This document shows, one piece after another, positions 1 through 64,000 of a stretch of DNA of 64,000 nucleotides; position 1 is the stretch's first letter, and each line of letters begins with the position of its first letter. The stretch comes from Terriglobus sp. TAA 43 (lineage in GTDB: Bacteria; Acidobacteriota; Terriglobia; Terriglobales; Acidobacteriaceae). The stretch covers positions 1 through 64,000 of the forward strand of contig NZ_JUGR01000001.1 of assembly GCF_000800015.1 (NCBI RefSeq), read 5' to 3'. The translations under genes and the position numbers were made by a program. Below the pieces are notes generated by a model. The model had not been told where the DNA came from. It made no database searches and was given only the letters and a program-made list of their open reading frames with translations.

Positions 1-373
1 CCTTGTAGGAATAGCGGAGATCGCCATTGGGGCGTGGAGTCGCAAGGCCACGCGCGGCTGCGGACGGTGTCGGGGAAAGCCGTCGATAGAAATGGCCACG
101 TTCTTCAAATCCAGTGATAATTCCAGCGGCGTCGCGGCGAAAGCTGACCGGTTCCCTCGCGCCATTCAAGAAAATGTCACCTTCTTGGCGCGGAAGCTTG
201 TACTTTGCCTCATCCAGAACCGCGAAGAGATCTGCGCCAGAGATGATGTCGATGCGTGTATTGTTTTCGTACTCATAAGCGCCGATGTAACCGACGAGTG
301 GAGCAGACGAAGTCTGGCAGACTGCGGACAAGGCAAAGGTCAAAAAACAGAAAAACCCAAATGTGCGTTTCAA
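1..373 (-). CDS. Secreted protein, N-terminal part (cut by window edge)
   Basis: The reading frame runs leftward off the window, so only the first 124 residues are seen. It starts at a TTG (373) with a GGAG ribosome-binding site 8 bases upstream and an in-frame stop just before, so no longer start is possible. The first 20 or so residues (LKRTFGFFCFLTFALSAVCQ) form a basic-then-hydrophobic signal sequence. The following part (GYIGAYEYENN... to a GHFYRR block) resembles the small beta-rich domain that often precedes a serine-hydrolase domain in exported bacterial enzymes; that is an inference from pattern only. The catalytic part would lie outside the window. It points the same way as the two hydrolases to its right. 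Confidence 0.6.
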   Translation of the reverse strand, partial: MKRTFGFFCFLTFALSAVCQTSSAPLVGYIGAYEYENNTRIDIISGADLFAVLDEAKYKLPRQEGDIFLNGAREPVSFRRDAAGIITGFEERGHFYRRLSPTPSAAARGLATPRPNGDLRYSYK

Positions 374-602
374 GTAGATCTCCGCGAATAACTCAGTCTA
401 CAGCGCGTGCAGGCACTGACCGTCCTTGACGCGCGCGGGGCCGCATTTTCGTGGAACAGCTCTGCGCCACCACGGGTACGATGGATGAGCTGCCAGGACG
501 ACAGCCGCGTTTCAATTCACCGAAAGCCGGGGATTTCCCCGGTTCCACTTTGCGGAAGTCGCTCAGACTAGTAACGAGAAACGCCCTAGCGAAAGCTTGC
601 CC

Positions 603-624
603 GGATCACTGACGACAAGCCGAC
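603..624 (+). repeat. Dispersed 22-bp island repeat, copy 1
   Basis: This 22-mer matches the segment at 3881-3902 at 18 of 22 positions and shares its 3' half (CAAGCCGAC) with 2333-2341. All copies lie between genes of the island. Function unknown. Confidence 0.45.
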
Positions 625-650
625 TTCTCGTTATTGAACTGCTACGTCTT

Positions 651-1781
651 TCATCTACGCTGTGCTCGCACGTCATCCACGACCTTCTCTATTGCATCGG
701 CAACAGCATCTGGGTTCTGTTGGTGCATGAAATGGCCGGAATCAGGCACTGCAATGAGTCGCCCGTGTTCTGAACGCTTCGCGAGGTCCACCTGATGGTT
801 GTGCCATTCATCGTTCAACGCTGTCAGTTGTTGCGGATTTAATGTGGGGAAAGCTGAAGCAGGCGCCTTCTGTGTGCGTTCCAGAACGCTGAGAGGGATG
901 TCTGCGTGCCACGTAAGCGTTTCGTGGTTAGGAAGATATCCATTCTGCTGAAGAAAGGCAGGGTTGTTCCAATTGGGATCCAGCTCATTTGAGATGGCGG
1001 CAATCCGCCACTCCTGTTCCTCGTGTGCGGAATCGACGAAGACAAGCCCGGCAATTTCGTGGGGATACGCCTGCTGGTAGCGTCGCACAAGGATGCCGCC
1101 GTCTGAGGCTCCTACGAGAACGTATGGCTTCTTCAGCTGTGCCACAGCGAAGAGAGCATGATCGTCGGAAATGACGGCGTCGATAGGCCGACGTTCGGGA
1201 TGCGCATCGTTCTCCGGGTGGTCGCTCTGTCCCACTCCAATGGCGTCGTAACTGCACACACGGATTTGGGGGCTGACTTTTTCCTGCACCTTTCCCCACG
1301 CATTCGCCGCGCCAAGACCTCTCCCGGTAACGAGGATGACGGTAGGGACCGCGTTCTCATTTCCAGAGCATTCTAGAAACATGTGCTGACCGTTGGAAAG
1401 CTGTACCAACCGGCCGGGCTTCTGAAGCGTTGAGGAACCCTGAGAGATGGACGGCTGCTGGATGCAGGCATGCACGATTGATGGTTCCCCGATCGTGCAG
1501 AAGCCAAAAACAGTGCCCATCGTAATGACACTTGCAATGAGTGTTGCTGAGAGCAGGAGTTGTGCGCGTGCCAAGGCTCGCGGAGCGCAGAGCACGAATA
1601 TCTCACGGAGCACTTCGCTCCAGACTCGGAACGTCTCTTCGGCGCCTCGCTGCCGTGCATGCTCAAGTTCGTCCCGAAACACCAAACGCATTTCATCGCC
1701 GTAGTAAGCGATCAAATCGTCGCTTTGAATCATGAGCAGGCGATCAAAGAGGAAGCATTGAAGCCGGTCGAGGCGATTCAT
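651..1781 (-). CDS. Membrane-anchored alpha/beta hydrolase with N-terminal permease-prefix-like module
   Basis: A 376-residue protein in three parts. Residues ~1-75 resemble the short soluble prefix that precedes ABC permeases of the acidobacterial ADOP type (YGDEMRLVFRDELEHARQRG). One membrane segment follows (~76-97), then an alpha/beta hydrolase domain (~115-376) that should lie outside the inner membrane. The nucleophile elbow is GASDGG (Ser), and the catalytic His is likely in DSGHFMH. The substrate cannot be told. The start overlaps the stop of the upstream PadR gene by four bases (ATGA), so the two are translationally coupled and probably under PadR control. PadR genes in this phylum normally precede ADOP permeases; here a hydrolase occupies that position. 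Confident about the hydrolase fold, fairly confident about the prefix. Confidence 0.8.
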   Translation of the reverse strand: MNRLDRLQCFLFDRLLMIQSDDLIAYYGDEMRLVFRDELEHARQRGAEETFRVWSEVLREIFVLCAPRALARAQLLLSATLIASVITMGTVFGFCTIGEPSIVHACIQQPSISQGSSTLQKPGRLVQLSNGQHMFLECSGNENAVPTVILVTGRGLGAANAWGKVQEKVSPQIRVCSYDAIGVGQSDHPENDAHPERRPIDAVISDDHALFAVAQLKKPYVLVGASDGGILVRRYQQAYPHEIAGLVFVDSAHEEQEWRIAAISNELDPNWNNPAFLQQNGYLPNHETLTWHADIPLSVLERTQKAPASAFPTLNPQQLTALNDEWHNHQVDLAKRSEHGRLIAVPDSGHFMHQQNPDAVADAIEKVVDDVRAQRR

Positions 1782-2137
1782 TTCTGCTCTCCAATTTTGA
1801 GAAGTTTTCTGTGCCGTGCGAGGTCGAGCAGAGCCTGTTGACGCCGAAACTCGGCACCGAGCAGGCGCTTTCCTGTCGAGGTCAGAGCATAGGTTCTGCG
1901 CCTCTCGTCGCCGGAGTGGAGAACCTCGGTGATAAGGCTTTGTTCCGTTAGCTTTTTGATGGTGGTGTACAACGTCGCAGGGCCAATTGAAAATGTTCCT
2001 TCAGAAAGTTCGCGAATGTCCTGCATGATGCGATAGCCATGCTTTTCTTCGTCCGCCAGAGCGAAGAGTACAAAGAAGGATGCGGTTGGCAACGGAAGTT
2101 TCTCAAGCAGAGATTCGTCGAATGAGCGCGTTTCCAT
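1778..2137 (-). CDS. PadR-family transcriptional regulator
   Basis: A 119-residue winged-helix repressor: LALADEEKHGYRIMQDIRELSEGTFSIGPATLYTTIKKL is the typical PadR helix-turn-helix and wing region, followed by an ERRRTYALTSTGKRLL segment and a C-terminal dimerisation helix. An ATG at 2158 would add seven residues, but it lacks a ribosome-binding site and lies inside a 34-bp palindrome. The ATG at 2137 follows a G-run (GGGGGGGCACG) and is preferred. The gene overlaps the downstream hydrolase by four bases. Family knowledge says PadR proteins repress their own operon and are released by small phenolic or drug-like ligands; autoregulation here is inferred from the palindrome at the start. Confidence 0.9.
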   Translation of the reverse strand: METRSFDESLLEKLPLPTASFFVLFALADEEKHGYRIMQDIRELSEGTFSIGPATLYTTIKKLTEQSLITEVLHSGDERRRTYALTSTGKRLLGAEFRRQQALLDLARHRKLLKIGEQK

Positions 2138-2149
2138 CGTGCCCCCCCC

Positions 2150-2183
2150 TATATCCATTGCAGATATATCGGGAATGGATATA
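2150..2183. promoter_or_regulatory. Palindromic operator in front of padR-like gene
   Basis: Perfect 10-bp inverted repeat TATATCCATT (2150-2159) and AATGGATATA (2174-2183) around a 14-bp spacer that itself holds the palindrome GATATATC. It lies just upstream of the preferred padR start, where an autorepressor would bind. Confidence 0.75.
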
Positions 2184-2380
2184 CTGTGTCAATGGTCGAT
2201 CTTGCAGTCGATCGACAATTATCGTCTTTGGAGGCGCTCAAGCCACCAGTTTGCTGAACCAACTCGTGCGCGGTTGGCCAGTCTGATCGCTCCTGGTAAA
2301 CGCCGTTGTCGAACATTGACGCCTTTTGATGGCAAGCCGACTTCGCAGTACTAATTTGTTTTCGAGAAATCTACCTTGAG

Positions 2381-3817
2381 TTAATACACGTCGATGTCGG
2401 GTTTGGACGCGAGGTGGTCGTCTGGAGCATTGAGGAACTCATGGATATATAGATCTCCTTCTAGGGAGTTCAACAGAGGCCCATGCATACGCTTCGTAAA
2501 CAATAACCGCTGGCTGTTGGGAAAATAGTGGTGGATCATATCGTTGTAGAGAGGTCTGCAGGCGTCATCCAGTCCACCTGCTCCAAGCAGTACCGGGACG
2601 GTGCTATAGTACGGCTTCTTGGTTGCTGAATGGATCGGTTTTACGTGCCACTCCTGGCATACGGCTCCGAATACATCATTTACATGAAAGCCCGCCAGCC
2701 ACGGCATCATCTTTTCCTGCTGTGCAATCAGGTCAGGATCTTCGTATGCCATTTTGTCCGAGCAATAGACCGAGATGCGCATTCCCGAAACGCCACCGTT
2801 ATTTGCGAACACGCCGTCGAAGTATTCCTTCACGTATAGCTCTGCGCGTTCACTGACCATGTCGAGAACAATCTGCGGTATCTGCTTGATCCCGTCGTAG
2901 TCCTCCAGCTTGCTATGCAGGATGCTCAAAAGTTCACTGCGACCATAGCTCAAATCAACATTACGGCCATCCTTGAGCCGGTAGTGGATTGAAAAGCTTT
3001 TCCCCTCTATAGAACTGAAGTAGGCGCGAAACTGGGGCGTGAGCTTCCTGTCCACACCATCCAATACCATCGTCAAAGCTTCATCGAAGTTCGCTAGTTC
3101 CTGCTCGTCAATGTTCACGAACTCCGGGAGTGGCGAATCGAGGATGAGTGACCGAATGTGCTCGGGATACTTCCGCAGGACGGCCATCATTATGCCACCA
3201 CTGTATGAAATCCCCATCAAATTGATTAAGTCGATCTTGAGCACCTTGCGTAGATCTTCGATGTCAGCTGCGCTTTCGTCCGTGCTGTATGCAGATAGGT
3301 CGATGCCCCGCTCAACTAGCTTCTTACGACACGCCCTCACCGCTGCCAGCCGTGCAGCATCCGGAGACCGATGTTCGAGATACGCCCTCTGGACCTCAGT
3401 GCCTTCGCCGTCACACTCTAGATTCGGCAGTGCGAAGTGCGTCCCTCGTTGTTCGAACGCAATATAGTCCCGGTCGACCAGTAATGATCGGCGAGAGATC
3501 GAAGTCACGGGATGCAGAGAACTGACCCCGGGACCACCGCCCGTATAAAGCACCGGATCAGGGGCCCGGGCCTTGTTCTTGCTCTTTACGTAGATGAATG
3601 GAAGTTTGATGACACGACCTTCAGGATGTCCACGGTTCTCGGCCACAACAAGGTAACCACAACGGGTGTCGTATCCGTCGCCTGGCGTGTAGAGGCAGGA
3701 AGTATCGTCAACACGAGGCAATTCAGCTTTCTGTGCTCGGCAAACCAAGGCCATACAAATGAGCAAGGAGGGGCCGCAAAACCGTCCTGTTAGTTTCATG
3801 TGCAGCTTAGACCGCAT
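2381..3817 (-). CDS. Secreted alpha/beta hydrolase, S33/TAP-like aminopeptidase family
   Basis: A 478-residue exported hydrolase. A signal sequence spans about residues 7-28 (KLTGRFCGPSLLICMALVCRAQ), and a second possible ATG start lies at 3799. The oxyanion-hole motif GGGPG occurs near residue 93. EQRG stands where the family has DQRG, GISYSGG is a nucleophile elbow with Ser, GGLDDACRP holds the likely Asp, and KRMHGP the likely His. This order matches tripeptidyl/prolyl aminopeptidases and other S33 proteases with an alpha-helical cap; the physiological substrate is unknown. It stands alone, 223 bp upstream of the padR start and on the same strand. Base composition is lower in GC than the core genes to the right, consistent with island DNA. 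Confidence 0.8.
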   Translation of the reverse strand: MRSKLHMKLTGRFCGPSLLICMALVCRAQKAELPRVDDTSCLYTPGDGYDTRCGYLVVAENRGHPEGRVIKLPFIYVKSKNKARAPDPVLYTGGGPGVSSLHPVTSISRRSLLVDRDYIAFEQRGTHFALPNLECDGEGTEVQRAYLEHRSPDAARLAAVRACRKKLVERGIDLSAYSTDESAADIEDLRKVLKIDLINLMGISYSGGIMMAVLRKYPEHIRSLILDSPLPEFVNIDEQELANFDEALTMVLDGVDRKLTPQFRAYFSSIEGKSFSIHYRLKDGRNVDLSYGRSELLSILHSKLEDYDGIKQIPQIVLDMVSERAELYVKEYFDGVFANNGGVSGMRISVYCSDKMAYEDPDLIAQQEKMMPWLAGFHVNDVFGAVCQEWHVKPIHSATKKPYYSTVPVLLGAGGLDDACRPLYNDMIHHYFPNSQRLLFTKRMHGPLLNSLEGDLYIHEFLNAPDDHLASKPDIDVY

Positions 3818-4205
3818 TCGGCTTCGAAAGTTTCAGCCAATAGGAGATTGATCCTAATAAATGCCGCTACCATCAGTTTCGGGTCATTGGCGAGAAGCCG
3901 ACATATCACTACCTATCGTCAATTGGTTATCCACTATCTGGCACTATGACATGGCTATGATGTGACACCCCAAATCATGCCAACAGATTCAGCGCTTACG
4001 TCATAGTTTTCTGTACGGGCGACCTGTTTGTAGGTAGCTGCTATTCAATAGTTTGAAGTCGAATCCTCAATGCTTAGGTTCGGCTCTTAATCGACAGTGG
4101 TAGGGGAGGAGAAACGAGAAGGCTTCACCGCAGATAAGAGACTCCGAGACTCTTTTGAAAAGTAACGAACTGTTGAGCGCGCTATGAACGCGGAGAGCCG
4201 ACGGA
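3818..4205. other. 388-bp stretch without a recognisable gene
   Basis: No credible reading frame is seen on either strand. The stretch holds a copy of the 22-bp island repeat (3881-3902) and the upstream region of the hydrolase gene. No duplicate of the tRNA-Gln 3' end, which would mark an attachment site, was found here. Confidence 0.6.
3881..3902 (+). repeat. Dispersed 22-bp island repeat, copy 2
   Basis: Matches 603-624 at 18 of 22 positions, ending in the shared block AAGCCGAC. It lies 64-85 bp upstream of the hydrolase start. Confidence 0.45.
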
Positions 4206-4385
4206 CTACTTCGAGATGTATGCGTTTAGTCCCACTGTAACTGGCTGGCCATTGACCATGGCATCCGTTACGACGTTCCCACCGCTCGTCGCTACTAACA
4301 TCGTCTTCCCGCTTTTTGATTTTGTTGGTGTCTCCAGCATGGAGATTCTGATGACAAGTTCGTTTCCTTCGATCGTTACCTGCAT
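4206..4385 (-). CDS. Small mobile-element-associated protein, 59 aa
   Basis: A 59-residue protein starting MQVTIEGNELVIRI and ending PVTVGLNAYISK. A longer frame exists to 4436, but the ATG at 4385 has an AAAGGA ribosome-binding site at good spacing. The sequence alternates short hydrophobic beta-strand-like runs and has no membrane segment or cysteine. From general familiarity, similar very small proteins accompany integrase genes in acidobacterial genomes; no function is known to me. It is divergent from the AlpA-type regulator at 4561, so the 175 bp between them probably hold both promoters. Confidence 0.65.
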   Translation of the reverse strand: MQVTIEGNELVIRISMLETPTKSKSGKTMLVATSGGNVVTDAMVNGQPVTVGLNAYISK

Positions 4386-4520
4386 TGATATCCTTTCGCC
4401 TCTTATGATTGTGGTTGTATCGATGTCGCGTCGCACACCAAACCGATGCGTCCGACGAATCAGCCGATAAATAAAAAGTATTAGACCATAGCGTATGGAT
4501 GTTTCACGCTGAGAGTCTCA

Positions 4521-4536
4521 GGCGTTCGCGGACGCC
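4521..4536. promoter_or_regulatory. Near-perfect 16-bp palindrome upstream of the AlpA-type gene
   Basis: GGCGTTCGCGGACGCC is a palindrome apart from one T/G pair. It ends 24 bp before the start of the regulator at 4561 and could be its own operator; this is inference from position. Confidence 0.4.
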
Positions 4537-4560
4537 AAAACGACTTACGGAGAACTCTTT

Positions 4561-4908
4561 ATGGCTTCAAACCGTGGTGATCGATCTCCCATCGTAGGTT
4601 CTCTTGTCCCCTTGACGAAAAAAGAGATCGGGACCGATGCGCACTCGCATGTTCTGCGCGGTCGTGGTCGATTCCTTCGATTGCCACAGGTGACGGATAC
4701 CGTTGGACTGTCGAAAACAAGTATTTACGAAATGATCAAACGAGAAGCGTTTCCGTCTCCGGTTCCGATCGGAAAACGCGCAGTGGGGTGGATTGAAGAA
4801 GAAATCAGGGATTGGGCGGAAGAACAAATTCGTCTCAGAACTTTGCAACGTCGCCATTCAACCAAGGCATCGGATCAAACGGTTCGGAGCCTCAGGAAGA
4901 CGGCCTAG
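4561..4908 (+). CDS. AlpA-type DNA-binding regulator / excisionase-like protein
   Basis: A 115-residue protein with the AlpA (MerR-like winged helix) core at about residues 37-95: RFLRLPQVTDTVGLSKTSIYEMIK, then FPSPVPIG and VGWIEEEIRDWAEEQI. These proteins activate the integrase or act as excision directionality factors in P4-like islands. The ATG has a GGAG site 11 bases upstream. The gene is convergent with the tyrosine recombinase that ends 80 bp downstream. It completes a minimal integration module with the recombinase and the 59-aa protein. The basic C-terminal tail (RTLQRRHSTKASDQ) is extra relative to the core domain. Confidence 0.85.
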   Translation: MASNRGDRSPIVGSLVPLTKKEIGTDAHSHVLRGRGRFLRLPQVTDTVGLSKTSIYEMIKREAFPSPVPIGKRAVGWIEEEIRDWAEEQIRLRTLQRRHSTKASDQTVRSLRKTA

Positions 4909-4988
4909 CGCCGCGAATTGTTCCAGCGGACATCCGAACCGGCAGCCTATATGCCGTTCATGAATTTATCCGTAACTCGACCGATGGT

Positions 4989-6218
4989 CTAGTTCGCCAG
5001 CGCTGCAATTCCTTTGGCCAACTGCGTGTCGACATAGTCCGCCCACCATTGCATCATCTTCGCTCGTTGCTTGATGTATTTCGCCTTGTTGTATGCGCCT
5101 TTGACCTTGTTCTCTTCAACATGAGCGAGCTGCATCTCGATCCAGTCCTCTTCGAACAGGTTCGACTCATACAAAACAGTCGATGCAATTCCTCGGAATC
5201 CATGTCCGGTCATCTCGCCCTTGTATCCCAGGCGATAGAGAGCGAATAGGATCGTGTTGTTGCTCATCGTCTTGTCCTTATCATTCGCTCCAGGAAACAC
5301 CTTCGTTCCATTCCCTGTGCGAATCGAGAGATCCCGGAGAATCGTGACGGCTTGATGTGGCAGCGGCACGATGTGAGGGCGCCTCTTCTTCATGCGCTCA
5401 CGTGGTATCTCCCATTTTTCTTTCTCGAGTTCGAATTCAGCCCAGTCCGCTTCAATTAGCTCCGATGTCCTCACCCACAGGTACGCCATCAGGCGCATCG
5501 CGTAGATGGTCAGAATGTCGCCTTTGTAGGTCCACATCTTCGCCAGCAGCTCCGGAAGATCGCTTTCATCCACCCTCGCGAAGTTCATCTCCATCGCGGG
5601 TTTCAAGATGTCCGATGGCTTGAAGTCGGCTGCTGGATTACGCGTCGCCAATCCATTCGCAATGGCGAACCGGAAGATCTGCCCAATGGTTTCTTGGGCG
5701 CGTTTCGCCACATCGCGAGCGCCGCGGTCCTCAATTGCAAGCACTAATTCGCGAACGTCGGCTGCCTTCACGTCGTCGACAAACTTGTGCCCAATAACGG
5801 GGAAGACATCGGCTTCAAGACGGCGCATGACCTGAGCGGCATGTCGGGGTGATTTGCCAGTGGACCAAGTGTCCCACCATTTTCGGGCTACCTTCTCGAC
5901 GCTGCTTTCTGCTCGGCGAAGAAGTGTCTTGGCGTGTTCCTGTTTTGTTGCTGCGTCTACCTTGCGCTCCTCCATTGGATCAACGCCGCTACCCAGTGTC
6001 TTTCGGGCAGCAAAATGTAGATCGCGAGCCTCCTTCAATGAGACGAGAGGGTACTCGCCTAAGGCCATCATCTTCTCTTTGCCTTGGAAGTAGTATCGCC
6101 ATCTCCATAGCTTGGAGCCAGACGATGTGACGAGTAGACAGAGGCCACTACCGTCGGTCAGTTTGTATGGCTTTACAGTAGCCTTCGCAGTCTCGATTTC
6201 GCGGGTCGTGAGTGCCAT
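4989..6218 (-). CDS. Tyrosine recombinase (P4-type integrase) with arm-binding domain
   Basis: A 409-residue site-specific recombinase. Residues 1-85 form the DUF4102 arm-binding domain (TDGSGLCLLVTSSGSKLWRWRYYFQGKEKMMALGEYP, shown here in part as KLWRWRYYFQGKEKMMALG). Next come the core-binding domain and a catalytic domain with Arg in LWVRTSELIEADW, the HGFR box (TGHGFRGIAST) and the nucleophile Tyr in KGAYNKAKY. A frame upstream adds 16 residues, but the ATG at 6218 follows GGAGGCAGAC and is the better start. The gene begins 205 bp from the 3' end of tRNA-Gln and reads away from it, the classic arrangement of an element integrated in a tRNA gene. All catalytic residues seen are present, so it should be active. 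Confidence 0.92.
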   Translation of the reverse strand: MALTTREIETAKATVKPYKLTDGSGLCLLVTSSGSKLWRWRYYFQGKEKMMALGEYPLVSLKEARDLHFAARKTLGSGVDPMEERKVDAATKQEHAKTLLRRAESSVEKVARKWWDTWSTGKSPRHAAQVMRRLEADVFPVIGHKFVDDVKAADVRELVLAIEDRGARDVAKRAQETIGQIFRFAIANGLATRNPAADFKPSDILKPAMEMNFARVDESDLPELLAKMWTYKGDILTIYAMRLMAYLWVRTSELIEADWAEFELEKEKWEIPRERMKKRRPHIVPLPHQAVTILRDLSIRTGNGTKVFPGANDKDKTMSNNTILFALYRLGYKGEMTGHGFRGIASTVLYESNLFEEDWIEMQLAHVEENKVKGAYNKAKYIKQRAKMMQWWADYVDTQLAKGIAALAN

Positions 6219-6245
6219 GTCTGCCTCCAAACTGCGGAAGATGCG

Positions 6246-6288
6246 ATACCCGCAATTCGTCCCCACTATACCCGCATCCGTACCCGCA
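6246..6288. repeat. Three direct repeats upstream of the integrase (arm-type sites)
   Basis: ATACCCGCA occurs at 6246-6254 and 6268-6276, and GTACCCGCA at 6280-6288. They sit between the integrase start and the tRNA attachment end, where arm-type binding sites and integrase autoregulation sites are found. Confidence 0.65.
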
Positions 6289-6422
6289 GCGGAGTCCGGA
6301 CCAATTGGACCGGCTCAGGACCGTTTAGAACGATAAAATCGTGCAAACATCTGTATTGATGAGGCTTTTCGGAGTCTGAGGAGATGCTAGGAAGTCCGGG
6401 AAAGTACGCCAGAAAAGGAAAT

Positions 6423-6496
6423 TGGTTGCCCCCCAGGGATTCGAACCCCGATTAGACGAGTCAGAGTCGTCGGTCCTACCATTGAACGAGAGGGCA
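6423..6496 (-). tRNA. tRNA-Gln (anticodon CUG)
   Basis: The minus strand folds as a complete cloverleaf of 74 nt with encoded CCA. The acceptor stem is TGCCCTC/GGGGGCA with discriminator A, the D-stem GTTC/GGAC, the anticodon stem GACGA/TCGTC with loop CTCTGAC (CUG), and the T-arm CGGGG-TTCGAAT-CCCTG. The T-A first pair fits glutamine tRNAs. Its 3' end faces the integrase, so it is the probable attachment site; the tRNA remains intact. Confidence 0.95.
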
Positions 6497-6603
6497 ACAC
6501 AGATGCGGAAGAGCTTCCGCTTGCATGCGTAAGCGAGTCGCGTGCGCGTCTCAACTGACTTTCTAAGTGTACGAAACACTTGCGATTGAGTCAAACTGAC
6601 GCG

Positions 6604-8133
6604 TTAGTTGAGCGTGGCTGTGCGAAGCCAGCCGAAGCTGCCTGCCGATGCCGGTACAACACCCTGCAAGTGCCTACTGTGAACCACGATATTATCCGGC
6701 GACCATAGCACCAATGTTGGCTCGTCTTCTGACAGAATGCGCTGCAATTCCAGGTAAATCGCGCGGCGTTTTGTGCTGTCTATTTCCGCTGCGCCTTGGG
6801 CAATCAGTGCGTCGATGCGCGGGTTCGTGTAATGGCCGCGGTTCGAGCCTTTGGGTGGCATCATCGCAGAACTGTACGCGTAGCGGAAGATATCCGGATC
6901 TTCGTTGGAGCCTACCCAGCGCAATACGTACATCTGGAAGGCGCCTTTGGTCACGTCGGAGTAGAAGGTGCCGAATTCGTTCTGGCGTAGCGACAATTCG
7001 ATGCCCGCGCCGCGCACCTGTTGTTGCACCACGGCGGCCAGTAGACGCATCGTGTCATCAGTGGAACTCTTCAGTGTGAGATGAATGCGTGTTCCGTTCT
7101 TGTCTGCGTGGTAGCCCCCTTCTTCCAGAAGCTGCTTTGCCTTGACAATGTTGTGCGCGTAGCGCGTGAGGGAATCGTTTGCGCGCGGTGCGGCCCAGTG
7201 GCCGTTCGGTAGCAAGGTGTCCTGCGATTCGGCTTGTCCATGATAGAGCGCTTGGATGATGGCGGGGCGATCCACTGCGTACGCGAACGCCTGCCGGACG
7301 CGCGGATCGCGTAGCTGCGGATCGGTTGCGTTGAAGGTGATGTAGAGAACGATGGAGCCGGGCTTTGCTTCGACAACGAGTCGAGGGTCCTTTTGCATAA
7401 CTGCGACCATGTCGCCCGTGAGTGCGTTGGAAGCCGCGTCGGCAGAGCCTTTCTGCAACTCGAGCGCTCGTGTGATGGCATCGGGAACGACGGCGAAGCG
7501 CACGCGCGGGATCGACGGTGCGCCGCCCCAGTAGTTCGGATTGCGCTCCAGAACCACGTCCTTGTCCTGCTCCTCACTCACGAAGCGGAACGGGCCAGTG
7601 CCGATGGGATGATCGCCCATGTTTTGCCCTGCGCCCTTCTCGACGACCGCGCTGAGTTCATCGCTCATGTTGAAGAGCAAGCTCGCATCTGGTTTTTTCA
7701 GGTGAACGATGCAGGTGTGCGCGTCTGTAACTTCTGCACGATCGACGCTGGCAAAGTTGCCGCCTTTTGCCGTGGTGATTGCACCGTTGTGCATCGAGTC
7801 GATGGACCATGCGACGTCACTGGCGTCGAGCAGCTTGCCATCGTGAAAGTGCACGCCATCGCGGATGTGCAACACCAGTGTTAGCGGATCGTGCCACTCC
7901 CACGCAGTGGCAATCGCGGGTTGCAGGTTGTAATGCTGATCCTTGCGAACAATGGAATCGAAGAGTAGCGCTCCGATGTGTTCCGCCTGCGCATCAGAAC
8001 CGATACGAATATCAAGATTGGTCGGTGAGTTTTCAATGTCGACGACAACGGTGTCGCGGTCAGGACGCTCGTGGCACGCTGCCAACGGCAGGAGACTAAG
8101 TAGAAGCGCCGCGGAGAAGACGGGCTTGCTCAT
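6604..8133 (-). CDS. Peptide-type ABC transporter substrate-binding lipoprotein (SBP family 5)
   Basis: A 509-residue periplasmic binding protein anchored as a lipoprotein: signal peptide with lipobox LAAC, Cys20. The body shows family-5 features, such as the EHIGALLFDSIVRKDQHYNLQPAIATAWEW opening, here cut to HYNLQPAIATAWEW, LRDGVHFHDG-like HIRDGVHFHDGK, and the hinge PIGTGPFRFV. Such proteins bind oligopeptides, dipeptides or murein peptides. No permease or ATPase genes are beside it. Its start overlaps the stop of anmK by four bases, and both follow mutS. Coupling to a murein-sugar kinase suggests a role in cell-wall peptide recycling in the manner of MppA, but this is inference. Confidence 0.88.
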   Translation of the reverse strand: MSKPVFSAALLLSLLPLAACHERPDRDTVVVDIENSPTNLDIRIGSDAQAEHIGALLFDSIVRKDQHYNLQPAIATAWEWHDPLTLVLHIRDGVHFHDGKLLDASDVAWSIDSMHNGAITTAKGGNFASVDRAEVTDAHTCIVHLKKPDASLLFNMSDELSAVVEKGAGQNMGDHPIGTGPFRFVSEEQDKDVVLERNPNYWGGAPSIPRVRFAVVPDAITRALELQKGSADAASNALTGDMVAVMQKDPRLVVEAKPGSIVLYITFNATDPQLRDPRVRQAFAYAVDRPAIIQALYHGQAESQDTLLPNGHWAAPRANDSLTRYAHNIVKAKQLLEEGGYHADKNGTRIHLTLKSSTDDTMRLLAAVVQQQVRGAGIELSLRQNEFGTFYSDVTKGAFQMYVLRWVGSNEDPDIFRYAYSSAMMPPKGSNRGHYTNPRIDALIAQGAAEIDSTKRRAIYLELQRILSEDEPTLVLWSPDNIVVHSRHLQGVVPASAGSFGWLRTATLN

Positions 8134-9317
8134 GGCAGCGTGATCCTTCCCAGAATTGCGGGCCTCGCAGCTCCGGTAGCGGAAGGGACGTTGCCGGGAC
8201 GTTCGTGCCAGCGCAGCCAGGCCAGGAGCGCGAAGGCCATGGCTTCCTTTGCCTGTGAAGGGACGCCGAAATCGTCGGTCGTGCTGACAGTGACGCCTAG
8301 TGGTTCCAGACCGTTGTGCAGCAGTTTCATCAGGGTTGCGTTCTTTGCACCACCGCCCGCAACGATGTAGTCAGTGGATTGTGCGAGAGGAGCGTTCTGC
8401 CCGAGGAATGGCCATACGATGGCGCGATAGGCCGCGAGGATGCTTTCCGCCGTGAGTGCCGTCGCGGTGGCGATGATGTCTTCGTTCTTCGCAGTATGTC
8501 GACGGCAGGCAGCGATGAAGCGTTCGAGATAAGCTTTGCCGAACTCTTCGCGTCCGCAACTTTTCGGTGCTGGTAAGTGGAAGTAGGGAAGCTTCAATGC
8601 ATCGGTGAGCACTTCGTGGATGACGCTGCCACGCTTCGCTGTCGCTCCGTTGCGGTCAAAAGTTTTGCCGAAGAGTTGCTGCATGCAGGCGTCGATCACC
8701 ATGGATGCGGGGCCGCTATCGAAGGCGAGCAGTTTGTCTGTGCCTGCAGGAATGGCTGTCATGTTTGCGATGCCGCCAAGATTCTGCAGAACACGATTGC
8801 GCTTTGCGTGTGCAAAGAAGACGCGATCGAACATGGGCACCAGTGGTGCGGCTTGCCCTCCCGCAACCATGTCGGCAGGTCGAAAGTCGCTGACCACAGG
8901 CAGGCCCGTGCGTGACGATACTTCGCTTGCTTCACCGATTTGTAGCGTGCAGCGCAGCGGCTCTCCTAAGAACTTCGTTGGTGTGCCCTGGTGGTAGATC
9001 GTCTGTCCATGCACACCGGCAAGTCTTGCACGAATGCCGCTCTGTTCTTGCGCTTGCATGATGCAGTTGCCATAGAACTCGCCAAGGCGCCAGTGCAGAC
9101 GAGCGAAGTCCGCGGTGCTCATGGCAGGGGAGTCCATAGAAGCGAGTACGACTTCGCGAAGCTTCTTTGGATAGGCGAATTCTGTATGTGAGAGCAGTTT
9201 CAGGCGTGGTTTCGCAGCATCTTTTGCTGGAGTGATGCGAACCAGTGCGACATCCACACCATCGGCAGATGTACCGCTCATCACACCAGCTACGATCATC
9301 GCTTTCTGTGTCTTCAT
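8130..9317 (-). CDS. anmK: Anhydro-N-acetylmuramic acid kinase
   Basis: A 395-residue cytoplasmic kinase that converts 1,6-anhydro-MurNAc plus ATP to MurNAc-6-phosphate in peptidoglycan recycling. The N-terminal nucleotide-binding motif is VMSGTSADGVDVAL (residues 12-25). The middle signature LAFDSGPASMVIDACMQ contains the catalytic-region Asp, and the C-terminal ATPase-fold strand IVAGGGAKN is intact. Length matches the family (about 370-400). It overlaps mutS upstream and the peptide-binding lipoprotein downstream by four bases each, so the three genes form a tightly coupled operon. The next enzyme of recycling, MurQ, is not in the window. Confidence 0.95.
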   Translation of the reverse strand: MKTQKAMIVAGVMSGTSADGVDVALVRITPAKDAAKPRLKLLSHTEFAYPKKLREVVLASMDSPAMSTADFARLHWRLGEFYGNCIMQAQEQSGIRARLAGVHGQTIYHQGTPTKFLGEPLRCTLQIGEASEVSSRTGLPVVSDFRPADMVAGGQAAPLVPMFDRVFFAHAKRNRVLQNLGGIANMTAIPAGTDKLLAFDSGPASMVIDACMQQLFGKTFDRNGATAKRGSVIHEVLTDALKLPYFHLPAPKSCGREEFGKAYLERFIAACRRHTAKNEDIIATATALTAESILAAYRAIVWPFLGQNAPLAQSTDYIVAGGGAKNATLMKLLHNGLEPLGVTVSTTDDFGVPSQAKEAMAFALLAWLRWHERPGNVPSATGAARPAILGRITLP

Positions 9318-12004
9318 TCGGCAATCTCCCGCTTCAATTCGGCCAGTAGTTGCAGTGCCTCCATGGGCGTCATGCGGTCTACATCGAGCTCGCGTACGCG
9401 ATCTACAACGCGCTGCGAGAGCGGTGTGAAGATGGTCATCTGCATGGGCGACGCTGTTGGCTGCGCGGCTTGCCCGGCTGCCGCAATGGATGCAGACTCC
9501 GCCTTCTCATGCATCTTCAACACGGCGCGTGCGCGTGCAATGACCTCACGCGGCAAGCCTGCAAGCTTGGCAACTTCGATGCCGTAGCTGCGGTCGGCAG
9601 CGCCGCTCTCTACGTGATGCAGGAAGACAATGCCCTGCGGAGTTTCGCGACAGGCCACGCGCAGATTCTTCAACCGTGTCAGCTTCTCTTCCAGCAGCGT
9701 GAGTTCGTGATAATGCGTTGCAAACAGCGTGCGCGCGCCAATGCGTTCGTGCAGGTGTTCGACTGTGGCCCATGCAAGCGAGAGGCCGTCGTATGTGGCG
9801 GTACCGCGTCCCATTTCGTCGAGCAGGACAAGGCTGCGACGCGTGGAGGAGTTGAGAATGGCAGCGGTTTCCGTCATCTCCACCATGAAGGTGGACCGGC
9901 CACGCGCTACGTTATCGCTGGCACCGATACGCGTGAAGATGCGGTCGACCAGCCCCAGCTTCATGGATGCAGCAGGAACGAACGAACCACTTTGGGCAAG
10001 GATGACAAGTAGTGCGGCCATGCGCAGATAGGTCGATTTACCGCCCATGTTGGGGCCCGTGATGAGCGCGAGCGACGGGCCGTTGTCGCTATCAAGATAG
10101 CCAGAGTTGGGAATGAAGCGGCCCGTGCCGTTCTCTTCCAGTCGAAGTTCGACTACGGGATGTCGAGCCTCTGCAAACTCAAGAACGGTGCTGTCTGCGA
10201 TTACTTCTGGTTGAGTCCATCCACGCAACGCTGCGATGTGCGCGAAGTTTGCCAGCAGATCAATCTCAGCAAGGCGTCGAGCCGTGTCGCGCATACGCGG
10301 AGCTGCGTCGAGCACTTCACGTCGCAATGCGGCGAAGATACGACGTTCAATTTCTCCCAGCCGTTCCTGCGCTGTCAGGATCTTGCGTTCGTAATCTTTC
10401 AGCTCGGGTGTGGTGAAACGTTCCGCATTCACCAATGTCTGTTTGCGTTCGTAATCTGCAGGGACGTTGGCAAGGTTCGCCTTGGTGATCTCAAGGTAGT
10501 AACCGAAGACGTTATTGAAACGAACCTTCAGGCTGTTGATGCCGGTGCGCGTGCGTTCGCGTTCTTCAATGGCTGCGATCGCTTCGCGTCCACTGCGCGA
10601 AAGCCCGCGAAGTTCGTCGAGTTCGGCGTCTACTCCGGGTTGAATGGAGTCGCCTTCACCAAGCCGCAGTGGTGGCTCTTCGACAATCACTTGCGCAACG
10701 CGTGTGCAAACATCGACCAGCGTATCGAAGTTATTCTTGAGCGCGGACCAGCGCCCGTCCTGCAAGTCATGCAAAGCTTCGTGGATCGCAGGTAGTGTGG
10801 CGAGTGTCCGTCCGAGTGCAACGATTTCGCGAGGTCCTGCGGAATCCAAAGCGAGACGTGCCAGCAGTCGCTCCAGATCGAGCACGCCTTCTAAGGCGCG
10901 ACGCAGTCGTTCACGTGCGGCAAGATCATTCTTCACCTGTGCGACTGCATTGTGCCTTGCTTCGATCTCTTCTGCATGGATGGATGGCCGCAGAATCACT
11001 GCACGCAGAAGACGTTTTCCCATCGGCGTGCGGCAGGCATCGAGCGCGTAGCAGAGTGTGGTCTGCTGATTCTCTCCACTGAACAGAGGTTCAACGAGTT
11101 CCAGATTGCGCACGCTGACCGCATCCAGTTCAAGGCATGTGGTGCGCTCATAGAAGCGCGGCACGTCGAGATGCTCGATCTCATCATGCTTCGTTGCGCG
11201 CAGGTAATGCAGCAGCGCGCCCGCTGCAATGCCGGCAGATGTTTTGCCTGCGAGTCCGAAGCCTTCCAGTGAATGCGTTCGATAGTGATTCTGCAGTAAT
11301 GGCAGCGCGTATTCGCTGGTAAAGACCCAATCCTCCACCGGCGTGCGTGTACGAACGCCTGAAAGCAGATCGGCTTCGGTATCGTCTTCGCCGTTCAGAT
11401 CAGCCTGGCCGTTGCCCAGATGCAGGCCCGCGGGCAACAGGATTTCGCGTGGACGATTGCGCGCGACTTCTTCCAGCGCAAGATTGACAGCGTTGACGCC
11501 GCGGAACTCGGTGGTGCGGAACTCGCCGGTGGACAGATCGAGCATGGCCACGCCGGAAGACTTGCGATCCCCGCCGACGGTCAACGCGGCAAGGAAGGTG
11601 TTTTCGCTGGCGGCTGCTGTGGGATCAAGCGCCGTACCGGGCGTCATAACGCGTGTGACTTCACGCTTGACGATGCCTTTGGCCAGCTTGGGGTCTTCCA
11701 TCTGCTCGCAGATGGCGATGCGATAGCCTTTGCGGAGCAGGCGTTGCAGGTAGGCTTCGGCGGCGTGATAGGGGACGCCGCACATGGGCTGCTGGCGTTC
11801 GCGGTCGCGCGCTGTAAGGGTGAGTTCCAGTTCGCGGGAGGCGACAATCGCGTCGTCGTAGAAGAGTTCGTAGAAGTCGCCCATGCGGAAGAACAGCAGC
11901 GCATCGGGGTGCGCGGCCTTGGCGGCGGCAAACTGCTGCATCATGGGCGAAAGCTTGGCGCCTTCGACGGTAGTCTTTTCCGGGGGCATCTCTCTTGTCA
12001 GCAT
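9314..12004 (-). CDS. mutS: DNA mismatch repair protein MutS
   Basis: An 896-residue mismatch-recognition ATPase. The N-terminal mismatch-binding domain carries the FxE element in FRMGDFYELF. Connector, lever and clamp domains follow, then the ATPase with Walker A GPNMGGKST and Walker B LVLLDEMGRGT, and a C-terminal helix-turn-helix and dimerisation region. The open frame extends to 12079, but the family starts close to the KLSPMMQQF element. Starts at 12004 (MLTREM) or 11989 (MPPEK) are likelier; neither has a strong ribosome-binding site. It is divergent from the hemX-like gene and heads the operon mutS-anmK-lipoprotein. MutL is not in the window. Confidence 0.95.
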   Translation of the reverse strand: MLTREMPPEKTTVEGAKLSPMMQQFAAAKAAHPDALLFFRMGDFYELFYDDAIVASRELELTLTARDRERQQPMCGVPYHAAEAYLQRLLRKGYRIAICEQMEDPKLAKGIVKREVTRVMTPGTALDPTAAASENTFLAALTVGGDRKSSGVAMLDLSTGEFRTTEFRGVNAVNLALEEVARNRPREILLPAGLHLGNGQADLNGEDDTEADLLSGVRTRTPVEDWVFTSEYALPLLQNHYRTHSLEGFGLAGKTSAGIAAGALLHYLRATKHDEIEHLDVPRFYERTTCLELDAVSVRNLELVEPLFSGENQQTTLCYALDACRTPMGKRLLRAVILRPSIHAEEIEARHNAVAQVKNDLAARERLRRALEGVLDLERLLARLALDSAGPREIVALGRTLATLPAIHEALHDLQDGRWSALKNNFDTLVDVCTRVAQVIVEEPPLRLGEGDSIQPGVDAELDELRGLSRSGREAIAAIEERERTRTGINSLKVRFNNVFGYYLEITKANLANVPADYERKQTLVNAERFTTPELKDYERKILTAQERLGEIERRIFAALRREVLDAAPRMRDTARRLAEIDLLANFAHIAALRGWTQPEVIADSTVLEFAEARHPVVELRLEENGTGRFIPNSGYLDSDNGPSLALITGPNMGGKSTYLRMAALLVILAQSGSFVPAASMKLGLVDRIFTRIGASDNVARGRSTFMVEMTETAAILNSSTRRSLVLLDEMGRGTATYDGLSLAWATVEHLHERIGARTLFATHYHELTLLEEKLTRLKNLRVACRETPQGIVFLHHVESGAADRSYGIEVAKLAGLPREVIARARAVLKMHEKAESASIAAAGQAAQPTASPMQMTIFTPLSQRVVDRVRELDVDRMTPMEALQLLAELKREIAE

Positions 12005-12063
12005 ACCGTTTTGTGTGCGATTGCCGCCTGTGGAGGACGGGGGCGAAATATGACAAACGGTAT
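12003..12063. promoter_or_regulatory. Inverted repeat in the mutS/hemX divergent control region
   Basis: ATACCGTTTTGT (12003-12014) and ACAAACGGTAT (12053-12063) are inverted copies differing by one base, 38 bp apart. They flank the region that must hold both divergent promoters; a TATACT hexamer (12061-12066) could be the rightward -10. Confidence 0.4.
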
Positions 12064-12085
12064 ACTGGATAGTGGCCACAGGGCC

Positions 12086-12913
12086 ATGTTCGCTTTGTCG
12101 ATTTTCTGGCTAAAAGTCGCTGTTGTACTGTATGGCGTTGCCTCACTGGCGGTGCTGCCTGCGGTGCTGTATGACCGTCCCCGGTGGAGAGCTGTGGCCA
12201 TCCCGGCGACGGTGGCGGCTTTGCTATTCCATTTCGTCTCCGTTGCGGAGATGCTGCGATCCGCGCATCATCTTGTTCCGGTCAACGCGAGTGAGATTCA
12301 GGCGGCTTTGGGGCTGCTTCTGGCTGCGGCGTTTCTACTGGTCTACGCGGCCTATCGGACACTGACTGTGGGCGTGGTCCTGCTGCCTGCCGTGTTTCTG
12401 TTGGGATTATTGCCCGCCTTTGCACCCGGAACGCATGACATCACCGTGCCGTTGATGAATTCCGCATGGCTGTGGCTGCATATCGGGCTGCTGTTGGCGG
12501 CGTATGCGGCGTTGTCTGTCAGCGTTTTGGCCAGTGTGCTGTATCTGATTCAGGAGCGCAGGCTGAAGTCGCGTTCGTCTCGAGGCATTCTCAGTAAGCT
12601 GCCGCCGCTGGAGACAACGGACCAAATCGCGCTGAAGTCATTGCTGGTGGGTTTGCCCTGCATGACGGCGGGCCTGCTGATCGGCACAGCCCTGGCGCAG
12701 ATGACGTATGGCGCGTCGTACTTTCGCGATCCGAAGGTGTTGCTTAGCTTCGCCATGTGGATTGCCTACGTGGCGATGATTGCCATCCGTAAATCCAGCG
12801 GTCTGCGTGGACGCCGCGCCGTGTGGCTGTCGTCGTTTGTGTTCTTCATCATGCTCGCCGTTTGGTCAGCAGACCAGGTGAGCAGCGTGCACCAGTTTGC
12901 GGGGCGCCCGTGA
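12086..12913 (+). CDS. HemX-like / cytochrome c assembly (CcsA-type) membrane protein
   Basis: A 275-residue integral membrane protein with about eight hydrophobic segments, of the CcmC/CcsA/HemX family. The frame is open further upstream, but that part only mirrors mutS; the ATG at 12086 begins the first membrane helix (FALSIFWLKVAVVLYGVA). In cytochrome c haem-handling members a WGxxWxWD signature binds haem. Here the equivalent stretch reads GASYFRDPKVLLSFAMWIAY, so most tryptophans are missing. This fits HemX, which modulates glutamyl-tRNA reductase levels in some bacteria, better than a haem ligase. The stop overlaps the GTG of hemA, which supports that link. Confidence 0.82.
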   Translation: MFALSIFWLKVAVVLYGVASLAVLPAVLYDRPRWRAVAIPATVAALLFHFVSVAEMLRSAHHLVPVNASEIQAALGLLLAAAFLLVYAAYRTLTVGVVLLPAVFLLGLLPAFAPGTHDITVPLMNSAWLWLHIGLLLAAYAALSVSVLASVLYLIQERRLKSRSSRGILSKLPPLETTDQIALKSLLVGLPCMTAGLLIGTALAQMTYGASYFRDPKVLLSFAMWIAYVAMIAIRKSSGLRGRRAVWLSSFVFFIMLAVWSADQVSSVHQFAGRP

Positions 12914-14160
12914 GCCTGAGCCTGCTGGGTGTAAACCACAAGAGCGCGCCGATTGATGTTCGCGAGCGCCTCGCCATCGCGCCGGATCAGCTTGCCGATG
13001 CGATTCGTTCGCTGGTGCAGCATCCGGGCGTGCATGAGGGGTTGATCCTCTCCACCTGCAACCGTGTGGAACTGCTTACGGAGCATGAGTCTGCAAGCGA
13101 TGTTCGCGCGTTTCTTTCGGACTACTTCGCGGTGCCGCAATCCACGCTGGCGCCGCACCTGTACGAGTTCCGTGAGGACGAGGCAGTCCGCCATCTGTTC
13201 CGCGTTGCGTCGTCATTGGATAGCCTCGTCGTTGGTGAGCCGCAGATTCTTGGCCAGGTGAAGGAAAGCTATTCCGTCGCACGGGAAGTGGGTGCCGTCT
13301 CCTCCACGCTGGAACGCCTTCTGCAGTCAGCGTTCACGGTCGCAAAGAAGGTGCGCACGGAGACGGAAATTGGTTCTTCGTCGGTATCCATTGCGTCGGT
13401 TGCGGCGGATCTCGCGAAGCAGATCTTCGGGTCCCTGAAAGGGAAGCAGATTCTGCTGGTAGGAGCTGGCAAGATGAGCGAACTTGCTGCTCGTCACCTG
13501 ATCGCGCAGGGAGCGACCGGCATTCTGGTTGCGAATCGCACGCCGGAGCGCGCGCAAAAACTTGCAGAGCAGTTTCACGGCCTTGCGGTGCCTTTTGCCG
13601 ATCTGCACCAGCACGCGCCAAAGGCCGACATTATCGTGACCGGCACCGGCTCGCATAAGCACTTGTTCAACGTGCGCGATGCGCAGGAGATTCTGCACAA
13701 GCGTCGCGGACGGCCCGTGTTCTTTATCGACATTGCCGTGCCTCGCGACGTGGAACCCGCAGTAAACGGTGTGGATGGAGCGTTTGTTTACTCCGTGGAC
13801 GACCTGCAGCAGGTAGCCGCAGAGAATCTGACGGCGCGATCCGAAGAGGCGGCGGCGGCGGAACGCATCGTCTCCGACGAAGTCAGCCGGTATCAGCAAC
13901 GTTTACAGACGCTGGACGCTGTTCCCGGCATCCTAGCTTTACAGCAACATGCGGAGCAACTGCGCCTTGCGGAATTGGATCGTGCGCGCGCAAGGCTAGC
14001 CGGTTTGACCGCAGAGCAGCAGGAGGCCGTGGAAGCGCTGACGCGTTCCATGATGAACAAATTCCTGCACGCTCCTATGACCGGCCTGCGAAAGAGCGCG
14101 AATGACGGCGATGCCGCTGCGGTGGACATTATTCGTCGCATGTTTTCACGCGATCGCTAA
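12910..14160 (+). CDS. hemA: Glutamyl-tRNA reductase
   Basis: A 416-residue NADPH-dependent reductase that turns glutamyl-tRNA(Glu) into glutamate-1-semialdehyde, the first step of C5 haem synthesis. The GTG start (12910) overlaps the stop of the hemX-like gene (GTGA). The catalytic domain has the thioester Cys50 in ILSTCNRVELL, followed by the signature LFRVASSLDSLVVGEPQILGQVK. The NADPH-binding domain has GAGKMSELAARHL. The C-terminal dimerisation helix ends near ALTRSMMNKFLHAPM. Length and motifs are complete. hemC and hemD lie 2.4 kb downstream on the same strand, interrupted by an opposite-strand gene. Confidence 0.96.
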   Translation: MSLSLLGVNHKSAPIDVRERLAIAPDQLADAIRSLVQHPGVHEGLILSTCNRVELLTEHESASDVRAFLSDYFAVPQSTLAPHLYEFREDEAVRHLFRVASSLDSLVVGEPQILGQVKESYSVAREVGAVSSTLERLLQSAFTVAKKVRTETEIGSSSVSIASVAADLAKQIFGSLKGKQILLVGAGKMSELAARHLIAQGATGILVANRTPERAQKLAEQFHGLAVPFADLHQHAPKADIIVTGTGSHKHLFNVRDAQEILHKRRGRPVFFIDIAVPRDVEPAVNGVDGAFVYSVDDLQQVAAENLTARSEEAAAAERIVSDEVSRYQQRLQTLDAVPGILALQQHAEQLRLAELDRARARLAGLTAEQQEAVEALTRSMMNKFLHAPMTGLRKSANDGDAAAVDIIRRMFSRDR

Positions 14161-14247
14161 TTTTTCGTTGTGGCGCATTTTGCGCTTTCTCTACTCTCTC
14201 CTTCGTTCTGAAACTCTCATCTCAGGAGAGAGTGGAGGTGACGAGCC

Positions 14248-14505
14248 GTGAATAATGCACAATTCCACGAACCCAGGGGCTTCGGAGAGCACGCACGCGG
14301 TGTTGCTGCCGAGCGGGCCCATGAGATGGGTTGGGATCTCAATCAGGAACAACGAGCCGCTCCGCTGCAGGGCAAACAGAATACCTACGGCGGAAGCGAC
14401 TACGATTATGGCGCGCAGGATTTCGGCGACGAACCGCTCAATATGGGCGGCAGTCGTCCGGATGAGATGAAAACCGCGCTTGACGTTCTAACGAAGGAGG
14501 ACTGA
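14248..14505 (+). CDS. Small hydrophilic protein, 85 aa, unknown
   Basis: Starts at a GTG with a strong GGAGGTGA site seven bases upstream, and ends five bases before the next small gene. The product is very hydrophilic, rich in Gly, Gln, Asp and Glu (GKQNTYGGSDYDYGAQDFGD), and has no membrane segment, cysteine or recognised domain. Composition resembles intrinsically disordered stress-related proteins, but this is only an impression. The good ribosome-binding site and the paired organisation argue that it is real. The bidirectional terminator downstream closes the pair. Confidence 0.7.
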   Translation: MNNAQFHEPRGFGEHARGVAAERAHEMGWDLNQEQRAAPLQGKQNTYGGSDYDYGAQDFGDEPLNMGGSRPDEMKTALDVLTKED

Positions 14506-14509
14506 GCTT

Positions 14510-14728
14510 ATGGCATCGATCGACAATACGAAGATGCACGCGGGCCGCGAGGATGCGGTTCCCGGAAACGACAAGGCACACGCGCATTCTTACGCGGCGC
14601 ACCTTGGAAGTCAGGGCAGCGTAAAGGCATCTCCGGTGAATGTAGGCAAGCAGGGGCTGGAAACAGATGCGATCCGGCAACCACCACAGGACCCCAGACG
14701 GAACGGCAAGACACATCATCGGCAATAG
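14510..14728 (+). CDS. Small hydrophilic protein, 72 aa, unknown
   Basis: An ATG preceded by AAGGAGG, which lies inside the end of the preceding 85-aa gene, so the two are probably translationally coupled. The product is polar and rich in His, Gly, Lys and Asp (MASIDNTKMHAGREDAVPG, ending RRNGKTHHRQ), with no hydrophobic core, so it is probably disordered. I recognise no family. A strong terminator starts 18 bp after the stop. Confidence 0.7.
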   Translation: MASIDNTKMHAGREDAVPGNDKAHAHSYAAHLGSQGSVKASPVNVGKQGLETDAIRQPPQDPRRNGKTHHRQ

Positions 14729-14746
14729 TTCTTCACCGTAAATAAC

Positions 14747-14784
14747 AAAGGGAAGGGCGGCCCATCTGAGCCGCCTTTTCCTTT
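14747..14784. terminator. Bidirectional terminator
   Basis: Stem AAAGGGAAGGGCGGC / GCCGCCTTTTCCTTT with an 8-nt loop lies between the convergent 72-aa gene and the AsmA-like gene. Confidence 0.85.
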
Positions 14785-14803
14785 GCTGAGCCGTAAGAGT
14801 GAA

Positions 14804-16447
14804 CTACATAACAACGCCACCGTCCTTCGCGGTTTCGTCCTTGCGCTTCTTTTCTTCTTCAGGCGATTTGTGATGCAGGTCGAAGCCGAAGTGCGGTTCA
14901 TCCTGGGTGCCGGTGATCTTCACCGGAATCTCTGCGCCTGCGCCGTTGTGATGAAAGAACGGATCGACAGGCTTCAGCAGAAGACTCTTCCACTTTGAGG
15001 CGATCATCTGTGACACCTTCGCCTCGGTGCGTACCTTGCCGAAGAAATCAAACTGTTTGCCATCCATGCTGTACGTGCCTTCCAGGTTTACTTCTCCACC
15101 GGGAAGCGTGTAGTGCAACGTGGAAAACCTCAGACTTCCGTTGCGGCTTACGAGTTTGCCCTGCATGTTGGAGGTGACGTCGGGTGCACCGGGTTTGGCA
15201 GCTTTGGGATCGCCCTGCGCGCGCAGACTCAGCATGTCCACCTTGTCCTGCACCTTAGGGTTGGTGAAGTGGATATTGCGGAGGGTGAAGCCGCCGTTCA
15301 TCTCCAACTTTTTCGTTACGCTCTCTTTGCCGTACGGAATACGCAGATGCATCTTCATGCCAATGTTGCTTTGCATGATAGGTGGCTTTGTCTTCACCGC
15401 AAGCATCAGGAAATCACGCAGATGGCCGTTGGGGATGTTTACATCCAGATCGGTGATGTGGCCTTTGCCCTTTACGTTGACCACGGCGCCAGAGCAGGTG
15501 AACTCTGAACTCCCCAGCTTTGCCTGCACCGGCTGCAAATAGGTGTCGCCACTGGTGCCGTCAATGATGGCGTGGAAGGTGGTGTCCAGCGGCATTGGAT
15601 AGTTTGCCGTGTCGAGCGTGAAATCCGGTGTGTGGGTTGTGCCATCCGCGATGATGCGATCAAGCTGGCCGTCGAATTTTCCGGTCGAAGAAAGCATTCC
15701 GCCTATGCCCTTGATTGTTCCCAGGTCGGCATTGTCGAAGGTGTAGTTGCCATTTACCAGCGAGTCGCCGGGCTCTTCGTTATTCCACGGACCAAAGTCG
15801 CCAGTGGCGTGAATATCGCCTTTGGGGATGGCATTGACGAGCACAGCGTCATATTTCCACGGTCGTTCCGGACCAATATCACGCATACGGATGTGTTGCA
15901 GTTCAAAGTGCTTCGGATCCTTATCTGGCTTGAAGGTGCCGATGATCAGGTGCGAGTTCTCCACCTCAATCTGATCGACGAGAATCTCAATCTTGCCTTT
16001 CTTCTTATTTGGGTTCGACGGAGCGGCGGCACGCGCTTCTCTCGGCGGAATGTGAATCTGCATGCCGCTCACGTAGACCGTGCCAACGTGGGTTGGCTTC
16101 ACAAATAATCCACTAAGGGGAGCATGGAAGCGGAAGTGTTCCATGGCAATCAGGGGGTCCGTTGCACCAGCAGCGACAACGTCATCTGGCGCATAGATAC
16201 GCAGCCCCGTGCCGGATACTTCCAGCCCTTTCATCAATGAGACGTCGAGGGTATCCAGCTCCACGCGACTGTTAAATCGGGTGCTTAGCGTGTCAATCAC
16301 TCGGCCCTTCAGGATAGGGCCTGCGCGATGCACCATAACGTTGCCAACGACGATCAAGACAGCGAGGACAATCAGTGCGCCAATTGCTATCCACCGCCAG
16401 ACCCCACGCCGTTTTAAAGGCGGGCGTGCTGCAGTTTCCTCATTCAC
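14804..16447 (-). CDS. AsmA-like single-pass envelope protein
   Basis: A 547-residue protein. The frame is open to 16594, but a GTG at 16447 (or 16450) follows GGAGGAAG and places a basic tail (RPPLKRRGVWRW) directly before the one membrane segment at ~20-38, which is the expected topology. The large periplasmic part shows beta-rich AsmA/TamB-like features: GRVIDTLSTRFNSRVELDTLDVSLMKGLEVSG near the start, cited here as RFNSRVELDTLDVSL, and repeated FTLDTANYP/GEVNLEGTYSMDGKQFDFFG patterns further on. AsmA-family proteins take part in outer-membrane lipid transport or assembly. The exact role here is unknown. It is convergent with the two small genes and divergent from hemC. Confidence 0.75.
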   Translation of the reverse strand: MNEETAARPPLKRRGVWRWIAIGALIVLAVLIVVGNVMVHRAGPILKGRVIDTLSTRFNSRVELDTLDVSLMKGLEVSGTGLRIYAPDDVVAAGATDPLIAMEHFRFHAPLSGLFVKPTHVGTVYVSGMQIHIPPREARAAAPSNPNKKKGKIEILVDQIEVENSHLIIGTFKPDKDPKHFELQHIRMRDIGPERPWKYDAVLVNAIPKGDIHATGDFGPWNNEEPGDSLVNGNYTFDNADLGTIKGIGGMLSSTGKFDGQLDRIIADGTTHTPDFTLDTANYPMPLDTTFHAIIDGTSGDTYLQPVQAKLGSSEFTCSGAVVNVKGKGHITDLDVNIPNGHLRDFLMLAVKTKPPIMQSNIGMKMHLRIPYGKESVTKKLEMNGGFTLRNIHFTNPKVQDKVDMLSLRAQGDPKAAKPGAPDVTSNMQGKLVSRNGSLRFSTLHYTLPGGEVNLEGTYSMDGKQFDFFGKVRTEAKVSQMIASKWKSLLLKPVDPFFHHNGAGAEIPVKITGTQDEPHFGFDLHHKSPEEEKKRKDETAKDGGVVM

Positions 16448-16588
16448 CACGAACTTCCTCCAGCCGCACAGCTTTTGCCGGGATGGACAAAATCGACAGC
16501 TTGTTTGCTTCTGATGCAAAGGATGGTCGCGGGGTATAGCCGCGGTGCGGGAGTGGGCAGGCGTTCCGGGCCGCAGTATGATCACTCC

Positions 16589-17686
16589 ATGCACCTGCGA
16601 ATTGGTTCCCGCGGCTCGCGGCTCGCGTTATGGCAAAGCAATCACATCGCTGCGCACCTGCGCGCGCTGGGACACACCACTGAGATTCTGATTATCCGCA
16701 CCACGGGGGACCGTATGCAGGACCCCGCCTTTGCCGCGACGATCATCGGCCCCGATGGCAAAACACCAGCCAATGTGGACGGCAAAGGCATCTTCATCAA
16801 GGAAATTGAAGAAGCACTTGCGGCTGGAACGATTGACCTTGCGGTCCATTCGTTGAAAGATCTTCCCACGGAGCTGGATGCACAGTTCACGCTGGCGGCG
16901 ATTCCGGAACGTGCCGATCCGCGTGATGTTCTGCTGGTTCCGGACTGGCTGCAGATTCACACGCTGCCTGCGAATGCGCGTATTGGCACGACATCACCAC
17001 GTCGCATGGCGCAGTTGCGCGCTCTCAATCCAGAGTTCCAGTTTGTAGCCATCCGCGGCAACATCGACACGCGCATCCGCAAGCTGGGACGTGGGGATTG
17101 CGATGCCCTGGTGCTGGCCGCCGCGGGAATCGATCGTCTTGGAACGAGGCTGTTGAAACCCGTGGAGCTCGATCCGCAGCATCCGGAGTTTGGCCGCGCG
17201 CCGCACATCGAATGCGTCACGCATCCGGATCACGATCATCTTGCCGACCACGACCACGGAGAAGAGCTTCCGGGCCAGGCGGACTGGATTCGTCAGCGTT
17301 TTGATCCAGAGATGCTGTGTCCTTCACCGGGGCAGGGTGCGCTTGCGATTGAAACACGCGCTGGCGACGCAAGGACCATTGCTGCTATCCAGGTGCTGGA
17401 CGATGGGACCACGCGTTACGCCGTAGAAAGCGAGCGTTGGCTGCTGCACGCGTTAGGTGGGGGATGCTCGTTGCCCGTTGGCGCGCTGTGCATTCAGGAA
17501 CAGGGCCGCGCGAAGCTCCACGCAGTAGTGGCGGCGCCCGATGGCGAATGCGTAGTGACTGCGATGCTATACGCCGCAGAAGGCGAATCCGCAGAGAGCT
17601 TTGGTTCGCGTGGCGCGAAGGTTCTGATCGATCAGGGCGCACGTGAGGTGCTGGCGGAAGGCTTTGCCGGGGTGGAGGCCGAGTAA
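16589..17686 (+). CDS. hemC: Hydroxymethylbilane synthase (porphobilinogen deaminase)
   Basis: A 365-residue enzyme that polymerises four porphobilinogens to hydroxymethylbilane. The ATG at 16589 begins the family N-terminus MHLRIGSRGSRLALWQ; sequence upstream in frame does not belong. The dipyrromethane cofactor attaches to Cys293 in LGGGCSLPVGA. The catalytic Asp region LAVHSLKDLPT and the substrate-binding TSPRRMAQLRA are present. The protein is some 50 residues longer than the common 310, partly through a His/Asp-rich insertion at residues 212-223 (HPDHDHLADHDH) just before the conserved PSPGQGALAIE. The hemD start follows after three bases. Confidence 0.95.
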   Translation: MHLRIGSRGSRLALWQSNHIAAHLRALGHTTEILIIRTTGDRMQDPAFAATIIGPDGKTPANVDGKGIFIKEIEEALAAGTIDLAVHSLKDLPTELDAQFTLAAIPERADPRDVLLVPDWLQIHTLPANARIGTTSPRRMAQLRALNPEFQFVAIRGNIDTRIRKLGRGDCDALVLAAAGIDRLGTRLLKPVELDPQHPEFGRAPHIECVTHPDHDHLADHDHGEELPGQADWIRQRFDPEMLCPSPGQGALAIETRAGDARTIAAIQVLDDGTTRYAVESERWLLHALGGGCSLPVGALCIQEQGRAKLHAVVAAPDGECVVTAMLYAAEGESAESFGSRGAKVLIDQGAREVLAEGFAGVEAE

Positions 17687-17689
17687 CGC

Positions 17690-18439
17690 TTGGCTCCCCG
17701 CGTTCTGGTCACTCGCGCCCCGCATCAGGCCTCGGCATTGGGCGATGCGTTGGCCGCTCATGGCCTGCGCGTGGCATCCGTACCCACCATCGCGCTTGCA
17801 CCTCCCAGTGATGAATACGCCACGCTCGACCGCGTTCTTATTCGCTTGGATGAGTTCGATTGGATACTCTTCACCTCTGCGAATGCGGTCGCTGTCTTTG
17901 CTGAGCGGCTTGAGGACGAAGCTGTGCCGTTAACCTGTGGCATTGCTAGCATTGGCGCCGCCACCAGCAAAGCGCTGCGCGATGCAGGCTTTCCCGTACG
18001 CCTGCAGGCGCAGACGGCGATTGCGGAGTCCCTCGCGAAGTCGCTGTTGCCACACGCACGTGGTGCCTCCATGCTGTTGGTGCGCGCCGAGCAGGGAAGA
18101 GACGTCCTGATCGAAATACTCGAAGAGGCTGGCGCAGAAGTGACTCTGGCCCCCGCCTATCGCACGGTGATTCCTACGGAATCGGTGGAGCGGTTGAAGC
18201 GCGAACTGCCCACGGTAGACGCCATCACCTTCACCAGTTCGTCGTCAGTGCAGAATCTGTTCGCTCTGTTGCACGCCGCCGGTTTGTCTCTTCCAAAAGA
18301 GATGGTGCTGGCGTCCATCGGTCCCATCACCACCGCATCGCTCAAGGAGCAGGGACTGAGGCCTACGGTAGAGGCACGAGAGGCTACTGTCATATCGCTG
18401 GCTTCTGCCGTTGCGACGGCGCTTCGGCATCGCGGCTAA
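17690..18439 (+). CDS. hemD: Uroporphyrinogen-III synthase
   Basis: A 249-residue cyclase that closes hydroxymethylbilane to uroporphyrinogen III. The start is a TTG (17690) three bases after the hemC stop, with GGAGG inside the end of hemC; no ATG is available. Family features are APRVLVTRAPHQASALGDAL at the N-terminus, FTSANAVAVFAERL, and the second-domain strand VDAITFTSSSSVQNLF, followed by SIGPITTASLKEQGLRPTVEA. HemD is poorly conserved, but these elements and the position after hemC make the call firm. It closes the hemC-hemD unit; 85 bp downstream begins the cysteine-rich reading frame. Confidence 0.92.
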   Translation: MAPRVLVTRAPHQASALGDALAAHGLRVASVPTIALAPPSDEYATLDRVLIRLDEFDWILFTSANAVAVFAERLEDEAVPLTCGIASIGAATSKALRDAGFPVRLQAQTAIAESLAKSLLPHARGASMLLVRAEQGRDVLIEILEEAGAEVTLAPAYRTVIPTESVERLKRELPTVDAITFTSSSSVQNLFALLHAAGLSLPKEMVLASIGPITTASLKEQGLRPTVEAREATVISLASAVATALRHRG

Positions 18440-18456
18440 GAATCTTTGGCGATGGG

Positions 18457-18485
18457 TGTAAGGTTTTCCCGCCCGCTGCGTGTTT
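18457..18485 (+). promoter_or_regulatory. Candidate ECF-type promoter
   Basis: TGTAAGGTTT (18457-18466) followed after 12 bp by CGTGTTT (18479-18485) resembles the -35/-10 layout of ECF sigma promoters and would fit autoregulation by the sigma factor downstream. Inferred from pattern only. Confidence 0.35.
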
Positions 18486-18524
18486 CCTTGTGAGCCCACA
18501 TCACGGCTCTGAAGGAGAGACCAA

Positions 18525-18596
18525 ATGAAGTGCAATGAATGTCAATGCGGTGAAGTCTGTGTCTGCGTCATTTGTGGATGCAAGCGGAATGGTTAG
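18525..18596 (+). CDS. 23-aa cysteine-rich peptide (leader ORF of the ECF sigma gene)
   Basis: A 24-codon frame starting ATG at 18525 with an excellent GAAGGAGA ribosome-binding site at ideal spacing. The peptide (MKCNECQCGEVCVCVICGCK, then RNG) has seven cysteines at positions 3, 6, 8, 12, 14, 17 and 19, arranged as CxxC and CxC pairs typical of metal-thiolate ligands. Its last codons overlap the ATG of the sigma gene (AATGGTTAG), so translation of the two is physically coupled. Composition is unlike a random frame: 30% Cys. It could bind metal itself, act as a metal- or Cys-tRNA-sensitive leader controlling the sigma gene, or be a partner of the sigma's own Cys-rich tail. No known family is recognised. 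Confidence 0.7.
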   Translation: MKCNECQCGEVCVCVICGCKRNG

Positions 18597-19182
18597 TTCC
18601 TCAGGCGGCTACGGAACATCTCATTCTGTAGCCGCTGCCATGCCCGTAACGACACAATTCGACACGCTGCTGGAACACCGTGCGCAGTTTCTTACCTTTC
18701 TGGAGCGTCGTCTGCACGACCGCAACAAGGCAGAAGACATTCTGCAGGCGGCCTATATTCGTGCGCTGGAACACGAAGGCAACGTGCAGGAGCACGAGTC
18801 CGTTGTGGGCTGGTTTTATCGTGTTCTGCGCAACGCGGTGATTGATTCCTATCGCCGAAACAGCGTGGAGAACGAAGGTCTCGCGGTGTTAGCGAGAGAG
18901 ATGGAAGATGCCGCCACGCCGCCTGTCGACCTTCGCGATGAGGTATGTCTCTGCTTGAAATCCGCGGTGGATTCGCTGTCGCCTGACTACGCGGATCTGT
19001 TGCGCGAGGTGGATCTGGCAGACGAGCCGCTTGCCGCCTATGCGCAGAAGAGAGATCTGACCAGCAACAACGCCGCGGTGCGAGCGCATCGTGCGCGTGC
19101 GGCGTTGCGCAAGGCGCTGATTCGTTCCTGTGGAGCCTGCGCCGAACATCACTGCGAAAACTGCACCTGCAAACGCTGCTAA
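18589..19182 (+). CDS. CorE-like ECF sigma factor with Cys-rich C-terminal domain
   Basis: A 197-residue sigma-70 factor of the extracytoplasmic-function type. Region 2 lies at ~25-85 (FDTLLEHRAQFLTFLERRL, EDILQAAYIRALEHE, VVGWFYRVLRNAVIDSYRR), and region 4 at ~120-175 (LSPDYADLLREVDLADEPLAAYA, NNAAVRAHRARAALRKAL). The tail SCGACAEHHCENCTCKRC adds six cysteines in 18 residues. This layout matches CorE-type (ECF44) factors, in which a Cys-rich domain binds copper or cadmium/zinc and controls activity without an anti-sigma factor. The start at 18589 overlaps the stop of the 23-aa Cys-rich ORF; another ATG at 18640 is possible. No anti-sigma gene is adjacent, as expected. The metal sensed cannot be told from sequence. 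Confidence 0.88.
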   Translation: MVSSSGGYGTSHSVAAAMPVTTQFDTLLEHRAQFLTFLERRLHDRNKAEDILQAAYIRALEHEGNVQEHESVVGWFYRVLRNAVIDSYRRNSVENEGLAVLAREMEDAATPPVDLRDEVCLCLKSAVDSLSPDYADLLREVDLADEPLAAYAQKRDLTSNNAAVRAHRARAALRKALIRSCGACAEHHCENCTCKRC

Positions 19183-19189
19183 TGAAGAG

Positions 19190-19211
19190 AGGCATGGCTT
19201 GCGCCATGCCT
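19190..19211. terminator. Terminator between the ECF sigma gene and mqnD
   Basis: Perfect stem AGGCATGGC / GCCATGCCT with loop TTGC lies 8 bp after the sigma stop, followed by a T-rich stretch. Confidence 0.7.
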
Positions 19212-19234
19212 ATTCTCGTTCTTCGCAAGTCGGA

Positions 19235-20092
19235 TTAGTCGATGAAATCGACCTTGGCCTTGTGCGGAATCACGCCGCGCTCATAGCCCATGTCCAACAG
19301 CTTCTTGATGGCTTCGCGGCCATCGTCGCCGTAGTTCAGGGTGCGCTCGTTCACATACATGCCCACGAACTTGTTGGCCAGGTTCGGATCCAGATCACGC
19401 GCAAACTGCATCGCGTATTCCAGCGCCTGCGGGCGATGATCCAGCGCATGCTGAATGGAGTCGCGCAGAGCCTGTGTGGCAATGTGCATGGATTCCGGTC
19501 CCAGCGAACGGCGGATGGCATTGCCACCCAGCGGCAGGGGCAAACCGTCGGTCTGTTCGCGCCACCACTGGCCCATGTCCAGAATCTTGTGCAGGCCGTT
19601 GTCGCCGTAGGTGAGCTGGCCTTCGTGAATGATCAGGCCGGCTTCGAATTCGCCAGAAACCACGCGCGGAATGATCTGGTCGAACGGAACGACCTCGTAC
19701 GCCACTTCCGGATGGAAGAGGCGCAGCGTCAGAAACGCTGTGGTCAGTTCGCCCGGAACAGCGATCTTCAGCTTCTTCACTTCGTCCGTGGTGTACTTGC
19801 GCGGAGCCACGATCATGGGGCCGTAGCCCTCGCCCACAGAGCCGCCGCAAGCCATCAGGGCGTACTCGTCCTGCAGGTAGGGATAGGCGTGGAAACTGAT
19901 GGCCGTCACGTCGTAGTACGGATCATGAATGGCGCGCTGGTTCAGCGTTTCAATGTCCGTAAGAACGTGGGTGAACTTGTAGCCGGGGACGCGGACCTTG
20001 TTCGTTGCAAGGCCGTAAAACATGAATGCGTCGTCGGAGTCGGGGCTGTGGGCCACCTTGATCTCTTGTACGCCTGTCGTGGTGGTGCTCAT
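19235..20092 (-). CDS. mqnD: 1,4-dihydroxy-6-naphthoate synthase
   Basis: A 285-residue enzyme of the futalosine route to menaquinone, converting cyclic de-hypoxanthine futalosine to 1,4-dihydroxy-6-naphthoate. The family opening KVAHSPDSDDAFMFYGLA, the central SFHAYPYLQDEYALMACGGSVGEGYGPM (shown here as SFHAYPYL and GGSVGEGYGP) and LIIHEGQLTYGDNGL are all present. The fold is that of periplasmic binding proteins, but there is no signal peptide, so it is cytoplasmic. An AAGGAC site lies ahead of the ATG. It lies 44 bp downstream of bioY on the same strand and probably shares its transcript. Other mqn genes are not in the window. Confidence 0.92.
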   Translation of the reverse strand: MSTTTTGVQEIKVAHSPDSDDAFMFYGLATNKVRVPGYKFTHVLTDIETLNQRAIHDPYYDVTAISFHAYPYLQDEYALMACGGSVGEGYGPMIVAPRKYTTDEVKKLKIAVPGELTTAFLTLRLFHPEVAYEVVPFDQIIPRVVSGEFEAGLIIHEGQLTYGDNGLHKILDMGQWWREQTDGLPLPLGGNAIRRSLGPESMHIATQALRDSIQHALDHRPQALEYAMQFARDLDPNLANKFVGMYVNERTLNYGDDGREAIKKLLDMGYERGVIPHKAKVDFID

Positions 20093-20136
20093 GAAATTGT
20101 TTGTCCTTCAGGTTGTGGGGGGAAGAAAGTTACGGC

Positions 20137-20715
20137 TTAACGACGAGCCACGGCGGTAGCCATGCCTGCCGCAGCAAGGACCTTGATGGTGTCTGCAAGA
20201 GCAAACGGAGTCACAGCGCTACCGAGCGCCGTGGAGAACGGAACGTGCAGCGACACGCTAAACCAAGCCGCACCGCAGGCGTAAACCAGCAGCATGGTCG
20301 CAGCGCCTGCCGCAGCAAAGCTGAGGTAACGGCGCGAACGCAGCGCAGCGGGAATACCCGCAATCGCCGCTGCCAAAGGATAGGCGAAGAGATAGCCTCC
20401 CGTGGGGCCCAATAGGCGCGCCACGCCGGGCAGACCGACTGTTGTGAAGACCGGCATACCTGCCGCGCCTTCTGCCAGATAGAGAGCCAGTGCTGCGAAG
20501 CCCGCAGTCGGCCCCATCAGCATGCCCACCAGGATCACCGCGAAGGGTTGCAGCGTGAACGGAACCGGCGTGAACGGCAGTGGCACAGAAATGTGCGCGC
20601 ACAGCGCGATAAACAGGCTGGCGGCCACAACAGCCAATGCTTGCAACACAAATGAGACCGAACGCGACTCGCCTGCGATAGCGGGACGCAGTGAAGACAG
20701 AGAGATACGTGACAT
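20137..20715 (-). CDS. bioY: Biotin transporter, ECF-type S component BioY
   Basis: A 192-residue membrane protein with about six hydrophobic segments. Signatures of BioY are present: PLPFTPVPFTLQPFAVILVG, the glycine-rich GPTAGFAALALYLAEGAAGMPVF region, given here as ALYLAEGAAGMPVF, and LLGPTGGYLFAYPLAA. BioY can act alone or with the shared energising module EcfA/T, which is not nearby. The ATG is preceded by AAAGG. It probably forms an operon with mqnD, 44 bp downstream. Biotin and menaquinone synthesis have no direct link that would explain the pairing. Confidence 0.93.
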   Translation of the reverse strand: MSRISLSSLRPAIAGESRSVSFVLQALAVVAASLFIALCAHISVPLPFTPVPFTLQPFAVILVGMLMGPTAGFAALALYLAEGAAGMPVFTTVGLPGVARLLGPTGGYLFAYPLAAAIAGIPAALRSRRYLSFAAAGAATMLLVYACGAAWFSVSLHVPFSTALGSAVTPFALADTIKVLAAAGMATAVARR

Positions 20716-20767
20716 GGGTCAGGTGCCTTTCAATCCTGATTGTACCGGCTGTGACGGCGATGCGAGA

Positions 20768-21154
20768 TTAACGGTGTTCGGGTTTCGACAGAGTACCTGT
20801 GGGGCGACGTACGCCACCTGCCGGCGCGATACCCATATCCGGGTCGCGCAGGTCGCCCAGGTTCTCGTTGAAATAGGCGCGGTCCGAACGTTTCCGCAGC
20901 GGGGAATTCTGAACTTCCAGCACAGATGTATCTTTCTGAATTCCTTGTCCACGATTGCGTGCGCGAACGGACTGCGATGACGCTACGACACCGGCGGCCA
21001 GATCCGTGCGCGGATGCTGCCGTCTTTCGCGCATATTGAACTTCTGTTGCGACGAAGTTAGCGGTCGCGTCTTCCGCATGTTTCGCCATAGAGCAGCGAT
21101 GCTCACGAGCAAAACAATGCAACATGTGGCGGCGATCAGGGCGAGTGTCTGCAT
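20768..21154 (-). CDS. Small membrane-anchored protein, unknown
   Basis: A 128-residue product beginning MQTLALIAATCCIVLLVSIA, one N-terminal membrane helix followed by a basic, Ser/Arg/Gln-rich soluble tail (RKTRPLTSSQQKFNMRERRQ) ending in a proline-rich segment. The frame can be extended to a TTG at 21178. No ribosome-binding site is strong and no family is recognised. It sits between bioY and the divergent ftsB-like gene. The helix plus basic tail looks like an inner-membrane anchored cytoplasmic protein; being real rather than a chance frame is likely but not certain. Confidence 0.5.
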   Translation of the reverse strand: MQTLALIAATCCIVLLVSIAALWRNMRKTRPLTSSQQKFNMRERRQHPRTDLAAGVVASSQSVRARNRGQGIQKDTSVLEVQNSPLRKRSDRAYFNENLGDLRDPDMGIAPAGGVRRPTGTLSKPEHR

Positions 21155-21311
21155 AGACAAGACCAACCGAGAATACAACGGTGAGAGTTATTCCGAAAGA
21201 GGACACGGGCTTACACCTGATTTGGCATCATGGATAGGTTTTTCACTACAAAAAGGAGGTATCGAGTGGGATGCCACCTCTTGCATCGCGTCCCATCCGC
21301 GCATCTACTGG

Positions 21312-21692
21312 ATGGAAGTGGAAACGCAGCAAAAGACGACGCGGCCCCGCGGATTTGCGGCCAACATCGGCCGTGTATGCGAGGTGTTTTACGGGAACCG
21401 ACGCCGCCTGGCGACGGGAGCCGTGGCGTTGTTAGCCATCATGGTTGGTTACCACGTTGTTTTTGGAAAAAATGGCCTGACGGCATACCAGAACAAGCGC
21501 CACGACCTGCGCGATTTGCAGACGCAGAGCCAGCAGCTGGAGCAGGACAACGGACGCCTGCGTAGTCATGTGGAGCGTCTGACGAACAATCCGGATGCCA
21601 TTGAGCATGAGGCACGAGAAGCGCTGCACTATGCGCGTCCCGGCGAAGTGATTTACACAATGCCTTCTGATCAGAAGGCCGCTGCGAAGTAG
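21312..21692 (+). CDS. ftsB: FtsB/DivIC-like septum protein
   Basis: A 126-residue bitopic protein: a short cytoplasmic N-terminus, one membrane helix at ~33-50 (ATGAVALLAIMVGYHVVFG), then a coiled coil (YQNKRHDLRDLQTQSQQLEQ...) and the family motif DAIEHEAREALHYARPGEVIY near the C-terminus. FtsB joins FtsL and FtsQ in the divisome. The longest frame runs far upstream, but the ATG at 21312 gives normal family length. No good ribosome-binding site precedes it; a strong AAGGAGG at 21253-21259 lies 53 bp upstream and is out of register with any start in this frame. The stop lies two bases from the convergent exported protein. Confidence 0.82.
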   Translation: MEVETQQKTTRPRGFAANIGRVCEVFYGNRRRLATGAVALLAIMVGYHVVFGKNGLTAYQNKRHDLRDLQTQSQQLEQDNGRLRSHVERLTNNPDAIEHEAREALHYARPGEVIYTMPSDQKAAAK

Positions 21693-21694
21693 CC

Positions 21695-22285
21695 TCAGTC
21701 CACGTGCAGTGAACCGTCCAGATCAACGGTAAGGCGATCCTTCGACACCAGCATGGAATGCACCTTCAGCGAATCCAGCGCTACGTTGTAGCCGGTGCTG
21801 TCCTTCGATTTCGCCAGTGCGGCGCGTAGCAGTTCTGCGGCATTCAGTTTCATGCTGGCGGGCAGCTTGCGTTGGAGGAAGGGAACCAGCAGGAAATCCA
21901 GTTCCTTGTTGCCAGTGAAGCGGTCGACGCGCGCGTCGCGGAAACCGATGGATTCGCCCTCTGCCTCCGGCACCACGGAAACGTCTGCCATGGTGTTGAA
22001 TCCCACACCAACGCACTTGCCAAATACACCCGCACCCAGACGCGAATGCGTGCTGACATGCACCACCACGCGATCATCCTGAAAGCTGACCGTCGCCTGA
22101 TCGATGTAGACGTAGCACGCGGAATTGCGGTCGCCGCGCAGGTAGTAGCGCGCATCCGGAGCATTGAAGAGTTGTTCTTTGAGGGTGCGTTCCAGTGCCG
22201 CAGCGGAGACTTTTAATTCGATCGCGCGGGCATTCAGGGTAAACAGAGACATCAGAAACAGAACCGGGAGCAGGAGGCGCTTCAC
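21695..22285 (-). CDS. Exported protein, possible lipid-binding (LmeA-like) fold
   Basis: A 196-residue secreted protein with signal peptide MKRLLLPVLFLMSLFTLNARA. The mature part opens with IELKVSAAALERTLKEQLFN and consists of alternating beta-strand patterns, ending in LTVDLDGSLHVD. One could compare it to SMP/LmeA-type periplasmic proteins that bind lipids, but no diagnostic residue is visible, so the function is unknown. It is convergent with ftsB (two bases apart) and followed upstream by a gene for another small exported protein in the same orientation. Confidence 0.6.
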   Translation of the reverse strand: MKRLLLPVLFLMSLFTLNARAIELKVSAAALERTLKEQLFNAPDARYYLRGDRNSACYVYIDQATVSFQDDRVVVHVSTHSRLGAGVFGKCVGVGFNTMADVSVVPEAEGESIGFRDARVDRFTGNKELDFLLVPFLQRKLPASMKLNAAELLRAALAKSKDSTGYNVALDSLKVHSMLVSKDRLTVDLDGSLHVD

Positions 22286-22357
22286 ATTCCTAGAATAGCG
22301 CCTTGCGACATAGCTGTAGAGGGGGCTATCGAGGCCCGGTGGGGAGTCGAACTGCGT

Positions 22358-22768
22358 TTATTTGCCGCCGAACGCTTCCACGTCGCTTGAGGTTGAGGCG
22401 CCGCCTTCTGAGAGCGCGACAGGAACCGTGGAGGGTGTCGCCTGCGAAGTCGGTCCCAGGCCCAGCTTGATCAGTGCGCGAGAATCAGGCACTAGCTTCG
22501 TCTGCCAGCCATTGTCCCCCTGCAGCTTCTGCATGGCGGCCTGGCTCTCAGCATCCCAGTGGCCGCTGGCTTCTTTCAGGTAGCCAGCCTTCACCAATGC
22601 CGTTTGGATCTGCGTGGCACGGCTGTCGTCCATCGCACGCTGATGCGGCGTGGCAGTCTGGGTCTTTTTATGCTTCGCCGTAGGTCCGCGCTTCACGCGG
22701 GAAGCCTGTAACGGGAGGATGGTGGAGAAGAGGAGCAAAGTCGCAGCGGACGCCGTATAAAAGCGCAT
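22358..22768 (-). CDS. Exported protein with peptidoglycan-binding-like domain
   Basis: A 136-residue exported protein. The frame is open to 22957, but the ATG at 22768 follows GAGG and begins a proper signal peptide (MRFYTASAATLLLFSTILPL). A basic linker precedes a PG-binding-1-like repeat: ATQIQTALVKAGYLKEASGHWDAESQAAMQKLQ, quoted here as QIQTALVKAGYL and WDAESQAAMQKLQ, where the Gly-Tyr-Leu and Asp-x-x-Ser/Thr-x-x-Ala-x-x pattern is typical. The C-terminus is Ser/Thr/Pro-rich. Binding to the cell wall is the family expectation. It stands alone between terminators. Confidence 0.7.
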   Translation of the reverse strand: MRFYTASAATLLLFSTILPLQASRVKRGPTAKHKKTQTATPHQRAMDDSRATQIQTALVKAGYLKEASGHWDAESQAAMQKLQGDNGWQTKLVPDSRALIKLGLGPTSQATPSTVPVALSEGGASTSSDVEAFGGK

Positions 22769-22945
22769 GAATACCTCAAACAGCCGAAATTTCTTAGCCC
22801 GCAATGTGGACCGTTTCACCCACACTACACAGTGAAAGAACACCGGCGCAAGCCGAATGTGACGGCAAAATGAACGTTTTTCCCGGACGGAATGCGCCAC
22901 ATGTATAAATCGGCGGAAGTTGGCGTCCAGATAGCAAAACGCAAG

Positions 22946-22980
22946 AAAAAGGGTCACTTCAAACCGAAGTGACCCTTTTT
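22946..22980. terminator. Strong bidirectional terminator
   Basis: Perfect 15-bp stem AAAAAGGGTCACTTC / GAAGTGACCCTTTTT with loop AAACC lies 21 bp downstream of the anti-anti-sigma gene; T-runs follow on both strands. Confidence 0.9.
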
Positions 22981-23001
22981 CAGGACGTGAAATTGGCTGA
23001 A

Positions 23002-23349
23002 TTAGCGAGTGAACGAACCCACAGCGTGCGTCTCGTCGTCACGGACGTCGAACACGGTGTACAGCTTGGTGATCTGGAGCAGATCCTGCACCTTCTTGGT
23101 CAGGTTCAGCAGCTTCAGCTCGCCGCCTGCGTTCTTCACGGAGGTGTAAGCGGAAACCAGCTCACCGATACCCGAGGAGTCGATGTAGGACACGTCGCCC
23201 AGATTGAGAAGGATGTTCTTGTCGCCCTTGGCGACGAGATCGCGGATGGTGTCACGCAGGGTGACGGAGCCTTCGCCCAGGGTGATCCGGCCGCTCAAGT
23301 CGAGAATCGTAACGCCGTCAACTTGGCGAGTGCTTACCTTGATGCTCAT
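23002..23349 (-). CDS. STAS-domain anti-anti-sigma factor (RsbV/SpoIIAA-like)
   Basis: A 115-residue single STAS domain. The phosphorylation loop is D57-S58-S59-G60 (YIDSSGIGEL), with Ser58 at the position phosphorylated in SpoIIAA. Such proteins bind and inactivate an anti-sigma kinase when unphosphorylated. The predicted partner, an RsbW-like kinase, is encoded 70 bp upstream on the same strand. The strong terminator at 22946 ends the pair. No cognate sigma-B/F gene or PP2C phosphatase is in the window, so the pathway output is unknown. Confidence 0.9.
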   Translation of the reverse strand: MSIKVSTRQVDGVTILDLSGRITLGEGSVTLRDTIRDLVAKGDKNILLNLGDVSYIDSSGIGELVSAYTSVKNAGGELKLLNLTKKVQDLLQITKLYTVFDVRDDETHAVGSFTR

Positions 23350-23419
23350 CGTCTGTGTGCTCTCCTGCCGAAGGAATCGGCGAAATTGAAACTTGGAAAA
23401 TCTGCGGTCGTTAAGTGGT

Positions 23420-23860
23420 TCAGGCTGCGTCCTGCGCGGGAATGCGGTGCTTGATAAGAGTCAGTTCGGTTCCCGGGGACAGTTGGCGAAAGTGTACCTC
23501 ATCCATGAAGGCTCGCATAAGGAACACCCCGCGTCCTGAGCCGCGGAGAATGTTCTCCGGCGAAAGAGGATCGGGGATGGCTTCCTCGTTGAAGCCCGGA
23601 CCCTGGTCGCTGATGCGGATGACAAGGTCTTCGTCATTCGCTTCAAAGCTGGCAGTCACTTCCTTGTCACTGCTGTAGCTGTTGCCGTGGATGACGGCGT
23701 TCACAGCAGCCTCGCGGACTGCCATGGCGATGTTGGAAATGTCGTCTTCCGCGAATCCGGCGCGGTTGGCGAAGGTTTCCGCCTCCTGCTCCACACGGTC
23801 CACGGTATCCAGCGTGGACGGCAGGGTGAAGGTTGTCCGTGTTGTAGGTGTATTGGGCAA
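23420..23860 (-). CDS. RsbW-like anti-sigma factor / serine kinase
   Basis: A 146-residue GHKL ATPase of the HATPase_c_2 type. The N-box is MAVREAAVNAVIHGN, the G1 box SDQGPGF, and GSGRGVFLMRAFMDEV contains the G2-like motif. These proteins bind a sigma factor or phosphorylate a STAS partner. The start is a TTG (23860), since no ATG lies in the right place; the ribosome-binding site is weak. The STAS gene follows 70 bp downstream. The gene is divergent from the PRC/MgtE-N/CBS operon. Confidence 0.88.
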   Translation of the reverse strand: MPNTPTTRTTFTLPSTLDTVDRVEQEAETFANRAGFAEDDISNIAMAVREAAVNAVIHGNSYSSDKEVTASFEANDEDLVIRISDQGPGFNEEAIPDPLSPENILRGSGRGVFLMRAFMDEVHFRQLSPGTELTLIKHRIPAQDAA

Positions 23861-24044
23861 CGTGTCTCGGTCCCTGGCCGCTTGGTCTTGCTGGCAGTGT
23901 GCTTTCCCGGCGCAGGAATGTCAAGGAACTTGCTCAGGCGATTGTTACGAGCCGGTGATTTCGCCGATGGCGATAGCTTCGGTAGACTGCCGGAAGGGCA
24001 GTCAAAAAAAGCACCAGATTCCGGGCAGAGAGGAGCGGTGACGC

Positions 24045-25316
24045 ATGAACGATCAACTGGTTCGCCGCACGAGTCTCTCCTCGCTGCTGGGGGCTCCTGT
24101 CCGAGCGCACGATGGCGTGGTTCTGGGGCGCATTGCGGAACTTGTCGTGGCTACTGAGAACTCCGGAACCCACATCAGCAGCCTGCTCCTGACGGCCTCC
24201 GGCCGGTTGCGCGGTGGCCCGGTGTACTCCGTTCCCCTGCAGGCACTGCATCTCAGCCACACCGGCGAACTTCACCTGAAGCAGGGTGAGGAGCGACCGG
24301 CACCCGTCGATATTCCGCATGCCTCCGTTTTGCTGGAGCGCGATCTGCTCGACCAACAGATCATCGACGTCCACGGTCACAAAGTGGTGCGAGTGAACGA
24401 CGTCGACCTGGTCTGGGAGATACACGACGAACTCCACCGCCTGCGCATTGCCGAGGTGGAAGTGGGCATGCGCGGCGCGGTTCGGCGCCTGCTCCGCGGC
24501 CTTCCACTGAATGCGGTGGACGCGATGGCGCATCGCTTTCAACCCCGCGTCATTCCTTGGGAGTTCGTCGATCTCATCGACCGCGATCCCGCGCGCCGCG
24601 TGCGTTTGAAGATCGAAGGCGACCGCCTCTCGACCATGCATCCGTCGGACATCGCGGACATTTTGGAAGAACTCGCACCCGCAGAGCGCGAGGCAGTTTT
24701 CGGTTCGTTGAACGAAGAGATTGCAGCCGAAGCGCTGGAAGAAGTCGATCCGAAGCTGCAACGTTCGCTGCTGGAAGGCATGGAGTCCAGCCGCGTTGCC
24801 GACATCGTGGAAGAGATGGATCCCGGCGCTGCTGCGGATCTTCTTGCAGAGCTGCCTGAAGAGCGTTCCGAAGAAATTCTTCTTGAGATGGAACCAGAAG
24901 AGCGTGCCGAGGTCGAAGAGCTTCTGGAGTTTCCGGAAGACTGGGCCGCAGGCCGCATGACCACGGAGTACGTTGCCGTTCCGGAAGATGCCGATGTGTA
25001 CCAGGCCATTGAAGCACTGCGCAGCTACGAAGGCGATCTGGACACGGTGAACGAGGTCTTTCTACTGGACCAGGATGGTCGATTGAAAGGTGCAGTTACC
25101 TTGGCGAAACTTGCACTTTCGAATGCTGAAACGAAGCTGATCGATGTGAAGGAAGCACACTTGCACACCTGTTCCATTGATGCGGGAAGCCGCGCCATTG
25201 CTGAGCAATTCGATAAATACAACCTGCGTTCGCTTGCCGTGTTGGATCACGACCGTCAGCTCGCAGGCGTTATCTATCCGGAACACGTAATTGCTCTGCT
25301 AAGGGCGGGGCACTAA
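24045..25316 (+). CDS. PRC-barrel / MgtE-N / CBS-pair protein (soluble)
   Basis: A 423-residue soluble protein. Residues ~10-150 carry PRC-barrel-like sequence (LLGAPVRAHDGVVLGRIAEL, then IIDVHGHKVVRVNDVDL as a second strand set). Residues ~185-300 are the superhelical N domain of MgtE magnesium channels (STMHPSDIADILEELAPAER, MDPGAAADLLAELPEERSEE). Residues ~303-423 are two CBS domains (AGRMTTEYVAVPEDADVYQA at the start). In MgtE these domains sense cytosolic Mg2+ and gate a membrane pore, but here no membrane part exists. It is followed after three bases by a glycosyltransferase and then by an NRAMP-type transporter, suggesting it gates or regulates that transporter in trans. Confidence 0.88.
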   Translation: MNDQLVRRTSLSSLLGAPVRAHDGVVLGRIAELVVATENSGTHISSLLLTASGRLRGGPVYSVPLQALHLSHTGELHLKQGEERPAPVDIPHASVLLERDLLDQQIIDVHGHKVVRVNDVDLVWEIHDELHRLRIAEVEVGMRGAVRRLLRGLPLNAVDAMAHRFQPRVIPWEFVDLIDRDPARRVRLKIEGDRLSTMHPSDIADILEELAPAEREAVFGSLNEEIAAEALEEVDPKLQRSLLEGMESSRVADIVEEMDPGAAADLLAELPEERSEEILLEMEPEERAEVEELLEFPEDWAAGRMTTEYVAVPEDADVYQAIEALRSYEGDLDTVNEVFLLDQDGRLKGAVTLAKLALSNAETKLIDVKEAHLHTCSIDAGSRAIAEQFDKYNLRSLAVLDHDRQLAGVIYPEHVIALLRAGH

Positions 25317-25319
25317 CGC

Positions 25320-26369
25320 ATGAGGATTCTTTACGCTGGGCAGATTACTTCGTTTGACTCCGCGTGGTATCGCATTCTTGCGTTGCGTCGGGAAGGGCAT
25401 GAAGTTTTTGAACTGAACACGCTGGATTACCGCCAGCAAAATCCTCTACTGCAGAAGATTGAATTCCGCCTCGTCTGGGGACCAGAAGTTGAGCGCCTGA
25501 ATCGCGACATCCTGTCGATGGCAGAAAGCTTGAAGCCAGACGTCGTGTGGGCAGACAAGGTGCTTTTCATGAAGCCCTCCACGCTGCAACGCTTGCGTAA
25601 GAAGGGCATCGTCACCGTCTCGTACATGATTGACAACTTCTTTGGTCCGCGCCGCGATCCGGGATGGAGGCTCTACGCAAAGACCATTCCGTACTACGAC
25701 CTGCACTGCACGCAGCGCGATGTGAATGTGACGGATTACAAAAATGCCGGCGCACGCGACGTCATCAAAATTCAGACCGCGTTTGAGCCCACGCTGCACT
25801 TTCCGCACGACCCTCCCTATACGGATGCGCGGCGTGATCGCGGTGTTTCGTTCATCGGTACCAGTTATGATCAGCGCGCACAAACGTTGCTTCGTTTGCA
25901 TGCCGATGGCGTTCCTGTGGCGATCTCCGGAGGCCCGCAACATTGGCGTGGACCGTTGGGAAAGATGTTCGACACGCTCTATTGCGAAGGCGAGTTGTTT
26001 CAACAACAGTATCGCGAAGCCATCTGGCGATCGAAGATCAACCTGAGCTTTCTCACACACTCCAATCAGGACGAGTTTGTTCACAAATCGTTTGAAATTA
26101 CGGCTTGCGGAGGCTTCCTTCTTGCCGAGAGATCGGCGGGGCATCTGGAGCGTTTTGTCGAAGACGAGGAAGCTGTGTTCTTCGAGGGCTATGACGAACT
26201 GCTTGCAAAGATCAGGCTCTACTTGCCTGATGAAGCCGCGCGAAATCGCATTGCGTTGGCGGGCATGAAACGCGCGTGGTCCAGTGGTTACGACAACGAC
26301 ACGCAGGTGCGTCGCATCGTGGAACGCGTGCAAACGATTCTGGAAGCGAAGAAGGGAGGTGCGGCGTGA
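25320..26369 (+). CDS. CgeB-like glycosyltransferase
   Basis: A 349-residue protein of GT-B type: N-terminal MRILYAGQITSFDSAWYRIL, a central domain break near RGVSFIGTSYDQRAQTLLRL, and the C-terminal CgeB block INLSFLTHSNQDEFVHKSFE followed by ACGGFLLAERSAGHLERFV, where Glu-containing and Gly-rich residues bind the nucleotide sugar in the family. Its acceptor is unknown. It begins three bases after the PRC/MgtE-N/CBS gene, and its stop overlaps the GTG of the NRAMP gene. A sugar-transfer gene between a Mg-sensor-like protein and a metal transporter is unusual; the three are clearly co-translated. Confidence 0.85.
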   Translation: MRILYAGQITSFDSAWYRILALRREGHEVFELNTLDYRQQNPLLQKIEFRLVWGPEVERLNRDILSMAESLKPDVVWADKVLFMKPSTLQRLRKKGIVTVSYMIDNFFGPRRDPGWRLYAKTIPYYDLHCTQRDVNVTDYKNAGARDVIKIQTAFEPTLHFPHDPPYTDARRDRGVSFIGTSYDQRAQTLLRLHADGVPVAISGGPQHWRGPLGKMFDTLYCEGELFQQQYREAIWRSKINLSFLTHSNQDEFVHKSFEITACGGFLLAERSAGHLERFVEDEEAVFFEGYDELLAKIRLYLPDEAARNRIALAGMKRAWSSGYDNDTQVRRIVERVQTILEAKKGGAA

Positions 26370-27616
26370 AGTGGCTGAAGGTTTGGCGTTACCGCATTCT
26401 GTTCTTCCTTGCAGCGCTCGGCCCGGGCTTCATCACGGCCAACGTGGACAACGATGCGGGCGGCATCTTCACGTATTCGCAGGCGGGTGCGCAGTATGGT
26501 TACGCACTGCTGTGGACGATGATTCCCATCACCATTGCGCTCATTGTGGTGCAGGAGATGTGCGCGCGCATGGGTGCGGTCACCGGTAAGGGGCTTAGCG
26601 ACCTCATCCGCGAAGAGTTTGGTCTGCGTCTGACTTTCATCATCATGTTGCTACTGGTGGTGGTGAACTTTGGCAATGTCATTGCGGAGTTTACCGGCAT
26701 TGCAGGCGCTCTCGGTCTCTTTCATGTCAGCAAGTACATCGCCGTGCCCGTGTGTGCGTTCTTGGTATGGGCACTTGTTGTGAAAGGCGACTACAAGAGC
26801 GTGGAGAAGATCTTTCTCTTTGCCAGCGTGGTCTATCTCGCGTACATCGCAGCAGGCGTGCTCGGCAGACCGGACTGGCACACTGCGTTGGTCGAGACGG
26901 TAAAACTGCCTGATCGTTCCCTGTGGCATGACCGCAATTACGTCTACATGACCATCGGTGTCATCGGTACGACTATCACGCCCTGGATGCAGTTTTATCT
27001 GCAGTCGTCCATTGTGGAGAAGGGCGTAACGGTGAAGCAGTACAAGGCCACGCGTCTTGACGTGACCATTGGCTCCATCTTCACCGACGTTGTTGCGTGG
27101 TTCATCGTCGTGGTGTGTGCGGCCACATTGTGGATTCACGGTGTGCGCAATATCAACGTCGCAGCCGATGCGGCGGAAGCCATGCGGCCTATCGCGGGCG
27201 ATTACGCATTTCTGCTCTTTGCTGCGGGATTATTCAACGCATCCTTGTTTGCGGCGTCCATCTTGCCGCTCTCCACGGCGTATACCGTTTGCGAAGGCTT
27301 GGGCTTTGAAAGTGGCCTGGATCGCACATGGAAACAGGCACCGGTCTTCTACTGGCTGTACACCATCCTCATCGCGGCGGGCGCAGCGGTTGTACTCATC
27401 CCCAATTTCCCGCTGGTGAAGATGGCCGTGTTGTCGCAGGTGTTGAACGGCTTGCTACTGCCAGTGGTGATGTACTTCATGCTGAAGCTGATCAACAAGC
27501 CAGAGCTGATGGGCGAGTGTCGCAATCGCACATGGTTTAACGCCATCGCGTGGATCACGGGCATCCTGGTCACTGGTCTATCGCTGGTCTTGGTATGGCA
27601 ATCGGTACGCGGATAA
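26366..27616 (+). CDS. NRAMP-family divalent metal transporter, atypical metal site
   Basis: A 416-residue membrane protein with about eleven helices. It starts at a GTG (26366) overlapping the glycosyltransferase stop, with GGAGGTG upstream; the longer frame is not used. In classical NRAMPs helix 1 carries DPGN and helix 6 MPH. Here helix 1 reads D28-N-D-A-G-G (ANVDNDAGGIFTYSQAGAQ) and helix 6 reads ITPWMQFYLQSS, so the metal-coordinating Met and His are absent. Such changes are known in NRAMP-related Mg2+ transporters (NRMTs). Together with the MgtE-type sensor in the operon, Mg2+ or Mn2+ rather than Fe2+ is the likelier substrate. This is an inference. Confidence 0.87.
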   Translation: MKWLKVWRYRILFFLAALGPGFITANVDNDAGGIFTYSQAGAQYGYALLWTMIPITIALIVVQEMCARMGAVTGKGLSDLIREEFGLRLTFIIMLLLVVVNFGNVIAEFTGIAGALGLFHVSKYIAVPVCAFLVWALVVKGDYKSVEKIFLFASVVYLAYIAAGVLGRPDWHTALVETVKLPDRSLWHDRNYVYMTIGVIGTTITPWMQFYLQSSIVEKGVTVKQYKATRLDVTIGSIFTDVVAWFIVVVCAATLWIHGVRNINVAADAAEAMRPIAGDYAFLLFAAGLFNASLFAASILPLSTAYTVCEGLGFESGLDRTWKQAPVFYWLYTILIAAGAAVVLIPNFPLVKMAVLSQVLNGLLLPVVMYFMLKLINKPELMGECRNRTWFNAIAWITGILVTGLSLVLVWQSVRG

Positions 27617-27629
27617 TCAGCAGTCAAAC

Positions 27630-27674
27630 AAAAGCAAAAGGCGCCGCATTTTGACTGCGGCGCCTTTTGCTTTT
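27630..27674. terminator. Strong bidirectional terminator
   Basis: An 18-bp perfect stem AAAAGCAAAAGGCGCCGC / GCGGCGCCTTTTGCTTTT with a 9-nt loop lies between the convergent NRAMP and M48 protease genes. Confidence 0.92.
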
Positions 27675-27683
27675 GAAGAAGCG

Positions 27684-29012
27684 TTACTGCTTCGGAAAAT
27701 ACTTCGGCGCATAGCCATCAGCCCATGGGTCGTAGTGCGCTGAGAAAGCCGCGCGGCGCCCGATGCTGGGATGACCATACGTCCAGAACTCAAGGAACTG
27801 GTTTGGATTCGGCAAGTCGTAGCTTGTCTCACCCAACACTTGAAACGCTCCGCGCGCAGTCTCCTGCGGGTTTGCCACGATGCCGTGAATGGCTTCCATG
27901 CCGTACACATCGGCAGCATGCTCCTGCGTGCGCGACAGCGTGGAAGTAACTGGCTCAAGGAAGAAGCTGAACAGCGAAAACGCCAGCAGCAACACTGCGA
28001 GCGCGCCCCAGTCGTTCTGCGTCGGGATACCCCACGAGGCTCCAAAGCGGCGGATAGCCCACTTCACAAACAGGTATCCCAGATAGAGCGTGATGAACGT
28101 GATCACCATGCTTTCCAGAATGCCGCGCACAATGTGATGCAGCACGTAATGCCCGCTCTCATGGCCGAAGATGAGAAGGATTTCGTCCGGCGTGCCCTTG
28201 GCAATCGACGTGTCCCATACCACTACGCGCTTCGATGCACCGAAGCCGGTCACGTACGCGTTTAGCGTTGTCACCTTTTCTGATGCCTTCATCAGGAACA
28301 TTCGGTCTGGAGGAATGTTCATGTGGCCGCGGTTCGCCACTTCTTCCAACCGCTGCACCAGTTCAGGATGCGATTGCTGCAGCGGCTCAAATTTGTTGAA
28401 CAGCGGATCAATCACATACGGCGTAATGAAAATGCCTGCCAGAGTGATGGGGATGGAGACAATCCAGAAGCCGAACCACCAGCGACGCGGAAATTTGCGG
28501 ATGAACCAGAACAGCAGCATCACGAGCAGAGTGCCGATGACCAACCCAATGCCCGCACTCTTCGCCTGGTCGCCCAGCCAGCTGCCCCAACTCTGCACGC
28601 TCAACCCGTACTTCAAACTCAGCCAATGGCCATAGACGCTGAACGGTGCGTCCAACAAACCTGTAATGACAAGAAACAGAAGCAGGAAGGTGGCGCCCTG
28701 CAGCCAGCGGTTCTTGAAACGCGATGTTACGGTCCGCTGCATCCATCCCACCACTCCCAGCGCTAGCAGCGCCACGGTGTACACCAACGACCAGATGGAG
28801 GTGGCAAAGTGCAGCACCGTACCCACCTTGTCCAGATGCTGTGCCTTGACCAGATCCGCAGCGTTCAGCGAGTACGACGGGATGTTGCCACCTTCGGGCG
28901 AAGAATCCAGTTCGTGCTGTGCCGCGTCGTTCGCCAGTTTTTCAGCAGGCGTAGTGCCGGCGTGGAGGGGAACAGCCACAAGAAGCAACATGAGCAGAAG
29001 CAATCGGCGCAT
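27684..29012 (-). CDS. M48-family membrane metalloprotease (Ste24-like)
   Basis: A 442-residue polytopic protease. A signal-like segment (MRRLLLLMLLLVAVPLHA) is followed by several membrane helices. The zinc motif HESGH (His284, Glu285, His288) lies in LLIFGHESGHYVLHH, and the third ligand is probably the Glu of TQEHAADVYGME. The layout resembles CaaX protease 1/Ste24, with a preceding MFLMKASEKVTTLNAYVTGF region (part of the N-domain of the peptidase). In bacteria such enzymes degrade or process membrane proteins. It stands alone, convergent with the NRAMP operon. Confidence 0.9.
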   Translation of the reverse strand: MRRLLLLMLLLVAVPLHAGTTPAEKLANDAAQHELDSSPEGGNIPSYSLNAADLVKAQHLDKVGTVLHFATSIWSLVYTVALLALGVVGWMQRTVTSRFKNRWLQGATFLLLFLVITGLLDAPFSVYGHWLSLKYGLSVQSWGSWLGDQAKSAGIGLVIGTLLVMLLFWFIRKFPRRWWFGFWIVSIPITLAGIFITPYVIDPLFNKFEPLQQSHPELVQRLEEVANRGHMNIPPDRMFLMKASEKVTTLNAYVTGFGASKRVVVWDTSIAKGTPDEILLIFGHESGHYVLHHIVRGILESMVITFITLYLGYLFVKWAIRRFGASWGIPTQNDWGALAVLLLAFSLFSFFLEPVTSTLSRTQEHAADVYGMEAIHGIVANPQETARGAFQVLGETSYDLPNPNQFLEFWTYGHPSIGRRAAFSAHYDPWADGYAPKYFPKQ

Positions 29013-29144
29013 GCCGGTTTATAGCAGACTCAGGCCATCTTTCGCGGGTGATCGTCGACGTACTTGCAGCTCAAATCAAGATCGGAAGGTTGAGGCAATG
29101 CTTCTGGAAACACTTGCAAGTAATTGCAAATAAAGGGATATACC

Positions 29145-29663
29145 CTAAACTTTCAGTTTGCCTTCCGCCAGATCATGAATCATACCCAGGTCAGCGGCGA
29201 GAAAGTCATATTCCGGCAGGGTTTCAAATCCAGACCAGCGAATCTGCTGAAAAATCCGATTCTGTAGCTCGCCTGTGAAGCTGCGGACGCGGAAAAACTG
29301 GATGTCCACAGCGCCACCGTTGCGGTAGTTGTGCCGGACACGGGTCAGCAGAGGGCCAATCTCCGCGTGGATACCGAGTTCCTCATCCAGTTCGCGACGC
29401 AGCGCCTCTTCGGGACCTTCGCCAAGTTCAATCTTGCCGCCGGGAAACTCCCATTTCAGGCTCATGGGCTGATCTGCCTTTCGCTGGCAGATCAGCACTT
29501 CTTCGGCGCCATCAGCGCCAGGACGAAGAATCAGCGCGGCCACCACAAGGCGAACGGTACGGGGCAACCGCGCTGGGTTATCCCGCTTTCCGTCGAGCTT
29601 TCGAATGACCGCTTTCTTCTTCAAAGCCCTGCATCCCTCCGGCAGCAATTGCACCACCGTCAC
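29145..29663 (-). CDS. Nudix hydrolase, MutT-like
   Basis: A 172-residue pyrophosphatase. The Nudix box is complete: GGKIELGEGPEEALRRELDE followed by ELG. LKWEFPGGK ahead of it and the N-terminal VRLVVAALILRPG strand are typical of MutT/8-oxo-dGTPase-like members; substrate choice cannot be fixed. The frame starts at a GTG (29663) and its first 30 or so residues are not typical for the family, so a downstream start is possible. It lies 30 bp downstream of a HAD phosphatase on the same strand and is probably co-transcribed. Confidence 0.85.
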   Translation of the reverse strand: MTVVQLLPEGCRALKKKAVIRKLDGKRDNPARLPRTVRLVVAALILRPGADGAEEVLICQRKADQPMSLKWEFPGGKIELGEGPEEALRRELDEELGIHAEIGPLLTRVRHNYRNGGAVDIQFFRVRSFTGELQNRIFQQIRWSGFETLPEYDFLAADLGMIHDLAEGKLKV

Positions 29664-29693
29664 AGCAGTGTAGATGCTGAAGGGCCACTGACC

Positions 29694-30416
29694 CTAGCCT
29701 TCGGTCGCCGGATAGTAAACGTTCCAGCCGAGTTCCGCCGATTTTTCCGCCAGCGCTGCGGTCGGATTCACCGGATAAGGATGTTTTGCCATCTCCAGCA
29801 TGTGCAGGTCATGCACGCTGTTGCCAAAGACGGCATCTGGGTGTGTCAGTCCCACACGGCGCAGCGCTTCGGCCTTGCCCTCGTCGGAAGGGATATCCAG
29901 GATCGTCTCGCCTGCGATGCCGTCTTCCACGGCCACACAGGCCGCCAGCACGTGATCCGGTGCAATTCCCAGCTCGCGGACGCCTTCTTCAATCATCCAG
30001 TTATTCGTGGACGATACGGCCCAAATATCCGTCCCACTGGCCTGCAACTCCTTCAAAATGGCGATCATTTCCGGAAAGAAGTGGGGCTGCACGTGGTCGA
30101 CAAAGTACTTCGCCGCGGAATCGCGCAGGGCTTTCTCGGAAATACCGGCGTAGATCGAGGTCATCTCGCCGCAAATGGCGATTTCGCCCACTTCGCCGCG
30201 GTTGTAGAGGGCGTGGCGATCCAGAATGTGGCGCGTCGCCTCGCCGGGCAGCAGGCGGGTGGCGATGGTCCAGTGCATAAAGCCGGAGCCGGCATCGCCG
30301 GGCCAGAGCGTGCCGTCGAAGTCGAAAACGGCGGTGCGGAGACGTGCATCACGCACATTCTGCAGGAATTCACTGCGAGAGAAACGACGAGGACTGGCGC
30401 TTATAGCCTGATTCAT
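29694..30416 (-). CDS. HAD-family phosphatase (SerB-like, subclass IB)
   Basis: A 240-residue haloacid-dehalogenase phosphatase. Motif I is FDFDGTLW with nucleophile Asp32 and Asp34, motif II is SSTN, the motif III Lys is in SDEGKAEALR and motif IV is GNSVHDLHML. Between motifs I and II is an alpha-helical cap as in phosphoserine phosphatase relatives. The frame is open far upstream, but the ATG at 30416 gives a normal protein; the extra part only mirrors trxA. Substrate unknown. It is divergent from trxA and followed by the Nudix gene. Confidence 0.88.
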   Translation of the reverse strand: MNQAISASPRRFSRSEFLQNVRDARLRTAVFDFDGTLWPGDAGSGFMHWTIATRLLPGEATRHILDRHALYNRGEVGEIAICGEMTSIYAGISEKALRDSAAKYFVDHVQPHFFPEMIAILKELQASGTDIWAVSSTNNWMIEEGVRELGIAPDHVLAACVAVEDGIAGETILDIPSDEGKAEALRRVGLTHPDAVFGNSVHDLHMLEMAKHPYPVNPTAALAEKSAELGWNVYYPATEG

Positions 30417-30581
30417 GCTTCTATTGTCGCAAGGCTGGATGAACCCTGCATGCACATACAGGGGTACACCTGAAGCGTTTTTGTGCTGGGTGCATCTATT
30501 CTTAAGCAGGAACGATCGCGAGACCCTCGCTAACGCGGGCAATCCGGTCGAGCGAACATTCCCGGGAGAAGAGGCAAATCG

Positions 30582-30914
30582 ATGGCAGGACAGTTTGTAA
30601 CTGAAGTGAACGACGTGGACTTTGAACAGCAGGTGCTGAAGAGCGAGACGCCCGTCCTGGTGGACTTTTGGGCCACCTGGTGCGGACCGTGTCGGGCGCT
30701 TGCCCCTGTCGTAGACCAGGTTGCTGGCGAGTACGAAGGCAAGATCAAGGTCATGAAGATGGACGTGGATCGCAACGCAGCCACGCCGGGCCGTTATGGC
30801 ATTCGCGGTATCCCCGCGCTGCTGCTCTTCAAGGACGGCAAGGTTGCGGAGCAGATCGTGGGCTACGTGCCCAAGGACACCATCGACAAGACCATTGGCA
30901 AGGTGCTCGCGTAA
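30582..30914 (+). CDS. trxA: Thioredoxin
   Basis: A 110-residue thioredoxin with redox motif WCGPC (Cys34, Cys37), the cis-proline region GIRGIPALLLF and the buried Asp28. It reduces protein disulfides in the cytoplasm. A GAGAAGAGG ribosome-binding site precedes the ATG. The gene is single, with a terminator 24 bp after its stop. Thiol-redox genes (nitroreductase, YpdA) follow within 2 kb. Confidence 0.96.
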   Translation: MAGQFVTEVNDVDFEQQVLKSETPVLVDFWATWCGPCRALAPVVDQVAGEYEGKIKVMKMDVDRNAATPGRYGIRGIPALLLFKDGKVAEQIVGYVPKDTIDKTIGKVLA

Positions 30915-30937
30915 GCTGAGTCGCACGTCAAGAGGTT

Positions 30938-30975
30938 GCAGAAAAGGCCCGGAGCAGATGCCCGGGCCTTTCTGC
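30938..30975. terminator. Bidirectional terminator after trxA
   Basis: Stem GCAGAAAAGGCCCGG / CCGGGCCTTTCTGC with a 9-nt loop lies between convergent trxA and the nitroreductase gene. Confidence 0.85.
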
Positions 30976-30990
30976 GTTTGTAGCAAGGAG

Positions 30991-31605
30991 TTAGAACGAA
31001 GCAGGCTTTTCCCACTCGCTGAAAGCATATTCGGCAAGGCGTTTGCGGGAACGCGGCGCGGTCTCTGCGGCGCGGTACTTCTCCGGAGCGTCTTCTGGCT
31101 TGCCCAAATAGCCCAGCGCCCAGCAGGCGCCTGCTTCAAAGTCGCTCGGTACGCCGAACGATGCGCGCAGTGTCTCTTTATCGAATCCGCCCATGCCATG
31201 CGTGTGAATGCCCATGGAGATCGCTTGCAGCGTAATCACTGCGGAAGCCGCACCCGTATCGTGCAGGCAATAGGGATTGGGCTGGTCGTTGCTGGTGAAG
31301 GTTTTTTTGCCAAAGCTGCAGTACAGAACGGGAGCTGATTGTGCCCATGATTGATTCGCAGGTACCAGCGCATTGAAGATCTTCGTGTAGGTTTCGTCGC
31401 CTTTGCGGCCCACCAGGAAGCGCCATGGCTGTTCGTTGCTGCTGCTCGGAGCCCAGGCGGCGGCAGCAAAGATGCTCTTCAGATCGGCGTCGGAAATGGA
31501 CTTGTCCGCGAATGATCTAGGGCTCCAGCGAGCCAGAATCAGATCATGAACAAGTGCTTCCGGGTTACCGTGCTTCAGCTTTTCCAGTGCGGGGAGGTCG
31601 GACAT
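30991..31605 (-). CDS. Nitroreductase family protein
   Basis: A 204-residue FMN-dependent oxidoreductase. The FMN-phosphate contact WSPRSFADK near the N-terminus, the WAPSSSNEQPWRFLV flavin loop, and ALGYLGKPEDAPEKYRAAE at the C-terminus are family marks. Members reduce quinones, nitro compounds or enones with NAD(P)H; the natural substrate is not deducible. It is convergent with trxA and divergent from the ypdA-like gene. Confidence 0.92.
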   Translation of the reverse strand: MSDLPALEKLKHGNPEALVHDLILARWSPRSFADKSISDADLKSIFAAAAWAPSSSNEQPWRFLVGRKGDETYTKIFNALVPANQSWAQSAPVLYCSFGKKTFTSNDQPNPYCLHDTGAASAVITLQAISMGIHTHGMGGFDKETLRASFGVPSDFEAGACWALGYLGKPEDAPEKYRAAETAPRSRKRLAEYAFSEWEKPASF

Positions 31606-31743
31606 GGCATTTTCCTTTGAAGGCGAAGTGATTTTGTTTGGATGTTGCTGACCATCGTTACGATGTGCGTCCGCTTATGGCGTGTGCGATGACCGGTGAA
31701 TGGCGCTTGCCTTCTGCGCACAGCATGATTCAATGATCAATAT

Positions 31744-32742
31744 ATGTCCGACATGTTGTTCGATGTGCTGGTGATAGGGGCGGGACCCACCGGACTGGCC
31801 TGCGCCATTGATGCGCAGAAGGAAGGCCTGCGCGTGGTTCTGGTGGATAAGGGGTGCGTGTGCAACAGCCTCTTCCATTACCCGGCGCATATGACGTTTT
31901 TTACCACGCCGGAGTTACTGGAGATTGGCAACATGCCGTTCAGCAGCCCCAACCAGAAGCCCACCCGTAGTGAGGCGCTGGAGTATTACCGGAAGGTGGC
32001 AGAGTACTACGCTCTGGACGTGCGGCAATATCATCATGTGGATCGTGTGAGTGGCGTAGACGGAGATTTCACCGTACACACCACGGATCGCTTTGGTCGT
32101 GCGCAGGACTTCCGCGCAAAGAAGCTCATTGTTTCCACGGGCTACTACGATCTTCCGAATTATCTCGGCCTCCCGGGCGAAGACCTCAATAAGGTCCATC
32201 ACTATTACGACGAGCCGCACCCGTATTTCGGGCTGAATGTATTGGTGATCGGTGGCAAGAATTCCGCGGCGATTGCGGCTCTTGATCTATGGCGTCACGG
32301 TGCGAAGGTCACGCTGGTGCATCGCGGTGAAGCCATGCATCGGCATGTAAAGTACTGGATTCTGCCAGACATTAAGAACCGCATTGCAAACGGCGAAATA
32401 GCGGCGTATTTTGCGTCAACTGTGAAGCAGATTGCAGAGGACACCGTCACTCTGAATACGCCACAGGGTGAGATTACGCTGGCGAATGATTTCGTGTTTG
32501 CGCTGACGGGATACCATCCTGACTTCGACTTCCTGGAGCGCATGGGCGTCACGCTTGATCCTGACAACAGCCGTTGCCCGGTATGCAATGCGGCAACGCT
32601 GGAGTCAAATGTGGATGGAATCTATATGGCGGGTGTCGTGGTCGCAGGAGAACGCACCAACGAAATCTTTATCGAAAATGGCCGCTTCCACGGTGCTCTC
32701 ATTGCACGTGACCTGGCCGTCAAATTGCTTGGCAAGTCCTAA
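31744..32742 (+). CDS. ypdA: YpdA-type bacillithiol disulfide reductase
   Basis: A 332-residue FAD/NADPH oxidoreductase. The FAD-binding motif GAGPTGLACAIDA is at residues ~12-24, and NADPH binding is at VIGGKNSAAIAALDLWRHGA. Typical of YpdA are the conserved Cys near DKGCVCNSLFHYP, HMTFFTTPELLEIGNMPF (partly quoted) and the late GVVVAGERTNEIFIENGRFH. YpdA (Bdr) reduces bacillithiol disulfide, so the cell probably makes bacillithiol. The ATG lacks a clear ribosome-binding site. A histidine kinase gene follows after 21 bp and is likely co-transcribed. Confidence 0.92.
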   Translation: MSDMLFDVLVIGAGPTGLACAIDAQKEGLRVVLVDKGCVCNSLFHYPAHMTFFTTPELLEIGNMPFSSPNQKPTRSEALEYYRKVAEYYALDVRQYHHVDRVSGVDGDFTVHTTDRFGRAQDFRAKKLIVSTGYYDLPNYLGLPGEDLNKVHHYYDEPHPYFGLNVLVIGGKNSAAIAALDLWRHGAKVTLVHRGEAMHRHVKYWILPDIKNRIANGEIAAYFASTVKQIAEDTVTLNTPQGEITLANDFVFALTGYHPDFDFLERMGVTLDPDNSRCPVCNAATLESNVDGIYMAGVVVAGERTNEIFIENGRFHGALIARDLAVKLLGKS

Positions 32743-32763
32743 CAGGAAAGGGAACTGAGAACG

Positions 32764-34671
32764 ATGATGCGCTGGGCGCCGAAGACGATCATGGGGCAGT
32801 TGATCGCAGGCACGTTGTTGGTGCAGCTCCTTGTGTTCGGCGTCTTCCTGAGCTTTAGCGTGCGCGACCAATTCCGCGAAAGCCGCGAGCGTGACCGCAT
32901 CCGTTTGCAGCGACAGAGTTCCATCATTGCGAAATCGCTGGCGCAGCCAATGAAGTTGCATGACGACGACATGATCGACGACGTAATGCATGAGCTTCCC
33001 ATCGCTGCTTCGTTGAAGGGCGCGCGTGTCACGGATGTCACCGGCAAAGTCCTGCGAAACACAAGCGAAGAGCTGCCCATGCAACTTTCGGACCGTGAAC
33101 AGAAGCTGCTGCCCAAGCTGCTCTCCGGCCGTAAGTATCTTCGCGTTCTTTCCGACGAGGGCAATGAGGAAGGCGCGCAGCCGATCATCTCTGATGGATT
33201 GGTCCGAGGCATCCTGTGGGTTACGCAGGATTCTGCTTTGACCATGAACACGCCCAAGCGCGTGCTGCAAAGCCTGCTGATCTACTTCCCATTTGCGCTG
33301 CTGGGCAACGTGCTGTTGGTGTGGGCTCTTAGCGCTACGCTGGCTCAGCCGCTGCGACAACTGCGGCGCGCCACGTTGCAGTTGCGTTGTGACCCCAACA
33401 ACCTGTCCGCATTCCCGTTAACTGTGCCGGTGGTGGCGGCACAGAATGAGGCGGGCGCACTTCTCGATAGCTTCAACGGCATGGTGAGCGAGATTGCACG
33501 TCAGCGTCGCGGCACGCAGGAGACGTTGAACCTCCTCGACGCCATGCTGCGCACCGCGCCCATCGGGTTTGCATTTTATGATCGCGACTATCGCTACATC
33601 CGCATCAATGACCGCCTCGCGAAGATGCACGGCGTGCCGCTCGAACAACATCTTGGGCGACGTTTGCGTGACCTGGTGCCCCCAACCGAAGGAGATGTGA
33701 ATTCGCTGGCGCTGGAATCCGAACGAGTGGTGGAGCAGGTCTTCAGTACGGGCGAAGCAGTTGCGGAGCACGAACTTAGTGGCGAACTGGCAGGCGACAT
33801 TCACCCGCGTATCTGGCTTGCAAGTTACTTCCCCGTATTCATTGGTGAAGAAGTGCGCTGGGTGGGTGTGATCGTCTCCGAAGTAACGGAGCGCCGCCAT
33901 GCCGAGGAGGCCATGCGTCGCAGCGAAAAACTGGCCATCGCCGGACGTCTCGCTTCTTCCATCGCGCATGAGATCAATACGCCGCTGGAAGCTGTTACCA
34001 ACGCGCTCTACCTTCTGCGCGGCAACCCATCGCTGGACATACAGGCGCAGGACTGGGTCGCGCTGGCGCAGACGGAAGTGGAACGAGTGGGTGAAATCAC
34101 GCAGCAGACATTGCGGTTTCACCGCCACTCTTCAACCGCCACAGACGTGGAGGTGACGGAGATGCTGCGCAGTGTTTTGCTACTGCACAATGCCAAGCTG
34201 CGGTCAGCGAATGTGCAGGCGGAGTTGCGACTGGAAGATCCGGCGTTGCTCTTTGGTTATGCGGGTGAACTTCGCCAGCTCTTTGCAAACCTTGTTGGCA
34301 ACGCGATTGATTCCATGCCGCAAGGGGGACGTCTCTTTGTCCGCGCGCGTACGATGCGTCGCAATGACCGAAAGGGAGTGCGCATCACTGTTGCGGATGA
34401 GGGCATGGGGATGTCGAATGCTGTGCGTCGTCGCATCTTCGAGCCATTCTTCACCACCAAGGACGCCAGCGGCACCGGTCTTGGGCTATGGGTGAGTGCG
34501 GAGATTCTCGAGAAGCACCACGGCGCGCTGCTGGTGCGCAGCCGCCAGGCGAAGTATCGTGGCGACGCCTCTGGTACCGTGTTCTCGCTGTTCTTCCCAT
34601 GGGATGGCGTACCGCGTGGCCCGCGTATCGTGCATAGCTCTGCAGAGGTACTGGCGGATCATCTGGTCTGA
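32764..34671 (+). CDS. Membrane sensor histidine kinase (HAMP-PAS-HisKA-HATPase)
   Basis: A 635-residue hybrid-free kinase. The first membrane segment is at ~9-27, a periplasmic sensor at ~28-175, and the second membrane segment at ~178-200. A HAMP linker follows, then a PAS domain (~255-370, LLDAMLRTAPIGFAFYDRDY) and the H-box ASSIAHEINTPLEAVTNAL with phospho-acceptor His402. The ATPase has the N-box QLFANLVGNAIDSMPQGG, G1 VADEGMGMS, F FEPFFTTK and G2 GTGLGLWVS. No response regulator is adjacent. It sits 21 bp after ypdA with an AGGAAAGGG site, hinting that it may sense thiol or redox stress; that is context only. Confidence 0.92.
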   Translation: MMRWAPKTIMGQLIAGTLLVQLLVFGVFLSFSVRDQFRESRERDRIRLQRQSSIIAKSLAQPMKLHDDDMIDDVMHELPIAASLKGARVTDVTGKVLRNTSEELPMQLSDREQKLLPKLLSGRKYLRVLSDEGNEEGAQPIISDGLVRGILWVTQDSALTMNTPKRVLQSLLIYFPFALLGNVLLVWALSATLAQPLRQLRRATLQLRCDPNNLSAFPLTVPVVAAQNEAGALLDSFNGMVSEIARQRRGTQETLNLLDAMLRTAPIGFAFYDRDYRYIRINDRLAKMHGVPLEQHLGRRLRDLVPPTEGDVNSLALESERVVEQVFSTGEAVAEHELSGELAGDIHPRIWLASYFPVFIGEEVRWVGVIVSEVTERRHAEEAMRRSEKLAIAGRLASSIAHEINTPLEAVTNALYLLRGNPSLDIQAQDWVALAQTEVERVGEITQQTLRFHRHSSTATDVEVTEMLRSVLLLHNAKLRSANVQAELRLEDPALLFGYAGELRQLFANLVGNAIDSMPQGGRLFVRARTMRRNDRKGVRITVADEGMGMSNAVRRRIFEPFFTTKDASGTGLGLWVSAEILEKHHGALLVRSRQAKYRGDASGTVFSLFFPWDGVPRGPRIVHSSAEVLADHLV

Positions 34672-34692
34672 AGCCTGGAAGGAACGTACATA

Positions 34693-34722
34693 GGAAAAGC
34701 CCGCCACATGGCGGGCTTTTCC
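34693..34722. terminator. Bidirectional terminator
   Basis: Perfect 13-bp stem GGAAAAGCCCGCC / GGCGGGCTTTTCC with loop ACAT lies between the convergent histidine kinase and RND adaptor genes. Confidence 0.92.
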
Positions 34723-34739
34723 TTGTGACTCATTAGAGG

Positions 34740-35987
34740 TTACGGCTTCTGTGGCTTCTCGAGTTCAGGAGCCACTTTGGTTCCTTCCTGCACTGCATCA
34801 GACGGCGACAGGATTACGTGATCACCCTGCTGTAAGCCGCTGAGGATCTCTACGCTGGTGCCGTAGTCGCGGCCCAGTACGACACTGTGCAGATGCGCAA
34901 CGTTATTTGCATCCACGGTATAAGCCTGCGGTCCAGCGGTACGAACAACCAGGGCATTGCCTGGCAGCAGGACCGGCGGACGCGAATTCTTCACAGCGAA
35001 CGTTACCGTAGCAAACATGCCGGGAAGAATCTTGCCATCGGGGTTCGGCAGATCGATTTCCGTCAGCAGCGTGCGCGACGCCGGATCAATCGACGTCGAC
35101 GAACGTGTGATGGAGCCAGAGTAGACGTGTCCCGGAAGTTCGCGGAATGTCACCTGCGCCGTGGATGCGCTCAATGCGTCCGGCGCATTGCTCTGCGGCA
35201 CATTCGCAAAGACGCGGACTACACCCGACTGCGCAATCGTGAAGAGCTGCGTCACGCTGTTAGCAGAGCCGGATGTGATCAGCGATCCGTTATCGATGGA
35301 ACGCGACAGGATCACGCCAGTGAAGGGGGCCACAACACGCGAGAAGGACGCCTGTTCTTCCAGCGACTTCACGTTCGCTTCACCCGCGGCAATGTTAGCC
35401 TTGGCCGCTTCCACCGTTGCATCGTTCGCGCCCGATTGCGCGGTGTAATTGTCCGCGGCTTCTTGCGAAATCACACCCTCGGTATGAAGCTGTTGACCGC
35501 GCGTGTTGTTCAGTGTCGACAACTTAGCATTGGCCTGCGCCTGCAGTAGCTGCGCCTTCAACTGCAACAGGTTTGCGCGCGCTTGCCGAAGCGATTGCTC
35601 GGTCTGCGGATCTTCAATGGTGGCCAGTAATTGCCCGACCTTTACGTGATCGCCAATGTCCACGTAGCGCTTCGAGATGTATCCCGAGGTGCGCGCATAG
35701 ATCGGAGTTTGCGAGAATGCCTGCACGGTGCCGGGTAATTCCAGCTTGCTGCTGGGTTGTCCCAGCCCAACGGCTACAACTGCAACCGGCGGTGGTCCAG
35801 AGGCGTCGCGGGTGCGGTCTTCCAGGTCATTTTGATGATGCAGTTTCGGAATCAGGAAGGCGATACCGACAACCGCCAGCAAAAGAAATCCACCGGCTGC
35901 GGCAACGAATGGGCCTTTGCCTGCAGGCTGTTGAGTGGTTGCGGAATGCCCGGTCATTGCCGGATCCTGTGCGATGTTCTGGGCCAT
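34740..35987 (-). CDS. RND efflux periplasmic adaptor (membrane fusion protein)
   Basis: A 415-residue HlyD/AcrA-type adaptor. It has one N-terminal membrane anchor at ~28-47 (VAAAGGFLLLAVVGIAFLIP), a split biotinyl-lipoyl domain (ISKRYVDIGDHVKVGQLLATIEDP and SRVVAPFTGVILSRSIDNGS, each quoted in part), an alpha-hairpin between (~120-210), then beta-barrel and membrane-proximal domains. There is no lipobox. It is encoded 63 bp downstream of the RND pump gene and will bridge that pump to an outer-membrane channel. No outer-membrane factor gene is nearby. Confidence 0.9.
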   Translation of the reverse strand: MAQNIAQDPAMTGHSATTQQPAGKGPFVAAAGGFLLLAVVGIAFLIPKLHHQNDLEDRTRDASGPPPVAVVAVGLGQPSSKLELPGTVQAFSQTPIYARTSGYISKRYVDIGDHVKVGQLLATIEDPQTEQSLRQARANLLQLKAQLLQAQANAKLSTLNNTRGQQLHTEGVISQEAADNYTAQSGANDATVEAAKANIAAGEANVKSLEEQASFSRVVAPFTGVILSRSIDNGSLITSGSANSVTQLFTIAQSGVVRVFANVPQSNAPDALSASTAQVTFRELPGHVYSGSITRSSTSIDPASRTLLTEIDLPNPDGKILPGMFATVTFAVKNSRPPVLLPGNALVVRTAGPQAYTVDANNVAHLHSVVLGRDYGTSVEILSGLQQGDHVILSPSDAVQEGTKVAPELEKPQKP

Positions 35988-36050
35988 GCTCAGCGGGCTC
36001 CTTCAAACGTGTTGCGGTGGCAGTTCAAATAGGTTGAAAGCTGTTCAGCG

Positions 36051-39000
36051 TTACGCATGGGAAAACTCCTCTTCGGGCTCGGGCAGTTCTTCCGTTTGAA
36101 GATGGCTCGGGACCTTCTTGCGCAGCAGAGAATAGAAAATAGGAACAATCACAAGGGTGGTTGCGGTGGCCACCAGCAGGCCGCCGATCACGGCGCGTCC
36201 TAGTGGTGCATTCTGTTCGCCACCCTCGCCCATGCCCAGCGACATGGGAAGCATGCCCAGGATCATGGCCAACGCTGTCATCATGACAGGACGCAAACGT
36301 GTAAAGCCCGCAGCCGACGCAGCCTGAATGCTGTTCAGGCCCAGTGATCGCTGGTCGTTGGCAAACGTCACCATCAGGATGGAGTTTGCTGTCGCCACGC
36401 CGATGGTCATGATGGTTCCCATGAGCGAGGGCACTGAGAACGTGGTGCCGCTCAGGAACAGCATCCACAGAATGCCGCAGGCCGCGCCCGGCAACGCCAT
36501 CAGGATGATGAACGGATCAAGCCAGCTCTGGAAGTTGACCACCATCAGCAGGTACACCAGCAGAACAGCAAAGATCATGCCTAGTCCAAGCCCTGTAAAG
36601 CTGTCCTGCATGCTCTTCACCTGGCCGCGCACCGTAATGGTTGCGCCCTTGGAGAGCTTACCGCTCTGTACGGTGTAGTTCTTTAGAACCTTCTGAATAT
36701 CGCGATTCACACCGCCCAGATCGCGGCCCTGCACGCTGGAATACACGTCATACACCGGCTGCACGTTGTAGTGGTTTGTAATGGCCGGACTTGCTCCATG
36801 CTGAATCTGCGCCAGGTTGGAAAGGAACTGCGAAGCTCCCACTGGCGGCGCACCAGCGTTGGTGGCACCCTGCGTCGTGGTCGTGCCGTTGGAGATCGGC
36901 AGATTGTTCAATTTATCCACGGAATCCAGCGTCGTGGGCGGCACCTGTACCACCACGGTATAGTTCACGCCGTTCTTCGGGCTGAGCCAGTAGTTTGGCG
37001 CTGCGATACCTGATCCCGAAAGCGCTGTCAGCATGCTGCCCGCAACGTTCTGCTCTGTCATGTTCAGCAGTTGCGCGCGCGAGCGGTCCACGTTGACACG
37101 CAACTCTGGCGCATACATCACCTGGTGAACGTGAGCATCCACCACGCCCGGAATCTTCGCGATGTCCGCACGAATCGCCTGCGCCGTCGCATAGTTCGCC
37201 TCGGCCAGACGTCCGCTCACCTGAATGTCAATCGGAGCAGGCAGGCCAAAGTTCAGGATCTGGTTCACAATGTCCGAAGCCTGGAAAAAGAACGTGGTCT
37301 GCGGGAATTGTTTGCGCAGCGTCTCACGCAGCTTCTCGCGATAAAGCGCAGTGGGCTTGTGCTTTTCCTGATTCAGCGAGACAAGAATCTCGCCGTCCTG
37401 CACGTCTGTGAGGGCGCCGTCGCCAAAGGCCAGGTTGAATGCGCCATTGGGCGTTCCGATGTTGTCCAGAATGCCGTCCAGCTCGTCCGCCGGAATGGTC
37501 GCACGGATGACATTCTCCACCTGAGCGAAGATGGCTTCCGTCGCTTCCAGACGTGTTCCGGGGGCGGTGCGAACATGCAGCCGGAAGCTTCCCGCATCCA
37601 CGTCCGGGAAGAAGTCCTGACCGATGAACGGCAGCAGGCAGGCGGACAGCACGATGAACAGGCCGAAGCAACCAAGCGAAAAGCCAGGATGCACCAGCGC
37701 CCAATCCAGCAAACGCTGGTACCGCGATCGCAACGCCTCAAAGACGCGGTTGAAGGCAAAGTGCGTACGCCAGATAACTCCCAGCCCACGCATCTTCTGG
37801 TCAACTTCTGCTTGCTCTTCTGCGGAGAGAGGATGGTCGCCGTGGGACGCTTCCGCCAGCGAGTAGACATCCACTTCCTTCGCCAGCAGGAACTTCACCA
37901 TGGTGGGTACCAGGGTTCGCGACAGGAAGTACGAAGCCATCATGGCGAAAACCACCGCCATACCCAGCGGCACAAACAAGCTCTTGGCAGCGCCCGTCAG
38001 GAAGACCACCGGAACGAACACGATGCAGATTGCCAGTGTGGAAACGAACGCCGGAACCGCAATCTGCGCAGCGCCGTCCAGGATGGCAGGTTCAATTTCC
38101 TTGCCCAATCCCAGATTTCGGTGGATGTTTTCAATTTCCACCGTAGCGTCGTCCACCAGGATGCCGACCGCCAGCCCAAGTCCGCCCAGTGTCATGGTGT
38201 TCAGCGTCTGTCCCAGGAACTTCAGGCAGATCACCGATACCAGGATCGACAGCGGGATCGACACAGCGATGATCACCGTCGAGCGCCATGATCCAAGGAA
38301 GAGCAGGATCATGATGGCCGTCAGACCGGCGGCAATGGCAGCTTCCTTCACCACGCCTTCCAGCGCGGCGCGCACAAAGATCGACTGGTCAAACAGGATA
38401 CGAATTTCCGGCGCTGGTGGCGGCACATTCGCCAGGATGCGCGGAAGGACTTCTTTCACCTTTGCCACGATGTCCAACGTGGACGATGAGGAAGCCTTCA
38501 GAATCGTCATCAGCACGGCGCGCTGGCCGTTGTAACGGACGATGGATTGCTGCGGTGCAGATCCCTCATGAACTGTCGCTACATCGCGCATGTACACGGT
38601 CGCCCCGTTTACCTGCTTGATGGGAATATCGTTCAACTGCGCGGCAATCTGCGGCGAGGCATTCGTTCGGACCACGTAGTCGCGGTCCTGAATCTTGATG
38701 TCGCCTGCAGGCAGAATCAGATTCTGCGCCGTCAGCGCATTCACCACGTCCTGCGGCGAAAGTCCCTTCGAATACAGCGCGGCGGGATCAAGATCTACAG
38801 CCACCTGGCGAATACGTCCGCCGTACGGCTGCGGCACCTGCGCGCCCTGCACGGTTGCCAACTGCGTACGGATGAACTGCGAACCCACATCGAACAGTTC
38901 GCTCTCTGACAACTTGTTCGACGAAGCGACCGCCTGCAGGATTGGCACGTTCGATGCGGAGAACTGCAGAATGAACGGCGGCGTGGTACCCGGCGGCAGA

Positions 39001-39356
39001 ATACGCAGAATCGTCTGGTTGACGGCCGTTACCTGCGCCACGGCGGCTTCCACCTTCACGCCCGGCTGGAAGAAGATCTTGATGATGGAGATACCGTTGA
39101 CCGACTGCGACTCAAGGTGCTCAATGTCGTTTACGGTCGTCGTCATGGCGCGTTCACTGATCGTCGTGAAGCGCTTCTCCATCTCATCCGGACTGGTGCC
39201 GCTGTAGCTCCACACCACGGTGACTACGGGAATGTCGATGGTGGGGAAGATGTCCGTGGACATGGTCTCAATGGAGACAATGCCAAGCACAAGGATCAGC
39301 ACGCTCATCACCACGAAGGTGTACGGGCGCCGAAGGGCAAGGCGGACAATCCACAT
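36051..39356 (-). CDS. RND efflux pump, inner-membrane permease
   Basis: An 1101-residue RND transporter with twelve membrane helices and two large periplasmic loops. Proton-relay acids are in helix 4 (GLAVGILVDDATVEIENIHR), and the N-terminus reads MWIVRLALRRPYTFVVMSVL with FPTIDIPVVTVVWSYSGTSP following. The sequence resembles the acidobacterial HAE-1-like pumps, with a 50-residue cytoplasmic linker between the halves (DVYSLAEASHGDHPLSAEEQ). It exports hydrophobic compounds or drugs with proton motive force. It heads a two-gene unit with the adaptor gene. Substrates are not deducible. Confidence 0.92.
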   Translation of the reverse strand: MWIVRLALRRPYTFVVMSVLILVLGIVSIETMSTDIFPTIDIPVVTVVWSYSGTSPDEMEKRFTTISERAMTTTVNDIEHLESQSVNGISIIKIFFQPGVKVEAAVAQVTAVNQTILRILPPGTTPPFILQFSASNVPILQAVASSNKLSESELFDVGSQFIRTQLATVQGAQVPQPYGGRIRQVAVDLDPAALYSKGLSPQDVVNALTAQNLILPAGDIKIQDRDYVVRTNASPQIAAQLNDIPIKQVNGATVYMRDVATVHEGSAPQQSIVRYNGQRAVLMTILKASSSSTLDIVAKVKEVLPRILANVPPPAPEIRILFDQSIFVRAALEGVVKEAAIAAGLTAIMILLFLGSWRSTVIIAVSIPLSILVSVICLKFLGQTLNTMTLGGLGLAVGILVDDATVEIENIHRNLGLGKEIEPAILDGAAQIAVPAFVSTLAICIVFVPVVFLTGAAKSLFVPLGMAVVFAMMASYFLSRTLVPTMVKFLLAKEVDVYSLAEASHGDHPLSAEEQAEVDQKMRGLGVIWRTHFAFNRVFEALRSRYQRLLDWALVHPGFSLGCFGLFIVLSACLLPFIGQDFFPDVDAGSFRLHVRTAPGTRLEATEAIFAQVENVIRATIPADELDGILDNIGTPNGAFNLAFGDGALTDVQDGEILVSLNQEKHKPTALYREKLRETLRKQFPQTTFFFQASDIVNQILNFGLPAPIDIQVSGRLAEANYATAQAIRADIAKIPGVVDAHVHQVMYAPELRVNVDRSRAQLLNMTEQNVAGSMLTALSGSGIAAPNYWLSPKNGVNYTVVVQVPPTTLDSVDKLNNLPISNGTTTTQGATNAGAPPVGASQFLSNLAQIQHGASPAITNHYNVQPVYDVYSSVQGRDLGGVNRDIQKVLKNYTVQSGKLSKGATITVRGQVKSMQDSFTGLGLGMIFAVLLVYLLMVVNFQSWLDPFIILMALPGAACGILWMLFLSGTTFSVPSLMGTIMTIGVATANSILMVTFANDQRSLGLNSIQAASAAGFTRLRPVMMTALAMILGMLPMSLGMGEGGEQNAPLGRAVIGGLLVATATTLVIVPIFYSLLRKKVPSHLQTEELPEPEEEFSHA

Positions 39357-39545
39357 GAAGGACAGCTCCGAAAGGAAAAACGTGCGTTAGAGAAATGCGG
39401 GGAATACCGCTAGGCACCATTGTGCCAAATTTGCAGGAACCCTGCGGGAGTTTCCTTAAGTGTTTTCTCTAGACGAACGAGTCAGTGCTTACGACTCAAG
39501 CCGTTTTGCGACATGTCTTTGCGTTGTGGGGCATAGAATGAATCC

Positions 39546-39794
39546 ATGGCACGCGGATGGGAGAAAGAAGACGTGGACGCACCAGAACCAACTCCAGCAG
39601 CAAAGCCGGCTACGGCGGCAGAACAGCAGCGCACCGAACGTGAGAAGAAGCGCCGCGTGCAGGAGCTTGAGCTGCAGCGCGAACGCGTCCTCAGCGAGCG
39701 CACCTCCAGCCCACATCGCCGTTCCGCTCTTGAGGCAGCCCTGCTTGAGATTGAGCGCGAACTGGGTGAACTTGGCTGGGGCATTCATATCTGA
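39546..39794 (+). CDS. Small conserved-type protein, 82 aa, unknown
   Basis: An 82-residue acidic/basic protein starting MARGWEKEDVDAPEP, followed by an Ala/Pro-rich stretch and a long charged helix (REKKRRVQELELQRERVLSE ... ALEAALLEIERELGELG) that should form a coiled coil. Short proteins opening MARGWE are, as far as I recall, common in Acidobacteriota, but have no assigned role. It lies 66 bp before glyQ on the same strand and could share a transcript. Confidence 0.7.
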   Translation: MARGWEKEDVDAPEPTPAAKPATAAEQQRTEREKKRRVQELELQRERVLSERTSSPHRRSALEAALLEIERELGELGWGIHI

Positions 39795-39860
39795 TCAGGG
39801 GCTTTCCTGAGCGTCTCGCGATAAACTTACGGGAACGCATCAAGGAGTACGCACCCACAC

Positions 39861-40847
39861 ATGTCTGCCGTAGCAGAAACAGCCGCGACCACGCCGCGCC
39901 GTAGCGTGATGACTTTTCAGGAAACATTATTTGCCCTGCAACGCTTTTGGGCGGAGCAGGGCTGTGTCCTGCAGCAGCCGTATGACACGGAGATGGGCGC
40001 AGGCACCATGTCGCCGGACACCTTCCTGCGCGTCCTCGGCCCCACGCCTGTTCGCATTGCCTACGCGCAACCCTCGCGTCGCCCGGCAGACGGTCGTTAT
40101 GGCGATAACCCCAATCGCCTGTACAAGCACACCCAGTTTCAGGTCATCCTGAAACCGCCACCGGCCAACATCCAGGAGCTGTACCTTAAGAGCCTGGAAG
40201 CCATTGGCATTGTGCTGGCCGAGCACGACATCAAGTTTGAAGAAGACAATTGGGAATGGCCCGTGGGGGGCGCCTGGGGCGTTGGCTGGCAGGTCATGAT
40301 GGACGGCCAGGAGATCACTCAGTTCACCTACTTCCAGCAGTGCGGCGGTATGGATCTGGACCCCATCAGCGGCGAGATCACCTACGGCATGGAGCGCCTG
40401 ACCCAGTTCCTGCAGGACAAGGAATCCATCTACGACATTGAGTGGGCGAAGGAGCCGGACACCGGCAAGATCACCACCTACGGCGACATCCGCCTGTATG
40501 AAGAACAGCAGCTTTCCGCCTTTGCGTTCGACCACGCAGATGTATCGAAGCTCTGGCTGCATCTTGAGAATTACGAGGCGGAATGCCTCGGCCTCCTGGA
40601 AGCCTTCAAAACGCTGCCGGAAGATGCGGATGAAGTCACGGTCAAGCGTTTCCCCGTGCTTGGCGCATACGAACTGGCCTTGAAGTGTTCACAGTTGTTC
40701 AACCTGCTGGACGCACGCGGCGCCATCTCCGTAACGGAGCGCGTGGGCGTCATGGCTCGCATCCGCACGCTGATCGTAGGCGTCGCGAAGATCTACGCGG
40801 AGCAGGTGGAACGCCTTGCTGCCTTGAAAGAAAAGGCTGGTGCATAG
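39861..40847 (+). CDS. glyQ: Glycyl-tRNA synthetase, alpha subunit
   Basis: A 328-residue class II synthetase subunit that, with GlyS, charges tRNA-Gly. The family block FQETLFALQRFWAEQGCVLQ opens at residue ~19, followed by QPYDTEMGAGTMSPDTFLR, RRPADGRYGDNPNRLYKHTQ and the motif-3-like region GMERLTQFLQ. The N-terminal 15 residues (MSAVAETAATTPRRS) are an extra tail; a start at the second Met (MTFQETL, residue 17) is possible but the upstream ATG has AAGGAG nearby. The stop overlaps the GTG start of glyS. Confidence 0.97.
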   Translation: MSAVAETAATTPRRSVMTFQETLFALQRFWAEQGCVLQQPYDTEMGAGTMSPDTFLRVLGPTPVRIAYAQPSRRPADGRYGDNPNRLYKHTQFQVILKPPPANIQELYLKSLEAIGIVLAEHDIKFEEDNWEWPVGGAWGVGWQVMMDGQEITQFTYFQQCGGMDLDPISGEITYGMERLTQFLQDKESIYDIEWAKEPDTGKITTYGDIRLYEEQQLSAFAFDHADVSKLWLHLENYEAECLGLLEAFKTLPEDADEVTVKRFPVLGAYELALKCSQLFNLLDARGAISVTERVGVMARIRTLIVGVAKIYAEQVERLAALKEKAGA

Positions 40848-42964
40848 TGGCAGAGTTTCTGTTTGAGATTGGATTGGAAGAAGTTCCCGCACGCATGTTG
40901 CCGGGAGCCGAAGCAGAGCTGACGAAGCGAGTCAGCGACCTGCTCACGCGCGAACGTCTCGTCGAAGAAGGCTTCTCCGTAGAAAGCTACTCCACGCCGC
41001 GCCGTCTGGCCGTATGGGTAAAGGGCGTGATCGCGCAGCAGGCCGACGCTGAAGAAGAACTCGTTGGACCGCCGGTAAAGGCCGCCTACAAAGACGGCCA
41101 GCCCACCAAGGCTGCGGAAGCCTTCGCGGAGAAGGCGGGCATCCCTGTCGATCAGCTTCGCACCATCACCAACGCCAAGGGCGAGTACCTTGCCGCCACC
41201 GCAAAGCGCGCAGGCAAGTCGTTCTCTGAGGTTGTTCTGGCGGAACTGCCGAAGGAAATCGCGGCCATGTACTGGGCCAAGAACATGCGCTGGCGCCCGT
41301 TCCTGCCAGAGCGTTTCGTGCGCCCCATCAAGTGGATTCTCGCGCTCCTCGACGGCGCAGTCCTCCCCGTGGAATGGGCAGGCATCACCGCTTCGAATGT
41401 CACCTATGGCCACCGTGTTCTCTTCGGTTACGAGCCCATCACCATCGCAACACCCGCGGAATACGCTGACAAGCTGTATCAGGCGAAGGTCATGGTCAAC
41501 GTGGAGCATCGCCGCGAGCGCATCCGCAAGGACCTGGACAAAGCAACGCGCATCGTCGAAGGCGCACGCTGGCGCGAAGACCATCCGCTGGTCGACAAGG
41601 TAACGCACCTCACCGAGTGGCCCACCGTCCTCCTCGGCAAGTTTGAAGACGAGTTTCTGGCGCTGCCCGAAGAAGTTCTCGTAACCGTCATGCGCGATCA
41701 CCAGAACTATTTCGCGCTTGAGAATGGCGAACACAAGCTGCAACCGTACTTCCTCGCCGTGCTCAACACAGAGCCAGTGGGCGATGCCGTTGAGATCATC
41801 CGTCACGGCAACGAGCGTGTTCTGCGTGCCCGCTTCAACGACGCACGCTTCTTCTACGAGTTCGATCAGCGCGCCTCGCTGCAGGATCGCGTCGAACTGC
41901 TGAAGAACGTCACATTTCAGAAGGAACTCGGCTCGTACTACGCGAAGATGGAGCGCACCAATGCGCTCGTCGTCACGCTGGGCCAGTTCGTGCGCGAACG
42001 TGCGAATGCACAGCGTGGTCAAGTTGTGAGCGTGAAGCTGGATGCACTCACCACTGCGGCAACACTGGCCAAGACCGATCTCACGACCGAATTGGTAAAG
42101 GAGTTCACTGAGCTGCAGGGCATCATCGGCGGCTTGTACGCCAAGGCTCAGGGCGTGGACGAAGCCGCTGCCATCGCCATCTACGAACACTACCAACCCG
42201 CAGGCATGGAAGACGCCATCCCATCCACCGTTGAAGGGCAGTTGCTCTCGATCGCGGACAAGGCAGACACCATCGCCGGCATGTTCGGCCTCGGCATGCA
42301 GCCCACCGGATCGAAAGATCCCTTCGGTCTGCGTCGCGCCGCCAACGGCATCGTGAAGATCCTTGCGGAAAGCGATCTGCCGCTGACACTCGGCGAAATC
42401 GCTGGTGCCGCCACCAATAACAATGAGGCCCTCTGCGCAAACGTGAAGAGCTTCCTTGGCGAGCGCCTGGAGTGGTATCTCCGCGACATTCGCGGCGGAG
42501 CCTACGACGTGGTGAAGGCCGTCATGGCCACCGACCCGGACGACGTGCGCGATGCTATGAAGCGTGTCGATGCCGTCTCAGCAGCACGTGCAGGCGCAGA
42601 CTTCGCCGCCATTGCCGCAGCGTTCAAGCGCATGAAGAACCTCGTCGAACAGGCAAAGGCCAAGGGAGAAGTCTTCTCACCCGGCTCGAAGCTCGAGTTC
42701 CTCACGGAACCCGTGGAACGCAGCCTGTCTGAAGAAGCCGGACGCCGCGCCGCATGGGTAGAAGGTCTGCGCAAGGACGGGGACTACACGCTCGCGTTGG
42801 CCACCATCGCAGAGCTTCGTCCATTCGTGGATGCATTCTTTGACAAGGTGATGGTTATGGCCCCAGAGCCGCAACTGCGCGCCGCACGCCTGGGCCTGCT
42901 GCTGCGCATTCTGCTGGACTACAGCAAGGTCGCTGACTTCTCAGAGATCGTGATCGCGGGATAG
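40847..42964 (+). CDS. glyS: Glycyl-tRNA synthetase, beta subunit
   Basis: A 705-residue tRNA-binding subunit. It starts at a GTG (40847) that shares its G with the glyQ stop (TAGTG), giving the family N-terminus VAEFLFEIGLEEVPARMLPG. The longer frame only mirrors glyQ. Family signatures include GHRVLFGYEPI, VLNTEPVGDAVEIIRHGNERVLRARFNDARFF (quoted here as HGNERVLRARFNDARFF) and the HD-like region near KADTIAGMFGLGMQPTGSKD. The C-terminal anticodon-binding-like helices end at ILLDYSKVADFSEIV. A terminator follows 16 bp after the stop. Confidence 0.97.
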   Translation: MAEFLFEIGLEEVPARMLPGAEAELTKRVSDLLTRERLVEEGFSVESYSTPRRLAVWVKGVIAQQADAEEELVGPPVKAAYKDGQPTKAAEAFAEKAGIPVDQLRTITNAKGEYLAATAKRAGKSFSEVVLAELPKEIAAMYWAKNMRWRPFLPERFVRPIKWILALLDGAVLPVEWAGITASNVTYGHRVLFGYEPITIATPAEYADKLYQAKVMVNVEHRRERIRKDLDKATRIVEGARWREDHPLVDKVTHLTEWPTVLLGKFEDEFLALPEEVLVTVMRDHQNYFALENGEHKLQPYFLAVLNTEPVGDAVEIIRHGNERVLRARFNDARFFYEFDQRASLQDRVELLKNVTFQKELGSYYAKMERTNALVVTLGQFVRERANAQRGQVVSVKLDALTTAATLAKTDLTTELVKEFTELQGIIGGLYAKAQGVDEAAAIAIYEHYQPAGMEDAIPSTVEGQLLSIADKADTIAGMFGLGMQPTGSKDPFGLRRAANGIVKILAESDLPLTLGEIAGAATNNNEALCANVKSFLGERLEWYLRDIRGGAYDVVKAVMATDPDDVRDAMKRVDAVSAARAGADFAAIAAAFKRMKNLVEQAKAKGEVFSPGSKLEFLTEPVERSLSEEAGRRAAWVEGLRKDGDYTLALATIAELRPFVDAFFDKVMVMAPEPQLRAARLGLLLRILLDYSKVADFSEIVIAG

Positions 42965-42980
42965 ATGCTTCGGTAAAACA

Positions 42981-43018
42981 AGAAAACGCCTTCCAGTCTT
43001 TACTGGAAGGCGTTTTCT
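42981..43018. terminator. Bidirectional terminator after glyS
   Basis: A 17-bp perfect stem AGAAAACGCCTTCCAGT / ACTGGAAGGCGTTTTCT with loop CTTT. Confidence 0.93.
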
Positions 43019-43033
43019 ATTTGCAAAAGAGAC

Positions 43034-43666
43034 TTAGTTCACACGCTGCAGCGTTGCAATCAACTTCTCCGCCAGCGGCTCACCACTCTCGGTCCAAAGC
43101 AGCCGCGATGAAATGCCGCAATGCTTCTCGACGCTCAACACAAACGCCAGGAGCTTTTCCACGTTCTGTTGCAGACGCTTTTGTCCGTCCTCATCCAGAT
43201 CGCTTTCGTCCTGAACCCACGGCGTGTCGAGTCCAAAGTCCACGCGGATATGACCGTTCTGCTCGTAGCTGGAGTCGTCAAACTCCGGTCCAAAGCCGAT
43301 GACTTTTACGGTCGCCGGTTCCAGCCGCCAGGTGCTGTCAAAGCCCTCGGCGCCTTCTTCCGGCTGCCATAGCTGCCACTTGACCTCAAACTCGTAGGCC
43401 ATGTCGTCATGAAGCTGTTCGGTCGCTTCGGCAACGGCATTCTTCGCCACCGAGTCGTCCGAATCTTCAGATCGGTCGTCATTCACAAAAATGCGCTGAA
43501 ACACGGGCGACTCATTCCACCCAAGCGGAATAGCAGACGCCACGGCAATGCGGCCCTGGTTGTCTGCCACCCTGGCAAACTGTTCCAGGACAGAGGTGAG
43601 CTTCTCCGGCAGAGAAGCAAGACGGAAATTCGGGAACCAGAGGCTTAGATAGAGCTGATCGGCCAT
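43034..43666 (-). CDS. Conserved-type protein of unknown function, 210 aa
   Basis: A soluble, acidic 210-residue protein beginning MADQLYLSLWFPNFRLASLP. The frame can be read from a TTG at 43672, but the ATG at 43666 is preferred. The sequence has a mixed alpha/beta pattern (HDDMAYEFEVKWQLWQPEEG, VIGFGPEFDDSSYEQNGHIR) and an acidic cluster DESDLDEDGQ; no membrane segment, signal peptide, catalytic motif or known domain is recognised. It is convergent with glyS and divergent from the lptC-lptA fusion gene 88 bp away. Confidence 0.7.
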   Translation of the reverse strand: MADQLYLSLWFPNFRLASLPEKLTSVLEQFARVADNQGRIAVASAIPLGWNESPVFQRIFVNDDRSEDSDDSVAKNAVAEATEQLHDDMAYEFEVKWQLWQPEEGAEGFDSTWRLEPATVKVIGFGPEFDDSSYEQNGHIRVDFGLDTPWVQDESDLDEDGQKRLQQNVEKLLAFVLSVEKHCGISSRLLWTESGEPLAEKLIATLQRVN

Positions 43667-43753
43667 AACCAATATTGGATGCTACTGCACGGAATGCGTT
43701 TCATGATGCGGAAATCGGACACGCACCCCTGTTCCCTGAGAAGATAAACAGCA

Positions 43754-46054
43754 ATGGCAATGGGCAGCAGACGGGGCAGGGCAGGCGGCATTTCGGTGAC
43801 GCGTCTTCGCCGTTGGCTCCTTGTCGGCGTTGTCGTCATGCTCGTGGCACTTGCATCGTTTATCGGCATCGCTCGCTACAAAGCCCGCAAATTCCTGCAT
43901 GATCTGCCCGCAAAAATGGGCATCGACATCAAGTCGCAGGCCAACGGCTTCACTTATTCCCAATCCGTAAAGGGCCACACGCTGTTCACGCTGCACGCGG
44001 CCAAAGCGATCCAGCGGCAGAACGGCAAGACCACGCTCCACGACGTCGCCATCACCCTTTACGGCCCGGAAGGTTCGCACGAAACGGACAGCATCCGTGG
44101 CGCGGAGTTTGAGTACGACCAGAACAACGGCATCGTGAAAGCCATGGGCGAAGTGCATCTTGACCTGGCATCGCCCGCCAACGCGCAACAAAATCCCAGC
44201 GCGAAACGAATCTCTGTAACCACCAGTGGTCTGGTTTTCACGCAAAAAGAGGGCATTGCCACAACCGATCAGCCGCTGCACATTGAGTACGGCGATCTGC
44301 ACGGCACAGCGACCGGCGCTGATTACACAACAAGCACAGGCCTCCTCAATCTGCATTCCGCCGTGACCATGGACGGCACCCAGGATCGCCAGCCGGTGCA
44401 CCTCACCGCGGCTTCCGCTCAACTCGACCGCAACCAGCGCCTCGCTACGCTGCGCATGGCTCTGGTGCGTACCGGCGACATGAACGCGCAAGGTGACACG
44501 GTCGTTCTGGATGCGGGACCATCCGGTGGTATCGACGAGATCCGTGCTGACGGCCATACCTCCCTGCAAAGTGGCGACGGCATCCGCGCGCAGGCTCCAA
44601 AGCTTGTTGCTAAAGTCTCGGAACAGAACAAACCCACGCTGGTTACCATGTCCGGCGGCGTCACGCTGTCCCATCCGGAGGGCAGTGGTTCCGGCCAGAC
44701 AGCCGTAATGCATTTCGATGGTGCAGGGAACGCGAAGACGGCGGAACTCACCGGCGGCGTCACGCTCGACCATCATTCGCCCACATCGCTGGACCACCTC
44801 ACGGCTGACAACCTCGTCGCAAACCTCGCTCCGGACGCTACGCGCCACACCGTCGTGAAGGACGCCACTGCTACCGGCCACGCACAGCTCCATTCCACCA
44901 CCACAGGCAAACCAGCCAAAACAACCGCAGTCGCTGGCGACACGCTGCATGCGATCATGGCTACCTCCGGCAAGAAACATTACGTGTCCTTGCTGACAGG
45001 CAGCGGCTCCACGAGGCTGGATGAAGACGACGGCGCAGGAACCACACGCACCAGCACCGGCGACACTCTGCAGGTAAAACTACTGCCACCCGGAGTCGGA
45101 AAATCCGCGTCGTCCGTACAATCGGCCACGCAGGATGGCCGCGTGACCGTCGCCGCGAAGTCACCTGCGAAAAACGGCAAGGCGGCATCAGAAACGCACG
45201 CCACAGCCTCACACGCTGACTTCGACGGCGCCACCGGCAAGCTGCTACTCACTGGCTTACCCAGCGTCACAGGCGACGGCATGCAGATCGCCGCTGACCG
45301 CATCGCGCTCACGCAGGGCAGCGGAGACGCCGACGCAAGCGGCGGTGTTCGAGGCGTCTACCAGTCGAAGCAGAACGGTGACCCCGTACACGTTACGGCG
45401 GAACACGCCACCATCGCCGGTTCCGTGGCGAAGTTCTTCGCAGGAACGCATGCCGCCCGCATGTGGACATCGTCGTCGCAGATGGAAGCGCCGGTTATCG
45501 AAGTCGACCGCAGTACCAACCGCCTGATGGCTCATGCTCCGTCGGGTTCTGCCGCCACAGGTACGGTCCACCTGCTGCTACCCGCATCGGCCACCGGCAA
45601 GGAGAAATCCAGCGGCGTGGTTCGCATCGTCGGAACGACGCTGCTCTACGTCCCGGCGGAAGGCGTGCATCTCGCTCATGCGGACGTCACCGGCGGCGTG
45701 ACCATGCAGACCTCAGGTGCGTTGCTCACCGCGCGTCAGGCGGTTGCGACGCTGTCTGGCACCACTCCGGGCGTTCTTTCGGGCAACGTACAGCAGATTG
45801 TGGCCACCGGCGCGGTCAACATTACGCAGCCGGGCCGCACCGGCCAGGGCGAACGTCTTGTCTACACTTCGTCGGATCAGCGTTACGTCCTTACTGGAAC
45901 GCCGCAAAACCAGCCAAAGGTGATCGACACGCAGAAGGGAACCATCACCGGGACCACCCTTACGCTGCACAGCGGGGACAACAACGTGGAGGTAGAGGGC
46001 GCCGGTACGCACCGCGTTCACACCGAGGTGGAAGCCAACCCGCAGAAGAAGTAA
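43754..46054 (+). CDS. LptC-LptA fusion: LPS transport periplasmic bridge protein
   Basis: A 766-residue protein. One N-terminal membrane helix (~21-40, [19 protein letters not shown]) and the following ~150 residues ([32 protein letters not shown]) match LptC, the bitopic partner of the LptBFG transporter. The rest is a long run of beta-jellyroll repeats of the OstA/LptA type, with a clear LptA-like end: [59 protein letters not shown]. LptC and LptA are normally separate (about 190 and 185 residues). The gene is followed by lptB, which fixes the functional context. Outer-membrane LptD and LptFG lie elsewhere. Confidence 0.85.
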
Positions 46055-46066
46055 TCCGCATCCAAA

Positions 46067-46100
46067 GACTGAATCCTCAGTCCTTTAGATTTCGTCTAAA
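46067..46100 (+). other. Two tandem small hairpins before lptB
   Basis: GACTGA-ATCC-TCAGTC (46067-46082) and TTTAGA-TTTCG-TCTAAA (46084-46100) lie back to back in the 53-bp gap between the lptCA fusion and lptB, ending 7 bp before the lptB ATG. They may attenuate or stabilise the transcript. Confidence 0.4.
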
Positions 46101-46107
46101 AGTTTGC

Positions 46108-46926
46108 ATGGGATCAGCTACAGGTACATTGGAGATGGAGGGGCGGGGCGAGTCTTCGTCTTCTGGCTTGGAACTTTTTGAATCCAGCGCGGCGCTGACG
46201 CGGCACACGCTTTCCACGGACGGCATCGCCAAGAGCTATGGCGGTCGTGAAGTCGTTCGCGGCGTGAGCATCAATATCACGCAGGGCGAGGTTGTCGGCC
46301 TTCTCGGCCCCAACGGCGCGGGCAAGACTACCAGCTTCTACATGATCGTCGGCCTCGTGCGCCCCGATTCCGGTCGCGTTACCGTTGCTGGAGAAGACAT
46401 CACCCGCGCACCCATGTATCTTCGTGCGCGCAACTACGGCATCAGCTATCTGCCGCAGGAACCCAGCATCTTCCGCAAACTCACGGTGGAAGAGAACATC
46501 CTTGCCATCCTGGAAACACAGCGTCTCAGCTGGGAACAGCGCCGCAACCGCACCGCGCAACTCATCGAACAGCTCAATCTGGGCCACGTCCGTCGCACAC
46601 AAGGCTATGCGCTCTCCGGTGGCGAGCGCCGCCGTGTAGAGATTGCGCGTTGCCTCTGCATCGACCCCAGCTTCATCCTGCTGGACGAGCCCTTCAGCGG
46701 CATCGATCCCATCGCCGTACTCGACCTTCAGCAGATCATCTTCAACCTGAAGAAGAGTGGCATCGGAGTTCTCATCACGGACCACAACGTCCGCGAAACG
46801 CTCAGCGTCACCGACCGCGCCTACATCATCGCGGAGGGCCGCATCTTCCGCCACGGCACGCCCGGCGAATTGGGCCGCGACGCAGAAGTGAAACGTGTAT
46901 ACCTTGGTGAAAGCTTCCGCCTCTGA
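46108..46926 (+). CDS. lptB: LPS export ABC transporter ATP-binding protein
   Basis: A 272-residue ABC ATPase that powers LPS extraction with LptFG-C. Walker A is [10 protein letters not shown], the Q-loop region is [20 protein letters not shown], the signature is [16 protein letters not shown], Walker B is [16 protein letters not shown] and the H-loop His is in [10 protein letters not shown]. The N-terminal 35 residues are a Ser/Gly/Glu-rich extension. Starts at 46108 or 46135 are both possible and neither has well-spaced ribosome-binding bases. The reading frame upstream overlaps the fusion gene and is not coding. ITDHNVRE is diagnostic for LptB. Confidence 0.93.
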
Positions 46927-46959
46927 AATCTAATTTCGCTACGAAAAGGAACGAGCGCC

Positions 46960-47874
46960 ATGGCAGACATGAAAGCGATGGAGTTCACAGAAGAGCTGCA
47001 TCTGCAGCCGGTTCACCGTCCCGTTCCTGAGCCAGAAGCCGGTGAAATTTTGGTTCAGGTCCTTGCCTCTGGCGTCACCCCGACCGAGAAGCTCTGGTAC
47101 CCCACCACTCACAATGCCGACGGCACAGCGCGATCCAAAGCGATCCCCGGCCACGAATTCTCCGGCATCGTTTCAGCCATCGGGGAAGGTGTCGCAGACT
47201 ATCGTCCGGGCGATCGCGTTTTTGGCATGAACGATTGGTTCGCAGAGGGGGCGACTGCGGAGTTCTGTATTGCCAAACCCTCTAATCTTTCTCTCAAGCC
47301 AGCCTCGCTCTCCGCAATCGAAGCGGCGGCCACCCCCATTGGTGCGCTCACAGCGTGGCAGGGGCTGCACGATCGCGCAAAGCTCCAACAGGGCGAGCGC
47401 GTCCTCATTCACGGCGCGGCGGGAGCGGTAGGGCTGTTCGCAGTCCAGCTTGCAAAGTTGCAGGGTGCCTACGTGATTGCCACGGCGTCCGGGGCAAACG
47501 TCGATTTCCTGAAGCAGCTCGGTGCCGATGAAGTCATCGACTATCGCGAACGACGCTTCGAAGACGCGGGCAAGGTCGACGTCGTTTTCGATGCGGTGGG
47601 TGGCGAAACCCTGACTCGATCATGGTCCGTCCTCTCGCCTGGAGGCAGGCTGGTAACAATCGCAGCCGATGCGGAAGGAACCACGGAACAGCGAGTGAAA
47701 GATGCTTTCTTCATCGTGGAGCCCCGTGGCGACGAGCTCTGGTTTCTGTCCAACTGGTTTGATTCCGGCAAGTTAAAGGCTTTTGTCAAAGCGGAACTCT
47801 CACTGGAGGAAGCGGATCAGGCTTACAGCGGCTCCGCAGTTGGAAACCCCGGAAAGCTCGTGATCCGCCTGTAA
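46960..47874 (+). CDS. NADP-dependent quinone-oxidoreductase-like protein (MDR family)
   Basis: A 304-residue medium-chain dehydrogenase/reductase without structural zinc. The N-terminal GroES-like domain has PGHEFSGIVSAIGEGVADYRPGDRV (partly quoted), and the Rossmann motif is GAAGAVGLFAVQLAKLQGA. It resembles NADP-dependent oxidoreductases that reduce quinones or enones; the substrate is unknown. A GGAACG site precedes the ATG. It interrupts the lptB-rpoN neighbourhood and is 33 bp from lptB, so it may share its transcript. Confidence 0.9.
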   Translation: MADMKAMEFTEELHLQPVHRPVPEPEAGEILVQVLASGVTPTEKLWYPTTHNADGTARSKAIPGHEFSGIVSAIGEGVADYRPGDRVFGMNDWFAEGATAEFCIAKPSNLSLKPASLSAIEAAATPIGALTAWQGLHDRAKLQQGERVLIHGAAGAVGLFAVQLAKLQGAYVIATASGANVDFLKQLGADEVIDYRERRFEDAGKVDVVFDAVGGETLTRSWSVLSPGGRLVTIAADAEGTTEQRVKDAFFIVEPRGDELWFLSNWFDSGKLKAFVKAELSLEEADQAYSGSAVGNPGKLVIRL

Positions 47875-48029
47875 TGTTTCTCGTTCCAATTCGGGAAAGT
47901 TAAAAGAATGAATTTGCAAGCACGTTGCTTGCCATTTGGCCATCCGTGACGCATCCTTTCGGAGTAGACTTCGGAAGGCAGGTTGCTCTGTTCTCATGAG
48001 GCAGGGTCCCAGGTCTTTGCCACGGAGAA

Positions 48030-49544
48030 TTGTCTTTGCTGCTTCAGCCTAAGTTGAACCTTCGAGTTGCTCAGCGCCAGGTGCTTACACCTGGGCTGGT
48101 CCAGATGGTGAGCGTGCTCGCGCTCAACAAGCTGGAACTGAAGGAAATGATCAACGCTGAAGTCGTTGAGAATCCGGTGCTGGAGGAGATTGACGAGTCC
48201 TCAGCCAGCTTTGAGGAGCTTGCCGGGCGCGAAGGCGACCGCGAACTCTCTGCAGAACAGCAAAAGACCGAGGCCGAGCGGGAAGAGAAAGATCCATTCG
48301 ATGAGATCGACATGGGTGAATACTTCCAGGAATATCTCGACCCCGGCTTCCGCGCTTCCGGCCCATCCTTTGAAGAGCTTGATTCCCCCTCGTTCGAAAA
48401 TTTCCTCTCCAAGCCATCCACGCTGACTGATCATCTGCTGTGGCAGCTCGGCGCCATGACATTGCGGCCGGAGCTACGCGCTGCCTGCGAAGTGGTTATT
48501 GGCAATCTGGAAGACAACGGCTACCTCACCGTCGATGATGCGGAACTTGCCGCGCTCGATGAAAACGGCCACGCCACGCCCGCCCTCATGGCGGAAGCAC
48601 GCGCCGCCGTGCAGACCCTCGATCCCATTGGCATCGCCGCCAGGGACCTGCGTGAGTGCCTCCTGTTGCAGATCCGCGCTGCCCTTAGCGACACAGACGA
48701 CGCCATCCTGGATGAGGAAGAATATGAGGCACGCCAGAGCGAACTAACACTCGCCTGCAGGATTGTCACGGATCACCTGCAACTCTTGCAGAAACGTGAT
48801 CTTCGCGAACTCGCACGCCTTCTCAACGCCTCGCTGGATGAAGTGCAGTCTGGGATCGATGCGATTCGTTCGCTTGATCCACGCCCCGGCCAGCGTTACA
48901 ACCAGCAGGAAACGCGGCTGATTGAGCCGGACGTGGCCTTCGTCAAACGCAACGACGAGTGGCAGGTCGTGATGAATGAAGACGATCTGCCCAGCCTGCG
49001 CCTCAACGCCGGTTATCGCAAGATGCTGCGCCAGAAGGACACCGAGCGCGAGGTGAAAGAGTACGTCAAGGAGCGGTATCGTTCCGCAATCCAGCTTCTG
49101 CGCAACATTGAGCAGCGCAAGAACACCATCGTTCGCACCTGCGAATCCATCGTCCGCCGTCAACAGGAGTTCCTGGAGCACGGCGTCGACTCCCTCCGCC
49201 CCATGATGATTAAAGAGGTGGCGGAAGAAATTGGCGTACATCCTTCTACCGTGTCGCGAGCTGTCGCGAACAAATATGTGCACACCTCTCAGGGAGTGTT
49301 CGAGCTGCGCTTCTTCTTCAGCGAGGGCGTGAACGGCCCCGAAGGCGGTGATCTTCCGCTCATGCTGTTGAAGAAAAAGGTTCGCAAGCTGATTGAGGAA
49401 GAAGATCCGAAGAAACCTTTGACGGACGACGCACTGGCGAGTGAGCTTCAACGGCAGGGAATTCAGGTCACGCGGCGCACAGTGGCGAAGTATCGCGAGG
49501 ATATGAACATCCCCAGTACACATCAGCGCCGCAAGCGCGACTAG
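48030..49544 (+). CDS. rpoN: RNA polymerase sigma-54 factor
   Basis: A 504-residue sigma-54. Region I is LLLQPKLNLRVAQRQVLTPG, rich in Gln and Leu. An acidic region II follows (EEKDPFDEIDMGEYFQEYLD), then the core-binding domain and the HTH (KEVAEEIGVHPSTVSRAVAN). The RpoN box near the end is TRRTVAKYRE, which contacts the -24 element. The start is uncertain: TTG at 48030 sits only two bases after GGAG, while a second TTG at 48036 has ideal spacing. There is no ATG alternative. hpf follows 161 bp downstream and rapZ next, the usual sigma-54 neighbourhood. Confidence 0.96.
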   Translation: MSLLLQPKLNLRVAQRQVLTPGLVQMVSVLALNKLELKEMINAEVVENPVLEEIDESSASFEELAGREGDRELSAEQQKTEAEREEKDPFDEIDMGEYFQEYLDPGFRASGPSFEELDSPSFENFLSKPSTLTDHLLWQLGAMTLRPELRAACEVVIGNLEDNGYLTVDDAELAALDENGHATPALMAEARAAVQTLDPIGIAARDLRECLLLQIRAALSDTDDAILDEEEYEARQSELTLACRIVTDHLQLLQKRDLRELARLLNASLDEVQSGIDAIRSLDPRPGQRYNQQETRLIEPDVAFVKRNDEWQVVMNEDDLPSLRLNAGYRKMLRQKDTEREVKEYVKERYRSAIQLLRNIEQRKNTIVRTCESIVRRQQEFLEHGVDSLRPMMIKEVAEEIGVHPSTVSRAVANKYVHTSQGVFELRFFFSEGVNGPEGGDLPLMLLKKKVRKLIEEEDPKKPLTDDALASELQRQGIQVTRRTVAKYREDMNIPSTHQRRKRD

Positions 49545-49705
49545 CCGAATCTGCCGCGATCCACAGGGTCTGTCAATCTGGCAGTTGACGCGCCGCCTCG
49601 AAGGGACTAGAAACACATCTCAAGGCGCCGGGATTAACGTGGCGTTCACAGATTTCGTGACAACAACCCCGGCATCTTACCCAAGAGGTGAAGGAGGTAA
49701 GCAGC

Positions 49706-50161
49706 ATGGATCTTGAGATCACCGGCAGAGGCACACAGGTAACTGCAAAGTTGCGTGCGCAGACAGAAGAGGGTTTGGCGCGCATTGAAAAAATCCTTGG
49801 CCCCAAATGTATGGCCAAGGTGGTGCTCAGCTGCGAAAAGAATCGCTGCGAGGCGGAAGTCACGGTGCGCAACACCATCAGTACTTTCTCCTCCCATACC
49901 TCGGCAAAGGATGTCGAGATTGCCTTGAAAGACGCTTTGGACAAGGTGGAGATGCAGGCCGTAAAGGCGCGCAAGAAAGTTGTCACTACGCGCCATCATC
50001 CGGACCACGATGCCACCGGAACCATTCGCCGGCAGACCACGGAAGCAGGCGAAGTCACATCGGTCAAGAAATCGTCGGCCACCAATAAGACCGGCGTAGG
50101 AAAGGCCATTGCGGCCATTGAGGACGGCGAAATCGAAACGGAGGAAGTCGAAGCCGCCTGA
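49706..50161 (+). CDS. hpf: Ribosome hibernation-promoting factor
   Basis: A 151-residue HPF/YfiA protein that binds the 30S decoding site and inactivates ribosomes in stationary phase. The ATG at 49706 has AAGGAGG at good spacing; an upstream GTG frame is not needed. The N-terminal ~100 residues show the fold MDLEITGRGTQVTAKLRAQT ... VEIALKDALDKVEMQAVKAR. The tail (~105-151) is a Ser/Thr/Lys/Glu linker without the second dimerisation domain of long HPF, so it is longer than short HPF (about 95) but lacks the long-form domain. A terminator follows. Confidence 0.92.
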   Translation: MDLEITGRGTQVTAKLRAQTEEGLARIEKILGPKCMAKVVLSCEKNRCEAEVTVRNTISTFSSHTSAKDVEIALKDALDKVEMQAVKARKKVVTTRHHPDHDATGTIRRQTTEAGEVTSVKKSSATNKTGVGKAIAAIEDGEIETEEVEAA

Positions 50162-50184
50162 CGAGTTCTGAGTTCAGTAACGGG

Positions 50185-50216
50185 AAGAGGCATTCCATCG
50201 CGGATGCCTCTTTTCA
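50185..50216 (+). terminator. Terminator after hpf
   Basis: Stem AAGAGGCATTCC / GGATGCCTCTT (one bulged base) with a 5-nt loop is followed by TTCATTTT. Confidence 0.75.
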
Positions 50217-50260
50217 TTTTGAGTCACTCGCGGGCTATCGGGCGATGCTAGCATTTGCGC

Positions 50261-51175
50261 ATGGTCGAACCACCGTCAGGCGGTACCCCGGTAGTGGGAA
50301 GCAAGGAGGGAGTGCCTCATACTCCCGGACGCGAACTGGTAGTTCTTACGGGTCTTTCCGGTGCAGGAAAACTCTCTGCGCTCAAAGCATTTGAAGACCT
50401 GGGTTATTACGCTGTCGATAATCTTCCGCTGGAATTGATTCCGCAGTTTGCCGAACTTCTGCGTGGCTCAAGCGAATTTACACGCGCGGTTCTGGGCGTC
50501 GATGTACGCGAAAGCTCCATTGAGAACTTTCCGGGCATCCTGCATGCTGTACGCGGCCTGCTGCCCACCACGGTGGTCTACCTCGAGGCGTCCGACGATG
50601 TCTTGGTGCGTCGCTACTCCGAAACGCGGCGCCCGCACCCGCTTCGTCGCGATGAGTTGGTTTCAGAAAGCATTGCATCCGAGCGCAAGCGCATGGAGCC
50701 GATCCGCAACGTGGCCGATGTTCTTCTCGACACGACGCATTTCAACGTGCATCAGTTGCGCGCTCACATCACCACGCAGTTCTCTCGTCGCGAGGGCGAA
50801 CAGAGACTGCTCGTTACAACGCTGAGCTTTGGCTTCAAGAACGGCGTACCCGCAGAAGCTGACCTTGTCTTTGACGTGCGCTTCCTGCCCAATCCCCACT
50901 TTATTCCGGAGTTCCGTCCCCTCACGGGCCGCGACGAGCGCGTGGCGAAGTACGTGATGGACTTCCCGCAGACCCAGGAGTTTCTGGACCGCACAGCGGA
51001 CATGTTGCTGTTTCTTCTGCCGTATTACGTAACGGAAGGCAAGAGCTACCTCACCATTGCCTTCGGCTGCACCGGCGGACAGCATCGTTCCGTAGCCATT
51101 GTGGAAGAGATGAAGAAGCGTCTCAGCGACGCGGGCTATCACGTTAAGGTTTCGCACCGCGACATGCCGCAATAG
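50261..51175 (+). CDS. rapZ: RapZ/YvcJ-type nucleotide-binding RNase adapter
   Basis: A 304-residue P-loop protein. In enterobacteria RapZ guides RNase E to the GlmZ small RNA and senses glucosamine-6-phosphate; YvcJ homologues bind nucleotides. The N-terminal motif is GLSGAGKLS (31-39) followed by ALKAFEDLGYYAVDNLPLEL. The C-terminal half carries the signature FGCTGGQHRSVAIVEEM. The start at ATG 50261 is chosen over a TTG two codons upstream. The Walker A Ser/Thr that usually follows Lys37 is Leu38. It belongs to the conserved rpoN-hpf-rapZ neighbourhood; ptsN and npr are absent. Confidence 0.93.
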   Translation: MVEPPSGGTPVVGSKEGVPHTPGRELVVLTGLSGAGKLSALKAFEDLGYYAVDNLPLELIPQFAELLRGSSEFTRAVLGVDVRESSIENFPGILHAVRGLLPTTVVYLEASDDVLVRRYSETRRPHPLRRDELVSESIASERKRMEPIRNVADVLLDTTHFNVHQLRAHITTQFSRREGEQRLLVTTLSFGFKNGVPAEADLVFDVRFLPNPHFIPEFRPLTGRDERVAKYVMDFPQTQEFLDRTADMLLFLLPYYVTEGKSYLTIAFGCTGGQHRSVAIVEEMKKRLSDAGYHVKVSHRDMPQ

Positions 51176-51220
51176 TGCCCTCGAAGTAAAGTTCCGATTT
51201 CCAAATGGAGTCTGTCTGAG

Positions 51221-51682
51221 ATGAAAAATCTCTTTGACCCAATCGTGGTGGAGGACACAAGGCGGCGCGTTCTTGATCTGCGTCCGGAGAACAAGCGGCA
51301 GTGGGGCAGCATGGATCTCGCTCAAACGCTTGCTCACTGCACCTCAGGCGTTGAAATGGCGATGGGTGTTATCCATCCCAAGCGTGCACCGTTTCCTGCT
51401 AGCTTGATCGGCGTGCTTATCAAGCCGTTGGTCTTCCGCGACGATAAGCCGATGCGTCGCAACTCTCCCTCTTCGCCGGAGTTGTTTTCGGCGAAGCCAT
51501 CAGAGCTTGACTGCATCCATGAGCGTTCTCGGCTTGTCGCCGCAATCGACAATTTTGCCAATCGTGGTCCTGAGGGTTGCTCCCAATACCCGCACCCGTT
51601 TTTCGGACCACTCAAGCCCGAACAGTGGGCCATCCTCATGTACAAACACCTCGATCACCACTTGCGCCAGTTTGGTGTTTAA
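51221..51682 (+). CDS. DUF1569 (DinB-like) protein
   Basis: A 153-residue helical protein opening MKNLFDPIVVEDTRRRVLDL and continuing QWGSMDLAQTLAHCTSGVEM, typical for DUF1569 of the DinB/YfiT-like superfamily. His residues that could bind a metal occur in AHCTSG and near the end in KHLDHHLRQFGV, the conserved triad region of DinB-like enzymes. These proteins are thought to be metal-dependent thiol transferases in bacillithiol or mycothiol users, but no substrate is known. A GGAG precedes the ATG. It stands alone between rapZ and an ABC exporter. Confidence 0.85.
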   Translation: MKNLFDPIVVEDTRRRVLDLRPENKRQWGSMDLAQTLAHCTSGVEMAMGVIHPKRAPFPASLIGVLIKPLVFRDDKPMRRNSPSSPELFSAKPSELDCIHERSRLVAAIDNFANRGPEGCSQYPHPFFGPLKPEQWAILMYKHLDHHLRQFGV

Positions 51683-51813
51683 GGGCTGTTGGTCCCAGGT
51701 TGAAGCACATTTTGTCCTCTGCGAGATGTCTCGGGAACTCTTACTTATGACATGTGAACGAGTAAGATAAAACCCGTGCTGTACAAGACACTTTGGATGG
51801 TTCGGCCCACGCA

Positions 51814-53676
51814 ATGAAACGCATCCTGCGCCTGCTGTGGTATCTGCGCCCTTATCTGCCTTACACCCTGCTGTCCGTGGTCCTCATGGCCATCGTCGGC
51901 GCCATGGCTGCTCTGCGTCTCCTGCTGGTCAAGCCCATTCTTGACAACGTGCTCAGCGCAGACCTTCAGAGCACCAAGATTCTGGTCTTCGCCGTTCCAC
52001 ACACCCACTGGCTCATCAACCTCCAGTACTTCGTGCCGAATCGCTTCCACAATGCCTGGACAATCGTGGCCTACGCGCTGTTTGTCTCGGCGGTATTGAA
52101 GTCCATCTGCGACTACGCCGGAACATACCTGGTCAATTACGCCGGCTTCGGCATGATCACGGACCTCCGCAACGACCTGTACGGTGCGGTGCTCAAGCGT
52201 TCCAGCGCCTTCTTCCAGCGCTACACCACGGGCGCTCTGCTCTCCACGCTGATCAACGACATTGAGCGTGTGCAGATCGCCATGTCCACCGTGCTCAGTG
52301 ATTTCCTGCAGCAATTCTTCACGCTCCTTTTCACTGCGTGCGTCGTGGTCATCGCGGGCGGCAGACTCGCTTGGATCCTGCTTGGCTTTGTCGTCGTCAT
52401 CTTCTATTCCGCAAAGAAGATTGGCCGTGGTGTTCGCCGCAGCACCCGCGGCGGCCAGGATCGCCTCTCAGACATTCAGAATCTCCTGCACGAAACGCTC
52501 ACGGGCAATCGCATTGTGAAGGCGTTCGGTATGGAGATGTGGGAGATGGCTCGTTTTCGCCGCGCCGCGCGCAAACTGCTCCGCGCCAACATGCGCGCTA
52601 TGGGTATCAGTTCCATCTCATCGCCGCTGATGGATGCGCTTGGCTCCATCGCCATTGCGCTGCTGTTGTTCATCGGCCGCAATCGCATCGTGCATCACCA
52701 GATGACGGCTGGCTCGTTCATCACGTTCCTCATTGCGGTCATCGCGCTCTACGATCCGGTCCGCAAATTCGCCATGTACTACAACAGCTTCCAGCAGGCA
52801 CTGGGAGCCAGCGAAAAGATCTTCCACTTTCTCGACGAGCGTGACGACCTTCCCGAAAAGCGTGACGCCATTCATCTCAGGAGCTTCGAAGAGGGAATCC
52901 GCTTCGACGATGTTCGCTTCGGATATCGCGATGAAGACGACGAAGAGAACTTCCACGAAGTCCTGCGCGGCATCAGCCTATACGTGCAGCGCGGCGAAGT
53001 GATTGCTCTCGTTGGTCCCAGCGGCGGTGGCAAATCCACGCTGGTCAATCTCATCCCGCGTTTCTTCGATCCCACGGGCGGCAGCATCACGCTCGACGGC
53101 AACGACTTGCGCGACGTGCAACTCAGCAGCCTGCGCAAACTCGTCGGCACCGTAACGCAGGAGACGGTGTTGTTCAACGACACCGTGCGCAACAACATCG
53201 CCTACGGCCAGCCCGACGTTCCCATGGAGCGTGTCATCGCTGCGGCCACGGCTGCGCTGGCGCATGACTTCATCGAACGCATGCCCGACGGATACAACAC
53301 CGTCATTGGTGAAAAAGGTTTCCGTCTCTCCGGCGGCGAACGCCAGCGTCTTGCCATTGCCCGCGCCATTCTGAAAGACGCGCCCATCCTCATTCTTGAC
53401 GAAGCCACCTCTGCGCTCGATGCGGAGAGTGAATCGCTGGTGCAGGAGGCGCTCTCCAACCTCATGGTGCACCGCACGGTGTTGGTCATTGCGCATCGGC
53501 TATCCACGGTGCGCCGCGCAGATCGCATCCTTGTCGTGGAACGTGGACAGATCGTGGAAACCGGCTCGCACGCTGAATTGCTCGCGCACGGCGGCATGTA
53601 TCACAAGCTCTACATGATGCAGTTTGCAGGAGACGATGCACCACCGGACGCTCCGCTACAACCGCAGGGCGTATAA
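51814..53676 (+). CDS. ABC exporter, MsbA-like
   Basis: A 620-residue fused exporter half-transporter. Six membrane helices span ~10-320, followed by the ATPase with Walker A GPSGGGKSTL, Q-loop TVTQETVLFNDT, signature RLSGGERQRLAIARAI, Walker B PILILDEATSALD and the H-loop IAHRLSTV. The closest known relative by pattern is lipid A flippase MsbA, which fits a Gram-negative envelope; an exporter of another lipid or peptide cannot be excluded. The start is ATG 51814; a TTG at 51793 is weaker. gmk starts 28 bp downstream and the two are probably co-transcribed. Confidence 0.88.
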   Translation: MKRILRLLWYLRPYLPYTLLSVVLMAIVGAMAALRLLLVKPILDNVLSADLQSTKILVFAVPHTHWLINLQYFVPNRFHNAWTIVAYALFVSAVLKSICDYAGTYLVNYAGFGMITDLRNDLYGAVLKRSSAFFQRYTTGALLSTLINDIERVQIAMSTVLSDFLQQFFTLLFTACVVVIAGGRLAWILLGFVVVIFYSAKKIGRGVRRSTRGGQDRLSDIQNLLHETLTGNRIVKAFGMEMWEMARFRRAARKLLRANMRAMGISSISSPLMDALGSIAIALLLFIGRNRIVHHQMTAGSFITFLIAVIALYDPVRKFAMYYNSFQQALGASEKIFHFLDERDDLPEKRDAIHLRSFEEGIRFDDVRFGYRDEDDEENFHEVLRGISLYVQRGEVIALVGPSGGGKSTLVNLIPRFFDPTGGSITLDGNDLRDVQLSSLRKLVGTVTQETVLFNDTVRNNIAYGQPDVPMERVIAAATAALAHDFIERMPDGYNTVIGEKGFRLSGGERQRLAIARAILKDAPILILDEATSALDAESESLVQEALSNLMVHRTVLVIAHRLSTVRRADRILVVERGQIVETGSHAELLAHGGMYHKLYMMQFAGDDAPPDAPLQPQGV

Positions 53677-53704
53677 ACTCACTTCAAAAGACGGACGAAC
53701 GACA

Positions 53705-54391
53705 ATGGCAGGTATTCTCTTCATCATCTCTGCGCCCAGTGGCTCCGGTAAGAGCACGCTCGTGGGCGAACTGCGAAACTACGTGGAGGGACTGGAGTTT
53801 TCCGTCTCATACACCACCCGCGCACCCCGCGGCAGTGAAGAAGATGGACGCGAATACCACTTCACCACGCGTGAGAATTTCGAACGCATGATCAGTGAAG
53901 ATGCCTTTCTCGAATGGGCAGACGTTTTCGGCAATTACTACGGAACTGCGCGCGCCGCATTGGCGCAGGCCGCAAAAAACGAGCACGATCTTCTGCTCGA
54001 CATCGACGTGCAGGGTGCGCTGCAGGTGATGGAACGTGTCCCTGAAGCGGTCTCCATCTTCATCCTGCCTCCCAGCCCGGCCATTCTGGAAACGCGTTTG
54101 CGAAATCGCAGCGCCGCAGAGCGTATGACGGACGAAGCTGTGATTGAACGCCGTCTTCGTCAGGCGCATGGCGAACTGGAGCATGTGTCGAAATATCGCT
54201 TCGCCATTGTGAACAATGTGCTCGACACCGCGGCAGCAGAACTTCGCGCTATCGTGTTGCAAGCACGTGGTGTTGCGTCGCAGGCAGATGTTGCATTGGC
54301 AGACGGATGCCGCACTCAGATATCACCGGAAGGTGTACGTCAGGTGCTGGAACAGTTTGCTGCTGCACCACTGACACCCGCAACAAAGTAA
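53705..54391 (+). CDS. gmk: Guanylate kinase
   Basis: A 228-residue kinase converting GMP to GDP. The P-loop SGSGKST is at residues 12-18. The GMP-binding part is YTTRAPRGSEEDGREYHF (SxTTRxxRxxExxGxxYxF), followed by FLEWADVFGNYYGT and LLDIDVQGALQV. The ATG at 53705 begins the family N-terminus; the frame upstream overlaps the exporter and is not coding. It is slightly longer at the C-terminus than usual (about 205). rpoZ follows 87 bp later, the common gmk-rpoZ order. Confidence 0.96.
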   Translation: MAGILFIISAPSGSGKSTLVGELRNYVEGLEFSVSYTTRAPRGSEEDGREYHFTTRENFERMISEDAFLEWADVFGNYYGTARAALAQAAKNEHDLLLDIDVQGALQVMERVPEAVSIFILPPSPAILETRLRNRSAAERMTDEAVIERRLRQAHGELEHVSKYRFAIVNNVLDTAAAELRAIVLQARGVASQADVALADGCRTQISPEGVRQVLEQFAAAPLTPATK

Positions 54392-54478
54392 CCGTTTCGT
54401 CTACTTCTGATAAAAATCTTCGCGCCGTTTCATGCCATCTGGGTTACAGTTGCCTCATGCGGTACGGAGGCAAAGGGA

Positions 54479-54709
54479 ATGAACGAATCTTCGCAAGCCC
54501 TGAACGGTATCGACGATGCTCTGCTTAATAAGTACAGCCTGGTAAAGGGAGCCGCACGCCGCGCGCGTCAGCTTCAGTCCGGTGCTGCTCCGCTTGTTCA
54601 CACCAACAGCATGAAAGCCTGCCGCGTGGCGCAGGACGAAATCCGCAGTGGATCTGTGCGGTATTTCGTAAAGCCTTCTCCGAAGGCCATTCTTCCGTCC
54701 GCACTGTAA
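54479..54709 (+). CDS. rpoZ: RNA polymerase omega subunit
   Basis: A 76-residue omega subunit that helps assemble RNA polymerase. The conserved core LLNKYSLVKGAARRARQLQS corresponds to the family DRFxLVxxAAxRARQLxxG pattern, and KACRVAQDEIRSGSVRYFV to the second helix. GGAGGCAAAGGGA lies ahead of the ATG. It sits just after gmk, as in many genomes. Confidence 0.92.
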   Translation: MNESSQALNGIDDALLNKYSLVKGAARRARQLQSGAAPLVHTNSMKACRVAQDEIRSGSVRYFVKPSPKAILPSAL

Positions 54710-54783
54710 GTTCCTGTGTTGCGGAAGGTCCGGTGCACCGCCGTCCACAGGGCGAGAACGTTGCTGCGCTCTAGAATGGACAC

Positions 54784-55794
54784 ATGGACGGAAGCGCTGA
54801 ATCACTGCGCGGGTACCTGGAGTACCTTCGCGACTTAGGAATTTACGACGTGTATCGCACCAGCGATCCGTCAGATGATCCTGCGCTCGCCGCATGGTGG
54901 AAGTCAGTTGCCACGCCGGTAACAGCATCTGCACCGGCAACTCCGCAACGTCCTGCAAACTCAGGCAGTCCATCTCCACAACGACCCGCCGCGCCTGTGC
55001 AGCGTCCTGCCCCAACTCCCACGCCGCAGCGTCCCCCGATGCCGTCGAGCAATCGCGCACCGGACATTGTCATCACACCGCCCACAGCCGCGGCTGCACC
55101 GCACGCATACGACTTCGATCAGGCGCCCGCGCCCACAGGACAGCTCGCTCCCCCTGCCATGCCTCTTGTCAGCTTCAACAATCTCGCACCTCTGCCCACA
55201 GAGCGCGTTGCGCCTGCGAACAAACTCGCTGCACTGCAAAGCGTCCGCGACACCATCGGTGACTGCACACGCTGCCCGCTGGCCTATGCCGGCCGTCACA
55301 ACATCGTCTTCGCCGACGGGGACCCCAACGCCGAACTCATGTTCGTAGGGGAGGGCCCAGGAGCTGACGAGGATGCCAGCGGCACTCCCTTCGTAGGCAA
55401 GGCAGGGCAGTTGCTCAACAACATGATCAACGCGATGGGCCTCAAACGCGAACATGTCTACATCGCCAACGTAGTGAAGTGCCGCCCGCCGCAGAACCGC
55501 ACCCCGGAGCCGAAGGAAGCGAACACCTGCTCGCCATTCCTCTTGCAGCAGGTGGACATCGTGCAGCCGAAGGTCATCGTCGCACTCGGTGCAACGGCAG
55601 CCACATACCTGCTCGGGGTGAAGCAATCGTTGGCAAACCTGCGCGGCCAATGGCACGACGTACGAGGAGCCAAATGCGCCGTCACCTACCATCCCGCCTT
55701 CCTTCTGCGCGATCCACGCCAGAAAGGCGAAGCCTGGAAGGATCTCCAACGCGTCATGGTAGAGCTTGGATTGAAACCCCCTGCAAGAAGCTGA
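54784..55794 (+). CDS. Uracil-DNA glycosylase, family 4 (Fe-S)
   Basis: A 336-residue DNA-repair enzyme that removes uracil. The first ~150 residues are a Pro/Gln/Ala-rich, low-complexity arm with repeated PQRP units that links a short N-terminal part to the catalytic domain. That domain has CTRCPLAYAGRHNIVFADGD (two Fe-S cysteines), FVGEGPGADEDASGTPFVGK with motif A, VVKCRPPQNRTP and a further Cys in EANTCSPFL completing the Fe-S cluster. ALGATAATYLLG and YHPAFLLRDP form the catalytic C-terminal motifs. A decayed copy of its 3' end lies 1.2 kb downstream. Confidence 0.92.
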   Translation: MDGSAESLRGYLEYLRDLGIYDVYRTSDPSDDPALAAWWKSVATPVTASAPATPQRPANSGSPSPQRPAAPVQRPAPTPTPQRPPMPSSNRAPDIVITPPTAAAAPHAYDFDQAPAPTGQLAPPAMPLVSFNNLAPLPTERVAPANKLAALQSVRDTIGDCTRCPLAYAGRHNIVFADGDPNAELMFVGEGPGADEDASGTPFVGKAGQLLNNMINAMGLKREHVYIANVVKCRPPQNRTPEPKEANTCSPFLLQQVDIVQPKVIVALGATAATYLLGVKQSLANLRGQWHDVRGAKCAVTYHPAFLLRDPRQKGEAWKDLQRVMVELGLKPPARS

Positions 55795-55841
55795 CTAAGT
55801 CCATTTAGTTATTTCTAGGTCGCAAGGATCACGCGAACGAA

Positions 55842-55868
55842 CAGGCTGGACTATTTCAGTCCAGCCTG
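55842..55868. terminator. Hairpin between convergent genes
   Basis: Perfect 11-bp stem CAGGCTGGACT / AGTCCAGCCTG with loop ATTTC lies 47 bp after the glycosylase stop. A T-run is lacking, so it is a weaker candidate terminator. Confidence 0.6.
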
Positions 55869-55894
55869 TAGTGGCGGTCGATGTTCCATTCGCC

Positions 55895-56716
55895 TTATTT
55901 CGCTGGATTACCTGTCTGCGACACGCTTCGAATCGTCCAGAAATCAGAAGCAAGAGACGCTTCTGTCACATACGAATAGGGCATTTTGAAGTAACCCTTC
56001 AGTCCCCACTTCGGACCCCAGGAGTTACGAACCAGGAAATGACGCGAAGCATCGTCATAGCCCACGGCCATCACTGCGTGACCGCCAACCGATTTTTCGC
56101 TGCCATTAGGCATAGGAACGATCCCGGTCCTGGCGACGGTAGGACCCTCGAAGGACGAATACACAGTGAAGCCAAATACAAATGGAAACCCTGACGCCAG
56201 GCAGCCCTTCATCGTGTTGAGATTCTGGATCAGCCTCTGATAAAGGGTCACCACGTCCTTTTGGGCTTCCTTATATACGCTTGCCGGGGGTTTGGTGCTG
56301 AACTTGCCAATCGCATAAGGCCACATCGTTTCAGGCGGCGCACCCTGCGTCGCAACGCTCTTGATCCCATCACGGATCTGCGCACCGGAATCGCTTGCAA
56401 CGGTGCCCTCGATCACGCGTTCGTTGTAATAAATAAAAAGTCGCGAAGGAACGAACCGTTTTGCTTGATCAAATTCGATAGCTGCGGCGATGGCGTTCGC
56501 AGTGCAACTCCCCAGTTGTCCCTGATCGTATACAGGAGGGCACTTGTGCGACAGGTCCACTGAGGCAGGCAGGTCTTTCTGGAAAGGTGTCGGCGCTGCA
56601 TAAAGAAAATCGCGCTGATCTGGCAGATCAGGAACCCATCCATATTTCTGAATCGTATGTGGAGTTGGTGCAGCCGCCGCCGCTTTTGGGGCAGTACCTT
56701 TTTTTGCTTTCGCCAT
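55895..56716 (-). CDS. Papain-like (C1) cysteine protease
   Basis: A 273-residue protease. The catalytic region reads YDQGQLGSCTANAIAAAIEF with Cys71, the His motif is GGHAVMAVGYDD, and Asn lies in VRNSWGPKWGLKGYF. This is the QGxxGSCxAxA layout of bacterial C1A enzymes. There is no signal peptide; the N-terminus is instead a basic Ala/Pro-rich tail (MAKAKKGTAPKAAAAAPTPH), so the protein is either cytoplasmic or exported by another route. AAGGAGAG precedes the ATG. It lies between a uracil-DNA glycosylase gene and a decayed copy of that gene's 3' end, in a stretch of lower GC, so it may have been acquired. Confidence 0.9.
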   Translation of the reverse strand: MAKAKKGTAPKAAAAAPTPHTIQKYGWVPDLPDQRDFLYAAPTPFQKDLPASVDLSHKCPPVYDQGQLGSCTANAIAAAIEFDQAKRFVPSRLFIYYNERVIEGTVASDSGAQIRDGIKSVATQGAPPETMWPYAIGKFSTKPPASVYKEAQKDVVTLYQRLIQNLNTMKGCLASGFPFVFGFTVYSSFEGPTVARTGIVPMPNGSEKSVGGHAVMAVGYDDASRHFLVRNSWGPKWGLKGYFKMPYSYVTEASLASDFWTIRSVSQTGNPAK

Positions 56717-56954
56717 AACTCTCTCCTTGATGACTATCGAAGCTTCGAACTAAGTTCTAAAACGTACAGCTCCCGAGTTGCATCGAAAGCAAAATCATTC
56801 GCAACATCACAAATGGCAGCATGTATGGCTCAAATTACCGCCGCCACCTTATTCCATGTCAAGACTTATCTAACCGTTGTTATTAGAAAAGTGCTGACTT
56901 AGTGTGTCCGGGCTTCTTATCAATACATCCTGGATAAGCTTCGATGTAGCTTGC
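56717..56954. other. Upstream region of the C1 protease gene, no gene seen
   Basis: AT-richer DNA upstream of the protease. A TTGACA hexamer (minus strand, 56857-56862) with a TAATTT 19 bp further (56832-56837) could be its promoter, but the spacing is long. Confidence 0.35.
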
Positions 56955-57140
56955 GCTAAAGTTCTCTGCGCGACAGCGGCAAGCTACGTAGTCGACGTAA
57001 AACAAATCGCCGGCATACCCGCGCGCGGCCAGTGTCATAACCTGCCCCGTCCTTCTCGCCTTTCCTTTGCGACCACGCCAGAAGGGGAGGCCCGGAAGGA
57101 TCTCAGCGTTATGGCGGGACTGGCTCCGAAGCCACGCTCG
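56955..57140 (+). pseudogene. Decayed 3' fragment of a family-4 uracil-DNA glycosylase
   Basis: Translated pieces line up with the end of the intact glycosylase (54784-55794): KVLCATAASYVVDVKQIAG against KVIVALGATAATYLLGVKQS, then ARGQCHN against LRGQWHD, LRPRQKG against LRDPRQKG and EARKDLSVMAGLAPKPRS against EAWKDLQRVMVELGLKPPARS (partly quoted). The matching pieces lie in different frames and bases are missing, so no protein is made. Nucleotide identity is highest around GGAAGGATCTC. The copy has the same orientation as the intact gene. Confidence 0.75.
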
Positions 57141-57219
57141 CGACCAGTCGTTAGATCGGCAGCGTCGTCTCATTCCGCTTCTCCGCAAAAGAAAACTTGG
57201 CATTCTCTCGACGCATGAG

Positions 57220-57256
57220 TTAGGCTTACCTAAAGACAATTTAGGTATACCTAAAT
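57220..57256. promoter_or_regulatory. Two DtxR/MntR-like operator palindromes
   Basis: TTAGGCTTACCTAAA (57220-57234) and the perfect 18-bp palindrome ATTTAGGTATACCTAAAT (57239-57256) share the core TTAGG-N4-CCTAA. Their centres are 21 bp apart, two helical turns. The second ends directly before the receptor ATG. The core resembles known DtxR/IdeR/MntR boxes. Confidence 0.7.
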
Positions 57257-59593
57257 ATGTATGGCCAACAAAGCATTCTGATCGCTATTTCACTCGCTCT
57301 GTCACCCCTCGCCGCCGCGCAGAAACCAATAGCGCAGGAGGAGGTGACAGTGTTCGCAGACGAGGCGCAACCCCTCGTCAACAGCCCAACGGCTCAACAT
57401 ACGCTGAACACGAAACAGCTTGAGGCAGTGCCCATCTTCAACGCCTCCACGGGATTCACCGACATCCTCACACGCACAACGCCCGGCGTGGCCGCGGACG
57501 CGAATGGCTTCGCCCATCCTCTGGGGGAACACGCCGACACCTCCATCTCGCTCGACGGTCAACCCATCACCGACCAGATGGCGAAGGTTTTCTCCAACCA
57601 GATCGACCCGAATATCATTCGCAACCTTACCGCCACAACTGGCGCGCCTCCCGCTGAATTCGGCGACAAGACCAGCCTCGTCGTAAGTGTCACAACAAAG
57701 TCCGGCTTAGCTCGGAAACCATTCGGCACCTTCTCCACCACGTACGGCAGCTTCGGCACATGGTCGCAGAATCTTGCACTCGGCACAGGCGGCCAGCACT
57801 GGGGAGAGTTCCTTGCCGTCGGCGCAAATGGCTCCGAACGTTTTCTCGACACACCAGAGTTCATCCCCTTACACGCGAACGGGAATGGCCAGGGTGCTTT
57901 CAACCGGATCGATTTCCAGCCGAACGCAGCGAACCAGTTTCACCTGAACCTCGGTGCCGGACGTTCATGGTTTCAAACGCCCAACAGCTACGACACCGCC
58001 GCAGCAGGGCAGGATCAGCGCAGCCAGATCCGCAATGCAAACTTCGCCCTCGGCTGGACGCACATCTTCACGCCATACGTACTGACCAACTTCATACCCT
58101 TCTATCGCCACGATGAAGCGCAGTACTTCCCATCCGCAAATCCATTAGCCGACGCCACCGCAACCCTAGCGCAGAATCGAACGCTCACCAACACCGGCTT
58201 CCGCCTCGAAGGCGAATACATCCGCGGCGCACACACAACAAAGATCGGCAGCACCTACTGGCACACGCTGCTGCACGAACGCTTCGCTGTCGGCCTCACC
58301 GATCCGCTTTACAACGCACTCTGCACCGATGCCACTGGCAATCCCGTAGCAGCAATAGGTGTCGACTCCACCAGTCAATGCGCAACCTCCGGATACGGCA
58401 TCAATCCCAACTTCCTGCCCAATCTTTTGCCCTACGATCTCACGCGTGGAGGCTCGCTATTCCGTTTCAATCAATCCGCAGACGTAGTGCAAGCCGCGTT
58501 CTACATGCAGGACGAAATCAAACTAGGCAACTGGGTACTAAGCCCCGGCCTTCGCTACGACATCTACAACGGCCTAAGCCACGGAAACCAATTGCAGCCG
58601 CGCTTCGGCATCGGATGGCGAACACCATGGGCGCACACGTTGCTGCGGGGCTCATACGCGCGCCTTTACGAAACGCCGTACAACGAAAACCTCATCTTCG
58701 CCAACGAAAGCTCCGCAAACAGCACCGGCAAGAATCCATTCGCCAGCTATCGGTCTGAGCCCGTCCGCCCCGCAACTCGCAACCAGTTCAACACCGGATT
58801 CGAACAGGCCTTCGGAAATCATTTCAGCGTGAACGCCGACTACTACTGGAAGTTCACACGCGACGATTTCGACTTCGACACGCTCTTCAACACGCCCATC
58901 ACCTTCAGCGTCGCGTGGCGCAAATCAAAGATCGACGGCCTCGCACTCACAGCCAATCTGCACGACTGGCATGGCCTCAACATCTTCAGCGTCATGGGCC
59001 ACGTTCGCTCGCGATTCTTCACACCACAGACGGGCGGTCTCATCTTCAACAGCGTTCCATCAGCACCTGTTTTCCGCATCGACCACGGCGAAGAGTTTGA
59101 ACAAACAACCGACATCCGCCATGAATTTCCCGCACGCCTCATCGGAGAACATCACCCTTACATCTCCACCATCTGGCGTTACAACAGCGGCCTCGCCCTG
59201 CCTGACACAGTGCCAACGTATCTCGATGCTCTGAATCTCACCGCCGACGAACAATCGCAGATGGGCCTCCACTGCGGGAACAGCTACGCCACACCAACAC
59301 AGCCAATCCGGCAATGCAGTGCTGCATCCTTCGGCGCAACACGCATCCGCATCCCAACCTTCGGCACAGAAGACGACGACAGGAATCCCGTACGCGTCAC
59401 ACCACGAACACTGTTCGATCTCACCGCAGGCGACGACCGTCTCTTCCGCTTTGAGCACGTAACGGTAGGCGCGCGCATAGCCGTACTGAATGTGGCGAAC
59501 AAGATCGCCCTGTATAACTTTCTCTCCACCTTCAGCGGCACACATTTTGTCCCGCCAAGAACCGTGCAGGGAAGTCTCCAGTTTTCCTTTTAG
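57257..59593 (+). CDS. TonB-dependent outer-membrane receptor
   Basis: A 778-residue outer-membrane receptor. The signal peptide is residues 1-21 (MYGQQSILIAISLALSPLAAA), unusually without a basic n-region. The plug domain lies at ~30-150 (TPGVAADANGFAHPLGEHAD, ISLDGQPITDQMAK), followed by a 22-strand-type barrel ending in a terminal Phe (GSLQFSF). It lacks the carboxypeptidase-like domain common in acidobacterial receptors. The ATG (57257) abuts a metal-box palindrome and has no clear ribosome-binding site, so the transcript may be leaderless or the start slightly downstream. Two operators suggest iron or manganese repression; the ligand is unknown. The stop overlaps the convergent LysR stop by four bases. 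Confidence 0.88.
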   Translation: MYGQQSILIAISLALSPLAAAQKPIAQEEVTVFADEAQPLVNSPTAQHTLNTKQLEAVPIFNASTGFTDILTRTTPGVAADANGFAHPLGEHADTSISLDGQPITDQMAKVFSNQIDPNIIRNLTATTGAPPAEFGDKTSLVVSVTTKSGLARKPFGTFSTTYGSFGTWSQNLALGTGGQHWGEFLAVGANGSERFLDTPEFIPLHANGNGQGAFNRIDFQPNAANQFHLNLGAGRSWFQTPNSYDTAAAGQDQRSQIRNANFALGWTHIFTPYVLTNFIPFYRHDEAQYFPSANPLADATATLAQNRTLTNTGFRLEGEYIRGAHTTKIGSTYWHTLLHERFAVGLTDPLYNALCTDATGNPVAAIGVDSTSQCATSGYGINPNFLPNLLPYDLTRGGSLFRFNQSADVVQAAFYMQDEIKLGNWVLSPGLRYDIYNGLSHGNQLQPRFGIGWRTPWAHTLLRGSYARLYETPYNENLIFANESSANSTGKNPFASYRSEPVRPATRNQFNTGFEQAFGNHFSVNADYYWKFTRDDFDFDTLFNTPITFSVAWRKSKIDGLALTANLHDWHGLNIFSVMGHVRSRFFTPQTGGLIFNSVPSAPVFRIDHGEEFEQTTDIRHEFPARLIGEHHPYISTIWRYNSGLALPDTVPTYLDALNLTADEQSQMGLHCGNSYATPTQPIRQCSAASFGATRIRIPTFGTEDDDRNPVRVTPRTLFDLTAGDDRLFRFEHVTVGARIAVLNVANKIALYNFLSTFSGTHFVPPRTVQGSLQFSF

Positions 59594-60492
59594 ACCTTAG
59601 TTCTGCCAATAGTGCGAGCCATACGCGCAAAGCCCTGCACAATAGGCCGCTGCTCACCCTTACGAAACGCAAGCTCTACATGACTCACCTCAGTAGCGCC
59701 ACGCAGTGGAACATACACCACACCTTTCTCCGCAATGGTTGCTACGCAAGCCGGTGCAATAGAAACTCCAAATCCCGCCGCCACCAGCCGCACAATGCTC
59801 AGCCAATGTGAAGCCTCCTGCACCACACGAGGGCGAAATCCCGCGCCACCACAAAGCGATAGCGGCTTGTCGAAAGCAACGCTTCCCGCAACGCGTGAGT
59901 AAAACACGAAAGGTTCATCGCGCAGTACCGAAGCATGAATCGTCCGCTGGCTCGCACGCGGATGTTTACTTGGAAGCACTGCAAGATAGCGTTCCGTAAA
60001 CAACGTCTCGACTTCCAGATCAGGCTGTGGATCACTATCGCGCAGAATACCGGCATCCAGCGTTCCGTCCAGCAACCCGCTGGCAACGCGCGATGTAAAC
60101 GATTCATGCAGATGAATCTGCACCAGCGGAAAAGCAGAACGATACTGTCGAAACACGGCAGGCAACGTCGCCAACATGCTGGAACCCACGAACCCAACAT
60201 TCAAACGCCCACTTTCACCGCGAGCAATGCTGCGTGTCTCCTCCAGGTCAAGCCGCACGTTGCGAAGCGTCCGATGCGCACGCTCCAGCAAAACCTTGCC
60301 CGCAGAGGTAAGTGACACGGACCGCGAAGTGCGCGTAAACAGCGGCGATCCCACAATCTCTTCCATGCGCCGGATCTGTTGCGAAAGCGCAGGCTGCGCC
60401 AGGTAAAGCTTTTGAGCCGCACGTCCAAAATGCAACTCCTCCGCAACCGCCACGAAGGATCGAAGGTGCTTTAACTCCAGATCGGTATCCAT
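59590..60492 (-). CDS. LysR-family transcriptional regulator
   Basis: A 300-residue regulator. The N-terminal HTH is LKHLRSFVAVAEELHFGRAA with KLYLAQPALSQQIRRME, and the effector domain spans ~90-300. The divergent gene (60562) encodes a thioesterase; a T-N11-A palindrome lies between them, so LysR control of the thioesterase-acetyltransferase pair and of itself is likely. The 3' end overlaps the TonB receptor 3' end by four bases. The effector is not predictable. Confidence 0.93.
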   Translation of the reverse strand: MDTDLELKHLRSFVAVAEELHFGRAAQKLYLAQPALSQQIRRMEEIVGSPLFTRTSRSVSLTSAGKVLLERAHRTLRNVRLDLEETRSIARGESGRLNVGFVGSSMLATLPAVFRQYRSAFPLVQIHLHESFTSRVASGLLDGTLDAGILRDSDPQPDLEVETLFTERYLAVLPSKHPRASQRTIHASVLRDEPFVFYSRVAGSVAFDKPLSLCGGAGFRPRVVQEASHWLSIVRLVAAGFGVSIAPACVATIAEKGVVYVPLRGATEVSHVELAFRKGEQRPIVQGFARMARTIGRTKV

Positions 60493-60503
60493 GCATTCAG
60501 CTT

Positions 60504-60518
60504 ATCAATCGCTCTGAT
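60504..60518. promoter_or_regulatory. Candidate LysR box
   Basis: ATCA-N7-TGAT contains the LysR T-N11-A pattern and is centred in the 69-bp divergent gap between the lysR-like and thioesterase genes. Confidence 0.5.
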
Positions 60519-60561
60519 TATGCTATTGGACACGCCTGATCTGCATCATTAGGTTGGAGTC

Positions 60562-61008
60562 ATGGCAGTACTGGCAGCGTCACCACAAAACGTCCTTACA
60601 AAAAGCCCAGGATGCTACGTATGCGGCCCCAAAAATCCCGCAGGACTCGGCATCCGTTTCGGCCACACCGCACCTTTCACGGCAGAGGCACGCACCATTG
60701 CGCGTCGAGAACACGAAGGCTGGAACGGCATCCTACATGGCGGCATCACATTCACGCTGATGGATGAAGCGCTGGGATGGTGCCTGCACTTTGAGGGGAT
60801 ACAGGCCGTAACGGCAAAGGTTGAAACACGTTTCCTCCGCCCTGTACCAACAGATGCAGTGCTGTGTGTCCGTGCGTGGGTAACACAGGATCGCGGACGC
60901 GTGGTGTACGCAAGTGCAGAAGTAACGTCAGGGGACAGGGAAACGGTCTTTGCCGAAGCAACGGCAACCATGATGCGCGCACGACCTGGCGCGGAGAAGA
61001 AACAATGA
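60562..61008 (+). CDS. Hotdog-fold thioesterase (PaaI-like)
   Basis: A 148-residue acyl-CoA thioesterase-like protein. CYVCGPKNPAGLGIRF at the start is seen in one PaaI/4HBT subgroup, and HGGITFTLMDEALGWCLH is the hotdog active-site helix with the catalytic Asp/Glu region. TTGGAG precedes the ATG. The stop overlaps the ATG of the acetyltransferase gene (ATGA), and both are divergent from the LysR gene that may control them. Confidence 0.88.
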   Translation: MAVLAASPQNVLTKSPGCYVCGPKNPAGLGIRFGHTAPFTAEARTIARREHEGWNGILHGGITFTLMDEALGWCLHFEGIQAVTAKVETRFLRPVPTDAVLCVRAWVTQDRGRVVYASAEVTSGDRETVFAEATATMMRARPGAEKKQ

Positions 61009-61496
61009 CAAATCTAACCATGCGTCCCATGCAATCGCAGTCGGATGCCGATGCATTCCGCGCCCTGAACGAGGCATGGATCACAAAACTGTTTCGCTTG
61101 GAAGAAAAAGACCGCACCACACTTAACGATCCCTACAACACCATCCTAGCCAAAGGTGGCCAGGTATACGTCGCGGAGCTCGACGGTCGCATCGTCGGAA
61201 CTGCTGCGTGGGTTCGTTACGCCGAGGGCATCTACGAGCTCTCAAAGATGGCGGTGGACAGCACAGTCCGCGGGCAGGGCATCGGAAGAAAGCTATTGCT
61301 TTACATGATCGATCAGGCACGCTCTCTCGGCGCGCGCACGGTGTTTCTTGGCAGCAGCAAGAAGCTGCAAAATGCCGTGCACCTCTACGAAGCCGTGGGC
61401 TTTCACCACGTCCCTCCTTCTGAGCTGCCGGAGATGAAGTACGACCGCGCCGACGTTTTTATGAAGATGGAGATGGCGCCACTTTCCGGCGCTTAA
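61005..61496 (+). CDS. GNAT-family acetyltransferase
   Basis: A 163-residue N-acetyltransferase. The acetyl-CoA loop is MAVDSTVRGQGIGRKLLLYM (V-x-x-x-x-RGxGxG). A late helix LQNAVHLYEAVGFHHVP holds the LYExxGF signature. The start at 61005 overlaps the thioesterase stop; the longer frame is not used. The acceptor is unknown. Its last 38 bases overlap the 3' end of the opposing KTSC gene. Confidence 0.9.
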   Translation: MTNLTMRPMQSQSDADAFRALNEAWITKLFRLEEKDRTTLNDPYNTILAKGGQVYVAELDGRIVGTAAWVRYAEGIYELSKMAVDSTVRGQGIGRKLLLYMIDQARSLGARTVFLGSSKKLQNAVHLYEAVGFHHVPPSELPEMKYDRADVFMKMEMAPLSGA

Positions 61497-61794
61497 CGCG
61501 ACTCTCCTGCGGCGCTGGAGGAGTTGCACCTTCGGTCTCCTCCGGCAGATCGCGCTTGTATTTCAATGAGTACCGGTTCCGAATCTGGCGGCTGATGTAC
61601 GTGCTCAACCCCGCACCCGCGCGTGCAAGCTGCCGCATCACCTTTAAATGCAGGCGACCGGTGGCGGCAGGCGTGTACACGTACACGTCGCCGTTCCGAA
61701 ACTGGATGTGCATCGCGTCATTCTCAAACGCGTACGCCACAACACCGCTGGCGGCATGTACCTTCCGGTACGGTTGAAACGTCACTTGGCTCAT
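61459..61794 (-). CDS. KTSC-domain protein, 111 aa
   Basis: A 111-residue protein with a KTSC-like core at ~14-75: SGVVAYAFENDAMHIQFRNG, VYVYTPAATGRLHLKVMRQL, GLSTYISRQIRNRYSLK. In the family this small domain is found alone or fused to lysyl-tRNA-synthetase-like or phage proteins; function is not known. The tail (from ~85) is Pro/Ser/Lys-rich and lies in the part that overlaps the acetyltransferase gene. The start is 12 bp from the divergent priA start. Confidence 0.75.
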   Translation of the reverse strand: MSQVTFQPYRKVHAASGVVAYAFENDAMHIQFRNGDVYVYTPAATGRLHLKVMRQLARAGAGLSTYISRQIRNRYSLKYKRDLPEETEGATPPAPQESRVKRRKVAPSPSS

Positions 61795-61806
61795 ACACTA
61801 GAAGAT

Positions 61807-64000
61807 GTGTCTTTCTTCGTAGACGTCGCCTTGCCTGTTCCGTTAGACCGATCATTTACATATCGGGTCGACGGCGAGGCGCCTGCCATCGGCGCGCGCG
61901 TCCTCGTGCCCTTCAGCGGACAACGGCTGATGGGCGTGATTCTGCGCGTGCATTCGCAGGAACCCGAAGGTGAATTTGAGGTTAAACCGGTACAGCAGGT
62001 GCTGGACGACGCCTCGCTCCTGCCCGACGACCTTCTGCGCCTTGCGGAATGGATCGCGCAGTACTACGTCGCCCCGCTGGGCGAGGTCCTGCGCGGCATG
62101 CTGCCCCTCACCGCGGAAATCCGTCGTGTGTTTCTCTATCGGATTGCCGAACAGGGCCGCCGGGTTCTGTATGAGGGCGCAGAAAAAGGTTCGTCGCGCC
62201 GCTCAAAGCTGTCGACGGAAGAGCAAAACCGCGAATACGCCGTGCTCAACGCGCTGGAAAGCGGCAACGCACTGAAGCTCGCGCAACTTCGTTCCGCCAC
62301 AGGAGCAGGGAAGGCGCTGCTGGAAGGCATGGTCCGCAAGCGCTGGCTCTCACGCGAAGTCGAGGCCGACGAACGTGATGCACGCCGCACCGAACGTGTC
62401 GCCGTCCTCGTGGAAGACGCACGCCTGCCCAAACTGAACGACAACCAGATGCGCATCCTCGCGGAACTCACTGCAGTCGGCGGCCGCATGCCGGTGCGTC
62501 ATCTGCGCGACCTTCCCGTGCCCGATTCCACGTTGACCACACTCGTGCGCCGCGGTCTGGTCGTCATTGAAGACGAGCCACTCGCATTCCATCTCGGCGG
62601 CGTGCATGCAGAGGGCAAGAAACACGCACACGAACACGCACTGAACGAAACGCAGATGGAAGCCCTCGCGTCCATCGCGGCATCACTAGCAGAAGGCAGC
62701 TTCAAGCCGCATCTGCTCTACGGTGTCACTGGTAGCGGCAAAACAGCGGTGTACTTCGCAGCCATGCAACGAGTCCTTGCCACCGGTAAGGCCGCCTTGT
62801 TACTGGTGCCTGAGATAGGCCTCACGCCCGCCATGGCAGGGCAGATGTACGCAGCCTTCGGTGACGAAGTAGCTCTGCTCCACTCGCAGCTTTCACCTGA
62901 CGAACGCGCCGAACAGTGGCACCGCATCCGCCGTGGCGAAGCTCGCGTCGTTGTCGGCACCCGTTCGGCAGTCTTTGCACCCGTGCCATCACTCGGCCTC
63001 ATCATCGTTGATGAAGAGCACGACTCCAGCTACAAGCAGGAAGAAACACCGCGCTATCACGGTCGCGACGTAGCCGTCATGCGCGCCAAGCTGCTCGACA
63101 TCCCGGTCATCCTCGGCTCAGCCACACCATCATTAGAAAGCTGGAACAACGCGCAAACAGGCCGCTACACATTGCTGAAGATGGAACAGCGCGTGGCCAA
63201 TCGCCCCTTGCCCGAGGTCGAACTCGTCGACATGCGCGCAGAGTTCCAGCAAACGGGCGCAGAACATCTCTTCAGCCGCCGCCTCATCGAAGAGACACAG
63301 GCCACACTCGACCGCGGTGAACAGGCCATCATCCTGCTCAACCGTCGCGGCTACAGCTACGTGGTCATGTGCCGTTCCTGCGGCGAAAAGATCGAGTGCG
63401 AAAACTGCGCCATCTCCATGACGTTCCACAAACCGGTACACGGCACGGACCTCCACGCAGAACCCGGCGAGCGCCTCGAATGTCACTACTGCGGCTTCCG
63501 TCGCAACGTGCCGAAAGCCTGCCCCAAATGCTCCAGCGAGCACCTCTACTACATGGGAGCCGGCTCACAGCAGGGCGAGGAACGCTTGCAGGAGATCTTT
63601 CCCTCCGCGCGCATCGGCCGTATGGACCGCGATACCGTACGCGGGCGCGGCGACATGGAGCGTCTGCTTCAACGCCTCCACTCCGGCGAAATCAACCTGC
63701 TCGTAGGCACGCAAATGATCGCCAAGGGGCACGACATCCACGGCGTTACCACCGTCGGCGTCGTAGGTTGCGATCACGCGCTCGGTATGCCGGACTTCCG
63801 TGCCGCAGAGCGTGTCTTCCAGCTACTCACCCAGGTCAGTGGCCGCGCCGGTCGTGGCGAAAAGCCAGGCCGGGTCCTGGTGCAGAGTTATCACGTGGAT
63901 CACTACGCAGTCCGCTGCGCCGCCGCGCATGACTACGAAGGCTTCGTGCGCCGCGAAATGCAGTTCCGCCGCCCATTCTTCTACCCGCCCTTCGGCGTCC
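61807..64000 (+). CDS. priA: Primosomal replication protein N' (PriA helicase), truncated by window
   Basis: The frame is open to the window end, giving 731 residues of a protein that normally has about 730-850. The start is a GTG (61807), as the nearby ATG at 61805 runs into a stop. The N-terminal DNA-binding domain (VDVALPVPLDRSFTYRV) comes first. The helicase has Walker A GVTGSGKT (~308), the DEEH box IIVDEEHDSSYKQEE (~400) and GSATPSLES. The zinc-binding cysteines are CRSCGEKIECENC, CHYCGF and CPKC (~520-580). Motifs V/VI include GTQMIAKGHD and QVSGRAGRG. PriA restarts stalled replication forks. The C-terminus is outside the window. Confidence 0.95.
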   Translation, partial: MSFFVDVALPVPLDRSFTYRVDGEAPAIGARVLVPFSGQRLMGVILRVHSQEPEGEFEVKPVQQVLDDASLLPDDLLRLAEWIAQYYVAPLGEVLRGMLPLTAEIRRVFLYRIAEQGRRVLYEGAEKGSSRRSKLSTEEQNREYAVLNALESGNALKLAQLRSATGAGKALLEGMVRKRWLSREVEADERDARRTERVAVLVEDARLPKLNDNQMRILAELTAVGGRMPVRHLRDLPVPDSTLTTLVRRGLVVIEDEPLAFHLGGVHAEGKKHAHEHALNETQMEALASIAASLAEGSFKPHLLYGVTGSGKTAVYFAAMQRVLATGKAALLLVPEIGLTPAMAGQMYAAFGDEVALLHSQLSPDERAEQWHRIRRGEARVVVGTRSAVFAPVPSLGLIIVDEEHDSSYKQEETPRYHGRDVAVMRAKLLDIPVILGSATPSLESWNNAQTGRYTLLKMEQRVANRPLPEVELVDMRAEFQQTGAEHLFSRRLIEETQATLDRGEQAIILLNRRGYSYVVMCRSCGEKIECENCAISMTFHKPVHGTDLHAEPGERLECHYCGFRRNVPKACPKCSSEHLYYMGAGSQQGEERLQEIFPSARIGRMDRDTVRGRGDMERLLQRLHSGEINLLVGTQMIAKGHDIHGVTTVGVVGCDHALGMPDFRAAERVFQLLTQVSGRAGRGEKPGRVLVQSYHVDHYAVRCAAAHDYEGFVRREMQFRRPFFYPPFGV

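Follow-up and report, generated by a model that had tools for sequence, protein, structure and literature searches.

An open reading frame for a 23-residue peptide with seven cysteines heads a two-gene unit with a CorE-like (ECF44) sigma factor in the window, i.e. the whole 64,000-nucleotide stretch of Terriglobus sp. TAA 43 that was analysed. We hold the small ORF to be very probably a genuine gene, one that encodes a micro-metallothionein and is controlled by the CorE-like sigma factor, and not mainly a leader. We consider it likely that this gene heads a self-amplifying copper-response operon of two genes under the control of the sigma factor. The ECF44 class of CorE and CorE2 is what we take to be ECF238 in the new scheme. 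The DNA itself plainly shows the ORF, how it is conserved and linked to CorE-like sigma factors, and a common promoter motif with copper genes behind it. Composition and regulon point to a metal-binding peptide, whose gene would depend on the sigma factor and which would be specific for copper.

The small ORF and the sigma factor in the window

The small ORF, our candidate micro-metallothionein gene, lies at 18525-18596 on the plus strand and encodes 23 amino acids, seven of them cysteines (MKCNECQCGEVCVCVICGCKRNG). Its ribosome-binding site, AAGGAGAG, is read directly from the sequence at 18512-18519 on the same strand. A sequence-only reading of this DNA had described a 24-codon ORF with seven cysteines in 23 residues and a ribosome site, followed by a sigma factor with a Cys-rich tail of its own and preceded by a candidate ECF promoter. 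All of these are borne out: the sigma factor ends in SCGACAEHHCENCTCKRC, and the promoter, TGTAAG-N16-CGTG, is found at 18457-18482. The small ORF and then the sigma gene form a plus-strand unit between hemD, which ends at 18439, and a menaquinone-biosynthesis gene (PF02621) on the minus strand at 19235-20092. According to Pfam these two neighbours, HemD and the PF02621 protein, are what adjoins the sigma gene, and no anti-sigma gene is found there. Rfam gave zero matches across 18200-19300, and a scan of 18300-19300 for sigma-70 promoters found none.

The window peptide has the traits of the metallothionein class: it is small, Cys-rich and carries CxC and CxxC motifs. Searches with E up to 1 matched it to no Pfam or NCBIfam model, the SmtA/BmtA model PF02069 included, which also has no match in the three genomes searched (G000, that of the window, G003 and G008). 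Taken together with ten other peptides, there was no accepted Pfam or NCBIfam match in any of the eleven; one weak metallothionein hint among the peptides tested (PF01439, E 0.041) was under the cut-off. In the nearer kin a window-like core is shared, KCxxCxCGxxCxCxxCxC, with six cysteines invariant in 15 alignment rows. The sequence-only reading had staked its claim on conservation in close relatives. The small ORF is kept there, with 7/7 cysteines retained in L003 and codon changes that are synonymous in four cases and non-synonymous in another four.

Peptide size varies from 22 to 53 amino acids overall. The forms encoded upstream of sigma on the same strand mostly have 22-41 residues, and the divergent forms mostly 39-53 residues with 8-12 cysteines. 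In Nitrospira and its kin (L072, L094, L099, L102, L105, L109) the divergent form is a protein of 53 residues and 12 cysteines, highly alike in all six, and Candidatus Nitrospira defluvii is among its carriers.

The sigma factor gene, at 18640-19182 on the plus strand when read from its favoured start, encodes a CorE-like (ECF44) protein with a CxC linker and a C-terminal Cys-rich domain, as judged from family models, an alignment of homologues (A1), motif counts and start codons. In Pfam, region 2 (PF04542) scores 42.5 bits against a cut-off of 24, and region 4 (PF08281) scores 19.1 bits, under its cut-off of 25.7. The NCBIfam model for sigma70-ECF (TIGR02937) is passed with 54.0 bits (cut-off 42.9). 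The protein is an ECF-type sigma factor with regions 2 and 4. Membership in SigZ (TIGR02959), the top-scoring NCBIfam model, was rejected, as its 94.3 bits stay under the cut-off of 168.65.

CorE-like features, according to the available text of PMC8999054, are a CXC linker and a Cys-rich domain. The linker cysteines C103 and C105 are invariant across the 13 rows of alignment A1, and a CxC is present within residues 60-130 in 87/87 loci of the survey described below, a set that includes the best 80 of 157 named loci. The tail CGxCxxHxCxxCxC is likewise invariant in the 13 rows. Numbered from the start at 18640, the tail cysteines of the window sigma are C164, C167, C172, C175 and C177; their spacing is identical to that of CorE cysteines 181, 184, 189, 192 and 194, the equivalent of Cys189 included. 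In the accessible parts of PMC3107203, cysteines 181, 184, 192 and 194 of CorE are described as invariant and Cys189 as the main copper-activation residue. In the survey (including the best 80 of 157), 86 of the 87 loci have the CorE spacing, and the exception is L084. The CorE-like identity first proposed from the sequence is upheld by the linker and by this spacing; it is supported for the window sigma, and switching by metal is predicted. The type of sigma factor is not new, because PMC3107203, in the text available, already lists CorE-like sigma factors, four from Acidobacteria and one from Nitrospira.

Linkage of the small ORF to CorE-like sigma factors

Sigma orthologues were collected from 61 genomes at E below 1e-45, which gave 13, one per genome. 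Further named loci were added, the best 80 of 157 by similarity to sigma factors near that of the window, for a total of 93. After removal of six duplicates (L090, L032, L035, L036, L038, L078) there were 87 distinct loci. We scanned them for ORFs that open with ATG, span 15-75 codons, have a ribosome site and encode at least five cysteines, with a cysteine content of at least 15%. Of the 87 CorE-like loci, 47 have such an ORF no more than 600 nt from the sigma gene, a count that is no frequency for CorE-like factors at large because the loci were chosen by similarity (best 80 of 157). Short Cys-rich ORFs near CorE-like genes had been suggested as the thing to look for, and the survey finds them.

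The same scan gave two matches in 350 kb of farther flanks, so the rate per kb near sigma is 81 times that in the flanks. At other ECF loci no small Cys-rich ORF was found (0/17, 57 kb), nor did one appear in any of 1,700 shuffled versions of the 600-nt upstream regions. A control of 57 loci collected by motif matches contained six Cys-rich ORFs, of which five belong to kin of the window and are the small ORF itself; the one at L130 is chance-like.

Two loci, L071 and L100, were assigned by hand, which brings the loci with a small ORF to 49. Among the 87 loci (including the best 80 of 157), 28 have the ORF ahead of sigma in the same orientation, which is also the architecture of the window; it is divergent in 18 and convergent downstream in three, and there is none in 38. 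On a quick sigma tree of this set, again with the best 80 of 157, the four states require 15 changes; 34 of its 84 inner branches are weak, and the starred branches alone force at most one change per group. The phyla with the small ORF are Acidobacteriota, Nitrospirota, Myxococcota and Gemmatimonadota, the last with one locus. Among plasmid relatives, five of 26 matching records were examined (four alphaproteobacterial, one Nitrospirota), and the small ORF is in none of them; copper genes are annotated on three of the five and absent from the annotation of two.

In G007 (L011/L182) the small ORF is about 1.4 kb upstream of sigma and has kept its own promoter motif, the two being separated by an apparent glycosyltransferase gene recognised by eye. 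This locus (L011) was counted as having none, and its ORF is one of the two far-flank matches. A starred clade of eight acidobacterial sigmas without the small ORF (L058, L075, L076, L082, L086, L091, L101, L106) has the tail HKCLDC or HQCLDC. Seven of the eight, L086 being the exception, have the promoter motif in front of a YHS or ATPase ORF that directly follows downstream. G006 has two sigmas, L008 with the small ORF and L058 of this clade's type.

A profile of 15 peptides was searched against the 61 genomes. It matched at E<0.01 in 11 genomes, all of them among the 13 that carry the sigma factor, and in none of the 48 without a CorE-like sigma. Since several of the 11 peptides sit in the profile, the absences are the informative part of this search. 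Weak matches (E up to 1) occur in 12 further genomes without the sigma factor. The two sigma-bearing genomes without a profile match are G034, which has the divergent form, and G033, which has none.

This phyletic pairing across 61 genomes might also reflect contact between the two proteins. The peptide could donate metal to the Cys-rich tail of sigma, or strip metal from it, and so reset the switch besides buffering. The CxxCxC motif common to the window peptide and sigma is in line with this, as is the transient activity of CorE, which Cu(II) activates and Cu(I) inactivates according to the available text of PMC3107203 and PMC8999054. However, linkage through the promoter accounts for the pairing without contact, and 38/87 loci (including the best 80 of 157) are without a nearby peptide gene by our scan. 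We regard such a partnership as unlikely. The peptide may also act as a chaperone for the sigma tail, as the sequence-only reading had suggested. Equally unlikely, in our view, is the idea that the peptide is a copper sink and at once a detached metal-thiolate module exchanging copper with the sigma tail, in which case the first target would set the duration of activation.

The promoter motif and the metal

The ECF-type promoter at 18457-18482 (plus strand) is presumably a target of the CorE-like sigma factor, and its motif is conserved upstream of the small ORFs. The motif was written after inspection of 13 initial loci before it was used on the full set. In the form TGTAA[T/G]-N15-17-CGT[C/T/G] it is present within 110 nt upstream of the small ORF in 46 of 47 loci, whatever the orientation, and L084 is the sole locus without it (set including the best 80 of 157). 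The shuffled control gives 0.0007 per 110 nt. For 41 of the 46 the motif starts at -63 to -78 from the small-ORF ATG (same set, with the best 80 of 157).

That the small ORF is a chance ORF without a product could be argued from its mere 23 codons and from the missing family model match. Conservation, linkage, ribosome site, promoter and codon pattern speak against this, and we give it practically no chance.

The motif also precedes copper genes. Among the 38 loci without a small ORF (in the set that includes the best 80 of 157), 15 have it before a P-type ATPase, YHS or HMA-signature ORF. All six ATPases of L058, L063, L075, L088, L089 and L101 pass the copper model TIGR01511 with 547-606 bits (cut-off 397); their scores on the cadmium model TIGR01512 are lower but still above its cut-off (NCBIfam). 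Pfam places the proteins of L051, L074 and L083 among the heavy-metal P-type ATPases. In the genome of the window the motif heads a same-strand row of genes (L186:1754-7363; G000:C1, about 1061.8-1067.4 kb) that encodes, in this order, a multicopper oxidase (PF07732), an outer-membrane efflux protein (PF02321) and a copper ATPase (TIGR01511), the last being the only ATPase of this genome above the copper-model cut-off. G003 and G008 share both the motif and the start of the oxidase.

A strict form, GTGTAAKN16CGTSTTT, gave nine matches in 21 genomes and four in the reversed control. Five of the nine are before the small ORF, three before the oxidase, and one is within a 336-codon frame on the opposite strand. 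This form was shaped on the window's kin and misses the peptide-bearing G001, G006 and G007, where the final bases of the site are different. The loose motif failed as a screen for the regulon across whole genomes, as the reversed control gave more matches: 175 against 104 in G000 and 43 against 27 in four genomes, i.e. no enrichment in either.

At four Bryobacterales loci (L041, L044, L048, L061) the motif stands before the gene of a protein whose N-terminal part is rich in histidine, about 550 nt past the start of the sigma match. The protein has 444-456 residues in three of the four, and that of L041 has no Pfam or NCBIfam match. A cupredoxin-domain protein (PF13473, L044:188-556) is behind the same motif at L044, 2.9 kb from sigma.

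Since copper-export genes share the promoter of the small ORF, we see in the window peptide most likely a miniature metallothionein that has been overlooked and would mop up copper. Its description as a metal-thiolate element gains support, and the peptide is conserved. Of the roles that had been offered for it a metal buffer fits best.

According to the available portions of PMC3107203 and PMC8999054, CorE and CorE2 of Myxococcus xanthus are alike in being ECF sigma factors with a CxC linker, a C-terminal Cys-rich domain and no anti-sigma nearby, and in being linked to multicopper oxidase, outer-membrane efflux and P-type ATPase genes. For CorE, putative promoters are described before copB and before the outer-membrane efflux gene linked to cuoB (PMC3107203, available text), and the putative targets have the same three functions as the row in the window's genome. 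In contrast, the word metallothionein is absent from the main text of both papers, and their available portions hold no mention of a small Cys-rich target gene of CorE or CorE2.

The metal could be cadmium or zinc instead of copper. CorE2 has a Cys-rich domain too and, according to the accessible text of PMC8999054, responds to Cd and Zn; the six ATPases pass the cadmium-family model too. Yet they score higher on the copper model, the sigma tail retains the equivalent of Cys189, the main copper-activation residue in the text available from PMC3107203, and a multicopper oxidase is behind the same promoter in the window's genome. We therefore see a small chance for cadmium or zinc and prefer copper.

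Hairpin, sigma start and proposed circuit

A hairpin with a 13-bp stem and a 7-nt loop is found at 18604-18636 on the plus strand, and the fold of the 75 nt past the small-ORF stop has z = -3.9. Among the three closest genomes the hairpin stretch has zero substitutions, one genome carrying a 3-nt deletion, while the third codon positions of sigma differ by 31% between the window and L003. The fold past the small ORF has a median z of -2.9 in same-strand loci (28 rows, 27 loci) and of -3.1 in divergent and convergent loci (20 rows), both in the set with the best 80 of 157. Five rows have weak folds, z >= -1.0 (L084, 0.2; L033 and L043, -0.6; L081, -0.9; L007, -1.0). Because a strong fold is also present in divergent and convergent loci, the hairpin seems to belong to the small gene, and in the window it is likely a 3' stability or attenuation element of this gene. 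Some hairpins end in a terminator-like T run (e.g. L013, L055). The window hairpin does not end in such a run, and none of the four terminator-like sites found in a scan of 18300-19300 corresponds to it.

A sigma frame opened at the in-frame ATG 18589 overlaps the small-ORF stop codon (18594-18596). The sequence-only reading had noted this overlap, and it stands; as the start of sigma, the next in-frame ATG, 18640, is favoured by the homologue alignment and the hairpin. It gives MPVTTQFDTLL, which is aligned with the homologues in A1. We surveyed the position of in-frame sigma ATGs relative to the hairpin in 27 of the same-strand loci (including the best 80 of 157). The ATG is solely after the hairpin in 19, solely before it in four (L034, L084, L085, L097) and on both sides in three (the window and its two closest kin, L002 and L003); one locus has no sigma ATG. 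At L097 the hairpin was wrongly picked, as judged by eye. In L034, L084 and L085 the sigma start is 3-7 nt past the small-ORF stop, which weakens a firm reassignment of the start to 18640 and makes a leader role, discussed next, slightly less improbable. Sigma may also start at 18589 in the window, because in L034, its nearest named relative on the tree (among the best 80 of 157), sigma starts right past the small-ORF stop.

The small ORF might act in cis as a metal-sensing or coupling leader (uORF), with translation of its Cys codons or metal capture by the nascent peptide controlling sigma synthesis, either by way of the ATG at or near the small-ORF stop or by way of the hairpin. In 28/49 loci (set including the best 80 of 157) the ORF precedes sigma in the same orientation, and the hairpin sits between the two. 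In the window, L002, L003, L034, L084 and L085 a sigma ATG overlaps or closely follows the small-ORF stop, and 22 of the 27 same-strand loci with a start found (same set, best 80 of 157) have no Shine-Dalgarno sequence for sigma. There is also a precedent in the copper-responsive uORF CruR; in the text available from PMC9426467, CruR of the CruR/CutF (DUF2946) system is a short ORF that heads an operon and senses copper through cysteines. Unlike CruR/CutF, the window peptide has no Pfam match and, by inspection of its sequence, no RAPP motif, and its gene is often not upstream of sigma.

Across the loci the leader fares worse. In 21/49 (18 divergent, three convergent; set including the best 80 of 157) the ORF is not upstream on the same strand, yet 20 of these 21 carry the promoter motif, the hand-assigned L100 being outside the motif count. 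Hairpins follow the small gene there too, the Shine-Dalgarno sequence is equally missing for the divergent sigmas (17/18, same set), and the 19 of 27 same-strand loci (same set, best 80 of 157) with their sigma ATG solely after the hairpin also count against coupling. A cis-acting leader fails for the divergent and convergent cases; a sigma-controlled gene explains them. A sigma-specific leader or attenuator was therefore rejected as the general role, and the earlier suggestion that the ORF sets sigma synthesis is not sustained in that general form, the ORF being about 1.4 kb away in G007 besides. For the small ORF of the window, too, we hold a leader to be quite improbable; coupling to sigma within the window's own lineage is possible.

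In the copper-response operon that we prefer, the CorE-like sigma factor would sense intracellular metal, which we take to be copper, through its own Cys-rich tail and CxC linker. The metal-activated sigma would then direct RNA polymerase to TGTAA[T/G]-N16-CGT promoters. From the promoter at 18457-18482 an mRNA would be made whose first, well-translated product is the 23-residue micro-metallothionein, predicted to bind Cu(I) through seven thiolates. The hairpin, which may act by protection, attenuation or partial termination, would probably keep the peptide abundant and sigma scarce, and read-through past it would give positive feedback on sigma. Elsewhere in the genome, a second copy of the promoter would drive the row of genes for multicopper oxidase, outer-membrane efflux protein and copper ATPase.

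Small Cys-rich proteins that bind metal are known from other bacteria, BmtA being one. SmtA/BmtA (PF02069) are described in these terms in the available text of PMC7558416; for the present peptides metal binding is predicted, and the window peptide differs in having no PF02069 match. By description, MymT of Mycobacterium tuberculosis is similar, a very small Cys-rich protein from an unannotated ORF in a copper-response regulon (PMC7558416, PMC10141476, available portions). MymT has 4.9 kDa and is under RicR, a CsoR homolog, whereas here the regulator would be a sigma factor and the peptides have 22-53 residues. The pairing with sigma had been thought perhaps undescribed, and this agrees with our full-text search, which covers few subscription papers: among the matches listed, in the text available, no paper describes a CorE-like sigma that is paired with a small gene for a Cys-rich protein or a metallothionein.

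Bacterial metallothioneins are called rare in the review PMC7558416, as far as its available text goes, and part of this rarity may come from genes too short for calling. Our results point to a family of very small metallothionein-like proteins, 22-53 amino acids long, across four phyla, and the promoter motif offers a way to seek more such genes. If the proposal is true, CorE-like sigma factors would gain a copper-buffering target besides efflux and oxidation. It also makes testable how a sigma factor without an anti-sigma turns off once the metal is bound.
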